Shown piece by piece: positions 1-64,000 of a stretch of DNA of 64,000 nucleotides. The notes under the pieces were generated by a model. It was not told the origin of the DNA and did no database searches. It saw only the letters and a list, made by a program, of their open reading frames with translations. Position numbers and translations under genes: made by a program. The stretch spans positions 23,162,001-23,226,000 of the forward strand of contig OY783207.1 of NCBI GenBank assembly GCA_963678705.1, written 5' to 3'. This DNA is from Panorpa germanica (Eukaryota > Arthropoda > Insecta > Mecoptera > Panorpidae). The first letter of the stretch is position 1. Each line of letters begins with the position of its first letter.

Positions 1-187
1 ATATTAAAGATGTTTTACTCTAAGTAAAAGTGGACTTGGTGTTATTTAAAACAACCGTAACTTCGCCATTTTTTTATGTAGGGAAAAATGTTGTAGACCT
101 ATCGGTAGGGGACAAGAAACCCATATGATTGAGCCAATAATCTCATTTTTGACAGAAATGGACATAGTCCTATACCTCCGACCCACA

Positions 188-197
188 GATATATATA

Positions 198-254
<57 letters not shown>
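188..254. repeat. (TA)n microsatellite
   Basis: About 65 bp of near-perfect TA dinucleotide with one TT interruption. Flanks are unremarkable AT-rich sequence. Confidence 0.97.
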
Positions 255-255
<1 letters not shown>

Positions 256-859
256 CGGAAGCTCAACAGAACTAATACAAAAATAAACAAAATGTTATCT
301 TCTGTGTCCAAACATATTACACCATCCGAGAACATAATAAATATTAAAAATATGTCCACATATTTACGAGGTCCCCATTCCATCAGGGCATTAGCAATCA
401 ATACTGGTTTTTCTCATGAATGTATGTGTAAGGTGCATATGAAACTTGAAAAATAAAAGTTTTGCGTGAATTTAGCTGCAGGGGTTTTTGTGTCTCTCTC
501 ATTGAAAATGTTTCGCTTCGTTTTTACAGTGTATCCCATAAGAAATAGTGTTTGCTCTTTCTTTGTACAGCTCTACTGTAAGTGAAAGGCATTCTATATA
601 CACTACCATTGTACTACCACTACTATACCTCTCCCCCACTTCACCCACTTCCCTACAAACTCAGCTGACTCGATATTATTAATAATTCTTAATTGTTGTC
701 ATTTTATTTTTATTAGTTATTTATAGTTTCACTTTATTTTCATTTTATTCTGTTTTACATACTCTTTAGAAGTAGTTACGTGTATTTAAGTAATAAAAAT
801 TACCTGTTACGTAACGATTTTAACTGATATATAACATTTTGTAACAAATTATTGTCCAG
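255..859. other. AT-rich sequence, nothing recognised
   Basis: No gene-like frame, splice pair or repeat seen elsewhere in the window was found. A pyrimidine-rich segment (600-660) is the only compositional feature. Confidence 0.5.
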
Positions 860-1190
860 AGCTTTCTTTCGTCCGTAAAGTCCAAAACAATCGAAGGTGT
901 CTTACTTTCAACATATTTTATAACGAAACGAATACCGCTTGCTGTAATTTTCTTCACAGGACAATATTTGTTATATTCTCAGTTTTTCAAAAGAATCGTA
1001 AGAAAATTACCATTGTTATATCACAAAATATCCATTTCAACATAGGGTTCATTTTAACAGTCAAAATCTAAAAAATTAGAGTACTTTTTCAACGTATAAA
1101 GAACATTAAAAAATATATAAATTTAAAATTTTCAAGATGATTCCAAGAAAATTGATTTTCTTGAAAACATCTTTAAATATAAGACCGTTC
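860..1190 (+). repeat. Interspersed repeat shared with 29.1 kb and 43.4 kb
   Basis: The block around CTGTAATTTTCTTCACAGG, GAATCGTAAGAAAATTACCA and TATCACAAAATATCCAT recurs diverged at 29100-29290 (same strand) and 43395-43660 (opposite strand). Termini were not defined, so the class is unknown. Confidence 0.6.
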
Positions 1191-1631
1191 GGTATAAATA
1201 TTTCATTAGATTCATTTAACCTCTTAAACTTAACCTGGTTTATATTTTCTTAATATTATTTAATGACTTGTTAATTACAAGATCATTATTTTAAATTACA
1301 AAATATATTTTAACTTTTACTTTATTTTAATTTGGTATTAATTTTTAGTTTAAAACCAGTCTTATACACATAGACACACACAAACTCGTATATGCATAAA
1401 ACTCAGCCAAACGAATAAGTGAAAATATATTTGAAATTTAAATAATTAATTGGATTAATTTATTCTGCGTTATACTTTTTGTAATTAAAACTAAAGTAAT
1501 TTATTAGCTACTTTAATTTTTAGGTTATGTTAGATCAGCATATAGTGCATATGAATTATTGGTTTTCTTTTTTCTAATTAACACATATTTAAATATAATT
1601 TTATACTTCCCGGTAAAAGCAAAACACGGGT

Positions 1632-2602
1632 ATTGACAACGGACCAGTAGGCGGGGCTTAAAAAACATGGCTACTGCTGGTGTGCAACCAAAGAATTAAC
1701 CATAAGTTTACATTGAATTAGTGTCATGAATTTTAATTATTTATGTTTTCTTTAAACCAACTTTTTCACTGGGTTGGATCAAATCCAGCTCAGAAAATTG
1801 TTAGAAATGCAGAAAAAATTCTGCAAGCTGGACATTTGATAAAATGTGGTAAAAATAATGATAATCCAAACAGTGACGTTGTGATACACAAGTATATGGT
1901 TTAGTATAAATTTTTTAACCTTACGGAAAAAATGCAAGTTAGATAAATTATAGAGAATTTAAATGCGCATCTAGCCGTACTATTTTAAAAATTTAAAAAA
2001 AATATTTTACCATAGTTTTTGTGTTTTTCTGTTTTTGACCTCACGTTTTTTGACCATAACTAGGCGACAAAATCAAAAAGTCCACGTTGTTTGTTCTACA
2101 AGTTGTAAAACTTATTGTTTTAAACATATTTATACATTAGAAAAAAAAACACTTTTCATATAATTTTATGAAAAAACGTGAAAAAACGTGGACCAACAAA
2201 AATTAATTTTCAACATTTACGAAACGTTTTTTCACGTTTTTTTCATAAAATTATATGAAAAGTGTTTTTTTTTCTAATGTATAAATATGTTTAAAACAAT
2301 AAGTTTTACAACTTGTAAAACAAACAACGTGGACTTTTTGATTTTGTCGCCTAGTTATGGTAAAAAAACGTGAGGTCAAAAACAGAAAAACACAAAAACT
2401 ATGGTAAAATATTCTTTTAAAATTTTTAAAATAGTACGGCTAGATGCGCATTTAAATTCTCTACAATTTATCTAACTTGCATTTTTTCCGTACGGTTAAA
2501 AAATTTATACTAAACCAATCAAAATTGTGTACCAAGTGCACACCAGAACTAGTACTTCTTTTGACCACCAGGCGTCGTGGCCAAAGTGGTCAGTTGTCAA
2601 TT
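1632..2602. mobile_element. Large foldback element with long inverted arms
   Basis: Seen: 1898-2189 and 2225-2516 are near-perfect reverse complements of about 290 bp each, separated by about 35 bp. Small differences (for example CTTACGG against CGTACGG near the outer ends, and an interrupted A/T run near 2000 and 2410) show they are two real arms. Outside them a weaker inverted pair, ATTGACAACGGACCA at 1633 against ATTGACAACTGACCA read in reverse from about 2602, plus CTGGTGTGCA on both sides, suggests that the terminal repeats extend to the edges given. No open frame lies inside. A transcript across it would form a very long hairpin. Confidence 0.8.
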
Positions 2603-2629
2603 ACTTAAAATATATTCGAGATTGAACTT

Positions 2630-2775
2630 GTAAGCTTGCTACAAGCCAATTCCGTGGTTCATTTCCTCTTCTCATACAGGAATTGTCTTGCAATGCTAGT
2701 TTAACACTTCCTAGTTTACTACAAGCTATTTTAAGTGTTACATTCGTTACATTTTCAACCTGTGATGTAACATTT
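2630..2775 (+). repeat. Fragment of the GAAATTGTCTTGCAATGC repeat family
   Basis: Contains TTCATTTCCTCTTCTCATACAGGAATTGTCTTGCAATGC and ends in TTTTCAACCTG, both hallmarks of copies at 39.8, 55.0, 55.7, 58.0 and 58.6 kb. Confidence 0.5.
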
Positions 2776-3205
2776 CACTATATAATTATAAAGTATATAA
2801 ATGCTCCATTATTATCATCATCTAAAGCACACATTTTTGAATATATTTACATAAAGAAATTATTCAAATTAAAATGGTGGAGATGTAAGGTGTTCCGTGG
2901 AACAAGCCTTCACGGAGATTCGTCGACTGTAGTATCATCAGATCAGATTTAAAAAAATTTCTTTGGTGGAAATTACAGTTGTTTGTAAAATAATGAACCA
3001 GGCATTCTAAATCGTAAATATCTTTTTCTAAACGATAGTTTATAGTATAAAGCAGCTACGGTGTAATTCTTATTAGAATCGGTTTAGTAATCCTCACGAT
3101 ATCGTGGCGACAATTCGAAAGAAAGTCGTTTCAAGATATACACTAGAGAAAAATAAGATATTGTATTAATATATATACTGCCGAGCTTCAAATAGCTATA
3201 GTCTT

Positions 3206-3540
3206 CAGAGGCGTCCTTTGGGGGTGGCAATCATTGCAACCGACCGGGCATCGCATTCTCGCGCAACAACCCAAGTACAAAAATTCATTACTATATATGT
3301 ATTTGAATCTCCCGCCTCGCTCTTTAGAAATCCCACTAGAATCATGTACCTTAGTTTATCATCATTAATATTTGTCGTCTTTGTGCTTGTTAACTTTTAT
3401 AAAACTTTCAATATAAAATTTTATTACTCGTCAATTATCATCAAAAATACTTACTTACAATTTACATAAATTATACAAATAATAAGTGCCTCGCAAAGAT
3501 CTGTTACCCCGGGTCCTCGCAATGGCTAAGGCCGCCCCTA
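3206..3540 (+). mobile_element. hAT-type non-autonomous element, family with GGCCTTAGCCATTGCGAGG terminus
   Basis: The left end is CAGAGGCGTCC. The right end, read in reverse, is AGGGGCGGCCTTAGCC. Flanks ATAGTCTT (3198-3205) and ATAGTCTC (3541-3548) form an 8-bp target duplication with one mismatch, typical of hAT transposons. Related copies are at 4579, 18378 and 52065. The 83-aa frame inside is not conserved and is not a gene. Confidence 0.72.
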
Positions 3541-3548
3541 ATAGTCTC

Positions 3549-4578
3549 ATAATATAGTTAATATAAATCAGTAAAAAGACATTTTAATATTTTTAAAACC
3601 ACAATGTGTCTCTTCAATAGAATATTATACAATTATAAATGATATTTTTATCAAATTATCCTGAAGACTAGAAAGCGATTGACTGTTCCAAACTCGAGAT
3701 AAATTAATATCTATTTAAAGCAAACAATGTAACTAAATAATTGAGATTACATCCGAGAACACCAAATAAATCGGAACTGGCCCTTCTCCAGCTGCAGGCT
3801 GATCCAACCGTTCTCCTGTATCTATATCTCCACTCACTGGCATCCTCAGATACACGTGTGCTTTTATCTCACTCGAATCTCGCTCCACATCGTGCTGCCA
3901 GAGACCGTTACAACTTGAACGAAGACGAAAGTGAAAACTGAAATCTCGCCAAAAGATAAACAAATCAATGGCTTTATTTTTATTGGTCAATAACTTTTAT
4001 TTCTTTATTACTAATTTAAATAGTGATTACTTTTACAAGATAATTAGACGCTTTGTGGTTCTATCTGTAAATTAATCACATATTTAGTAATTACGAGAAT
4101 TGGTGCTTAAATATTAACAACATGACTTTGTAGAAATTTAAATAATTGCATCCAAACAATATTTTTTAAACTATTTATCGCATAAAGTACAGTATACGAT
4201 GAATGTTTTACGCGATGAATAGATATTATTTAATATTTATGAATATTTCATAATTTCTTTTCTTATCAAAAGAGATCTAAACATTCTTTATGAGAAGTAT
4301 GACACATATTGTAAAGCAAGAATGCATTTTTTATGTTTCTTGCGTTGTATTTGCATATCTACCATCGTAAATTATTTTAGAGGTGTTTCTTTTAACACAG
4401 GTTTTTATCTCTCGACGAATAATAAAAATATCTTAGATTGTGTTTAGAATTTTAAACAAAAATCTATTGTAAAACGTATTAACGGATCATACTTTTGTAG
4501 CTTATTCATTCTCTCATCCAGGAGTGAATCGAGGGGGGGGGGTGGCTAGCTTTGATCAGACATAAACATAGATAGAAA
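3549..4578. other. AT-rich sequence, nothing recognised
   Basis: Overlapping short frames on both strands near 3733-3990 lack splice or codon support. A G9 run is at about 4532-4540. Confidence 0.4.
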
Positions 4579-4646
4579 GTTCTGCAGCCTGCGGTCTCGC
4601 AAAGATCTGCTGCCCGGGGCCTCGCAATGGCTAGGGCCGCCCCTGG
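4579..4646 (+). mobile_element. hAT-type element, 3'-end fragment
   Basis: CTCGCAAAGATCTGCTGCCC, GGGGCCTCGCAATGGCTAGG and GCCGCCCCT match the right end of the element at 3206-3540. The left part is absent. Confidence 0.65.
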
Positions 4647-5169
4647 ACTTGTATATTTAAGTTTTGCTCACCAAAGAATATACCAATCGGAAGAATATCC
4701 AACGCAATATTTCCTTAACACAATTTCTATTAGTAATCTAATAACTAATTAATATTTTGCATATAAATTACGATAGATTTCCATCGTATTTGATGAGTTA
4801 TTCATTCAATAGTTTTACGACTCGGTTATCTCTTTCTAACACATTGAATTGCTTATACAGTTCGTGTGAAAACATCTTATTTTCATTTTAACACTTAGTA
4901 GTTTATAACTTTATTTAACTACTTGAATATCAAGGAGATATTTATTGTGTATCAGCATTTATCGTATTTTATTTTCTATAGATGTGTGCGTGTGTGCATA
5001 TGTTCGGCGTATTCGCGCGTTTGTGACTAGGTTTCACTAATAGGAATTTCACCTGATGCGCTTACGAAGTATCTATCTGTCTTACTGCGATTTCCATCAA
5101 GAAATCAGCTCTCTATTCTGTCATACATATATATGTATATACACATTACATTAGCTTAAAATGTAGTAA
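4647..5169. other. AT-rich sequence, nothing recognised
   Basis: No repeat shared with the rest of the window and no coding-like frame were seen. Confidence 0.4.
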
Positions 5170-5790
5170 TGGGCTTATGTCCTATGGCTTAATTTCTATA
5201 AAAGTGTACTATATATTGAAAAGGTGGGTTACTAGAACCTCAAATGTTCAATTATTTTTTAATAACTCCTTATATGTTAAGAGATATTAACAATTAAAAA
5301 AGTCATTTTGTCTCTTTAATTATTAAAGGGATTCAACGTTCTACATATTCGAAATGCCTGTGACATCACAACCAATACCAACCTTACAGCTCATAAATCT
5401 CTGCTATATGTATTTATATATCAGAATATTAAATATTATTTACAGCTATTTCAAGGAACAATAAAATTCCAATATTATGTCTGCCGTAACAGGGTTAAAT
5501 TAAATAAAAATGTATTATTCTTTGACTTGACTTGATTATTTCGACTACCAACAGCTACAAAACATTACCACAGCACTGACCAACTCAACAAATAACTGAC
5601 GTTAATATGCATTTCACGTCATACAAATATGGTCGACCATTTCTAGCTCTAAAACTACAATTGAAACTTTTAATTGCTATATCTTCGTCAACATTTAGAT
5701 ATTTAATAAAATAGACACACCAATACACATTTATTAATTTCAATCAACAATTGAAAAATCGAACACTAAAAAATGAGGACACAAGCCCAT
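5170..5790 (+). mobile_element. Non-autonomous DNA transposon with ATGGGCTTRTGTCCT termini
   Basis: Begins TGGGCTTATGTCCTATGG and ends GAGGACACAAGCCCAT, so the ends are inverted repeats of about 15 bp. The interior matches the complete copy at 33444-33983, including TTAAGAGATATTAACAATT and GGGATTCAACGTT. No clear target duplication was found, so the superfamily is unassigned. Confidence 0.72.
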
Positions 5791-6594
5791 TGGAAATACA
5801 TTTGATCATTGTCGGCGATATTTGTTGTTTCTTCAATTTTGTAATGCCTAGTTACACGGTGTGAGCTGCTTACTTGACAGTTAACAGCTACTGCCTCTGT
5901 ATACTCGCATATCAGTAGCTAGACTCAACCCAGCCGTTCACACGCTAATAACTTGGGTACCACTTGAAATATAATTGACGACAACCATCGGCTACTATCG
6001 GAAACTGTCGTGAGCTTTGGCAAACACTCTGCAAAGATTATTTATATACTCTTGACGAAAAATAGTGAGTTAAGGCGAGTGAAGACAAAATGCAGTAACT
6101 CGTATGAGAGCTGACGACTGACGACTAATTTATACAACAAACCTAATTTTTTATTGCAAATATTGATGGTACTTTAGATTTTCTAATTAGCAATTGTAAT
6201 TTTAGTAAATACCTAGAATCAGATACACCTGCTGGTGGTGGAGGTGCAATGTAACCAGGATACAAAACTACTGTACATTTTTTGGATTCATTTCCTTATA
6301 GCGTTGGCGACTAATTAGCATTCCCTATAAGTAATCAGTTGACCTGCCGCCTGGGTTCATCCAACAGTACTAACAGTAAACAGTGCTGTAACCTGTAAAA
6401 AGTACTTGGCACTATTAAACATTAAGCGACAATTCCCAAAATGCAAATTGAATTACAATTAAAATAAAACGTGATCGAATTGTACATTCGTGTTCAAAAG
6501 TTCACCTGTATGAATAGTACTGATAATAGGTCGTATAGGATAATAGGAAGAGTCGCTTGAACTATATATAGTTGTAAAGCTTCATAAGGAGAGT
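5791..6594. other. No gene found
   Basis: AT-rich sequence with a slightly more GC-balanced stretch at 5860-6110. No splice-bounded frame and no shared repeat were seen. Confidence 0.35.
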
Positions 6595-7199
6595 TCTATA
6601 TTATTGTACACCATATTAAGTTTATTGCGTAAAAATTTGAAGTCGATTAGAGTAAAACTGTCGGAGATATAGAGTTTTAAGTCTTCACCTATCTGGTCTA
6701 ATTTCGTGTTACTTTAAAACTTTTAAATGCGGTTTCTCACACTTAGCTTTTTCAGAGTCGGTGCCTTCTCTGGCTCAAAATCTACAAGATTAATTCTCTT
6801 AAAAGGGGGGAGGTAACGCTGTCGAGTTTTTTAAATTTTTTTGTTTTAACATATTTTAAAATAACAAAGTTTTTGATTTTTTTCATGAAAAATAGGGATT
6901 TTGACTTTTAAGTGTTGTAAAAAATTAAAAAATCAATAAAAAAAGAAATACTTGACAGCGTTACCTGCAGAAACTTATCAACTAATGAAATCATTTTAGT
7001 TTTTTGATTTTAGAAAAGCCAGTGGTAAGCCAGTTTTTGTGACGTCTTCAGAGATTCGTTGTCAATGCCTCATTTTTTGATATTTATTTATGAAAATTTC
7101 ACAAAGTATTCTTCAAATGTCATTTTATCATGTAGTAATTATAGAAATAATTATATATTAACTGGTTCGTCAAAAAGCATTATCGAAAATTGCTCTTGC
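6595..7199 (+). mobile_element. Copy of the ~660-bp TTAAGG repeat family, degraded 5' end
   Basis: Shares CATATTAAGTTTATTGCGT, AAATGCGGTTTCTCACACTTAG, the internal inverted repeat GGTAACGCTGTCGAGTTTTT ... CTTGACAGCGTTACC (about 6813-6965) and CATTATCGAAAATTG at its end with copies at 20357, 21496, 32290, 45789 and 60940. Confidence 0.7.
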
Positions 7200-7794
7200 T
7201 AGAAGACTTGCCTAGGAAACCCGTATAAACAACGTAGCTTTATAAAACGTAATCTTAGTAAATTTTATGATAAAACCATTACAAATTAACACTTGTTCGT
7301 ATGCATTAAAAATAAAAACTTTTAAAGTTTAATGTTAACAATAAAACGTTTCTCGGGAGTCAGTGGGATGCATTGCCTTCGCCATCGCCTCCAAGTTCCA
7401 ACTCAACATTGAACAACCTCACCAGGTTAGTTCTTAACTTCTTCAGAAGCTTACTGCCATGCCATCGTGAGAATTCATTCTAGGTATACCGAATACTTCA
7501 ACCAGAGACAATTGATTTAATATTCTAATGATGTCGCTTCTGCATAACTCTACGTACTGTTAGAATTGTCATCACACAGTTGGACATACACACAAATAAC
7601 CATCTTATATACATATAAAAAAAACATACCTATTTATCATCTAACAGTAGCTGAATTTCACTACGATTTGTTATTGATAGGCCATTAACTGTTTCATTCT
7701 GGGAGGTTAATGTCGCTTTGAAAAGAACCTTATGTACTCTGTCATAAAGTGTGAAGCATAGATCATTCGAGAAATTCTAAACGTCACAAGTGAA

Positions 7795-8067
7795 TTAAGG
7801 TGAAACGATACTTGGCCATTTTTGACTCGCGAAATATAGATGGCGATACTATACAGCAGGTTAAATATTATCAAAAAAATCATGTTTTTTTATGTTTAAA
7901 TCGTTTTATGTAAGTAACTATAAACGCGAATCAAAATCTAAAGCTGCAATTAGTTAGATGAATAACGTATCTACATTTTAAGCTTTCTTCCAATGACTTT
8001 TAATGAGTTGGAACGGCAAAAATAAGTTTTGAAAATGAATATTGATGTACTTGCTAGTTAAATTCCA
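7795..8067 (+). repeat. 270-bp interspersed repeat, copy 1 of 2
   Basis: TTAAGGTGAAACGATACTTGGCC through TAGTTAAATTCCA is closely repeated at 36573-36843 on the same strand, with scattered substitutions and small indels. No terminal inverted repeat is visible. Confidence 0.8.
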
Positions 8068-8407
8068 ATTTTTATAGTTAATAAATATTAAATAAAAAAT
8101 TATATAAACTTTTAAAATACTGGTGTTTCAAAACATTCAGAAATACGATAATTTCAAAGAGATAACTTTCTTCTCAATACTTTATAAACACAATTTAAGT
8201 TTAATAATATTGTAAATCATATTTATATTGATAACTATCACCACAAATAAATACCAACTAGTACTTTGTATAAGCATACACAATATCACTCTCGAAACCG
8301 CAAACATTCATTTACCATAAGGTATAGAAATAATAGGTATACTCTTAATTGCCGCATTGGCTGGTGAAAACGCGGTCACTCTATTTTTTTACAATCCATG
8401 ATCATAT
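8068..8407. other. AT-rich sequence, nothing recognised
   Basis: No repeat or coding-like signal seen. Confidence 0.4.
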
Positions 8408-8600
8408 ATATCCGTGTCAGGTTACCGTCCACCGCAAAATAGCCAGCGCAGACGCAGACGCAGGCCAACTTGGACAGGTACAGGTGAACCCAACCGCGAC
8501 CGACCTGCAAACAACACGACGGGCGCCCGCTGGTGGGGGCACAAACCGAGCACTTGTCCTTTCTTAGATATCGATAGGATGCGGACGCCCATGATAACGT
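8408..8600. other. CpG-rich coding-like island, strand undetermined
   Basis: GC and CpG content rises sharply. Two plus-strand frames are open, one arginine-rich, and a minus-strand frame is open too. The block includes a short tandem CAGACG repeat, candidate donors CAG|GTACAG|GTGAAC and an upstream GTGTCAG. It could be an exon, a 5' untranslated region or a transposon terminus. No function can be assigned. Confidence 0.35.
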
Positions 8601-9199
8601 TTATTCAATTAAACAATCGATCTGACAATACGACTAAAAACATTAAAACATTAATCATTCATCGATGGCGGTCACACAAAAACTTCTATTGAACTTGATG
8701 GATTAGAAAATTAAAATTCGTAAATGTTGATTACAAAAACATGTTTACTGAAACGAATCAATTGACATTATTTGGAGAAATCACTGATATTTGAAAGGTA
8801 TTGACACTTCGTAGTTAAATTAAGTAAATTCTGTTTAAATTAAAGCGAGAGTCATTAAATAGAGAGTTTGTTTTGTTGTCATGTTAGATTTTAATTACAA
8901 TTTAATATTTCTGATTAGAGATTATAGGTTAATTTCTAGCGAACAAAATTGGAAGTGTGGGAGGTACTTGTATATGAAATAAATTTCTCTATCGCAGTAA
9001 GAATAAGTGTGAGAGGGTCTTAATTACTGTGTTAGAAGCTTGATATTTCTTGCCCAGGATGTTTCAATGTGCTAGAACCAGTCTAATGGTTGATACGGGT
9101 CTAAAAAAGGGGGCACCAAACTGTAAAAATTGGGCACATGCTATAATCTAATATATACTATAAAATTCTAGACGATCTAACTAGATAATCAATTTGTAA
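8601..9199. other. AT-rich sequence, nothing recognised
   Basis: No supported gene or shared repeat. A G-rich patch is at 9105-9112. Confidence 0.4.
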
Positions 9200-9760
9200 T
9201 AAATTGTTTCTGCTTTTACAACAACATTCACATTTCCTTTACAAATTTTTAACATTTTTTAAATTCTCTTCTTCCTTTGCAATGTACGTCTCACTTATTA
9301 TCTTCTTCCACTGCCTCCTCCTCACTTCCACCACCTACCACTTTCTTGCAATCGTTTCTTATGAGTCCCTCTGCTTACAAAGTTCCCCTCCTTACGTCCA
9401 TCATCCACATTCTTCCTTCCCTCAATCCTTGCAATAACTCCTCCAAGCTTACTTCACTTTACACTTTGTCCTGACTCCTATACTTAATGTGTTTTAATTA
9501 TTTCTCTTCCTTTTCGCATATGCTGCATAATTTCTCTTCTACTGTTCGCCATACCTATTGCCTCTTTCTACATTCCCCATCCTGAATCTAGCAATCATTT
9601 TCACATCCTTTTCCCCATTTGTTTTTCAGATACCGTAGCGATCTTTTAGTCCATAATTTTCCGTATCTTGTATTGTATTTTCCTTATCCTCTCCTGTTGT
9701 TAAATCTCCTCGTTTCTTTCATTTATCACGTTTCCTACTTCCCTTCCCTCTGCCCTTAGT
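9200..9760 (-). pseudogene. Degenerate LINE reverse-transcriptase C-terminal fragments
   Basis: On the minus strand, 9598 downward reads MIARFRMGNVERGNRYGEQ before a stop. This matches the segment preceding the C-terminal cysteine/histidine finger of many insect non-LTR reverse transcriptases. A second relic, GVIARIEGRKNVDDG, lies near 9440-9390, so two decayed tails may be juxtaposed. Related tails are at 22720-23343 and 26840-27300. The plus strand appears pyrimidine-rich for this reason. The clade is not determined. Confidence 0.6.
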
Positions 9761-10819
9761 ATCAATATGTAATAACCTTAATTTCTAACATATTTAAAAA
9801 GAATTACATTTTTAATTGATGGAAGTAGTCCAGCATGTTTTTAATAATTAAACAAACAGATATTAATAGTATAAGTATGTAATAAAGAAAGTATAATAAC
9901 AATAAAATAGCATCGTTTGTCTGCCGCAAGTCACTCACACTAACACAAGGTATATTCACATGATGTTGCTTCATCACAAGAAACCAGACCAGACCCAAGT
10001 AAGAGCCAGGCAAGACAAGTTAACTCATTTCTACATTTTAAAATTCATTTGACAGAATTTCTCTTTCACATTTGTTTGCATTTGGTTTTGCTTGTGTTAA
10101 TGTAATTTATTACCATCATTATGTAAAATAATTCATTCACTTGAGCGCCATTTTGTATTTTATTTGACAATGTGTATGGTAAATTTAACTCACATTTTAA
10201 TTAAGAATTTAAGCGTTATTTTAAAGAACCATATTTTATCTGAATACGTATTGTTTGCTGCATCCTGAAGGCTCACTTCATCATCTACAAATTTGGTGCA
10301 ACGAGAAGTGAATATAACGGTTTAAATAGAACCCAGTTATACCAACTTAAAAACATTACAAACTGCACATTCAATGTTTTTGTCTAAATATCCGTGGTCA
10401 CGTAATTAGCGGTATCTGGAGCAGATAAATGACACAGTTTTCGGCGTTTGACACTTTAACGCTTGGTTTGCTATGTCCCTTTTAACATAGTATTCCTTAA
10501 TCTGCCAAACGCTGACTTAGATTAAATCTGAACATAATTTGGCAAGCGATTACCGCTTGGTGATTTACTACTTAAGAAAGTTTCGCAGCGCGCTCTGATT
10601 TATTTCATTGAGTGTAATGGGTTTTTAATTACGCTTACTTTAGAGATTAGTAATCTCATTGTATTTATGTTTTGTTGTAGTTAAAATGAAGATAATTACG
10701 TTAAATACTTAGTAATAAATCGTACCTAGACTTAGTAATAATTGTTAAAACATGCTAAACGAACAACAAGGATATTATCTTAAGACACCACTCAATTCGT
10801 TCGAAGGATGATATATAAA
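9761..10819. other. No gene found
   Basis: AT-rich sequence. A segment with paired motifs GGCGTTTG and CCAAACGC (10440-10515) could form a weak hairpin. Nothing else was recognised. Confidence 0.35.
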
Positions 10820-11002
10820 TGATACCACTATTGACAAATCTATCTAACCATTACTTCTAACCATTACTTTATAAGTTACAGCGTTTTTAGTGAGGATACT
10901 TTTGTAATTTTATGTGTTGATAAGGCATTGCTTTTTAATGGGAAAAAATATCGTTTAAGCAAAACAACGGCTTGATAAGTGTTATTCGAAGTGGCGCTCA
11001 TC
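10820..11002 (+). mobile_element. MITE with ACCACTATTGACAAA terminus, copy 1
   Basis: Left end GATACCACTATTGACAAATC and internal GTTGATAAGGCATTGCT match the copy at 12747-13699. The right end (GAAGTGGCGCTCATC) is diverged. Confidence 0.5.
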
Positions 11003-11277
11003 CTAAAAACTTATTGGGTTATGCGTTATAAGAACAGAGCGAAGGAAAGCACTACTGCTCGTTGATAACATGTTTAAAGTCTTCACTTTTTTTTCACGTT
11101 ACTAAAGGTTTCTCAACTCTGACGTCACTAATGTGTCATCATTTAAAACCGCTATTACAGTATAATGAAACAAATACAATTTAAACAACATTAATAATTA
11201 CTACGATATTTTCTATAATATTTCACGACTGGCTGTTGTTTTTTTTCTATCTGTATCTCACACGCGGCGCTCTGTAT

Positions 11278-11441
11278 CTAACATTTATCATCCGGTACAA
11301 TCTGCACCCATAGCATCAGAGATGTTTCATGCACTAGCATCGCCTCCAGCACTTCCAAACGCTTGGTGGTAACCTTCTTGCCATCCACGACCAGCAGCTG
11401 TTGCTTCAGCAAGTACTCCAACTCGTAACTGACATACTTAA
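11278..11441 (-). CDS. Stop-terminated coding exon, product not recognised
   Basis: Seen on the minus strand: a good acceptor (CTTTGGGCTTCTCTTATAG, ending at 11442), then two bases completing a codon, 53 codons and a TAG at 11280-11278. The frame is rich in G/C-ending codons, unlike the flanks. The peptide begins KYVSYELEYLLKQQLLVVDG, continues with KKVTTKRLEVLEAM, and ends LMLWVQIVPDDKC. It is mostly amphipathic helix-like, with an acidic C-terminus. I do not recognise the family. The natural reading is a 3'-terminal exon of a minus-strand gene whose upstream exons lie at higher coordinates, so it may overlap the plus-strand gene at 28013. No AATAAA was found within 280 bp after the stop; the nearest candidates are ATTAAA about 340 bp and AATAAA about 680 bp beyond it. 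The alternative is an exon-derived relic. Coding origin is likely; current function is uncertain. Confidence 0.65.
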
Positions 11442-11442
11442 C

Positions 11443-12539
11443 TATAAGAGAAGCCCAAAGAAATAGGTTAATTTTTTTTATAAATACATTTTATATTTCT
11501 TGAAAGTGAGAACTAAATTTTGTATGTTAATTAGTGAAATTTATGATGTTGTTTATTATTTATAGAGTTTATCTTTGCGTGTCCTTCATGTGGAGAACTC
11601 ATGAACACGAATTCAGGATTGGTGGTCTCGCTATTTCCTAAGATTAGGAAATATATATATTTTATGGAAACGTTGTTATTTTGTAAGCGATACTGATAGA
11701 TAATATTGAGCGTATTAATAATGAAGTGTTTAGACCGTCAGCCACGGTCATTCCATCCTGCCAAATGGAAAGACATCACTCTAAAAACTCTAACTATCTT
11801 CGAAATGGAAGGCGGTTAAGCTCCTTAATGTCCAGCTCTAACTAATAGTAAAAGTTAGGATAAATAGATCTAAAATGGAGTAGAGGGAACATTTTAGGGA
11901 TAATGAAGAATCAAGACAAGAAAATGAAATGCAATGAGACTTTCATTCAAAAACATCCGTTGTTTGATCAACCCATGTTCATTTTGATCAAAATTGTGTA
12001 TAAAATACCAAAAGGAATTAACAGTTTAAATGAAACGTATCAGTGACAGTTCTAAGAGGATGTTTTATTTCTCAGTTCCAAATTGTTGGCATGAGTATAT
12101 CTACTGTCTCATCTATGGCTCAGTATATCTACTGTCTATAATTTTTGAGCTCGAACTAAAAAGAATATGAAGGAAGATATTCTCCTTCTAGACTCGAAAC
12201 TTTTTCCTAGACTACCAACACATTCTAGTTCACAAACGCAGAACTGTGAATCATCCACTTCGACCTGTAGCTGCGACCTCTAGATTTAACTCTCATCCTA
12301 GCATCAACGAACGAATCCTTCCTTTCTTAATATTCCGTTTAGAATAAAGCATATTTAATAGTCAGCGATTATATCCACGTAGAAAAGGTCACAAAGGTCA
12401 TGTAATAATTTGTTTTACTCTACTCTTATGGTCTTTTCTTCATTTCTATGAGAAATTGTAAGCAAAACTAGTACATGGAGGAATTGTGTATATACAATAG
12501 AATAAACAATAGCAAAATAGTACACCAGATGTTTGCAAC
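11443..12539. other. No further exon identified
   Basis: This stretch is upstream of the minus-strand exon in transcription direction and should be intron if that gene is real. It is AT-rich; no second exon was found. Confidence 0.35.
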
Positions 12540-12720
12540 CTTAAATATTCGTCTGTCAACAAGAGATGTCTTTTGAATCAACAGGCAAACACAATAATTT
12601 TGTCAAAAGTGGTGATATTTTTATTTTAATGAAAAGTGCAAACTCTCAGGTTAGTAATGGAACACAATATCATATTTGCATGTTCAAAAATGGCGCGAAA
12701 TTTAAAATGATAGCGTTATA
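12540..12720 (+). repeat. Repeat with TCAACAAGAG and CACAATATCTGCC motifs, copy 1
   Basis: TCAACAAGAGATGTC, GGTGATATTTTTATTTTA and CAAACTCTCAGGTTAGTAATG recur at 48028-48185 (same strand) and at 35510-35730 and 60862-61665 (opposite strand). Confidence 0.65.
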
Positions 12721-12746
12721 TAACATAAAAGAGCCTTTGTAATATA

Positions 12747-13699
12747 AATGGCACCACTATTGACAAACCTCTATCCTATATTATAATGTTCCAACTGTTT
12801 GAATCTATTCTTATATGTTTATATTCTTATATTCTTATATGTTTGATACTGAATTTTGTATGGCAGCGCGAAATTCTAAGACTTTTGGCGTCCCCGGATT
12901 TTTCCTTGAATTTCCTGGAAACCCGTAATTTTGGAAAATCTGGAAAAAAAGTGATTCCTTTTTTGCTGTATTACTTTTAATTCGTAAAAGATAGAAAGTT
13001 GAAATTTTGCATGTGTATTAAGGTATTCAATGCTGACATTTTTCAATATTTAGAAATTCAAAAATTGAAAAAGGGGGGGTTGAAGAAATTCGGGGGCCCG
13101 TTAGGGAACTTTGTGAGAAAGTTCATATTCTGGATTCTAGAATAATTAAGTATATTATCAATAAAAAAAAATTCAAAATTTCAAAATTTTATTGGGGGGC
13201 ACGGGGGCAGTATTTGCCGAGAGTAAAAATTGTGCTAGAAAATTGAAATTTTGTATGTAGGCTAACCTTGGTAACTTATTTACGAATCGAAAAAAAAATC
13301 CCAAATTTTGAAAAAAAATTGGTCAAATAACGCATAATTTGAAAATATTTTTTATTTTGAATTAAAAAATGTATTTTCTTAGTCAGTTTGTATGAAAAAT
13401 TAATTGTTATTAAATGTTAAATCAATATAGGACGAGTTTATTTATTATTTCAATTTAAAAATGGAATTAAATTTTGACATGAAATTCAAGCCACTCACAA
13501 AAAACAAACGTCGCTTGCGACGGGGGTAAAAGCTAGTGATTTTTAAATAGTGCCAACCTTCAAATAATTTGTGTCTAAATTTCATTAGATTCCAACTATT
13601 TATTTACGAGTTACAGTAGTTTTGGTGACGAATTTCGTCTGTTGATAAGGCATTGCTACAAGTGTTATTTTTGAAGGATTTGTCAATAGTGGTTCCATC
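12747..13699 (+). mobile_element. MITE with ACCACTATTGACAAA termini, split by a Helitron-like element
   Basis: Left end TGGCACCACTATTGACAAAC (12748) pairs with the right end GATTTGTCAATAGTGGTTCCAT (about 13677-13699). The segment 13537-13699 matches the copy at 10820. The 763 bp between 12774 and 13536 is absent from that copy and carries Helitron-like ends. Confidence 0.6.
12774..13536 (+). mobile_element. Non-autonomous Helitron-like element
   Basis: The 3' end has a short hairpin CGTCGC-TT-GCGACG (13509-13522) followed 10 nt later by CTAG at 13533-13536. The 5' end reads TCCTATATTATAATG. The flanking bases are A (12773) and T (13537), as expected for Helitron insertion between A and T. 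The interior is non-coding, with G-rich patches and runs of A. No Rep/helicase sequence is present. Confidence 0.6.
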
Positions 13700-16020
13700 T
13701 GTACTAGATGTCAAATAATATTTTCTTGTTGTGATCATATTTATTATTTACGTGTAAAATAGAAAACGATCATTGCGTTTACAATTAAATTTAATAAATA
13801 CTTGTTTTGTATGAAATTGAGAGACGTACCGCGTTGCTTCGGTGTAGGATGCCATGTAGCGTGTATGGATCAACGAAGATAAACGCTAAATCGGCAGATG
13901 AACAATTTTAGAAAGTGCTAACCAACATGATATAGTAATCCTTAATCACACGGAGAATCTTACGACATGATAGGAGTTATACACAAGCACAATATGTTGT
14001 ATATGTGATATATGCTTTAGTGCGATAATGTTATTAACGTTTTCGACATTATCGTAAATGGTTCCATCACGTTAAATACTAATTATCAATGCCAATTAAA
14101 TGTCTTTTGGCGATTTCTCCAAGATATGCTTTGTAGTTGAATAAGGGAGCATACACAAAGCACGTGTTTTGGTCAATGGAGGGAGGGAGGGAAAGGGCTA
14201 GGCAGAGGTACGTGAAGGTAGCTACATAATTTTTTATGTAACCTTGATACAATTGAACCGACGGTAAAGTGACTCCAACAAGAAGACGTCATTCTTCTGG
14301 AAAGGGAACCTCGATGAGAATTGTAACGATTTTTGGATGTAACTGAAAAAGATATTTTGCCAATAGTTAGTAAATTGCCAGAGTGGCTGGTACCACTATT
14401 TAGGTGAGAATGTTTTTAACTATAAAGGAATATACAAAACAAATAACGGTCTTGTCTATTTTATACCCAATAATTTTCAAATAGTTTTGTTAACGGAAAG
14501 CAGGTGTTAATAGGAAAAACTACCTTCCTTCCATAAGGAGGGAAGGTAGGGTTTCATGGTGGGCTAAATAAAAGGAAGGGTTCTAGAGAAGCTAAAATGA
14601 AAGCACGTGGTTTAAGAATACTCACCGAGATATTTGTAGTACTTAATAAATTTAACAAAATAATAGAATTAGTGTTCAGGTTTAAAATCATATCTTCAAT
14701 AAAAACGCAAAATATTTCAGGTTTTTGCTAGAATATTATAAGAAATGATTTACATATCTTTAAGGTTTTATTCTTTCCAGTCAAAATTGCTACCACGAAA
14801 TCAAAATAACAGTGAAACTATAAAAACACTTCATTGAGAATTTCGTTTATTGCCTTAAAAACATTTACATTTACATTTCTAGAAGCTAGCACAGATCTTT
14901 ATGACCACCCGTCTTCATTGTATTCTTCGTAATTACTTAAGCGGAACCACGTGCGTAGGAAGTGACGTATTGTCTATTATTGCATTGTATTTTGTAACAG
15001 GGTGATTATAAATACATTATTTTTTTAAATATTTATTTAAGTGCATCCACTTTCAATAGCTTTTACAATACAAAATTACAAATTATAGACACGAGTATGG
15101 GTATTTACATATAAAAGTCAAAAAGGTTTTTCAGACTTTCCCTGCTTTCAAATATCTGTTTATATTCCTCAGGCATATTACAGCCTTGTTCGTGCGAAGT
15201 GTATTTTGAGCAAATACATTTTAAAATAACAAATAATTAATAAATTCAACTAGAATTCAAATTTATCTATTCACTTTTGTTTAGATTTGAATACTATCGA
15301 GTTTCAAAGTCAAATTTATAGCTGAAACAATTTCTATAGCTTTGTGCAACCATTTTTAGGCCCACAGTAATTTCAATATTTTGGATAGGAATTTTTGCTT
15401 GATCCGCAAATCGCGGGATTAACTAATCCAACGAATGACACAGCATTCTATCCTAAACTGAACCAGGTTTTTCACTGTTTCTTTATTTAGTATTGACCTT
15501 AACAAATTACAATATCTTTGTATTAAATCACCAACATCATTCTTACTCGGCGTCTATTAAAATGAAATGGTTTATTCCGTTTTGTTCATTAATAATTATG
15601 AATGAATCATTTGGTAATTGAAGAAGGCGACCCGGACCACTGGGTTTTACCATTGGATAAGAATGTTACATTCTTTATGCGTGTATTTATAGAATCAGTT
15701 TAATGTCACCTTTAGAAACCACAAATATTTGCATTTGCGTTTGCAGAAGCTTTAGGACTTTGTGCACCCACATTAAGGTATTTTTCTTATTTCCCAGGTT
15801 GATACTTTTACACTATATAAATATAGTTAAAAAATTACTTAGTTCAATGGCGTTTTCGTATTAAACACTTTGCCTACTCTTTTGTCATCTACATAACTAA
15901 ACTATCCAAAGAACAACAACCAATTTAAATACATAATTACCCACAACAACAACAACATTTGAAAAATCTCATTGAATATTAACAACGCTTCTGCTGTATA
16001 AAACAATAGGTGAGAAGGCG
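13700..16020. other. No gene found
   Basis: AT-rich intron-like or intergenic sequence. Noted: a G-rich purine patch (14176-14195), a perfect hairpin (14520-14549) and a short (AAC)n run (15945-15956). Confidence 0.35.
14520..14549. repeat. Short perfect hairpin
   Basis: CTACCTTCC-T-TCC and GGA-G-GGAAGGTAG flank an ATAA loop, giving a stem of about 12 bp. It lies in unannotated DNA, and there is no sign that it is a terminator. Confidence 0.6.
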
Positions 16021-16038
16021 AGAGAAGAAGGAAGATGT

Positions 16039-16059
16039 AGAGAGAGAGAGAGAGAGAGG
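16039..16059. repeat. (AG)n microsatellite
   Basis: Ten AG units in a purine-rich context. Confidence 0.95.
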
Positions 16060-16099
16060 AGCGTGACAAAATTATTAACTAATAAATATATATAAATAA

Positions 16100-16330
16100 C
16101 ATTTGCATTACGTCGAAGTGGGCGGCGCACCTCGCCAATCGGTTTACAGTTTTGCACCCCCGCGAATTCCTATTATAGATGCAGCACACCACAACCATGT
16201 TGTCAATAACGTTGATGCAACTCTTTGGATTGCATTTGCATATCACCGTACGATGCAGACCTTCTATGGTTGTTACATCCACGAAATTAAGGACCATTAA
16301 ATACTTTACAGTTAGCAGTAGGTTCATAGC
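16100..16330. other. Coding-like island, strand undetermined
   Basis: Open frames of 65-83 codons exist on both strands over the same bases. The minus frame is cysteine-rich (HRTVICKCNPKSCINV). No good acceptor/donor pair was found. It is adjacent to a hAT-like mini-element, so a transposon origin is possible. Confidence 0.25.
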
Positions 16331-16336
16331 ACCGAG

Positions 16337-16407
16337 CAGTGGCGAATTAGGTCTGAGGAAAGATATTCAAGAGTATCCAATTAATAATTCACATCAGTCC
16401 GCCACTG
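16337..16407. mobile_element. Very short hAT-like element
   Basis: CAGTGGCGAATTAGG and, in reverse from the right end, CAGTGGCGGACTG form inverted termini. The flanks GCACCGAG and GTAGCGAT match only partly, so the target duplication is unproven. Confidence 0.35.
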
Positions 16408-16686
16408 GTAGCGATTGTTTACTGACTTAACCTCAAGTCTTGATTACCGTTGGGTTATTTTGAGGTTTCTTTATGATCATTTCCATTATGTAAACAATAA
16501 CCAATTAGGAAATTGAATTTGCAAGTAACTGAAATGTGCTTATATCTGTATTATGCAATCGTCAATATTACCTGTAACTCTTGTGCCAATCACCAGGAAG
16601 AAGATTCTTTAATTCGGTTTTCAAAAATATCTCTTTCCGTAAATATTGCAGATACTTTTTTGTTTACCATCCCTGTAATATAACTT

Positions 16687-16926
16687 CAGTAAACAATTTG
16701 GTGAAGTGTCCCTTTTTGTGACGTTTCTAGCACTATTTCACTTCAATTATAGTTGGCATCAACTTTATCTTGATTTGTATTCCGACAAGAGGAGTGGTTT
16801 CACTATTTGTAGATGATAAAATAGACATTCCATATGAACGGCTGTGAGAAACTGAACTCTGTCATGACAAAAAAATCATACGCATCTTCAATATGAAGGC
16901 GAAGTGACTCCAAAATGTTTACTGGG
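16687..16926 (+). mobile_element. Mariner-type MITE, CCCAGTAAACA family, copy 1
   Basis: Begins CAGTAAACAATTTGGTGAAG and ends AAATGTTTACTGGG. It shares GTGACGTTTCTA, CAACTTTATCTT and CATATGAACG with the other copies. The left terminal bases are eroded. Confidence 0.75.
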
Positions 16927-16951
16927 TTCTCTTTCTCTTAGAATTGTCGTA

Positions 16952-17163
16952 TCCCAGTAAACATTTTAGTGAAGCGTCCTATTTTGTGACGCTTCTATCA
17001 CTACTACATTTCAATTATAGTTTTCATCAACTTTATCTTCATTTGTAGTCGATAAAATAAACATTAAATATGAACGACTGTGAGAAACTGAACTCTGTCA
17101 TGACAAAAAAGTCATACGCATCTTCAATATGAAGGCAAAGTGACTCCAAAATGTTTACTGAGT
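16952..17163 (+). mobile_element. Mariner-type MITE, CCCAGTAAACA family, copy 2
   Basis: Starts TCCCAGTAAACATTTTAGTG just 25 bp after copy 1 and ends AAAATGTTTACTGA. Same orientation as copy 1, very similar and slightly shorter. Confidence 0.78.
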
Positions 17164-17169
17164 TATGTA

Positions 17170-18377
17170 TATCCAAATGTCTTCTAAAATAGTTCTTCTT
17201 TTTATATATTTTAACCTATTGCATTTCTTAACCTTGCTAAGAAATAATTACAATAAGATATAGTTTCTTTCAGTTATGGTGTGAACATTTTCAACAACAG
17301 ACAATCTAGAACACAATGATGCAACAGTTTTCGCTATAACACCCATAATTGCGCCATCTATCGTGCAAATATTGCTCCAGATATTAAAATGTAACACGAG
17401 ATTAATTTTTTCCAATAATAAATTATTTTACAATTCATCACAAATTTTAAAAAATGTCCTACTTTTATTTAATTATTAATTTCTATGTCAACATTTTTTG
17501 AGTTGTTGCTTTATTTAAACGGATTGCGAAATGAGAATTAATTCTCGCAGACGATCGTCGTGAGAGCTGCGAGCTATGGGCATACATTTGTTGTTAAATT
17601 GTGTAGCTATAGTTATTAATAATAATTTGTGAGAAAATACTAAAAGTTTGTTTTTGACCAGACACCAAGGACACTAAAGTCTCAATTTTAAGTAAATGTT
17701 AAAGTAATTATAGAAGCAGCTAATTATTTCATTAAAGTTAAGTGTTTGTTTATAGTTTAATTGTATGTTTAATGAAAGAATTTTGTTAATTAATATTTGT
17801 GTGTCCTTTAGAAAATAATTAAGTTCAAACGCTTTTTTATGATGTGTAACTTATAAAAGTGATATTGAAAATAAACAAATGCTGGTAATTGCTGTGTGAC
17901 CTCGTTATTCACTGGATGACCAATGACCAGGCGAGGTATTCCCACGGCTGACTGATCGCCCGATGAGCTGGAAATTTAGAGCAGAGGTCAATGTTACTTT
18001 ATTTAGCAGTTCTATGCAAGATCGCAACGCATCGATAAAACCAGCGTTATTCTCCGCTTAGATTTATCTACAAAAACATTTTAATAGATAAACAAAATAA
18101 ATATAACTTCATTTAGTTGATGCTTTTGATCTTATAAATATTTAAGTTATTTAAATTTATTTCTTATTAACAAAGAACGTTGGCTATATTGTAGTTTTAC
18201 ATAATGTCATACTTTCAAAGGCGCACAGGTACTTTTACTTTTTGCGACACCTGTCTTTCATGTGCCGTAACAATGACATTTCATAAAACCAGTCATTTCT
18301 GCTCTTTGTTGGTTAGTTTTTAGTGCAGCTAAGGAATTTAGCAATTTATAGATTAATAAAGGGTAGTCCACTGTACT
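17170..18377. other. No gene found
   Basis: AT-rich except around 17530-17580 (palindromes GAGAATTAATTCTC and GACGATCGTC) and 17885-18060, which are more GC-balanced. No splice-bounded frame was seen. Confidence 0.35.
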
Positions 18378-18757
18378 CAGAGGGGGTCTTAGGGGTTGGT
18401 AAGCAGGGCAACCGCCCGGGGCCTCACACCCTCGCGAAACAAGTAGAGAAATTCATAACTATACGAGTATAGCTATTTATTAGAATCTCGCTTTTTAGAA
18501 ATTACTTGAATCGCTGCGTTTATCTTTTAAGGCACTCATGTACCATCATTAATATTTGTCGTCTTTGTGCTTGTTAACTTTTATAAATCTTCCAATATAA
18601 AACTTAAAACGCTACATTTATTTATTTAAAACTTTTGCATTTTTTTTAAATCATCATCAAAAATACTTACTTTCAATTTATGTAAAGAATTTACAAAGAA
18701 CAAGGGCCTCGCAAAGTTCTGCTGCCCGGGGCCTCGCAATGGCTAAGGCCGCCCCTG
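18378..18757 (+). mobile_element. hAT-type element, same family as 3206-3540
   Basis: Left end CAGAGGGGGTCTTAGGGG, right end GGCTAAGGCCGCCCCTG. The interior shares AATATTTGTCGTCTTTGTGC with the 3.2-kb copy. Target duplication is eroded (ACTGTACT against ACTATTAA). Confidence 0.72.
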
Positions 18758-19869
18758 ACTATTAAGACTATATATGACTTGCGGACATAGCCAAAACTGC
18801 CTTAAGAAAGATTACCAGCGTTGTTTTCATTTTATCAATATATTTATACGAGGAGTATTCAAAAAGTAGCTGGAATTTGTAATTTAAATAGACCCACGCT
18901 AATTATTTTATTAAAATCTTTTTTTCCAATAGTTGGTAGCACTGTACCTAATTGCTACGCAAAATTTTAGCATGATAGGTCACCCCGTTTGATTACAGTC
19001 CACTTCAGTTAGTGCATAGTTCTGCTTATAACTTTTTTATGACAAAAGCTACAACAAAACTTAATAAATAAAAGTTGTAGGTAATATTATTTTCTACAAA
19101 AAAGCTCTTCACAAAATTTTTGTGAGATTTATAGTAATCAAGATAAACAAAGGAAATCATTATATCCTTATTTTCAAGATGGCGATCGAATGAATACGGC
19201 CCCAACCCCCCCATGAACTCAACTTCAATACAGTTATGAAACACTACTATCTAAAATACATGGTGCGATGTGGGTTTTACTAGGGTTGTATAGTTTCTAA
19301 TAAATTTATAACAGATTTTCCATGAGCAATAATTTGTTTGTTTTGAATAGATTAATAGGTGTTGTTAGTGATTCAATTATCTGCAAACTGACGGCTCGAG
19401 TGCAAGCTTGATCTTCGACACCAGCAAGGATAAGTTCATTCAGTTAATTACCGAACAATTAGTCCATTGTTATATTTGTTAAACACCACTTAAAACCAAG
19501 CGAACCTTGAAACAACATTTTCCAACACCAATAGACAATCCGTTATTAACTTATGTATTGGAGATGATTCATTAATGAATTAGAAGCACAACGATTTGAA
19601 TTATACAGTTAAAAATGGTGTAGGTTCATCTATTATTAATCTGTTTATTTATTATTCTAAGACGATGTTGAAAATAGATTAAATTTCATGAGAAACAGTC
19701 ACTTTTTATCACATGTTTATCATAAAATTTCATCTATTTCCTGTACAATTTTTAATCGTTACATACTTATTGTTAAATCCACCATCTCTTATTGATTCAA
19801 CAAATAGAAGTTCCGTTTTTCCTGCTCATTACTCAACATACTTACTTGAAGTAATATGTTTGCTTGTCG
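18758..19869. other. No gene found
   Basis: AT-rich; no supported feature apart from isolated short frames. Confidence 0.35.
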
Positions 19870-20070
19870 GCATTGACGCTACAAGTGTTTCCGCCCCCGA
19901 GGAAGTCGTTCTACGCCATAAGTACACCGAGTTAAGGTCTTGTCGTCAACCGTGTTGACATTGTCAACGACACCGCCAACCAGCAAGCCATCTACCGGAT
20001 GTGCAGCGAATGTCAAGTGGACGTTATATGAAGCAACATCAGGAAACGTTCGATAAGAACTAGATTTGTT
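19870..20070. other. Coding-like island, strand ambiguous
   Basis: The longest open frame is on the minus strand (about 60 codons) and includes TFPDVASYNVHLTFAAHP and DGLLVGGVVDNVNTVDDK, after a possible acceptor ATCTAG near 20061. Plus-strand frames over the same bases are also partly open, one with many G/C-ending codons (VDIVNDTANQQAIYRMC). It is either an exon or a decayed transposon reading frame. No family was recognised. Confidence 0.35.
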
Positions 20071-20209
20071 TGTACTAGTAGTAGTTTTACTAAAGATAAG
20101 GTTAAAGAAAGAACAAACTGCTGTTTAGGTCTTACAATCCAACTAGATTGAGTTTGTGAATCATATCTTAATTACTTAACTATTAGGACATTAAATTTCC
20201 AATGATATC

Positions 20210-20330
20210 TTAATTTTTTTCATTGTTATTGATATATATGCTAATTTATGTCTATTGGCTTTTTTATTTCTTTAAACATACAAACGTTGATAAAGCTATT
20301 GCTATTTAAAAAGTGTATTTCTATTTTACT
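20210..20330 (-). repeat. Fragment of the TGGGCTTGTGTCCT family
   Basis: Resembles the 3' half of the 5170 element in reverse orientation (CTATTGGCTTTTTTATTTC, then CGTTGATAAAGCTATTG). Confidence 0.35.
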
Positions 20331-20356
20331 GCTTCAATTTTAGCCATATTTTGATG

Positions 20357-20815
20357 TTAAGGGGGAGGGAGGGGGGCTAAAGTTTCAACATTTTTTATTA
20401 TTTATTTATATTATTGTACAACTTATTAAGTTTATTACGTAAAAATTTGAAGTCGATTGGAGTAAAACTGTCGAAGATATAGAGTTTTTAGTCTTCACCG
20501 TCTGCTTTCGTGTTACTTTGAAACTTTTAAATGCGGTTTCTCACACTTAGCTTTTTCAGAGTCGGTGCCCTCTCTAGCTTAAAATCTACTGGACCGATTC
20601 TTTTGAAATTTTGCACACTCTTTCTTTACATAAATGCCGAGGCAAGGCTGTCGAGTTTTTTTTTATTTTTAATTTTAACGTATTTTAAAATAACAAAGTT
20701 TCTGATTTTTTTCATAAAAGATCTGTATTTTGACTTTTAAGTGTTGTAAAAAATTTAAAAATCAATAAAAAAAGAAAAACTTGGCAGCGTTACCTGCAAA
20801 AATTAGTAATTTTAA
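20357..20815 (+). mobile_element. ~660-bp TTAAGG family, 3'-truncated copy
   Basis: Starts TTAAGGGGGAGGGAGG, runs through TTTGAAGTCGATTGGAG and the internal inverted repeat (GCTGTCGAG ... TTGGCAGCGTTACC), then loses similarity. Confidence 0.72.
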
Positions 20816-21495
20816 TACGGGCTCTTATGGAGAATACAAATTTTTATGAGAATTCCAAACGTATATAAAATTTGATATGTTACAGACTTCATAAAAATAA
20901 TTATAGACTACGTCGTTATCGAGATATTATTAGGCTGTACTTTAGAATCAGTCTGTGAACAATATTATGACAGAAAATGCTTTGCGAAGATATAAAAAAA
21001 CCAACAGGTAGTAGATCAATTAAAAAATTAAGTGCAACATAAATTTTTATTTGAAATTCCATAAGCAAGAATTATGTCACTCGCTCTGTCTCATATGTCG
21101 AAGCGACATAGGCCATCAACAGTTCTCGAAGCTTTTTTGTTATTGTTTTGCAGATTCTTTAATTACAAATGAGTTGTAATAACAAAACAAATAATTTTAT
21201 GATGTTAGAAAGAGATAGAAATATATATATAATAATATTTTTCTCATTAATTAATTTATACATAAAATGTCCCCATTGTCTAGTAACGTAGTAGGCTGAT
21301 AAAGTGTGGAAACAAAGGTGATACAGTATGGAAACAAAGATAATCAAATTAGCATGTGAAATTAAATATATATATATGATTATTTTTAAAGACGAAATCA
21401 TATCCATGAGAATAACTTTTTATGTTTTTATATTTAATTAAAATAACTCCTGGATTTTGTGTTTAATGCATTACACCAGAAAACAGAGGACGAAG

Positions 21496-22167
21496 TTAAC
21501 TTCATAAGGTCAAAACGATGAAGAAGAACACATTTTCGATAATGTTTTTTGAATATATAATATATAATTATTTCTGTATTTACTACATGGTAAAATGACA
21601 TTTGAAAAATACTTTGTAAAATTTTTATAAATAAATATCAATAAATAAGGCTGGCAGCGAATCTCCGTAAACGTCACAAAAAAAGTAACATTGTGGTGCC
21701 ACTCATAACTCATCACTGGCTTTTCTGAAATCGAAAAACCTAAATGATTTCATTAGTTGATAAGTTTATGCAGGTAACGCTGTCGAGTTTTTTCTTTTTT
21801 ATTGATTCTTCAATATTTTTCATGAAAAAAATCAGAAATTTTGTTATTTTAAAATACATTAAAATTAAAAATTAAAAAAAACTCGACAGCGCTACCTCGG
21901 CATTTATGTAAAAAAAGAATGTGCAAAATTTCAAACGAATCGGTCCAGTACATTTTGACCTAGAGAGGGCACCGACTCTGAAAAAGTTATGTGTGAGAAA
22001 CCGCATTTAAAAGTTTCAAAGTAACAGAAAGCAGACCAGAGAGGTGAAGACTTAAAACTCTATATCTCCGACAGTTTTACTCCAATCGACTTCAAATTTT
22101 TTACACAATAAACTTAATATGTTGTACAATAATATAAAAAAAAGTTGAAACTTTACTCCCCCCTTAA
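21496..22167 (-). mobile_element. ~660-bp TTAAGG family, near-complete copy
   Basis: Reverse orientation. The family start CCCCCCTTAA is at 22158-22167 and the other edge has TTAA at 21496-21499. The internal inverted repeat CGCTGTCGAG ... CTCGACAGCG spans about 21778-21893. The minus-strand frame here and at 32257 gives similar short peptides because of shared ancestry, not demonstrated function. Confidence 0.75.
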
Positions 22168-22719
22168 GCTTCATAGTTAAAAATAAGGGCCCATCTATTA
22201 CGAAAGTTACATATTAGTATATACTCTACCTATTTGAGTTATTTACTTTTAACCAGCCCAATCCATTCTATGTACATAATGCATAAAACACTTGCGCTAA
22301 TGTAGCACTATGGACAATTATGTTAATGTGGCAACATACTCGCAATGTTCACTCTTTAAGTACATATTTAACCAGTGCTTGTAAATGTAGTGATAACGAC
22401 CGAACGACATGTTTGTCTAATTACTGATTCTTAACGACACGAGCCACTATTTCCTACTAGAGCAAACAGATGGGGACACTTTACTACTTTATAGTAATTG
22501 ATCTTAACTCCTTCAATGATATTACCGCGATTTTTAAAAATAATAATGAAGTATAATTTTACATTGTCTGTGTCGGCATTTCGTAAAGAATATTAAGTGG
22601 ATTTAGAAGTGGAGTCTGAGATATTTTACAATTAAACGTAATAATACAAAGAAAGATGTCTTCAAGATGTATCAATAAGAGGTGAATTATCTACCACTCG
22701 TTTATTGGTAGATGGTCGT
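22168..22719. other. AT-rich sequence, nothing recognised
   Basis: No supported feature. Confidence 0.4.
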
Positions 22720-23343
22720 TCTTGTATTGTGTCTATTTAATGCTTTTTGCCATTTCTTCATTACTTAGTTATATACTTAATTTAAAAGAATCCCAAATCA
22801 TCTGTATTCACCATCGTCATTTACCTTCCTATGCTCTTCACCTTTCGTTTCCTCTTTTTCTTTCTGCCTTCTATTTATTTCCGTCTTCCGTTATTCTTTC
22901 CTGCCTCTCTCTTACACAGTAAACAATTTGGTGAAGTGTACAATTTTGTGACGTTTCTATCACTATTGTTCTTCGATTACAGTTCGCATCAACTTTATCT
23001 TCATTTTTATTCTGACACGTGGAACGGTTTCGTCATTTGTAGCCGATAAAATAGATATTTCATATGAACGACAGCGAGAAACTGATCTCTTTCATGACAA
23101 AATTATACGTATCATCAATATGATGGCAAAGTGACTTTAAAATGTTTACTGGGTATCAACAATTTATCCACTCACCTTACATTTTCCACCATACCTTTAC
23201 TATGCTCCAGTTTTTCCTCTTCTCTACAAATCCTGCAAACTCTCTGCTTCAATACATGCTTCCTCTCACTTAACTCCAATATCCTTCTCATCCTCCAAGA
23301 AGATCATCTTCCTGCTGCTATTTCCAAGACTCTACTACTTTAA
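22720..23343 (-). pseudogene. LINE reverse-transcriptase tail, interrupted by a MITE
   Basis: Read on the minus strand, 23343-23160 gives RKHVLKQRVCRICREEEKLE and then H, a C-x2-C ... H finger as at the C-terminus of insect non-LTR elements. The remainder lies at 22720-22914, beyond the MITE inserted at 22915-23153. It has frameshifts and stops. Confidence 0.6.
22915..23153 (+). mobile_element. Mariner-type MITE, CCCAGTAAACA family, copy 3
   Basis: Starts CACAGTAAACAATTTGG, ends AAATGTTTACTGGG, flanked by TA on both sides (22913-22914 and 23154-23155). TA duplication is typical of Tc1/mariner transposons. It sits inside a LINE tail. Confidence 0.82.
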
Positions 23344-24497
23344 TTAAAAAACCAATTTGTAATTTGCTGTATTCGACATATAAAAAACTTAACCTTGAAT
23401 CTATGTCATAAAACAAAACCTAGACACAAGAAAGTAATTTCCAGTAAATTATTTTAATTATTTATTATAACTTCTTTTGTTAATCAAGCAATGCATAAAA
23501 ACTAATTAAATATTTAATTAAAACAATTTTGTAATTCATTAACAATCAAACTATAAACTTATCTTTATTTTTTTACATGAATATAAAGTATAGTAATAGT
23601 CGTAAAGCAATCTTTCGCAGGAACAATATCGTATATGAACACTAAGGCATATCACACTATGACTATGAAGTAAGATAATACTCGTAGAAAAATGTGAATG
23701 AATAACTTCATCTGGAAGGATTAGGTTTAACTAATTGCAAATTATAACCTGTTATATAATTATTATTCTGGGACTGCCTGGTTCAGATTCAATTAGCACA
23801 TTTTCCAGCATTCGGCAGCTTTAAGTAACATTCTACCCGAGTCGAAATTTTGACCCTATTGCCGACCTAAAAGAACCCGTTTCTGGGTTCATGCAGATAG
23901 AAAAGAGGATCTTTTACATAGGATTTTTGCTTCTCCTTTGGGCCTACATGTGGCAGTTATCGTACAAATTACGAGGTTTAGGCTCAAATGAAGATGATAT
24001 TTCTCATAGGAGGATGATTGTATTTAGTATGAAAAGAGGAGTAAGGATTCCTTTTAGGATCAGGATAGGTCTAAAATTAACTTTAAATTATTTATCAAGT
24101 TGATTTAATCAGATGAACCCGTGGCGCCTTAACTTATAAATATCTTATTATTCAAGCAGCTAGAATCAGCGTGGTGAAGTATAGTGTCTAGCATCGCAGT
24201 AACACAGTTAATACGATACACCAGTAAGTGTTACTACCGGTAGAAGTTTCACTTTTTGCCCATGAATAAATAACTACTCTTTTAAAAAATTAACAACACT
24301 CGTAAAAAGAAATACAAGACAAGTGAATACACAGACACACGCAAATGAAACACACACACACACGTTGCCTTGAGCTAATTATTAAAAATACTTCTAACAT
24401 TTGTATGGTAATTTGTATTTTAGAAAAATATAAACTTCATCAAAATAAAGATGAATGACGATGAATTAAATATTTCATAAATGTCTATAAGTATAAT
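23344..24497. other. No gene found
   Basis: AT-rich. A hydrophobic 70-codon frame at 23891-24103 has no codon or splice support. A (CA)n run is at 24351-24365. Confidence 0.35.
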
Positions 24498-24560
24498 CCA
24501 GAGGCGGACTAAGATAGTTGGAGACGCCTGGTGATACAATATCAGGAGCCTCTGTATTAA
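24498..24560 (+). mobile_element. hAT-like terminus
   Basis: CCAGAGGCGGACTAAGATAG resembles hAT ends elsewhere in the window. No matching right end was found. Confidence 0.35.
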
Positions 24561-24759
24561 TAGTTGGAAAATAAATGCTAATAAATAGTTTTGCCAATTT
24601 CTCCTTTCTCAAAATTTTCCATCACACTTTTCCGCACAATACTTGGGAAACAAAAACGTATTTTTTATTAAACAAACAGAAAGAAAAAGGCTGACTGCTT
24701 CATCATTGCAACCATATTTATTGGCTACGGTAATTTGTGTGATTAAATAAGCAAACAAT

Positions 24760-25080
24760 CCTCCAACTCTTCTCCCCTCTTTGGTTCCCGTTCCGTATCT
24801 CCATCTTCGCGTAGCACGCCGTGCTCTATGCCCCAAGAGGTCTTGCAGTGGGATAGTTGGGATTCCACGTAATCATCTTGATAATTGTTTCCACTCGGAT
24901 GACCTTACGACCTTCAATGCGGTTTTGTTTAGTTACCTCTATTAGCTCAGGTTGTTCTGCTCGTTCGTTATTAGTTGGTATGGTGCATACCGCACGAGAG
25001 ACCTTAAGAATAACCTCAATAAGGTCTGCTCATGTCAAGCTAAAGCAACTGAGACCGAATTGCCAAATTAGGTAAACTAA
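24760..25080. other. Coding-like island, strand ambiguous
   Basis: On the minus strand a frame of about 65 codons (roughly 25045-24841) reads through ERAEQPELIEVTKQNRIEGR and ends PNYPTARPLGA before a stop. A plus-strand frame of 72 codons covers the same bases. Base composition is less AT-biased than the flanks. It may be a decayed transposon gene; no family was recognised. Confidence 0.35.
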
Positions 25081-25193
25081 GTTTAGGTTCTAGGTGGTAT
25101 TTTAAATTAGCTTGTTTGTACAGTATACTTGTCTGAAGCAGGAGTTCTGTCCTGATCCCTGATTGTCTCAAAAACTTCCTGGTCTTGACTAAA

Positions 25194-25408
25194 CCCAGTA
25201 AACAATTTAGTGAAGTGTCCTATTTTGTGACGTTTCTATCACTATTGCACTTCAATTATAATTCGCATCAACTTTATCTTCATTTGTATTCCGACAAAAT
25301 AGACATTTCATATGAACGACTGTGAGAAACTGAACTGTGACTCTCATGACAAAAAAATCATACGCATCTTCAATATGATGGCAAAGTGACTCCAAAATGT
25401 TTACTGGG
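25194..25408 (+). mobile_element. Mariner-type MITE, CCCAGTAAACA family, copy 4
   Basis: Complete 215-bp copy with termini CCCAGTAAACAATTTAG and AAAATGTTTACTGGG. TA follows the right end, but the left flank is AA. Confidence 0.82.
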
Positions 25409-26839
25409 TAGGCACTCGCTCTCTAGAGAAGCAACTGTCTTAAGGATTTCATATTAACTACATCACACGAAAAGGGTGGGTTCACAAAAAGGAATAGTAT
25501 TTTTTTCAAATTTGTGACGTCACACCGAAGGAAACAGTTCCATAATATTACACAAGGAAGAACCATTTATTTTAGAAAGTAAAATTAAACATAATAGGGG
25601 ACTTAATATTGATACTTGACCAGACTTATATTTTCTGGGTTTGGTTGATATTATATTAAATTGATTATGTAAATACCTAACTACAAACTTATTAGGTAGC
25701 GGTGTGGTTCACATATATGAGTCCTCGACACCAAGAAATACTGCTAAAATAGTAGGAGGTCATCGGTGATTGGACTCAGCATTGAATATAGAGGCTGACG
25801 TTACATAAATTAAAGTAAAAAAATATATATATAAAACTAAAACCAAACATCTGCAAGAATCGATCTACTATTCTTGCCATTAAAAATAAAATTGGTGAAA
25901 ATAATACTTTACATTTAATTTCAATATTTTGAGAGATTTGCTGTTAAAAGAAAATCCGGTAACCTTATTACTCCAAACCACATTTACGACATGTGGCGTT
26001 TTAGATAATTAAGAATGATGATTTACAAATATCGTCATTAAATTTTAAACGTTTTGTTTATGTCTTTATACAACAGAAAATTAATTTGTATGTTATTCAT
26101 TGTCAACAACTGTTTTTGTTTCCTTAAAACGAAATAATATTGTAACAGTAAACATAGCGGTTAAAAAACCAAACTTATTCTTTTTTAAATGAATTAAAAT
26201 TTCGACTCAAGAAACAAACGGTTAATGTCCTAAACGTTGGCGTAGTACAGCAAACATACGTATTAAAAATATTTAAATATAATCAAACATATTTAATTAT
26301 AAAATGTTTTTATAATAATTTATTTAAAGTGAAAGAGAAATTCCATCAGTGAAAATAAATATCTTTTATCTCTCGCATTCAGACAATTCAATAAATTATT
26401 TTACAAGCCTAGCAGCAGCGAGAGATTCTCATCCATCGGATAATTGTGCATGATAATTTTATGAATGGAGTTTTTCTTTTATGTTTTATGATGTTTACAT
26501 GATGTTGTAAACAATGTTGTAGAATCTGATCAATGTCGAAGGTGAAACGAATGTCGAGTCTTCCAGTGATTGTATTGTTTAGATTTAATTATTGTAGTTA
26601 CGGAGAAATTATTACGATAAATATATTAAAACTTTTACTTATGTTGAATTTACTTAGTTATGTTTATCAATTGTGCAAATTCGTATTACTGGTATTCTAA
26701 TTAATGCGTTGGCAATCTGTAGGTTTCTTTTCGATTCTTAAAGGCTTTAACTAAATTAAAAATAACAAAAATAGAAATGGAATCTCTTACAGATTGCACC
26801 TCAGCTAACCTTAGACCAAAGTGGTGCAATCTTTTCTTA
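25409..26839. other. No gene found
   Basis: AT-rich sequence with no shared repeat or splice-bounded frame recognised. Confidence 0.4.
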
Positions 26840-27300
26840 TAATTGTTTTGTCTTCCTCCTTTTCACTTTATTTAATTTTATTTACACTTAGCTTAACCTA
26901 ATTGCAATTGAAATCTATTTTCCTCTCATTTGTCATCTTCATTTTTCCTTTTTTCTGCCATCCATCCTTTTCCTTCACTCATCCCTTGCTTACTTCACTT
27001 TCCAACTTTTTCCGACACCTCTTAATGTGCTCTAACTTCTTCTTCTTCTCTTTGCTACACATCCGGCATGTTTTCTCGTCCTTCTTTCCTCAACACATGT
27101 TTCCTTTCTAATCTGAACCTTGCAATCATCCTCGTTTTCTTACTTTCTTGTTTTTCCAACTGCTTCGGCACCCTCCTCGTCCACAACTGCCTGCATTTTG
27201 TGTTCCACTTCGCTTCATTCACCTTCGTCAACCTTTTCTGTTGGTCATCTACATTCATTTCCTTTAAAAGATCTTTACCTCCTTTCCTTTCTTTCTAAAC
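26840..27300 (-). pseudogene. LINE reverse-transcriptase C-terminal fragment
   Basis: The minus strand (27258 downward) reads RQLWTRRVPKQLEKQESKK, then MIARFRLERKHVL. After one frameshift it gives CRMCSKEKKKKLEHIKRC, a C-x2-C-x9-H-x3-C finger. This order, a basic segment, (M)IARFRL and then the finger, is characteristic of the C-terminus of insect non-LTR retrotransposon proteins. It is dead, with stops and frameshifts. Confidence 0.65.
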
Positions 27301-28012
27301 CTTTCTTAAAAAAATTGTTATAGAATGTAGTGGAAGAACACATCTTAAACATCAATTCTCAAAATCATTTCCTACTTTTACCTGTGATACGAATGAATGA
27401 TAGTTCCTTTTGTAGCTTTAACCTCTTCGATAAGCAGTTAGACTTGTGAACAAAATACATTTTGACCTGGACATCGAGTAAATAATGCATATACTTAAAT
27501 TACGTAATACCAATATAAAACTAAAAGTAAATAAACAATATCACCAACTAAAGAATATAATAAATAACATTACCGTTACGTAAATGTCACCAAGATGTTG
27601 GCATTCAGTCAGCCATTTTATTATTGTAGTCATATGTATCTCGTTATACATACATAGGCGTCCACAAAAAATTTCCGCACTTGTGATGACCTTTTCAGAT
27701 GTTATCCTGGGTGATTTCGTATTACCTGAGCATGTGCCCCTCTACGTACTCCCATGATTATGTATATGTTTGTGGGATTTGAGCCAGCAAAGCATCCCAC
27801 ATACTAACCGCAAATAAAGACCTGACAGGCTACCAAATAAAGACAAGGCAAGTCCCACATCGGCTAAATTATTGTATAGGGCAATTGGCTGATTCAAAAA
27901 ATAAAATATACCACTAAAATATTTATGCAATAAGTGAATGACTCAATGATAAATGAAATTTTGATAAAAACGAAGATGTAATAAAAGTAATTTATAATTT
28001 ATTTTGTTCTAG
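27301..28012. other. Intron or upstream sequence of the 28-kb exon
   Basis: No exon-like segment was seen. The last 20 bases form a usable polypyrimidine tract and acceptor. Confidence 0.45.
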
Positions 28013-28169
28013 TGTCGGACAATTGGACTTGCCGCCATTGCCAATTGAAATGGTATCACGGAGAAGAATATTATCCCGGTCTCGCGATGATCTCAACCTG
28101 GACCAGACATTTAATCAACAACCGGAAGAAGAAGAGGACGTCTGGTATCAGAAGGACAAATTGTATAAG
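28013..28169 (+). CDS. Internal coding exon, probably of an Expansion-like MH2-domain protein
   Basis: Seen: a 157-bp stretch, clearly richer in GC and CpG than its surroundings, open in one frame. It starts one base into a codon after the acceptor TTATTTTGTTCTAG and ends in phase 0 at AAG|GTTAGT. The 52 codons encode a proline/leucine start (LDLPPLPIEM), an arginine/serine-rich middle (SRRRILSRSRDDLNLD), an acidic run EEEED and the end VWYQKDKLYK. From memory, not a search, this resembles the region just N-terminal to the MH2 domain of insect Expansion/Rebuf-type proteins, Smad-related factors that act in tracheal tube growth. The MH2 domain itself is not in the window, so following exons must lie beyond 64,000 or were missed. 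The preceding exon must contribute two bases of the split codon and is not visible upstream. Exon status is fairly secure; the identity is tentative. A degenerate mariner-type MITE sits about 230 bp downstream in the intron. Confidence 0.72.
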
Positions 28170-28396
28170 GTTAGTGTCCTTTAATACTTGTTTTATTTAA
28201 TTGTCCAATTAACTTATACGTACGATGAATGTACACTGGTTAATTACTGCAAATACCGCTTTTTACGGTTCTTAATTATGTATACATCGAATATTAATTA
28301 TGCAAAATATTGGCAACACTATATTTTGTTTTTTTGTTTTACGTCGGTTTATTTCCAATACTGAGACTAAATGTCTAATACCACAAAATACTCTCC

Positions 28397-28703
28397 AGTA
28401 AATATTTTGGTGAAATGGACCAGCTGGGTGAAGTTCCAATCAAGAAACCAATTCTCTTTCACTCAGATATCATCTATGAAAACAAAATTGACAGAATTTT
28501 TTCATTACTGTCACAGAAAAAGAAACAAGATATATCTGTCTTTGTTATACTTGAATGGTTTATTTGCAACTTCATTCAATACTGGTACGGTAGTGAGGCC
28601 AGGTGAATTGATTTAGTCACCTTGAAAGAGTGAAATCAAAGAGTGAATTGTCTCATCATACGCATCGTCAATATGATGTCAAAGTGACTCCAACATATTA
28701 ATT
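28397..28703 (+). mobile_element. Mariner-type MITE, degenerate copy 5
   Basis: CAGTAAATATTTTGGTGAA at the left and ATGTCAAAGTGACTCCAACA at the right correspond to the family ends. The interior is longer and diverged. Short overlapping frames inside are not genes. Confidence 0.55.
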
Positions 28704-29099
28704 CAAAGACGTAAGTCGTTATATATCTCACCCCACTTTAAAAAAGAACTGCTTATGTTAAACTGTGACCTTGCGACCCTCTACAGTGCTTAAATCAAAT
28801 CACTATAAGGTTGTTCACGTACTATTGCTCAGCTAGCTTTACCCACAATGCATTTGTTGTGTAATACAGTTACATTTATTGTAGAGTTCATTTCAGTTAA
28901 CTGAACTAAAATTCCTGTTTAAGTTTTTTGCAAAGGAACATGTAAATATTTTAACTCTGTTATTATAAACTCACGACTTATAATAGCAAGACATTGTAAC
29001 GCAGAGATTCCAAACCACCTGGCTTTCTGGGTCCATTAAAGTCAAGAAATATTCCCCACTCAGTTAACCATAAAATGTTATTCATAAAATACCATACCA
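28704..29099. other. AT-rich sequence, nothing recognised
   Basis: No supported feature. Confidence 0.4.
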
Positions 29100-29290
29100 A
29101 AAGTAGCTCAACTTTAACATAGTTTATAAAAAAACGAAAACCGATTACTGTAATTTTCTTTATAGGATAATATTTGTCATATTTTCATTTAATGATTCTA
29201 AGTTTTTCAAAGTAATCGTACAAAAATTACAATTGTTATATCACAAAACATCCGCCCACGTTTCAACATAGGTCGGAGTAGGGTTCGTAT
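29100..29290 (+). repeat. Interspersed repeat shared with 0.9 kb and 43.4 kb
   Basis: Shares CTGTAATTTTCTTTATAGGA, TAAGTTTTTCAAAGTAATCG and TTGTTATATCACAAAACATCC with the copy at 860-1190. Confidence 0.6.
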
Positions 29291-29321
29291 GTTATTAATA
29301 CAATATTTTAAATAAAGTATC

Positions 29322-29836
29322 TTTCCCACTCACTGCTTTAATTTAATTTTGTATTTAATTTAAATTGTTTAGAATATGGCAATACGCGTAGTCATTCACA
29401 GTACCATTTTTAATTTAATTTAGCTTTTAAGTTTTCTTAGTTTTTTTTAAACCTTACAAGGTCCAATGTTTTAAATGAAAAATATTAAATTAAGAAAAAC
29501 TATATTATATTGTAACCTCCAATATGTGACAATCTGTCAAAATGCAGTAGGATTTACTTTTAAAAGAAGTTTAATGTCAGTTTTTGAAAAATATAGAAGT
29601 GAAAACAATTTCTATTACTAATTGTTTTAAAAAATAGCAATTTTAATTATTTCACATACAATTTTAGGTCGAACTGTCAAAATGTATATTACTAACGATG
29701 CATACACACCAACTAAATTAACTAAACTTAAATTAAAACACAAATATGAAAAGGAATGCTTAAGCGAGAACCTAAAATCTAGATTACAATATTAAATAAA
29801 AACAGTAAATTAAATATCAAAACAGTGAGTGGGAAT
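29322..29836 (-). mobile_element. Non-autonomous transposon with TTCYCACTCACTG termini, copy 1
   Basis: Ends TTTCCCACTCACTGC and CAGTGAGTGGGAATGA are inverted repeats. The whole 515 bp is reverse-complementary to 34972-35451, including AATCTGTCAAAATGCAGTAGG. No transposase is present. Confidence 0.78.
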
Positions 29837-30429
29837 GACGTTAATAAAATTTTCTTGGGAACGTACTTAATTGAAATAACCGTGAATTGTGTTTGATATA
29901 ATAATATAGTTTTTTGGTTGGACCTACACTTTGATATCACTGTTATCTTGTGCTAGATGTTTGCACATTGTACTCTAGTCGTTCACTTCCATCGACAAGT
30001 ACAGCTATCGGATCGAGTTTTCTCTGCAGCCAGTATTTGTAACACTGCACTAGCGAAAGTGAAACCGGTTTTTTCTTGCCTTGTCTTGTTTGGTTGTTTT
30101 TAACCGAACCATCAAGTCGAACATCGAACCATTAATAAATTATTATTTATTGAAATGTTCATGCGCATTAATAGACCACTAGACACATTAGTTGCAAAGT
30201 ATACTACTAGTGCTGCTCATAGTATAGCATTCTGCATTTACATCAACAATTTTCCACGCCGAAAAACTGGGATCGGTCATAAATCATTCCAGGAAATTTT
30301 AAAAAACATTTCTATTAAATGCGTTGTATATTATGAAAATGAATATACGGAATCGAAATTATGGTTATAAAATATGCTTTAGAAATATTCTAAAATTTCA
30401 TAAAGTGTCTTTTTAATTACTGATTGCTA
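29837..30429. other. No gene found
   Basis: A GC-balanced stretch at 29970-30110 could be a promoter or untranslated exon, but there is no TATA box, frame or splice evidence. Confidence 0.3.
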
Positions 30430-31092
30430 TAGATGTTAATAAACGTATATTGGCCTTTTTATTTTATTAAATATCTAAATGTTGACGGAGATATAGGCAT
30501 TAAAAATTCGAATTGTAGTTTTAGCGCTAGAGATGTCGGCCATATTTATGACGTAACACGTCGCACTACCCAGTAAACATTTTGGAGTCACTGTGCTATC
30601 ATATTGAAGATGCGTATGATTTTTTTGTCATGAAAGAGTTCAGTTTCTCACATTCGTTCATATGAAATGTCTGTTTTATCGGCTACAAATGGCGAAACCA
30701 CTTTATCTATCGGAATATAAATTAATATAAAGTTGATGCGAACTATAATTGAGTCATACGTCATAAAACAAGATATTTCATCAAATTGTTTACTGGGTAT
30801 TAAGGAATAGGCCAGTTATTTGTTATATGTATAAGAGTTCTGTGTTAAGTATGCTATCTCTTTTACGCTCTGTTGTATAAAGTTAGCGGGCGTACTGTCA
30901 CATGTCTTGGAATGTTCTGCAACGTTGAATCCCTTTAATAATTAAAGCGAAAAAATGACTTTTTTAATTGTTAATATCTCTTGAAATATAAGGAGTTATT
31001 AAAAAATAATTGGACATTTGAGGTTCTAGTAACCCACTTTATCAATATATAGCACACTTTCATAGAAATTAAGACTTAGGACACTAGCCTAT
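30430..31092 (-). mobile_element. TGGGCTTGTGTCCT family, copy interrupted by a MITE
   Basis: The 3' half (30430-30565, with ATGTTGACGGAGATATAGGC) and the 5' half (about 30910-31092, ending GACACTAGCCTAT) match the element at 5170 in reverse. Between them lies the mariner-type MITE at 30569-30797. Confidence 0.6.
30569..30797 (-). mobile_element. Mariner-type MITE, CCCAGTAAACA family, copy 6
   Basis: Complete reverse-oriented copy: CCCAGTAAACATTTTGGAG to AAATTGTTTACTGGG. Flanked by TA at 30567-30568 and 30798-30799. Confidence 0.85.
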
Positions 31093-31309
31093 TTAATTCA
31101 AGGAACGGTTGCCATTGTGCTTAAGAGATGTGTAATAAAAGTCAATTTAAAAGAATATCAATTATTATATATTAACATAAATGGAATTATTACAAACTAC
31201 ATACAAATATTGATGAATCGGGATTAAGTTTTGTCCAGGTGTGAGTACAGAATTATTACAATTTGCAGTTAGTAAAAACATTTTTCTGATTAGCAAATTT
31301 TTCACTCAA

Positions 31310-31434
31310 AAGGTTTACTTCATATTTTTTACTAACTTTTTTAGTTGTTAATATCTCCTAAAATACAGCGATTCAACTTTATCAATATATTGCACAGTTT
31401 TATAGAAATTAAGACATGGTTCCCAAGCCCACTC
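31310..31434 (-). repeat. TGGGCTTGTGTCCT family, 5'-end fragment
   Basis: TTGTTAATATCTCCTAAAAT, TTTATCAATATATTGCACAG and AAGCCCACT match the family start in reverse. Confidence 0.5.
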
Positions 31435-32019
31435 TCGTTTAAGTAAATAGCAAATTAAGTAAACTAGTATTCAAACGTCCCAAACGCTTTCAATAAATGT
31501 ATAAGTCATTGCCTTTCGAAATAATCCGACCATAATTGGTAATAGCTAAATAACTATATAAATAAATAAATAAAATAAAACTAATTCCATGGGAAAACAT
31601 TAAACAATATTCACCTGATTTGCAATACAAATAATCGCTCGATTAATTTACGATTAACTGTGATCGCGCAGTTATATTACATCACACTACCATGAGTATG
31701 AATTTATAATCATCCGTTAGTATTTATTGGTAAACACTTGTTTAATATCTAGTAAATGTGGTATCAGATGTTGTAGCGCATGCGCAAGAGATTCACGCCA
31801 ACATTAGATGATCAAAGACCCCTAGGGGGTTTCAACTCAAACGTGGCCTTGCACTTTTTCTCAGGTATTATTCAACACTTGTTTTGCTACTTGATACGTC
31901 TGATTATTAATAGCTGGATGTTGTCGAGCCGTAGCATTCGTAAAAATAGACTCAGATATTATGTAAGTATGCATAGTGATGAGGGAGGAGTAGGGGGAGA
32001 AACTTAGAGAAAACGACAA
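31435..32019. other. No gene found
   Basis: A 75-codon frame at 31780-32007 lacks support. A good acceptor-like tract, CTTTTTCTCAG, ends at 31864 but no exon follows. Confidence 0.35.
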
Positions 32020-32200
32020 TTTTTTATGGATCGGTTTTTATAATTTTTATTGAAATATAGGTTAATATATACATATTGACGTTTTTATTTCTTTAAATAT
32101 TCAAAAACTGATGGAGTTATAGCTATAACAAATTTGAATTTCTGTTTTGCCGCTAGTTTTAGTTCTGCGTATGACGTCACAGAAGAAATGAGTAATCGAG
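32020..32200 (-). repeat. TGGGCTTGTGTCCT family, 3'-end fragment
   Basis: Resembles 30430-30565 (ATATTGACGTTTTTATTTC, then CTGATGGAGTTATAGC, then TGACGTCAC). It abuts the TTAAGG-family copy that follows. Confidence 0.45.
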
Positions 32201-32289
32201 ATTGCTATTTTTTCAATACGAGCCAATCGAAGTCATTTTGATTTGTCATTACCTTTTTAAAGTGATTTGCGCCCAATTTTATAATTGTG

Positions 32290-32966
32290 TGAAAAACAAA
32301 ATGTTGTAAGGTCAAAACAATAAAAAAGAAGCATATTTTCGATAATGTATTTTGACGACACAGTTAATATATAATTATTTCTATAATTACTACATGATAA
32401 AATAACATTTGAAGAATACTTTGTGAAATTTTCATAAATAAATATCAAGAAATGAGGCATTGACTGCGAATCTCCGCAAACGTCACAAAAAAAAGTAACA
32501 TTGCGGTGCCACTCATAACTCATCACTGGATTTACTGAAATCGAAAAAACAAAAGATTTCATTAGTTGATAAGTTTCTGCAGGTAACGCTGTCGAGTTTT
32601 TATTTTTTTATTCCTTTTTCAATTTTTTACAACACTTAAAAGTCAAAATACCGATTTTTCATGAAAAAAATCAGAAACTTTGTTATTTTAAAATACGTTA
32701 AAATTAAAAAATTAAAAAAACTGGAAAGCGTTACCTCGGCATTTATGTAAAGAAAGAGTGTGCAAAATTTCAAAAGAATTGGTCCAGTAGATTTTGAGCT
32801 AAAGATGGCACCGACTCTGAAAAAGCTATGTGTGAGAAACCGCATTTGAAAGTTTCAAAGTAACACGAAACCAGACCAGAGAGGTGAAGACTTAAAACTG
32901 TATATCTCCGACAGTTTTACTTCAATCGACTTCAAATTTTTACACAATAAACTTAATATGTTGTCA
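32290..32966 (-). mobile_element. ~660-bp TTAAGG family, reverse copy
   Basis: Matches 21496-22167 in the same orientation, including the internal inverted repeat at about 32580-32735 and CAATAAACTTAATATGTTG. The TTAAGG start is missing. The longest plain ORF of the window (101 codons, 32562-32257) lies on its edge and is a repeat artefact. Confidence 0.72.
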
Positions 32967-33443
32967 GTACATAAGCCTTTTCATTCTATAAATCCAATGC
33001 GTTTGATGACTTTTGCAAGACTACAACAACATTTCATGAAATTCTTTAGCCAACCAACTATTTCAAATCAACGATTTCTACTGCAACTGTAGCAAACAAC
33101 CTTGCGATCATAATCGCTATGCAGCAATAGATTGTTTTATTTTTTGCTTCGGTTTATTTCACTCAGTGAAGCCTGACAGTTGCTGCAAGTATGGGGACCT
33201 GCCTGCAGAGTGCAGACCATGTATAACGCTGAAACTTTCTTCTTGTCGGTAACATTTCCGTAACAGTTACCTGTAATTACTAATATGAATACGTAACTGG
33301 ATTATTCTTGCAAAATAAACAACTCTAATAATGGATATTTGCACTAGTTTGATCGCAAAGTGTTTCTAGATAGAGTTACTTTATGGTCGAAAGATTAAAG
33401 GTGATAAAACTTAATTGACCTACGATTCATAGTTTTTAGTGCA
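32967..33443. other. Mostly unannotated; one cysteine-rich short frame
   Basis: 33168-33250 follows an acceptor-like tract (GGTTTATTTCACTCAG). One frame reads VKPDSCCKYGDLPAECRPC, but it would put a stop in phase 0 after the 28-kb exon. Probably not coding. Confidence 0.25.
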
Positions 33444-33983
33444 ATGGGCTTGTGTCCTATGTCTTAATTTCTATGAAAGTGTACTATATATTGATAAAGT
33501 GGGTTACTAGAACCTCAAATGTCTAATTACTTTTTATAACTCTTTATATGTTAAGAGATATTAACAATTTAAAAAATCATTTTTTCTCTTTAATTATTAA
33601 AGGGATTCAACGTTGTACTCATTCGACATGCATGTGACATCACAATCGGTGCCAACCTTACATCTCATAAATCTCTGCTATATGTATTTATATATCAAAT
33701 ATTATTTACAGCTATTTCAAGGAACAATAAAATTTCAATATTATGTCTGCCGTAACAGGGTTAAATAAAATAAAAACTTATTATTCTTCGACTTGACTTG
33801 ATTATTTCGACTACCAACAGCTACAAAACATTACCACAGCACTGACCTACTCAACAAATGCATTTTTCGTCATACAAATATGGCCGACCATCTCTGTCAA
33901 TATTTAGATATTTAATAAAATAGACACACCAATACACATTTATTAACATCAATTTCAATCAATAATTGAGGACACAAGCCCAT
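33444..33983 (+). mobile_element. TGGGCTTGTGTCCT family, complete copy
   Basis: Starts ATGGGCTTGTGTCCTATG, ends AGGACACAAGCCCAT, a perfect 15-bp inverted pair. It is about 80 bp shorter than the copy at 5170. The interior lacks coding capacity. Confidence 0.8.
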
Positions 33984-34971
33984 CTTGTAGTCTACCTTAC
34001 ATACACCACTGAACATATCAAATTCTTTAGAAAAAAAATAATTACTGTATTAAAACATAAACAATTTTTTCCAAACAATTCTTATATGAAATCATCTAAT
34101 CAAGATAAATGAAGTAATTCACAACATCAACATCAACATGGACCACCAAACTATTGGTTAGTCATAAGTCATCATCGTCACCATCATCAAAGTCATTTAG
34201 TTTCGTTCTGTAAACATAACCTATCATTTTAACAACTTACTCTGTGATTATTTTTAAACATGGCGGCATGCTTCTCTGTTCATCAATTATAGTTCCCCAT
34301 CTCTGTGTTCTGTGTACCTAGTGTACCTAGTGTACCTGACGAGCTCGGCCTCGTCCTCGTGGAATACTATAGAAACAGTTAGAGAAGTTTTACGGGCCTC
34401 GACTCTCCGATGGAGATGATGCAAATAGATAGTACGTTGTTTATAGCTTATAACGTTTACAGAACAGTGAACCGAACTGGCGGATTGTGCTCGTTAAATG
34501 CAAATGCAAACAATGTCCGTCAGTTGTCCAACGACCACGATGTTAAATCATAGAGAATTGAGCTGTAAACTCATTTTTAGGGGTCGATTTTAACTCTATA
34601 TTGTAATATACATTAATAAATGTATATTGGCGTTTTTATTTTAAATAACTCTATCCTATAACGTAATATTCTAGTTGTTATCCTATTAATTCATGACGTC
34701 AATAGCTCGAGTAGTAATCTTATTTATTATACGTTTTATATGCAAACTTGATGGGTTTCCATAACAGCTGCTATTGCTGTCACGTTTAATTCTGCGTCTC
34801 TTTTACACTACTCTTGTTTTACAGCGATGGCATAGGTAGCCAAATGGTAGTGGAGGAAATGGTGAAAAAGGGATTGGCGTAAAGAGCTCTGTCATTCTTT
34901 TTGTTAATATCCCTTTATTTATTATTATTATTTTTTTTATATTTAATTTATTTTGGTTTGACATTTATGCC
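33984..34971. other. No gene found
   Basis: Contains three tandem TGTACCTAG-like units (34313-34339). An acceptor-like CTCTTGTTTTACAG ends at 34824, but every short frame after it closes quickly. Confidence 0.35.
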
Positions 34972-35451
34972 TCATTCTCACTCACTGTTTTGATATTTAA
35001 TTTACAGTTTTTATTTAATATTGTAATCTAGATTTCAGGTTTTCATTTAAGCATTCCTTTTCACATTTATTTTTTAATTTAAGTTTAGTTAATTTAGTTG
35101 ATGTGTATGCATCGTTAGTAATATAAATTTTGACAGTTCGGCAAAATTGTATGTGAAATAATTAAAATTGGTATTTTTAATAACAATTAGTAATAGAAAT
35201 TGTTTTCACTTCTACGAGTATATTTTTCAAAAACTGACATTAAACTTCTTTTAAAAGTAAATCCTACTGCATTTTGACAGATTGTCACATTTTGGAGGTT
35301 ATAATATAATATAGCTTTTCTTAATTTAATATTTTTAATTTAAAACATTGGACCTTGTAAAATGTCTAAAAAAAACTAAGAAAACTTAAAAAATAAATTA
35401 AATTAAAAATGGTACTGTGTAAAATAAAATTAAAGCAGTGAGTGAGAATGA
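34972..35451 (+). mobile_element. Non-autonomous transposon with TTCYCACTCACTG termini, copy 2
   Basis: TCATTCTCACTCACTG and CAGTGAGTGAGAATGA are perfect 16-bp inverted ends. The interior is reverse-complementary to 29322-29836 with small indels. Confidence 0.82.
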
Positions 35452-35509
35452 TACTTTAATCACATCTAATATTTTACTATTGATTTTGATCTTTATAACC
35501 TTTAATGAT

Positions 35510-35730
35510 TAAAGAGACAAAAATGACTATTGCAATCTATCACAACCAATTTCGTATCATCTTTTTTAATTATAAATATACAGCCATCATTGCAGTGACA
35601 TTTGGCAGATATTGTGTTTCATTACTAACCTCAGAGTTTCTTTTTTGGAATAAAATAAAAATATCACCACTTTCCGCGAAAAAATTGCGTCTTTCTGTTG
35701 ATTTAAAATGACACGTCTTGTTGAAAAACG
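35510..35730 (-). repeat. TCAACAAGAG repeat family, reverse copy
   Basis: GTGACATTTGGCAGATATTGTGT, CCTCAGAGTT and AAAATGACACGTCTTGTTGAA correspond to the reverse of 48028-48185. Short open frames on both strands here are part of this repeat. Confidence 0.6.
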
Positions 35731-36572
35731 ACTTTTCAATAATTTCTGCAGTAATATCTGATTTCATCTGCAACCGGTCGGTCGTCCATCATATTTCTTC
35801 ATATCTTCTCTGATGACACTTGATTAGAATATCGCCAGAAACCGGGTGTTACGCAATCGACGAACCGGCTGACGTTACCGGTACCTGTCTGAACCAGGTG
35901 AAGCAATAAGATGGTCAACATTTATAGAAGTAAACATTCGGAGAGTTATTAATAAGATATTATCGAATAGGAAGATGGAATAACTTGCCCACTGTGGTCT
36001 GTAAGGCGCAGAGGCAGTTAACATTTAAAGTGCAAATTATATAACCACTAGAAGACACTGGTTTGGAGGATGTTGAGAAATGTGTGAAGTTCTAATGGTA
36101 TATCGGTAGATCTTGTGGATCTGGAAATGTTAATGAGCCGTGGCTACGATGTGTTTCAATCACTAATTGACATAATTATGAGTTTTAAGCCATTTTGCTT
36201 TTATTTATAAAACAACTAGATTGTTATGTAGGTTTTAAAATATTTGTTAATGTAGAATACGTACTCAGGTAGAAAATGTAGCAAGCTAGAATGTGTAAAA
36301 CTGCACTGCAAGACTACTTCTATATGAGAAGAGTTTCCATCTGAGTATAATTAAAAGAAAGAAAAGTTAAACAAGGGCAAACATTGGAGATAAAATTGAC
36401 TTAAGACAGTCAGGTTATTTCCTAAATTGGTTCTTAGTATAAGATACTTTTAGAATGGAATTATATCGACCAAACTATGATGTTCAATAAAATCAATATT
36501 CAATGTTTGAATTAAATTTTGTACTCCATGTTTTTCCTAGAATGATAAAATACTTTTTCGTATATGTATACA
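35731..36572. other. No gene found
   Basis: AT-rich apart from a GC-balanced patch at 35830-35910. No supported feature. Confidence 0.35.
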
Positions 36573-36843
36573 TTAAGGTGAAACGATACTTGGCCATTTT
36601 TGATTCGCAATATAGATAACGATACTATACAGCAGGTTAAATATTATCATAAAAAACATGTCTTTTTATGTTTAAATTGTTTTATACAAGTAACTATAAA
36701 CGCGAATCAAAAACTAAGGTTGCAATTAGTTGGATAAATAACGTATCTACATTTCAAGCTTTCTTCCACTGACTTTTAATGAGTTGGAACCACTAAAATA
36801 AGTTTTGAAAATGAATATTGCTATATTTTCTAGTTAAATTCCA
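36573..36843 (+). repeat. 270-bp interspersed repeat, copy 2 of 2
   Basis: Close match to 7795-8067, starting TTAAGGTGAAACGATACTTGG. Confidence 0.8.
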
Positions 36844-37973
36844 TGACTGATAACATTTCTAAGGGTTTGGCATAAATTTTATAACCTTTATTATGGTTCT
36901 CAAACTTACGCTTAAGACTTAAAAATATATAGAGACTTAAAATCCAGTTACAATTTTACTTCCCCTTTAGAATGAATTTGATAACGATATCAATAATTAA
37001 ATAAAGGGGCCCCAATTTATAACAACTTTCCCTTAATCAGCGAATCCGCTACTGCTTATAAAATCTAATTACATAACTGCAACACAAGACATTTTTAGAA
37101 ATGATAATTTTAATTAAATAAATCTGAACATAATTAATATAATTTAATTTCAAGATTTGCACGGTAGATGTCACATGGGTTTTAAATGAATCTAATGGCA
37201 CATCATCATTTTTTTTGCAACTTTCATTTATTGTGACTTTTCATTTTCATTTTTTTACAATTAACATTTGTTAGTGTTTTTATAATAAAGATCAATAAGT
37301 ATGACCAACCGTACTGATGACGTCATTGTGCCATCATCTTCTTGTGTGTGTTTAAATTATTATTATGAATTACGTGTTAATTACACAAAAATTTCCGCAT
37401 CCCAGAGTATTGCCCTTTTTGTGTCTAATTGTGCTAATAATGGTCAGAAATGTTGTAAAGAGAGTTTGGGTAATTTTCACGAATAAAAGAAGCAAATTTT
37501 TCAAACGCATTGGCTTGAATAAAAGCCTGCTTCTCTGTAATTGATTTTGAAAAGAAATTAACCTTTTTAATTTTAATCAATTTCCAACTAACGCACAATT
37601 TCATCATTATCTACATGGCTCGTATTTTGACAGTAAAATCGTTATAAATCATATGAAGAAATGATTGACACAACAATATAATTTCTTCAACAGGTTATGA
37701 CCTCTGACACGTTAATTTGACTTTATAAAGGTCACGTGTATTGAAATGAAACCATCTTTAAAAGAATTGAAAAAAATAAACATGGAGAAAAAGTCAACAA
37801 AAACACTCTCGCGTACAAATAAAATAAAATGCAAAAAGTTTGTTTAACTTGTACTTTTTATCAAAATGGAAAGTGAATATGTGAGAATCTGAATAAAATA
37901 TATTTAATGTACATAATTATAAAACTGGAAAGTCAGTTGTACACTAGAGAAGTTGGTTATATAACCTTTTTGA
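36844..37973. other. No gene found
   Basis: AT-rich. A 61-codon frame at 37301-37486 has no splice or codon support. Confidence 0.35.
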
Positions 37974-38104
37974 ATTGAGAAACCGAAATTTATTACAGCA
38001 GTGACTATGAACAGATGATTCCTGTTGTCGGGGTACAAAGTTTAGTTAAACTAAAATTAAAGTTAAAGCAGAACATTATTAGGGGCGATAGAAGCCCGAG
38101 AAAT
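37974..38104 (+). pseudogene. LINE 3'-end fragment
   Basis: Reads IEKPKFITAVTMNR, an in-frame stop, then FLLSGYKV and a stop at 38043-38045. This matches 54615-54687. The 3' untranslated part shares ATTAGGGGCGATA and AGCCCGAGAAAT and runs directly into (TA)n. Confidence 0.65.
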
Positions 38105-38110
38105 TATATA

Positions 38111-38200
<90 letters not shown>
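38105..38200. repeat. (TA)n microsatellite after a LINE tail
   Basis: About 95 bp of TA with one TT interruption. It begins where the related LINE tail at 54.7 kb reads CATATATAAAA. Confidence 0.97.
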
Positions 38201-38205
<5 letters not shown>

Positions 38206-39292
38206 AACTTTTAGAAGTTAATTTTATTTTGCTAATTATATCGCTTGCTGAATGTGATGTACTTTGGATGTAATATTATAGATTATAGATATAGAAAAAG
38301 TATTAAATAATTAATTGAATTGAATTGAAACATAATATGTTTCGAAAAAGAATTTTTTAAAAAACTTTTGCTAAATTAATAAAAGAATTAAAGTCAATCT
38401 TTAACAGAAACAAATGGGATGAAAATAATTTCAAAATGTAAACAATTGCTGTATTTTTGAATAATATTAAATATTAATTAACAGTTGTTTCGTTTCCAAT
38501 TGTTGTTGTGTCAAACCGGCTTTAAGATAAGTATGCATAATATTATTAAAATAATAATAATAAGCAAAAGTGGATTCTTGTTTTCTATATAAAGTTCAAA
38601 GGATGTCTCTTTTGGCATTTGGAATTAAAATCAAACAAACGCACAAAATTAACATATTTTAAACTTTAAACGATGACACTGATTTAGTACATACTCTTTG
38701 TATTTCTAATTGTGTGTTGTTATATCATTTTTTAATAAATTTATATTGTATAAGATATTATCATACTCCAAATGGGGATCTTTTTTAAGTTCAATGCAAA
38801 ATGAATTGCATCTAAATACAACTGCCTTTCAAACTTTCTGAAATAACGCTTTTTTTTAGCTAATTAATTGTAGGCCTATGTAGGCAGACTCCTCATATTT
38901 GTTTTTGAACGTGAAAATATACAGGTCGATACTATGTGAATACCTGTATTACACAACCATAGCTTTTAGTATTTGTTTACATCATAAAATAGAAAGTTTG
39001 CTATATTTGTAATTTCCCTATAAGTTTCAGATCTTTAAGAAATAAACTATTTATAGCAGTGCAACTAAACAAACTCATGCAACATAAATAAATGAATTTG
39101 ACATACTTAACACAAATGTCAAATAATCTGAAATACTTTAAAGACCAATAAAACCGTCATTTCCAGATTAACATTCAATTGTTTACGGTGTTTTCATGAA
39201 TCACAGACAATAAATTTAATAATTCAATAAAGAATAACTTTGAAATTATTTAATCTAAGTCTAAAAACGATCGCAGCTAGAAATATGGTATA
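38201..39292. other. AT-rich sequence, nothing recognised
   Basis: No supported feature. Confidence 0.4.
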
Positions 39293-39545
39293 TCAGCCAG
39301 CAGCAAAGACCAAAGCTGGCAGCGCCAATCGAACGCTGTGGCGAAGTAAAATGAAAGTTGTTTTAGAGGAGTGTTGAACACTCAGGGACGTTGCAAATGT
39401 CAAGAACAGTGTTGTAGTCCGGGACCTGGACCTGGGGACCTGGTGCTCGAGTAACGGCGTATTGTTAGGTCCAGGTGCACCCAGGTTCACTGCAAGTTGA
39501 AGCACTAGGACAAAGCTCTTTGTGGGTGAATACACAGAGAGGATT
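39293..39545. other. GC-richer island with an 80-codon minus frame
   Basis: The minus frame (39535-39293) starts MYSPTKSFVLVLQLAVNLG. No splice sites were recognised. Repeated CCTGGAC/CCTGGGG/CCTGGTG units (39425-39450) suggest a repeat origin. Confidence 0.25.
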
Positions 39546-39690
39546 TTATATAGGAACGAAATACAATATAGAACTGATAATTCACGCCCTTCCTCATTTC
39601 AAAGGTTCTGAGAAAATGTCTCTTCCTTCTGAAGAAAGACGATTGTAATCCTAATACAATGACAAAGAGAACACCTTGTCAATCGCTTCT

Positions 39691-39800
39691 GTGTACTATA
39701 TATTGATAAAGTAGGCTATCAGCATCTCATACATCTTATTATTGCTTAATTAATCATACTTTTAGAAAAGACATTAACAATTTTAATAGTCATTGTTTCC
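39691..39800 (+). repeat. TGGGCTTGTGTCCT family, 5'-end fragment
   Basis: GTGTACTATATATTGATAAAGT followed by diverged family sequence up to the 39.8-kb repeat. Confidence 0.5.
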
Positions 39801-39827
39801 TCTTTAGAAATTAAATGCATCCCAGGT

Positions 39828-39981
39828 TGAAAACTATCATATCAGTGCAGTTTCACGCTTGCTAACTTACCATAAGTTTATTTTAAGGTTCATTTTCTAC
39901 TTCTCATTCTCGTATAGAAATTGTCTAACGTTCTAAAAGCTAATTAAACCCTTGCATTGCGTTACATTTTCAACCTGGGAC
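39828..39981. mobile_element. MITE-like unit of the GAAATTGTCTTGCAATGC family
   Basis: CCCAGGTTGAAAA at the left and TTTTCAACCTGGG at the right are perfect inverted ends of 13 bp. The interior has TTCATTTTCTACTTCTCATTC and AGAAATTGTCTAACG as in the other copies. Confidence 0.6.
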
Positions 39982-41040
39982 CTATAATCTTTAGTTGTTG
40001 TACAAAACTATATTCCAACAGAAAATTGAATGCCATTTTGCACAAATTTAGTAAATATCAAAATATTCCTTGATCTTTAAAAATCCAGTAACTAACTGTT
40101 TATAATAAAAACAATAAAATCTAATTCCTTGACATCTATAAAATTTTAACTACAGAAACATAAAATTAGCAGCCTGTTAAACCATAGTAAACTATCGTAT
40201 CTACAAACCTTGCACTAGCATTACTTTATTCAGTTGATTAACTTCAACAAGATGAAACAAAACACCATGAAGCATCCATAACATGAAATCACCGTGATAA
40301 TTCCATTAGTTCTAATAAACTTCAAGTTGCTTAATTTTTTAATTAAACAAATCATTAATTAATTGTGTTCATTGGGAGATAATTATTCTAAATGTCAAGA
40401 ACGGTTTGAAATATTTCACTTAAACTAATAGTTGCAAAACCATGCAGAAGGTGATGACGTGAGTGACATGACGTTGCTATAAAAGTATCTTCATTTAACT
40501 AATAATCAAAATATTCTATTAACATTTTAAATAAATTAAAATTATCGATCTTTTATCATTTCGTTTAATTATAAACTTTAATGTAATTATATGTTCTTTT
40601 GTGATCGATGGCAAAATAATATTTTGTAAATATTTCACACAATCAATAAACAAATCTTTGGCAATATTGAAGAATATAAGTTATTAGGTCGATTAGGAGC
40701 CCACTTTTGTTGTAGCTAATATGATTGTTACGTAATGTCATTGACATTTAACGTGGACTTAAATATAGGTTTAAAGACGCCTCCAATGGTGAATAATGGC
40801 AAATATAGCTTTAGATGGGAACCAAGAGAACATCATTTAGATAAGCAAATGTTAAACTATCTAAATGTGTACAAAATCTATATATAATTAATCTATTTCA
40901 ATAATTTATGGCTGTTAAATTAGTTACAAACAAATAACCGGATGTTTTAGGTCCTGAAATAAAGATAAACTCAATAAAAACTGTAGCGAGAATATCAAGA
41001 TTGATTTTAATATAAATAATTAACATTTAATATCATAAAT
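39982..41040. other. AT-rich sequence, nothing recognised
   Basis: No supported feature. Confidence 0.4.
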
Positions 41041-41054
41041 TGTGAACGTCCTTG

Positions 41055-41190
41055 TCAAGAATTGCGAATGTGTTGTTCACAATATCTAACACAGTTGCAG
41101 AAGTGCTTCGTGTAGCTGTACTCGCCGCATTCCTGCCTGTAGTTCATACCTGGGTGCCCATGCCCGTGCCTAGACCTACCTAGCTGCAGA
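41055..41190. other. Coding-like island, strand ambiguous
   Basis: The minus strand has a 44-codon frame with many G/C-ending codons and six cysteines in its second half (HGHGHPGMNYRQECGEYSY, then TKHFCNCVRYC), after an acceptor-like TATCTGCAG. The plus strand has a frame reading VLRVAVLAAFLPVVHTWVP, signal-peptide-like. Either may be chance. No family was recognised. Confidence 0.3.
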
Positions 41191-41299
41191 TACCGCTAGC
41201 AGATCAGGAACTAGAGTATGGTACCACTAGTCCAGTCCAACACGTCTTGAAGTTCCAGTTATAATTATAGTAGAGAACACACAGAGATATAGGTCAAAT

Positions 41300-41645
41300 A
41301 TTAAATCAACCTGGGAACGACAAGCTTGGAAATATTAACCTGGAAGCTGTAGGTATGATAAACGTCTTCAGGTCAGCAGTTCTATTACAGTGATAATAGC
41401 CTGTAGACCTTAGGCTTCGAGAAAAAAGTTTATTTTCAGGTGGAAAATAAACCTTGAAATTAGTTTGTAGTTGTACCTTGCATTTCTGAATGATAGATAA
41501 AAAATAAACCTGGGGATTAGTTTGTAGAAAGCTGGCAAGTTTGAAACTCTTTCTCCATGAGAGGTAGAAAAACAGCCTTAAAATTAGCATATGGCAAGCT
41601 GACAAATGGATAATAACTTCCAGAGATTTCAGCAGCTGTCTATTT
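41300..41645 (-). repeat. Diverged copy of the CCTGGG / GAAATTGTC repeat family
   Basis: Repeated CCTGGGAACG, AACCTGGAAGC, AACCTGGGGATTAG and CTGGCAAG(T) modules suggest an internally modular, decayed copy. The 99-codon minus frame across it is not supported as a gene. Confidence 0.4.
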
Positions 41646-43394
41646 TTGATTGGCCATGTATCAATTAATAATCTACACGCCGGATACTAAAAACAAACAT
41701 TAATTAATACCATTCTAAACAAATTTCAATTAAAGTTTTTTCTAGTTTGATATTTTATTATCCTACAAATGTCAAACATTTTTTGTTTAGTTTAGTTTTT
41801 TCTTAAAGATCATTTTAAGTAATTATTTTTTTTTTTTTTCGTGTCTATAAATCATTGCTCTCACATTTGGTGTTGTGATTCAAATAAAACTACGCTATAG
41901 CGTTTGTAATTAATGCTAATTACAAAATAATTAAAAAAATCACAGACTTACGTTATAAAGTATGAGTACAATCACATATGGTAATGGCGGGCGTAAAAAT
42001 CGTTATGCAACAACAAAGAAAAACAAACAAGACAACGTGGATTGTGAATGTGATGAAGAAATGCTAATTACCTGTCGAAGTCGGAGTCGGAGGATGATAA
42101 AGGGTGAGGTGGGGGTGGTAGGAAGAACGTTAGTGCGGTGTGTGCTGTCGATGAAGATTCTAATGATTTAGAGGTTATGTAAGCATCAGGCAAAAACATT
42201 AGAAAAAACTGAAACGAGCCTGTCAATAAAGCGAAATAAGGTGTCACAAAAATGTTAACTGTTACTTACTTTGATTTAAGTCTGCCCTGTGTAATGTAAT
42301 TTAATTTAAATCAAACAACCAAACTCATTTAACAAAAAAACTAGTCTGCAAAAAAAACAATATTTTTTTTTAATAATTAATGGCTATATCTATGCTTTAT
42401 TTTACACTTTGTTGTGTAACATAGATGGCAATTCATAGAAAGGAAGAGGGTACGAAATAATTAATAATTACACAGATAAAAATGAGTTTTATTAATGTTT
42501 AATATCTCCTATAGTAGAGCGACCTATTGGAAAGTAATTAGACATATAAGGCATCTAGAAGCAAAGGGATGTAAGTGACAAATTTTGAACTAAACTATTT
42601 AGCGGCACAGATTTTGAACAGATTTTACTATATAGCATGAATTCTAAAACCTACTGACGAAAACGCTTATACGATCTTAACTTTAAACTCGTTTTTCAAA
42701 GAATTTTACTTTTGTCAGTAGCCTGAGTTTTAGCCTGAATAGATACCGAGTAGATTAGGGTTCCTATTTGAGTTCTAGAGCAATAAAGACATGGTTTCTG
42801 TCCAGAACATTAAGCACACGTCACGTCAAAAACATTTAACCACAGTTTAACAAATACCATATCGTTGGTAATATCATAATTGGCCGGTTATTACCGCTGG
42901 AGATTGCTTAAATAGTAGACAAGGTCACCTAATCGTCCACTTTGTTTACAATTTTTAAGGAATGCAATCAAATAAACCACTATCAAGTTTAGTTATGTTA
43001 ATAACGCATATTATTTCACTAATTTAAACCTTGTTCCACCTTAATTACGGTAATTAACTAACCTAATGTTTGCGTTTTATTAATTTATACATCGTTTCCA
43101 TAAACCATATAAATTATGTGCGTCTGCGTCTATGCGTCTTGTGGCTCACTAGATCCGTCTACCGGATGTGTGGTCATCTTATTACTTAAATTAAATATTA
43201 GATCATATTTATAAATAAGATTAGCTAAGAATTTAGGTCTCCTTGTATTAATTACTGGTTGACTTCTTAGATGCTGGGAATCTTGAGTTTTAACCTTTAG
43301 AAGTGCGTCATTTATTAGCAAAGGATTGTGGAATTGCTGGAGATCTGTGCTACGCGTTCGTCATCGTGAAATGGACCAGTTAAAGACAACGAAT
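41646..43394. other. No gene found
   Basis: AT-rich. 42040-42170 is purine-rich with GAAGTCGGAGTCGGAGGA, and a 69-codon frame crosses it without splice support. Confidence 0.35.
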
Positions 43395-43660
43395 GATTAA
43401 TCTTAAGGACGTTTTCAAGAAAATCACTTTCCTTTCTTAATAATATCCTTTACACGTAGAAGAAGTTTCAATACTCCTTGCGGTACTAAATTTTTAGATT
43501 TTGACTGTTAGAATTTGCATTTTCTATGGATGTTTTGTGATATCACATTGGTAATTTTCTTACGATTGCTTACGAAAGCTTAGAATCGTTCATTGAGAAA
43601 TATTGTCCTGTTAAGAAAATTCGTTTCTTTATAAAATTTTCGAATTAGCATGAAAGTTTG
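43395..43660 (-). repeat. Interspersed repeat shared with 0.9 kb and 29.1 kb
   Basis: Reverse of 860-1190: ATTTTTAGATTTTGACTGTTA, TGATATCACATTGGTAATTTTC and ATATTGTCCTGTTAAGAAAAT. Confidence 0.6.
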
Positions 43661-45700
43661 CAAGTTGTGCTAGTTAGTGGAGACGCTTCCTTAACTTTAA
43701 CAAATTCCTATTAAATTATTTTGTAATTACTGTGTTTGCAATCAATATATCGAACCAACTATTTTTAATTACCAGTATAAGTGAAAGTCTCATTATATTT
43801 GTTCACAAGAAATAACTAATTAAGCTATAAAACAACTAACAGTTATTTTACAACCTGCAGAGAACCGTTTTTGTGTCTGCGTTTAACGCATTAACATTAT
43901 CGGACTTACGTTTGTCTTATCAGCTGCGTTTAAGACTTTCACACCTTCTTTAGATACCGCCTTATAGAATTATTTTATAGGCTGTAAGACAAAGAATCTT
44001 TTTAAAATGCCAATAGGTCTTTAGAAACGTGGATCATTATGTTTATGAGACATTAGGTTTGAAAACATGATTTGTTTTCTGCTTATTTTGGTTTATTCTA
44101 TTATGTTTTCTTTTTTCCTAACTATCCGTTATAACAGAGTCCGTTATAAAGAGGTTGTAAGTGCATAAGAAGGGTTGTGAGAGTTATTTGAGTTTTAAAT
44201 ACTTCCCTGCAGTCCAGGTTTCTTCACAGGAGTGGACACCGATTTAAATCGAGCACATTAAGAATGCAGCTTGAATAAAATGCAGTTTAATAAGTAAACT
44301 AAGCACGATAGTTCTAAGCGTTACATAAAAATAAGTTGATTTGCATATTGAATAACTGCACTACTCAGTGGAATTACTGGAATCGATTCTATATTGCCGT
44401 AATATGGAAATTTCTATTTGGAAATAAAGATCACGTTAGAAATACGACTGCATATTTCTTTCTGATCACGTGGTTACCCCCACTCTCTACCCTTCTCTTT
44501 TCATATTAACATTGTTCTTACTTTTAATACTAGAATCCTTTATAAAAAATGATGATAATAAATTATTTAAGTACATACTAAAACGTATTACTGTTGTAAT
44601 TTTATGTTGGAAAAGCAACAATTTGAGGTAACCTTATGGTGATTGATCCAACACTTAATCCTGTTAAATTATATGTCATTAGAAACTTAGAATATGGAAT
44701 ATGGTTTGAAGATAATGGCCCTATAAATTGTTTTTATTTTTATTTGATATTACTCTTAAAAATAACCTATAGTTAGAGTTCTGTATCTTGAGTAACACAT
44801 ATAGTTCAAATTACGAGAGTTGGATGGTAATTCATTCGTAAAACAAGGTTAAAAAAAGGCTGTCTCACTCTTTGTCTCATAATCTACATAGGATCAAATA
44901 AGATAAAATTCACTATTGTATCGTAGATGTATATGCCTTCGATCTCTCGTAATTTGAAGTAAAGCTTTATTATTATAAAAGGGTAAAGAAGTGGAGGGTA
45001 TTCCTCACATGTAATACTAATTCTATGACGTCAACATTCTCTAGTTTTTGATTGAAATTAGCGTATTTTTCTCTGACGCCAAATTGAATCACAGAGTCAC
45101 AAATAACTTTTTGTGAATGTCATGAAAATGACATAAATTCGGTAAATTTTGGGGAGGCCCAGTATACATAAACATTTGTATAACTAAACCAATAATTCCG
45201 GCAATATTTGCGTCCGGAAATTTTCGCTGTTAAATGTCGTTCACCTGAATAAGTCATTATGTACATTATGTCATACAAAAATAATGTAAAACTTCAATTA
45301 CTAATAAATCGTCAGGAATTTCCCAGTCCTCATATGGAGCTCACTTCTGCGTGTTTGCTGTGTGAGTACCTGTACTTATCGGCACCGCAGTCAATGTCAC
45401 CTGTACGGAGAAAAAATTATATAAAAAATAGCGTGGGCAGTTTTATGTGCATAGTAAGACAAATCGAACGATGGGAGAAGGGGGACAGAGGAAGAGAGAT
45501 AGATGCTGGGTCAGTAAACGCGAATTCCGCGAAAATCGTCACATCGTTTAGCACTTAGAGCAGCAACAGATGGAAACAGGTCCGTACTTGTTAAAAACTG
45601 GTCACGCAGAGCTAATTATTATGTGGCGAAATTTTCATTGAACAATATACATATCTTTAACTACAGATTCAAAATATCCTATAAATAGAAATTGTGCACA
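43661..45700. other. No gene found
   Basis: Mostly AT-rich. 45240-45560 is less biased and open in one plus-strand frame for 99 codons, but it has no splice sites, codon signature or recognisable motif. Confidence 0.35.
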
Positions 45701-45705
45701 ACCAA

Positions 45706-46330
45706 ATGGGCTCATATTTTGATAAAGTTGGCTATCGCAACCTCAAATATCCAATAATTTGTTAAAACGTCGCAGTTTTGTACAAGTATTAAGGAGGGAT
45801 AAGGTTTCAACTTTTTTTAATTTATTTACAACATATTAAGTTTATTGTGTAGAAATTTTAAGTCGATTGGAGTAAAACTGTCGGAGATATGTCACTTTGA
45901 AACTTTTAAATGCGGTTTCTCACACATAGCTTTTTCAGAGTCTAGCTCAAAATCTACTGGACCGACTCTTTTGAAATTTTGCACACTCTTTCTTTACATA
46001 AATTCCGAGGTAACGCTGTCGAGTTATTTTTAATTTTTGAATTTTAACATATTTTAAAATAACAAAGTTTCTGATTTTTTTCATGAAAAATCGGTATTTT
46101 GACTTTTAAGTTATGTAAAAAATTGAAAAATCAATAAAAAAAGAAAAGCTCAACAGCGTTAACTGCAGAAACTTATCAACTAATGAAATCATTTTGGTTT
46201 TTACCTACCTTAACAGGGAAAACTGAAATTCAAATTTTAAATAGCTATATTTCCGCCAACTTTTGTGTAATTAAAAACATAAGAACGCCAATATATAAAA
46301 AAACGATCCTTAAGAAATGTGTTCACAAGC
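45706..46330 (+). mobile_element. TGGGCTTGTGTCCT family, copy split by a TTAAGG element
   Basis: The 5' part (ATGGGCTCATATTTTGATAAAG, 45706-45775) and the 3' part (AAATAGCTATATTTCCGCCAAC, 46235-46320) flank the element at 45789-46211. Confidence 0.5.
45789..46211 (+). mobile_element. ~660-bp TTAAGG family, shorter copy
   Basis: Starts TTAAGGAGGGATAAGG and includes the internal inverted repeat (about 46010-46160). TTAA occurs at both edges (45789 and 46208). Confidence 0.7.
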
Positions 46331-47334
46331 AAATTCCGCGAAGGGCCTCTCAAAGATAAAGTACGCCACTGACGTTATCAACGATCTTTGTATGTAGCTA
46401 TAACGATTTATCTCACATACAGTATCTCATAATAAAGAAATAACTCAACCTACAAAATGTGAGCATACTTAACCAGTGACATAAAGTGACTCGCACTTGG
46501 AAATGTCGATGATGACGTCACTTCGCGGTTACTCAACATCGACCAGAGCATAACTGTTATAGCAGTCAAAAGGCTACTTAAATGGAATGCTTGAAATTGT
46601 GTCAATTTTAATGTTCACATTTTTCGTTAATTGCAGTTGAATAGATTTGTTTTCTTTGTTTGTTAAGCAGAATATTATACCACAATAAGGAGAAAAAGAT
46701 AAGAATTGTTACTTAGAAGGAATGGCCGGGCTGACCGTTATTCAAATCGGTGAGGTTATAGGCTCGTAAACTTAATGCGTTAGCCATTTAGGATTGATCT
46801 TGAATCATAAATTGTGTTTTTTCAGTTTTTAAACTATTTTATTGCTAAGTATGTTTTAAGTATGGGTGGTCGTTGCTGGACAAAGAGTTCCAGCAGAATG
46901 CTAGTGGAAAATCGCTAACAGAATAATATGCACTCCTCTTCTTTCGAGTTGTGTTTTAAATACTATGAAATAAAGAAATTTTTGCTGTAGTCGAGTATTA
47001 GATTAAATGTGACGTCACAAAACTTATGAGCCTTATCCATTTAAAAGTAAAGTCTAAAATAAAGGTAGCCCAAAAACGTCTTTAAATATAATAGCTACAT
47101 CAGCTTTACGTAACGATATAGAAGTAAGCACACATATTACATAACCAGCAATTCACCATTTCTAATGACAAACTGAGCCAGACAAGCCAACTACTTCCGT
47201 TAGCTAAATTAGCTCCGGTTTGTTACGTCACATTCACTTGCCCGTAATTCTACATTCAATTAAACTCCAAATAATTCATAATGTGTTAGAAATTACAACA
47301 AAAACCGTGAGAATTACCTCCTCGCCTTCCTTCC
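46331..47334. other. No gene found
   Basis: A hAT-like terminus in reverse, AAGTACGCCACTG, lies at 46360-46372. Otherwise AT-rich with no feature. Confidence 0.35.
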
Positions 47335-47500
47335 CCACCCACTTTCACCCGCTGTGAGTATCTGTAATCAACAACAAGATAAGCAGCACCGTCGTTAGTG
47401 CAAGTCCACTTTCATTTTCCTATAAAAACTGCGTTGTTTTTGTCACACTAGTTGTCTCTGCCCAAATAAGTACGTTAGACATTCGTTAGCGACTTGCAGA
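47335..47500 (+). promoter_or_regulatory. TATA-containing promoter-like segment
   Basis: A GC-balanced block with CCACCCACTTTCACCCG, a GATA motif (AAGATAAGC), TATAAAAA at 47421-47428, and pyrimidine/CA start-like motifs 22-30 bp downstream (TCACACTAG). It is 0.8 kb upstream of the recursive-splice candidate. No initiator of standard spacing is obvious, so this may be chance. Confidence 0.25.
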
Positions 47501-48027
47501 AACTAGTGGTTATTAATTAAAGTGTTTTTGATTGATATTTAACCGTTTAACCGACCTGTAATCAACGCATTTTATTTTTGAAGATAAAGTTTGTTGAATC
47601 TTGAACTAGAACTATTTCTTTTCTAAAATTAGTATCTCCTTTTCAACTAAATATAAATTACAAAGTAAGGAATCCGTATTGTTTATTATTTTACTTAGTG
47701 TTGTCAAAACATCTTTCATAAAAAATATAAACATTAATATAATATAATGGAAAGTGAATTCGCATTCGCACTAGTAGGTCAAATACATCATTTATTAATT
47801 ATGAATTGTGTTGATTATATAACGCGAGGCGGTGTTGTTTTGTTGCTGGAGTCTTTAATTGTTTAAGACGTAACCACTAGAAAATGTCAAAGAACTTGAT
47901 GATGATTAATTTAATTTAACTTTTGTATTCCTTGAAAATTACATTTTTGCTAGCAATATATTCAACGCATTAAAAAAATTGTTTTTAAGAAAAATAATGT
48001 GAATTTATCTTATAATATAGCATCTTT

Positions 48028-48185
48028 CAACAAGAGGTGTTATTTTAAATCTAGAGAAAGCGCATTATTTTCGTGAAAACGGGTGATATTTTTATTTTAC
48101 TCCAAAGTACAAACTCTGAGGTTTGTAATGAAACACAATATCTGCCAGATATCATTGCAAAGACAGTGAAAAAATGATACGAAAT
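48028..48185 (+). repeat. TCAACAAGAG repeat family, copy near the splice-site candidate
   Basis: TTCAACAAGAGGTGTTATTTTAA, GGTGATATTTTTATTTTACTC and AACACAATATCTGCCAGATATC match the family. It ends about 50 bp before the pyrimidine tract at 48233. Confidence 0.65.
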
Positions 48186-48232
48186 TTAAAATTATGAAAT
48201 ATCGTTTATTCTAATATAATATATTAAATTAA

Positions 48233-48262
48233 TTTCTTTTTTCTTTTGTTACAGGTAAGAGA
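48233..48262 (+). promoter_or_regulatory. Candidate recursive (zero-length exon) splice site
   Basis: Seen: a pyrimidine tract of about 20 nt (48233-48250), then ACAG ending at 48254, then GTAAGA from 48255. The acceptor and donor consensus are therefore juxtaposed. CTAAT- and TTAAT-type branch-point candidates lie 20-50 nt upstream. Known: insect ratchet points have the form pyrimidine tract-NCAG|GTAAGT and divide very long introns into steps. Inferred: it could serve the intron that starts at 28170, 20.1 kb upstream on the same strand. A second donor-like GTAAGC at 48295 would define a 40-nt cassette exon (48255-48294), the arrangement known from vertebrate recursive exons. I noticed no comparable AG|GTAAG juxtaposition elsewhere downstream of 28170 on this strand. 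It could be a chance match, or the start of an ordinary exon. Confidence 0.5.
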
Positions 48263-48329
48263 TTTTACAAATACGTACAAGCTAGTAGCCCCAAGTAAGC
48301 TACAATTATTAAACACAAAAAGGTAAAAA

Positions 48330-50388
48330 AAATATATCAGATTTTATTGAAAAGCATTTGTAGAATATTCCATAGTTTTTGGTGACTTCTCGTTTTGAAT
48401 TTTGACTGGATGAACAGAATGGCTTTTACCCAAGACATAGTAAAATATTAACTGTTCATAATAAAATTTCTATAGTGAGGCAAACGTTATGATCAATAAT
48501 TTCGTTCTTGTAAAAATCGCCATGTACTATTGAAGTGGACTGACTCATCCAGCTGCTGTAAACAAACGCGTTGAGAGATCTAGCTCAAATTTGGCTCAGT
48601 AATTAAGTACAGTATTACCAATTGACGCAAAAAAGGTATTTAGAAAATAATTACCGGCTTCCGTTTTAAATAGCAAAATTCCGTTACCTTCTGAACATAT
48701 CAAGTATAGCGAATTCCTTATTTGATATTTATCTGATTTGCTACTATAGCATTTCTTCTAAGCTTGCCTCCCAAATTCCCTGCACGTAACACTATACCTA
48801 GGTACAATTCTGCAACTATTTACTAGACTATTTTTATCAGCCTATATTGTGTCACTTCTATTGACTACATTCTATTGAAAAGCAAAGATTGCTTTGCAGC
48901 ATTACATGTACCATCCGCCATCACGCACTAACCATCTTCCACAAAGAATCCTTTATACTAAATCGTGATTCTACTTTTACTCCCTGATTGTGAGACTGCT
49001 ACTCGTAATTTCAACACAACCAGAGCCGTCTGCGTCTAGCTCCACTGATAATCTAAGATCTGACTACGTGACAAACCTATATTAACATAGTTATACCTGT
49101 TTTCACCTGATTGGTAAGAGTTTGCGGCCAAAGACAAACGGCAACCGAAAATTTTCAAGTTCTTTACTCATCTCTCTTTGAAATAAATTATATTTATCTT
49201 CAAAACAAGTGAACGAAATTGTTTATAAATTGATTAAATAAATTAAGGCCAGATCTCGTGCTATAAGGGAGCTTCTAGAAGAAGGAGAAGGCAAGAAGTT
49301 GCAAGGAACGAAAGCCACTAAAGAAAAAAGTCATGAAAAGATGACAGATATAGAGAAACATGTTTTGGTTTTTATTATTTTGATATTAGTAACAAATAAA
49401 TGAATTTAATCAAAAAAAGAAAGGCAAGAAACATTCAATAATTAGTCAACATTTATTCAATGGAAGGTGAGGGGAAGGGGAAGGGGGTTCATACTTTTGT
49501 GGCGTCACCTTAAATCTTTGAAATTTAACTTCCAAAAAAGGAAGAACAAAAGCAAAAAGGAATAACAGTAGAACGTCCCAAAACTTATAGTGACCCCTAA
49601 CTAGGATTTTAAGACTATAGTTCAAATTACGAGAGTTCGACGGCGACTCATACTTAAAACAAGTTGTGCGGAATAAACTGCCGATATAACTAAAAAGCAC
49701 TGACTCACTTATTTTTCTATAATGTATATAGAAACGAGTAAGATAAAATACATTATCGTATTATAGATTTATACCGCTCTTATAACCTCTTTTAAGTATA
49801 AGTCGCCGCCGAACTATGGTGATTTGGATTATGCTAGCCTTAGATTAAATAAAGACGAGCGCAATAGGGCTCCTAACTACGGGACTGTACACGGGACTCA
49901 TCTTAGCTAATACATATATTTGTTTTATCTTTTATCTTATTAAAATCGTGATTTATTCAACTATTTTGATTAAGTTTTTTGTATTTGTGCAACGTAACTT
50001 CTGAGTTACCACACACACACTGTATTAGTATAATGACGTCACCATCCGTCTATCTGTCTGTTTATAATATGATTTGTTGTGATTATGGTTATGAAGATGA
50101 AAATCCATCTGCAGAAAATTGTAGGTAGTCTAATCACTTCTAATAACGCCTAAACAAGCCGGGAGATAAGTGCCTTGGAGTCTGGTTAACCAATAAACAA
50201 ATAATCTATTGTAAACAATTATTACTGTATGTTATTACCATCTAAGATGGTATTAAATTTAATTATTAGCAAGAATCTTATTGATAATTATATGACTCTC
50301 AATGCATTTGTAGATAATACTGTTAGGTGTTAATAGAGAAGAATATGTTAATACATAATTTGCTTGTGAATCTTGTGAGTAAAATTGC
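48330..50388. other. No gene found
   Basis: AT-rich. A G-rich purine tract lies at 49466-49488 and an 84-codon minus frame at 49446-49700 has no support. Confidence 0.35.
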
Positions 50389-50396
50389 CATATGTC

Positions 50397-50948
50397 CAGT
50401 GCCGTAGCGTGCCTTAGACGGGCCCTATATCGAAATTTGTTAAGGGCCCAAATGATGGGTAAAATTTTTTTACAAAAAGAACAAAAACGCTCGCATTGAA
50501 TTAAAATAATTATATATTGATTATACGTTATTACTTACAATTAATACTCCTAGGAACTAAGCTAGCCAAACAATTCAAATCAAATATACACTTTCCTTCC
50601 TTTTCTTCGGCGAATTTATTTATTTATTAATTCATAGCTGAAAACGACAATAGTGACAAGTCTGATAGCCTTTCCTCTCCCAAATAAGTCCTTAGATAAT
50701 TTTTTATTCCTTAACGGAATGAATTTTCTGAATTTAAGATTTTAAGCATGTTTTCAAAGCAATTGTCAATAAAGATCAACTGTATGTCTCGTCTTTACAT
50801 GTACAGTTTTCCGGCATAATGTTCTATTATTTCTGAATAGCTTTAGAAACAGTATTAACGATTTCAAATAGTTAAGAAAAAAAGGCAAATTTTTGATTAC
50901 ACACGTTTGGGGCCCCGTATCATTGATACGGCGGTAGTTACGCCACTG
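50397..50948. mobile_element. hAT-type MITE with perfect 8-bp target duplication
   Basis: Termini CAGTGCCGTAGCGTGCC and, in reverse, CAGTGGCGTAACTACCGCC. The flanks CATATGTC (50389-50396) and CATATGTC (50949-50956) are identical. It has no transposase. The 92-codon minus frame that reads out of the right end is the usual artefact of such termini. Confidence 0.88.
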
Positions 50949-50956
50949 CATATGTC

Positions 50957-52064
50957 CCTTCAAGGAATACAAAAAAAAACAGAGTGTGCGTGTCTTCAGA
51001 CTGTCTAAAGAATAACTAACTATCCATAATAAATAACTAATCATTTACAAAAATAGAATTAGTAAAGCAATGAATAAATCCACTAGTTTATAAATGACAT
51101 TTTCATAAATTAACTTTATACTTTAATTAATAAATTTTAAAGACGTTATTAATTTATTTATTTGATTTCGAGTAGTGACATTTTAATGCTACCTCAAGGC
51201 CGTTTTTAATAACAAAATCGAAAACAAGAAAAAAAAACTGGTGACATCCAAAATATATGGACAGCGTATCGCATTAATGTACGACCATTTGAAAAGGTTG
51301 TTTTTATTTGAATAATATTAAAAATCAAAAGTTAGTTCCGGCATTCAAATATCTCTTTATCACGGAAGTTGATGGGGAAATAAATGTTGATGTGGTTTGA
51401 AACATTCAAGAACTTCTGCGGAGAAAGGTTGGACAGTTGTACTTTTGTTCTGCATCTGTTTTGGTTGTCACACATCTTGGTTATAACACATCGCTGCTTT
51501 TTAAGTCCGAATAATGTTTGCTTTTTATGTCAAACTATTGCTTTGCTTGAATGTTACTTTACTATTAAAAACCAATGCTTTATCAACATACAAAATTCAG
51601 ATTTTTCCAATGTTTTGAAAACTTCAAAAGTAGCGCCACTAAAACCACTGTAAATCTTAAACTAATGATCGGAATGTCATGAAATTTTGACACAAATCGT
51701 TTAAAGGTTTGTTGTATGTAAAAATAGTAGTACAAGTTTTTTAGTACAAGTTTTTTAGGTGTAAATAATGTCTTAATTTCTACAAGACTATGTAAACAAT
51801 TACTTTTCATTTAAATAATGGCGCCGTAGCGAGTAATACAGTCTATAGAATCATCTACAGCTGCCACATAGTAATTGTTAGTGTAACAAGATTATAAATG
51901 CATCTAGTAGTAGGAGTACAGCCAGAAACTTATCAATTATCACAGTGTGAAGACATGAAACATACCACAGTTCGTGAATATATTTTTAGCCATTTTAAAA
52001 AGAGTTTTATTTAAACATCCTGATATTTAAGAAATATAAAAACACATCCTTTAACTGTTCTCTA
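50957..52064. other. No gene found
   Basis: Opposing frames of 75-89 codons overlap at 51384-51810, but neither has splice or codon support. The segment 51610-51700 vaguely resembles the ACCACTATTGACAAA MITE. Confidence 0.35.
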
Positions 52065-52420
52065 CAACTGTACCTTAGCCATTGCGAGGCCCCAAAGCAG
52101 CAGATATTTGCGAGACACTTGTTCTTTGTATAATTTATGTAAATTGTAAGTAAGTATTCTTGATGATAATTGATGAGAAATAAAATTTTATATTGGAAGT
52201 TTTATAAAAGTTAACAAGCACAAAGACGACAAATATTAATGATGATAAACTAAGGCACATGAATACCTTAAAAGATATACGCAGTGATTCTAGTGGGATT
52301 TCTAAAGCGCGAGGCACGAGATTCAAATACATATATAGTAATGACTTTTTCTACTTGGGTTGCGCGAGAATGCGAGGCCTGGGCGGTTGCCCCTTTGCCA
52401 AGGGGGGTTATTACTACGAA
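52065..52420 (-). mobile_element. hAT-type element, same family as 3206-3540, reverse copy
   Basis: TACCTTAGCCATTGCGAGGCC, then AATTTATGTAAATTGTAAGTAAG, then GCGCGAGAATGCGAGGCCTGG match the family in reverse. The right end is eroded. Confidence 0.68.
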
Positions 52421-52429
52421 CTGTCAAAT

Positions 52430-54449
52430 ATTCCGAAAACTATTGCTTCCTAAAGTAACTCTAGAATTGTATGCTATATATCTTTAAAAAAAAGTTAATA
52501 GACTAATAAAAAATGATTGACAACATTTCTATTTCTCTTACAACTTCAATGACAGTATCCTATTAATAGCTTGCTAATAATCACGTGATTAGGTGATGTA
52601 TTTAAGTGACTAAACAGCTCACAACGCTCACAACCTGTTAGACGGTGATTTGAAATGGATATAAAACCAGATTTACGATTTGGAAAGATCATTTACTAGT
52701 TATTGTTATTAAAAACATACAAAAATAAACATTTATACTGAAAAAAAACATCTGGCAAGTGGAAAATTTACTAAGACAAGTAAATATTTGGTGATAAATT
52801 ATATTTTGCCAAAATATGTGAATGGATTTAAATAATCCTGATCACACGATGGTATAAGCCTAGGCGCACACGCGGTGTTCCACTTTCCACAACAATTTTG
52901 TTCCATTTTTTATGAATGAATTTCTTAAACTATAATTTTGTTGTATTATTTCATATCTCTCGAGAGACACGTACAACGACGCCTGTACATTTAACTGTTG
53001 CGCTCCCGTCTCCCCTCACGCCCCTCTCGCAGTCTACAAACTGCGCTGCTTGTTTGAACATGTCGTAGCTATTGTTATTTGAGATAATAACGTTTTCTTT
53101 ATTGTTACACTATTCTTACATCATATTTAATGATTTTTAGTGAAAATAAAACAATGTGTAGATATAATTATCATCGTATTAACTGTTATAGCTTACTTAA
53201 TGAACGAAAGAATAGGCTATTAGCTTTTAATGGTTCTGTTTTATCACAAATCTTTATTAGAATTAATAGAACTTGTTAGATAGTTACGTTCTTATACGAT
53301 TTAAGTCTTAATTAGAACAATTAGTGCTGTAACTACCATCAGAAATGCCTTATTCAACTTCTGACAGTGACTTGCGCAATATTTCGTTACCTATAACTGC
53401 GCAAAATAAAAAAAAACTGTTTTAGTCAGCTTGAAAATAAAGCTAAACTCGTACTTAGTTATTTAGGTTTATCTTGAAATCTATAAGTCCCACAAAAATT
53501 TTGTTAAAATCTTTTTTGTAGGTAATAATATTGTCTACAACTTTACTTAATGACTTTTTGTTGTGACTTTTATAATAAAAAAGTTATAAGCTTAAATAAA
53601 TTTTAACTGTACTATTTTGAAACGAGTTTTTAAGATGACAATCAAAAATTTACTTTTAAATGTTTATAGATTTTCAACATTGTTTTAAAATATGAAATAA
53701 ATAGATTTATAGTTACGTAAAGTACAGCATTTGCCGCGTTTAGGTAGAGATCTAAAATGATTTTACATTTTATTGCGAAGTTTTGACCCTATCGGAAAAT
53801 AAATGCCATGACCGAGGATAATAAAAGCTTATACAAATGTTATCTATTGATTTAATTATTGACAGCCTATTTCCAATAAAGTTTGAATCATTTAAAGACC
53901 TCGTGTGTGTGGATAAAGTAACTTCACTGCCTAATAAACGAATACGTTAAACTTTCTGAAAGACAGGATGTTCCCCTTAAATTCCAATTAGGAGCATTAA
54001 GCAGTCGTGTTCTACCAGTCATATTGTGTGTGGTAAAATAATTCTTCTTAAATACCAAAAACTTTAATTGATTATTTGATTTTAAAATCAAATATCTGAA
54101 CTACTTAAATTGAAATGTTTTATTTAATTTAAAGTCATTTCATTCTATATCAATTAAATCAATTAAAAATATATGTAGATACTAACAAGGTAACTGGCTA
54201 ACTAATAAACAAACTCTCATTCTAATTAGTGTTTGGTATTTATTTGTATTGTCGTGAACTTGTGGTGGTGTTAGTGAGATCAACTTGAAACTTGAAAGAT
54301 TTATTAATGATGTTAAAGAAGCAATTGAACGGAATTTAAAATCATTTAACGACGCATTTTAAGAGATCATAAAACTTATTTAATGTAGAGATTCTTAAGT
54401 AATCGATCAAGAAAACTGGTGATTAATAGAATCACTTATTTGTAATAGA
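52430..54449. other. No gene found
   Basis: AT-rich. A small C-rich patch (52990-53045) holds the only compositional change. Confidence 0.35.
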
Positions 54450-54760
54450 GAGAATTGTTCTATTGTACAACTACTCTAAATGCGAATGTGGTGAAGAGGA
54501 GGCAGATCCTGACCACATTCTGTGGCAATGTAAAAATACAGTAACAACAAGAAATGGACTTGAAAAGGTGGTGCCTTAGACTTCGCAGACGCTTCCTGTT
54601 AACACTGCCTTGTTGATTGAGAAACCGAAATTTATAACAGCAGTAGCCATGAATAGATCATTCTTGTTGTCTGGATACAAAGTATAAGAAGAAGAAGAAC
54701 AATATTAGGGGCGATAAAAGGCTATGTACCTAGGAAGTCCGAGAAATCATATATAAAAAA
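54450..54760 (+). pseudogene. LINE C-terminal finger and 3' untranslated region
   Basis: Frame 1 reads IVLLYNYSKCECGEEEADPD, then HILWQC, a C-x-C ... H-x4-C finger as at the end of many non-LTR reverse-transcriptase proteins. After a stop/frameshift at 54577 another frame gives LIEKPKFITAVAMNRSFLLS, GYKV and a stop at 54685-54687. The 3' untranslated sequence ends AGTCCGAGAAATCATATATA, as at 38.0 kb. Inactive 5'-truncated copy. Confidence 0.72.
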
Positions 54761-54872
54761 ATTAAAAAAGCTACGTTAGGCTACATGAAGGGAAGGAGGG
54801 CTTCTAAAGGAGGCCCTGGAACCACGTGGTGTATGAACAATCCCCTAAAAGAATTTAAACGATTTATTCGAT

Positions 54873-55347
54873 GTTGTAAAATAGAGAAGTGACACGAATC
54901 AATTTATATAAGAGTCAGAATAAAAAATAAATCTGTCAGAAAGGTTTTTAGATAAAGATTTAGACACTTAGAACGAATGATTTTGTAACAGAGGAATAAG
55001 AAAGCTGAATTTAGAGTGACAGCACTAGGAACGCAACCTGGGCCCAGATAGAAAATTGCAATTTCATACATGCTATCTAGCTCAGCATAAGCTAATTCAT
55101 ATAGAAATTGTCTTGCAATACAAGGTTTATACTTGGTAGCTATCAGAAGTTAATTTCCTAGGTTTATTTTCAACCTGGGGAGATTATCTAAATTTATATC
55201 AGATGGAATCTAAATTAATAACCTTTTCCAAAGCCACAGAAAACCTCTAACCGACACTGCTTAACTTGCTTTCTTTTGTTGTAAAATAGAGAAGTGACAT
55301 GAATCAATTTATATTAGAGTCAGAATAAAAAAGAAATCTCTCAGAAA
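54873..55347 (+). repeat. Repeat unit flanked by ~70-bp direct repeats
   Basis: 54873-54942 and 55278-55347 (GTTGTAAAATAGAGAAGTGACA to TCAGAAA) are direct repeats with about five differences. Between them lies 335 bp that also occurs alone at 57891-58234. The arrangement is either a 405-bp tandem unit in 1.2 copies or an insertion in a duplicated sequence. Confidence 0.7.
54941..55275 (+). repeat. 335-bp repeat, copy 1 (GAAATTGTCTTGCAATGC family)
   Basis: AAGGTTTTTAGATAAAGATTT through AACCGACACTGCTTAACTTGC closely matches 57891-58234, with a roughly 20-bp deletion near 55055. Confidence 0.85.
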
Positions 55348-55479
55348 TATACAGAATCCCTACGAATCACGAATTAACGTCATTTCTCCAGCAGTAAACA
55401 CCAATAAAAGAAAAGCTACTTAAGAGATAAATATTTTAAATATTATTAGAAATGTTTTAATCTGACTTTCATTTGTCAG

Positions 55480-55595
55480 ATGCTACAGGTCGTTGTGCAC
55501 GTTCTCATCTGGTACAGAGTGTTGAGAGGCTGTAGCCTGACGCACAGGGAGTCGGTGGCAGGCAGCACACGTTGTTCTAACATAATACCAGATTG
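55480..55595. other. Short coding-like island, strand ambiguous
   Basis: Plus frame VVVHVLIWYRVLRGCSLTHR follows TTTCATTTGTCAG, an acceptor-like tract, and runs about 44 codons with many G/C-ending codons. A minus frame (ATDSLCVRLQPLNTLYQMRT) is equally open. No family was recognised. Confidence 0.3.
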
Positions 55596-55689
55596 TTAAT
55601 CTTATCACCACGTTGTAATAACTTATTTAACTGCGATACTTTTAATGTTTAAATTAACAACGGTGTAGCATTTGTTTTTTATTTGAAGG

Positions 55690-55870
55690 TTCCCAGGTAG
55701 AAAATTGTCTTGCCCAGGTTCATTTGCAACTTCTCATGCAGGATTTGCTTCCACTAGCTAGGTTACTTTGTTACATATTAAAAATATATATTTTATGGGT
55801 TGCCAAAAGTCCAGAGACCTGGGCCCCAAACCTTAAACATTTATCATGGGTTCCATTTAAGTTTTACCCT
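55690..55870 (+). repeat. GAAATTGTCTTGCAATGC family fragment
   Basis: TCCCAGGTAGAAAATTGTCTTGCCC, then CATTTGCAACTTCTCATGCAGG. Confidence 0.5.
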
Positions 55871-55999
55871 TTGCTAGCGAGTGTTAAGACCTCTAAGTTT
55901 GATTTATAACAGTGAGGTAATAATTTTACCACGACCTACTTTTAAAAAGATTTGTTGAAAATGTTAAACAAAAGATGATTTGAAATAAAATACATAACA

Positions 56000-56250
56000 A
56001 TAGGTGGGTTTGCATGCCATAAACTTGCGGAGACATGCGGTGAGGTAGAGGAGAGTACCGCAGGTTCAGCTGCTTAAAAACTGAACTTCATGACGTTGGT
56101 GAACATGGTGTTAGTGCAGATGTACTGGGCAGTGGGTGAGGAAGGCAGAGGGAGGGTTATCTTGAGAAGACTATCTGAGAAATTATTGCAAAACTGGTGT
56201 TCTATTTTTAAACGCTTTAAGAGTAATGTGGGTGGATTCGTTACTTAATT
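56000..56250. other. Coding-like island, strand ambiguous
   Basis: The minus strand has an acceptor-like TTTGCAATAATTTCTCAG followed by a frame ending PTAQYICTNTMFTNVMKFSF and TAA, with mostly G/C-ending codons. The plus strand has a 55-codon frame (LVNMVLVQMYWAVGEEGRGR) over the same bases. One of them may be a real terminal exon. The protein family is unknown. Confidence 0.38.
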
Positions 56251-57890
56251 TTTTGTGAATATGTAAATATGCCGTGTATCAATTAGAGGTGACTGTTTAG
56301 TTTATTAAATAAAACGTAAACTAATTGAAATATTTGAGATATTTTTACTGTATTATAAATAGAATATATGGGAGTTATTTATGCAATTAACATTATTTAG
56401 TTGGCGACCTCCACTTCTCTGGAAGACGACTATTCTTTTCGTTAAAATTTTGCTTCAAAAATCTACCTCTTCCTCACTCAGGAATTGTTCCAGGTTTATA
56501 AGCATTCAGACTTCATTTTTAAGAAAAGTTTAACAGCACGACAAACATTATTCGTAACAAATTCTCCCGGTTTGTACACCTTATAACACTGTAAGGCGTC
56601 TTCAACAAATTTCCTGTGTCTTTAGACTACATGTATCAAATTTCAAATGTAAAAGTGACATAAGCGCAAAACGGCGGCAAATTTAAAACAGTCAGTTCCT
56701 ATTGATACACCTAATTTATGATATAAGATAACTTTATATTCTCTGGTTTGCTGTACTCAATTCTTTTTTCACCTTTTATTCATTCATTAATAATTTTATG
56801 CTTGATTACTTTTGCATTAGAATATACCTGTGTTGCCCAAGGCCATATTTTGCTCTATATTATATTACTTTCGATTTTATCTTAATAATTAATAAACCCA
56901 ACAATTGTCAATTCAATTCCAACACCGCGTTATGTTGTAACAACTTCAAGAAAAACGGTTAAACGCTTGCGAAATAATCCTGTGCTGTACTTAGTATCGC
57001 TCAATACAATCGTATGTGATATCCGTTTCCACTCGTGTTGATTATTACAACGATATAGATACGACTGTAGTCTTGTAGACGTCTGACCTATTATTCAGTG
57101 ATATATGAGTGAATGATTTATCTGCATATAACAATACGATCATAAAATAACATTGTCTTTGAAAGTGAGGTTAGTTTTACATCAAGAACTGTCAAAATAT
57201 GACAAAACATACGTGAATATAGCTACAAGATTTCGTCGATATAACCTCGAAATGTAAATGTTTATTCGATTTACTTTTACAGGAATAGGACACGGTTTAT
57301 GATTGATTTGACAGTCGTGTATATATATGGATTGGTACAATCAATTAAAGAAATATTAAAACATGTTCCGGATATGTTAGATTATAAAAGTGTAATATAA
57401 ATTAGGTTTTGTTGTAGTTTTGTTAAATTGATTATATTGCCAAATATAGTCGTAATAATAATACATGTATCTAACTAATTAATATTTTTAATTACCTGCA
57501 AACTGGCAGACATAGCCGCCTTGCGATAAGTCTGATAACTACAAATAAGCAAACGTTAAAAAACAACAACTATTTAAGACTATAAGTAAATGATTTCGTG
57601 GAAGAAATAACTAAAACAACTGCGTGAATCATGGAGAAAATATTAATCAATAAACAATGCTGATTGAATGAATAAATCAGAAGATATCACCAAATGTCCT
57701 TCTTACCAGAGACAAAGAAACAAGTCGGCCATATTGAAAAAAACATTCCTGAAAGTTAGGTTATTCAAATTAATGGCGATAAGCGGAACGTGTTTAATAC
57801 CTGTCTAAAAAAAAGGATTTGAATTTAAATCTGCGCAGCCTTGTCCTGTGTTAATTGTTGCTGAGGATTGGTATTCTTTGATGGTGTGTA
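56251..57890. other. AT-rich sequence, nothing recognised
   Basis: A short CAGGAATTG... fragment of the repeat at 55.7 kb may lie at 56460-56510. Otherwise no feature. Confidence 0.35.
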
Positions 57891-58234
57891 AAGGTTTTTA
57901 GATAAAGATTTAGACACTTGGAACGAATGATTTTGTAACAGAGGAATAAGAAAACTGAATCTAGAGTGACAGCATTAAGAACGCAACCTGGGCCCAGGTA
58001 GAAAATTGTCTTGCAATGCAAATTTCATACATACTATCTAGCTCAGCATAAGCTAATTCATATAGAAATTGTCTTACAATACAAGGTTTATACTTGGTAT
58101 AAGAAGATAATTTCCTAGGTTTACTTTCAACCTGGGGAGATTATCTAAATTTATATCAGATGGAATCTAAATTAATAACCTTTTCCAAAGCCACAGAAAA
58201 CCTCTAACCGACAGTGCTTAACTTGCTTTCTTTC
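57891..58234 (+). repeat. 335-bp repeat, copy 2
   Basis: AAGGTTTTTAGATAAAGATTT to TTGCTTTCTTT, near-identical to 54941-55275, without the 70-bp flanking repeats. Confidence 0.85.
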
Positions 58235-58605
58235 CGTCAGATTTTTATTACTTTTTGAGTTCTGGGTGCCGTTCTGACTGAAGATACAACTGTCTTAAGA
58301 CAGTCATCGTATTTGCTTAACAGTCTCCAAATTCCAAGCTACGTATTTTGATTATTTATTGGTATAAACTTTGACAGAAATTTGTAATAAATTTTTTGGT
58401 TTATTTGCTAATTTAAAAAAGGTTTAGCTTGCAGTTCAAGCCATTATTTGTGAGTAAAAGAATTGGGTGTGTCCTAGCCTATAAATATTATATGCAAATT
58501 TCACCCAGCTTGAATTATGTGAGGATTCGTCGTCCTTTTAGTGACCTCTGCGAATATATAGTATAGGGAATCGCTAGACAAGCGTGATTAATTAATAATA
58601 AGGAT

Positions 58606-58860
58606 CCCAGGTTGAAAATTGTCTTGCAGTAGAAGGTTACCACTTGATATAAGCTTTTTCCAAGATTTATTTTCTACTTCTCATATAGAAATTGTCTTAC
58701 CATGCAAAGGTAAAATTTGTTGGCTTACTACAATCTAATTCCAAAGATTATTTTCTTCCTGGCGATTTACTAATTAGCGCGAGCAATAGTAAAGTAGAAA
58801 ACCTATTAAAACTCTATGTGATAGAACTGTATTTGGTTCTTTTAAATTTAATCCAGGGGC
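58606..58860 (+). repeat. GAAATTGTCTTGCAATGC family copy
   Basis: TCCCAGGTTGAAAATTGTCTTG, then TTTATTTTCTACTTCTCATA, then GAAATTGTCTTACCATGCAAAGG. The 60-codon frame over it is not a gene. Confidence 0.6.
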
Positions 58861-58869
58861 GGTCATTTA

Positions 58870-59360
58870 CATAAAGGTGTTCATCATGTTTCTGTTGTTT
58901 TTCTCTCTGGAATCTTACTATTGCAAGTGATTTAATACAAGACACAGCAAAGGACCTTCGTGCTCACTGGAACCAATCGGATACGGTTTTGAATTTAAAC
59001 CACAACAAGCAGAAACCTGCAATAAAGTTTTGTGTTGTGTACAATAAACAATATGTACTCAGTGTTCACCATTGGATGTATATTTAGTCTCAGAAAATTA
59101 GTAATTAAAATACAACGTCATTTAAAGTAAACATGTAAATGAAAACAATAAGAATACAATAATAAAGTAACGTTGTAATTATATACTGATACTAGATACA
59201 ATAAATGTTATTATCTGTATAACAATTAAAAAAAGATGTAAATTGTCTTTGTTTAAAAATCAATCGACAGGAAATTAAAATTAAAATGTTGGTTTTAAAG
59301 CTGAGACTATAAAAAGAGTTTAAGAATGTTTAACGAGTTTGCGTCTTATTTATATCGCGA
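58870..59360. other. AT-rich sequence, nothing recognised
   Basis: No supported feature. Confidence 0.4.
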
Positions 59361-59368
59361 CTCTTCAT

Positions 59369-59512
59369 CAGGTCCGGATTTGAGGGAGGGCAGGCGGGGC
59401 TACTGCCCAGGGGGCTCCACAAAAAAGGGACCTCCACAATAGAAATCAAAGCACTAAATTTTTGAAAGACTTGACGGAAAAAAGGGCCTCCACACCTCTA
59501 AATACAGCTCTG
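59369..59512. mobile_element. Short hAT-type MITE with perfect 8-bp target duplication
   Basis: Termini CAGGTCCGGATTTGAGGG and, in reverse, CAGAGCTGTATTTAGAGG. CTCTTCAT occurs on both flanks (59361-59368 and 59513-59520). The 144-bp interior has GGGCAGGCGGGGCTACTGCCC, a local hairpin. Confidence 0.85.
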
Positions 59513-60014
59513 CTCTTCATTAAAGAAATACACAAAGATGTTGTTTTGTTTATTCAATGGGGGTTGCAAACTATATCTTTATTTCTTTAAAAATGTAAAT
59601 TTGACTATCAGGATCCAATCATTGATAATAAGTCACTATAATAAAGTAGATTCAAAAGTTATATCCATTGTACGTCACATCCGATGATTTGCCATCTCTT
59701 TTATATGACAGAGTACGAGTGAACTAAATTTACTCGGCGACTCAACAAAGAAAGCGAATTGGTTCAGCTCCGCTGTTATTTTTCTTATCAGTGCAGAATT
59801 TAAAAGAAGTAATTACAACAAACTTTATAATATATTTAAGTTACAAACACACAGTCCTTATTTAGTCCTTATCTGACATACGCTCATAGAATCTCCGGGT
59901 ATGTGTGTGTGTGAACAGCTAGATCCTGCATTTCATCAAGTTTTATATTATGATTGTTTTGCAAAAAGAAAAATGATCTCGATTACTTATATTTTCCGTG
60001 ACGTCACACGCAGA

Positions 60015-60150
60015 AGCGGTAAAACTGAAGTTCAAAGTTTAAATAGCTATATTTCCGTCAACTTTCGGATATATAAATAAAACGAAGCGCCAATATACAT
60101 ATATTAACCTGTATTTCAATCAAAGATTAAAAAAACGACCCCTAAGAAGT
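60015..60150 (+). repeat. TGGGCTTGTGTCCT family, 3'-half fragment
   Basis: AAATAGCTATATTTCCGTCAAC, then GCGCCAATATACATATATTAA, then TTTCAATCAAAGATT match the family interior. Confidence 0.5.
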
Positions 60151-60861
60151 GAGTAGATTTGTTTCGAATTCGAACCCCGTACAATAGGAGCTTAATAAAC
60201 CAGAAAATACATTAGTGAAAGGATAACTGTAGCTACATAATAGTAAACAAGAAAAAACTTATAATGAAGCTATAAAAAGGGTTACTCAACAATTTGAATT
60301 AAATTATAACCTTAAAAAAACAAATTGACGAATAAATCACCTGCGGTGGCGTGAAATTACCACTGTTTGGATATATAATAGACATTAAATCACTGGGGGT
60401 GGTCTAAAAGCCGTAAGGGTTCATTTATAACATTCTATATTTGTTAACAATCATTTTATATTCTAAATATCGATAATAAAGAAATCTGTATAACCTCAAA
60501 ATGTCATGTTAACTTTCGAAGTGTATTTTATAGTTTTACTGAGGTTGTAAATAAATTTTAATGTCATTAAAGTCATTGAAAGTTACTGATTGCAGTAGAC
60601 AGACTTTTTATTTGACTGTTAATCAATTAATGGTGAAATTATATACAAAGTTCATTAGCTATGTTCAAGAACTGAGGATGAATGACATGACTAATTGAAC
60701 ACGGTCGTGTGTTGATATTTAATTGCTAATCATCTTGTGAAATGAATACGAAAATAGATATGTATTTATAGTTTATTTAGCATAAAGAAGATAACCTATT
60801 GTGTAAGAATCTATTTGTTTTTCGGATCATTGGAACATTGAGAATGTGCGTTTGCTTTTAG

Positions 60862-61665
60862 CTGAAATTTTGAACAATATTTCGGTGACATTTGGCAGAT
60901 ATTGTGTATCATTACTAACCTCAGAGTTAGTACTTTAGATTAAGGGGGGAGTAAGGTTTCAACTTTTTTTTTCATTTTTTTTAATTTATTTATATTAATG
61001 TACAACATATTAAGTTTATTGTGTAAAAATTTGAAATCGATTGGAGTAAAACTGTCGGAGATATAGAGTTTTAAGTCTTGACCTCTCTGGTCTGGTTTTG
61101 TCTTACTTTGAAACTTTTAAATGTGTTTTTCTCACAAAAACACATTTCACACTCTTTCTTTACATAAATGCCGAGGTAACGCTGTCGAATTCTTTTTTAT
61201 TTTTTAATTTTAACGTATTTTAAAATAGCAAAGTTTCTGATTTTTTCATGAAAAATTGATATTTTGAATTTTAAGTGCTGTAAAAAATTGAAAAATTAAT
61301 AAAAAAAGAAAAACTCGACAGCGTTACCTGCAAAAACTTATCAACTAATGAAATCATTTTGGTGTTTCGATTTCAGAAAATCCAGTGATGAGTTATGAGT
61401 GGCACCGCAATGTTACTTTTTTTTGTGACGTCAGCGGAGATTTGCTGTCAATGCCTCATTTTTTTATATTTATTTATGAAAATTTCACAAAATATTCTTC
61501 AAATGTTATTTTATCATGTAGTAATTATGGAAATAATTATATATAAACTGTGTCGTCAAAAAACATTATCGAAAATATGCCTCAAATTAAAAATATCACA
61601 ATCTTTTCCTTTAATATTACGTTTTTCTGGTTATTTAAAATGACATCTCTTGTTGAAACACCCTA
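60862..61665 (-). repeat. TCAACAAGAG repeat family, copy split by a TTAAGG element
   Basis: 60862-60939 (GTGACATTTGGCAGATATTGTG, CTCAGAGTTAG) and 61588-61665 (AAATATCACAATC, AAATGACATCTCTTGTTGAA) are the two halves. The uninterrupted arrangement is seen at 35510-35730. Confidence 0.65.
60940..61590 (+). mobile_element. ~660-bp TTAAGG family, most complete plus copy
   Basis: Begins TTAAGGGGGGAGTAAGG. It contains the internal inverted repeat at about 61174-61328 (GGTAACGCTGTCGAATTCTT ... AAACTCGACAGCGTTACC) and ends near ATTATCGAAAATATGCCTC with TTAA at 61587-61590. Its insertion splits another repeat, so both borders are known to within a few bases. Confidence 0.78.
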
Positions 61666-62542
61666 TAGATAAGGATTGCGTTATAGAAGACGCTACACAA
61701 AACATTTCCGTGGCAAACAATTTGCATGTCGATCGCGGTATGTCTGTCCATCTGTTATTCATTGATGATACGTACAATAACTAACTATCTAGTTCAGGTC
61801 TAATTCTTTTCTATTTGGCACAGTTTCTTTTACTCTTGCAGTGAACCTAAGTATGTTTTACAGTTACCTATTGTACCTCACTTTACTTGCAATGTTAGTA
61901 TATTAATAACATTTATATGTATTCACTAATTAATCAGCTTATTACGTAGTTCTAACGTATAATTTTACCAGAAATAGAAACTGAATTATCAATTCTTGTA
62001 ATATAATGTGATTTATAGTTGGAAGAACAAATTCAAATTAGAATAAATGATTTATTAGTTTTGTTTAATTAATTCTGCACAACGTTTTATGTGACGTAGT
62101 GGATAATATGGCTAATTATAAAGCGATTTAATTAGCATCTGTAATGGATCTACGATTTTTTCCAGTTGGAGCAAGAATTTTACATTGATGCCACCTACCC
62201 TCTAAATTCTGCGAATTTTTCACAAAAAAGTTTATATTTTTTGTTTGGAAAGTAACAGGATGGATTACTTGCACCTGATAATCTTCGTGAGGACCAAAAA
62301 TAAAGGTCATTTTCCCAAAAAAATAAAAATATATTAACAAACCGAAAATAAATTTTCTATATCAAACTAAATGTGTAAGTCTTTCGAAATTTAGCGCCCT
62401 ATGAATTATTGCACACCCGGTGCAAGTACTCTGACTTACCCTCCTTCCACCTTCCCCCCACAACGCATGTAGCGAATAATTGATAAGCTAATAAAAATGT
62501 TTCAAAAATGTTGAAGTTAATTTTAAGCGAATTATACTACAG
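61666..62542. other. AT-rich sequence, nothing recognised
   Basis: A 70-codon minus frame (62340-62128) has no support. Confidence 0.35.
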
Positions 62543-62559
62543 ATGAAACGTTCAATAGT

Positions 62560-62735
62560 TTTATGTCGATGTGCCGATAATGAGCATGGCTATTGGTCTC
62601 ACCTCTCGTTCCCTAAAGCTTGTGTCAATAGGCCAACGCGAAGCGAGAGCACTCTAGACAGTCCAAAACGAGGCGAGAGCTACAGACCGCACTCGATCTC
62701 GCCTGTCTTGGCCAGGATGAACCACCGGTATTAAA
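62560..62735. other. GC-rich island with repeated GCGAGAGC
   Basis: CGAAGCGAGAGCACTCTAGAC and CGAGGCGAGAGCTACAGACC are imperfect tandem units of about 31 bp. A 63-codon plus frame crosses the block without splice evidence. It may be an exon, a regulatory CpG cluster or a transposon piece. Confidence 0.3.
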
Positions 62736-62739
62736 AATC

Positions 62740-63925
62740 ATCCATATTGTAGTTTGCAAGCCAATTGGATTTTAGGTTCGTGATTAAAATTCTATAAACT
62801 TGAACAAAACAATTTAGCATTAACTTCTGCATTCGTTTGTTACAGTGTTACCAGCATACAACAAAACTATAAAAACGCAAAGTTTTCTTTCTATTTATGA
62901 ATAATAAATCAATTATACACATTATATTAAATTTCCTTTATAATAACACTAATAATAATAATAACACAATGCAGAAAGCAGAAAAACCATTATTTTCTTT
63001 ATGTATAATGAAATAACTTTCTACTCATGTTCTCATACGTGGGGGGGACTAGGAGAAGAGGGAGATAACTTTAGAATTATGTATGATATACGTGAAGAGA
63101 GGGAGGGGGGTAATAAATACAATCATTGAAGTAATACACCCAAATTATTTGTGTACCAAATGTGCAGTCAATAGTAATTGATTTAATATCATGTTTCAAA
63201 TCAGCTGCATTCGTCTCTCTTCGGGTTATATCGGTTAAAACTGGCTCCAGACAATTCGGTGAACGTTTGATTCAAACCTTCAACGTATGAGTCAAGTATT
63301 GGAAGATTAACATGACAAGTTTCCTGCTATACGATAGAATGAATGTTTGATCCGAATGATTTATTTATTTTATTAATTTGTTGATATTATTGACACTGAC
63401 ACTGTTTAACAAAAACTTTCAAGTAAATAAAGAAACTTTCAAGTATAAAACCTTCCTTTGTTGGACGATTCGTGGAGTAGTGCATGACATGTGGATCAAG
63501 TGTGTGGTGGGGTAGAAAAATCCCTTTTTCCAACATGAACGTTGGACACATTTAGTTACAGCATCGGCCAAACGATGTGTCAACATTGGAAGGTGTTCGT
63601 AGCATTGTTTACAAGATTATGAATCTTATATTAGCGCTGAGAATTTCAAATCCAAAAAAGTCTCTCAAATGTGGATATAAACATTTCTACAACATTAAAT
63701 AAAGCTGACATTATCACAATAATGTTCCGCTTCAAATCTTTGCACCTACGTCCTCAAACGAATCCCAGTCTTTGTCTTCACAAACACAAAACACAAAATG
63801 CCCCTTGACACATTACAACACAATTTGAGTGACCTCGTCGGACCTCGAGTCGACTCGACTGTCATTTAGAATTTAATGTATTTCATATAATGTCTCTGTT
63901 TGTCTCTGGTTCACGATTTTGACGT
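62740..63925. other. No gene found
   Basis: AT-rich. G-rich tracts at 63040-63050 and 63100-63110 are noted. Nothing else was recognised. Confidence 0.35.
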
Positions 63926-64000
63926 CTAACAGTCGGGCAGGCGGGCTAGCGGGCTGCTAAAGTCACGGAGGCCGTGGAGGCCATCCAGGGCACAACCAGC
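63926..64000 (+). other. GC-rich segment at the window edge
   Basis: After CGTCTAACAG (acceptor-like) the last 70 bases are strongly GC-rich with GGGCAGGCGGGCTAGCGGGC and GGAGGCCGTGGAGGCCATCC. One plus frame stays open to the end. It could be the start of an exon or a CpG-rich promoter cut by the window border. Confidence 0.3.

Follow-up and report, generated by a model that had tools for sequence, protein, structure and literature searches.

The junction at positions 48254/48255 of a 64,000-nt stretch of the Panorpa germanica assembly (the whole stretch analysed, hereafter the window; C4:23162001-23226000) is very likely an insect-type ratchet point used in intron 1 of the gene expansion (exp), and the 36,972-bp gap between the first two exp coding pieces is probably removed in two steps. 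Two-step removal appears probable because a textbook join-and-recut signal lies about midway along this gap and has well over a hundred lookalikes in the genome. A ratchet point at this place had been proposed in the original prediction, and that reading is supported by the strand of the site, its near-midpoint position in a long phase-0 intron and a branch-point match 23 nt upstream. It also fits a ratchet donor that is the stronger of two (as scored with an approximate matrix), an out-of-frame RS-exon and a genome-wide class of similar sites that rises above two controls.

At the junction, a T-rich tract precedes an ACAG that ends at 48254 and is joined directly to GTAAGA from 48255, while a second donor, CAA/GTAAGC, starts at 48295, 40 nt beyond; tract, motifs and coordinates agree to the base with those originally predicted. 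The site has the polypyrimidine tract and the YAG abutting GTRAG that characterize insect intronic ratchet points. AGGTAAG occurs only once on the two strands of the window, at this very junction. No further copy was found on either strand between the junction and the window end, where no second such juxtaposition had been noticed before. Chance sites, defined as AGGTRAG preceded by 20 nt of which 85% or more are pyrimidines, were counted on both strands of Markov sequences (150 per order); their mean number per 64 kb was 0.0067 for order 1, 0.04 for order 2 and 0 for order 3. With a first set of splice matrices, which are approximate, the acceptor at 48254 ranks first among the 6414 AGs of the window and the donor at 48255 second among its 6987 GTs. 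The same matrices give the combined acceptor and donor 13.7 bits, against 5.0 for the next-best of the 408 AGGTs in the window, and no site attained 13.7 bits in 20, 20 and 10 Mb of Markov sequence of orders 2, 3 and 5. Over 264 kb around the locus, these approximate matrices place the acceptor third of 26,357, the donor 22nd of 27,965 and their combination first of 1523.

Judged by sequence comparison, the host gene of the intron is expansion. Residues 13-52 of the translation of the exon at 28013-28169 match PDB 4r9p_A (Drosophila RE28239p) with an E-value of 1.6e-16 (phmmer), and this plus-strand exon, with its ATG at 28050, is identified by phmmer and tblastn as the first coding exon of the gene. 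The structure of the N-terminal domain of Expansion is the topic of PMC4388265, and PMC4305360 deals with how the Drosophila gene contributes to the deposition of chitin. The phmmer search with exon 1 also returned two viral glycoproteins (E 0.22 and 0.24), which we regard as chance matches; Pfam gave a single match, under its cut-off, and a scan of the exon against the viral_contigs and genome_contigs sets found no relative. Exon 1 ends in phase 0 at AAG/GTTAGT. Exon 2 (EHIQEVLDKW..) was located by tblastn in DNA of the same assembly, outside the window, where it starts at window coordinate 65142, and more exp exons lie near window coordinates 76402, 78939 and 79220. With a fragment of Expansion as query, tblastn also gave a hit near 45191 (E 0.35), which was discarded as chance, the matching exon being the one at 78939.

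Since exon 2 starts at 65142, intron 1 runs on the plus strand from 28170 through the end of the window at 64000 to 65141 (C4:23227141), which gives a length of 36,972 bp with phase 0 at both ends. What had been a guess at a giant intron, made from inside the window, thus acquired definite limits. The site had also been placed on the same strand as the exon at 28013, and both indeed lie on the plus strand, the latter as the real exon 1 of exp. The junction is on the sense strand of this long intron, as a ratchet point should be, and cuts it into 20,085 and 16,887 nt, at 54% of its length. In flies, segments typically measure 9-15 kb, single sites lie nearer to the midpoint than expected by chance, and 63% of introns longer than 40 kb contain a high-confidence site (PMC6110457). 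The exp segments of 20.1 and 16.9 kb are longer than this range, the first of them being the distance earlier described as typical of ratcheting segments. The intron itself falls just below 40 kb, and the position of its site conforms to the midpoint tendency of single fly sites reported in PMC6110457.

The pattern 10Y-4N-YAGGTAAG was searched across the whole assembly (464,208,970 bases in 249 contigs), with the reversed pattern and one permutation of the core (GAATG) as controls. It yielded 88 + 84 = 172 matches, as opposed to 16 + 12 = 28 for the reversed pattern and 10 + 11 = 21 for the permuted core (13 + 6 for the reverse of the latter). The genome thus holds the surplus expected of a ratchet class, with 144 to 151 of the 172 matches in excess of the two controls. 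Set against 172, the 28 reversed and 21 permuted matches imply that 12-16% of the matches are background and 84-88% stand above it; with a single core permutation as control, the latter share may still include exons that naturally start with GTAAG.

As sister sites we took the first 60 of 100 listed matches (of the 172), in listed order, minus the 48254/48255 site itself, leaving 59. YTAAY with its A at 17-32 nt is present in 43 of these 59, compared with 13.7% of random places. GTAAG occurs at +20 to +99 in 28 of the listed sisters (5.6% of random places), its first copy lying mostly at +40 to +69, and plain GTAAG is absent there from the other 31. GTAAGT is found in the same interval in 20 of the 59 (1.8% of random places); the 48255 site lacks it and has GTAAGC at +40. 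Position +6 of the ratchet donor is T in 37 and A in 11 of the listed sisters, and A at the 48255 site. In a matrix built from the 59 sisters with the exp site left out, the latter scores 28.9 bits and exceeds 56 of the sisters, whose own leave-one-out scores have a median of 23.8 and a minimum of 2.6. Scores below 12 bits mark six of the 59 as probable chance matches or something else. When the same matrix is applied to the 1523 AGGTs in the 264 kb, 48254/48255 comes first with 28.9 bits, followed by 11.8 and 1.8. Restricted to columns that the search pattern leaves free (-7 to -4 and +6 to +8), the site scores 4.05, close to the sister median of 4.36, against a median of -4.66 for the 1522 other AGGTs, 21 of which equal or beat it.

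Some features of the class are of interest in their own right. G stands at -7 from the junction in 26 of the 59 listed sisters (L024-L083), mostly within TTTTGTTNYAG. The exp exon 1 acceptor (28013) shares this, so that acceptors of this species may have it in general. By genomic position, 12 of the 14 adjacent pairs less than 120 kb apart lie on one strand; for pairs within 60 kb the count is 10, compared with 2.6 expected under uniform scatter (both counts among the 100 matches listed of 172, the latter with rough lengths for three contigs). Three pairs, L051/L052 (C4:6403391 and 6423014; same strand, 19.6 kb apart), L058/L059 and L070/L071, are alike well past the motif, and two of the close ones, L051/L052 and L070/L071, are local duplicates by sequence. 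Ratchet-like sites may multiply through local duplication.

Around the exp site, all elements lie on the plus strand. The likely branch point is TTAAT at 48229-48233, whose A at 48232 is 23 nt from the junction, within the usual distance and matching the mode of the sister sites (23-24 nt); CTAAT at 48211-48215 is a far candidate, its A (48214) being 41 nt away from the junction. The polypyrimidine tract and acceptor occupy 48233-48254. The AG-free zone before the acceptor AG is 86 nt long, a length attained by 102 of 6415 AGs, and it overlaps repeat DNA in part. The ratchet donor (GTAAGA, 48255-48260) abuts the acceptor, and the RS-exon donor (GTAAGC, 48295-48300) follows the putative cryptic RS-exon (48255-48294, 40 nt); neither donor has the favoured T at +6, and the approximate matrix gives them 7.7 and 3.8 bits, respectively. 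A short RS-exon with its own downstream donor, and a ratchet donor stronger than that one, is the arrangement looked for in a ratchet point. The 40 nt are open in phase 0, yet inclusion of this out-of-frame segment, also as in the ratchet class, would shift the frame and yield ...KLYKVRDFTNTYKLVAPRTYTRSPG followed by a premature stop in exon 2. A cryptic RS-exon that brings a donor of its own is also part of Drosophila ratchet points, and there the stronger donor wins, whereas a weakened ratchet donor switches the outcome to inclusion (PMC8605326). The original prediction was right that a second donor is present and needs one correction: such a donor is not a vertebrate-type trait alone, given the Drosophila case described in PMC8605326.

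The steps that we infer for the RNA would be the following. The acceptor at 48254, with a branch point near 48232, and the donor at 48295 would be recognized together and define a 40-nt exon. The end of exon 1 at 28169 would then be joined to 48255, with 28170-48254 leaving as a first lariat, and this joining would re-create a strong donor, AAG/GTAAGA. The re-created donor would beat the weaker GTAAGC at 48295 and be spliced to exon 2 at 65142; this second step would remove 48255-65141, leaving the mRNA without a trace of the site.

An expressed or poison cassette exon could present some of the same signals: in that case 48255-48294, or a longer segment, would be retained in some mRNAs and the initial GTAAG used seldom or never. 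The segment does have an acceptor before it and a donor after it, and the premature stop upon inclusion would suit a poison exon. We nevertheless consider this explanation unlikely, since the approximate matrix rates the donor at the start of the segment (7.7 bits) above that at the end (3.8 bits) and the stronger donor wins in Drosophila (PMC8605326), and since 48254/48255 fits the genome-wide AG/GTAAG class. It is similarly improbable that the RS-exon acts as a regulated off-switch, in which the weaker donor at 48295 would be picked in some tissues or stages and the resulting premature stop would tune Expansion output and chitin deposition.

A chance juxtaposition, or a strong but idle decoy acceptor, is very unlikely. 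Such cases would be drawn from the 12-16% of pattern matches expected as background; the score of the exp site, however, went unmatched in 50 Mb of Markov sequence, and the sister-derived model, from which the site was left out, puts it above 56 of the 59. The site also has its branch point and second donor in place, and lies on the right strand of a long intron.

That the splice site was carried in by a mobile element, or is a copy of a duplicated exon, is extremely improbable: a dispersed repeat does stop at about 48195, just upstream of the junction, and a similar acceptor unit does lie 55.7 kb upstream with 85% identity over 53 nt, but the repeat matches end short of the tract and junction, the genome search gave just two places for 48196-48345, itself and, as a partial match, the upstream unit (such counts being lower bounds), and the likeness of the pair beyond the motif is ordinary (22nd of 1830 site pairs). 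Mobile-element origin was accordingly dropped. Copies or fragments of the dispersed repeat lie in the window at 48016-48195, the copy that stops shortly before the candidate ratchet point, and at 35587-35726, 12552-12711, 60886-60943 and 61584-61667. The upstream unit (L016, about C4:23154556, window coordinate -7444, plus strand) consists of a weaker acceptor joined to GTAAAG and is the second of the 1523 AGGTs in the 264 kb, with the 11.8 bits of the sister matrix given above; it could represent either a weak ratchet point or an exon located upstream. Its reading as a duplicate of 48254/48255 was abandoned because of this ordinary extra-motif likeness and because blastn at 1e-4 links 226 pairs among the 60 sites, mostly over the motif among the 40 pairs listed. 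Elsewhere in the window, an inverted repeat at 1897-2517, with 280-nt arms that are 98% complementary and 61 nt apart, resembles a foldback element. Scanning the window for Rfam families and for tRNAs gave no match.

The candidate exp ratchet point most closely resembles those of Drosophila Ubx, kuz and Bx as described in PMC8605326: in each, the acceptor abuts a donor within a long intron, and a short out-of-frame exon with its own weaker donor follows. It differs from the Drosophila sites in belonging to another insect order, in its host gene and in having A instead of T at +6. With vertebrate RS-exons (in part after PMC8605326) it would share an exon-definition step via the downstream donor; those exons are mostly expressed, whereas at the exp site the ratchet donor is the stronger one, which would favour full skipping. 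For mosquito, honey bee, beetle and sea urchin, large introns have been computed to hold an excess of RP-sites: the ratio of sense to complement spans 4.0 (bee) to more than 10 (mosquito), the fruit fly reaching 21.7 (PMC2773006). Panorpa germanica resembles these invertebrates other than Drosophila in its surplus of joined acceptor and donor sites. The ratios in PMC2773006 set the sense strand of annotated introns against the complementary one, whereas the present analysis assigns a single site to its gene and describes the sisters with branch point and second donor, and this without gene annotation. Our literature search retrieved no paper on recursive splicing in Mecoptera, although one may be in print elsewhere.

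Taken singly, the exp site is ordinary for an insect and of a kind already known. What it adds is an extension of ratchet-point anatomy, comprising branch point, AG/GTAAG and second donor, to a scorpionfly, beyond the insects tabulated in PMC2773006. The 144 to 151 matches above controls suggest that long introns of the Panorpa germanica genome are commonly removed in steps, and this genome-wide excess makes the gain and loss of ratchet sites across insects directly testable.
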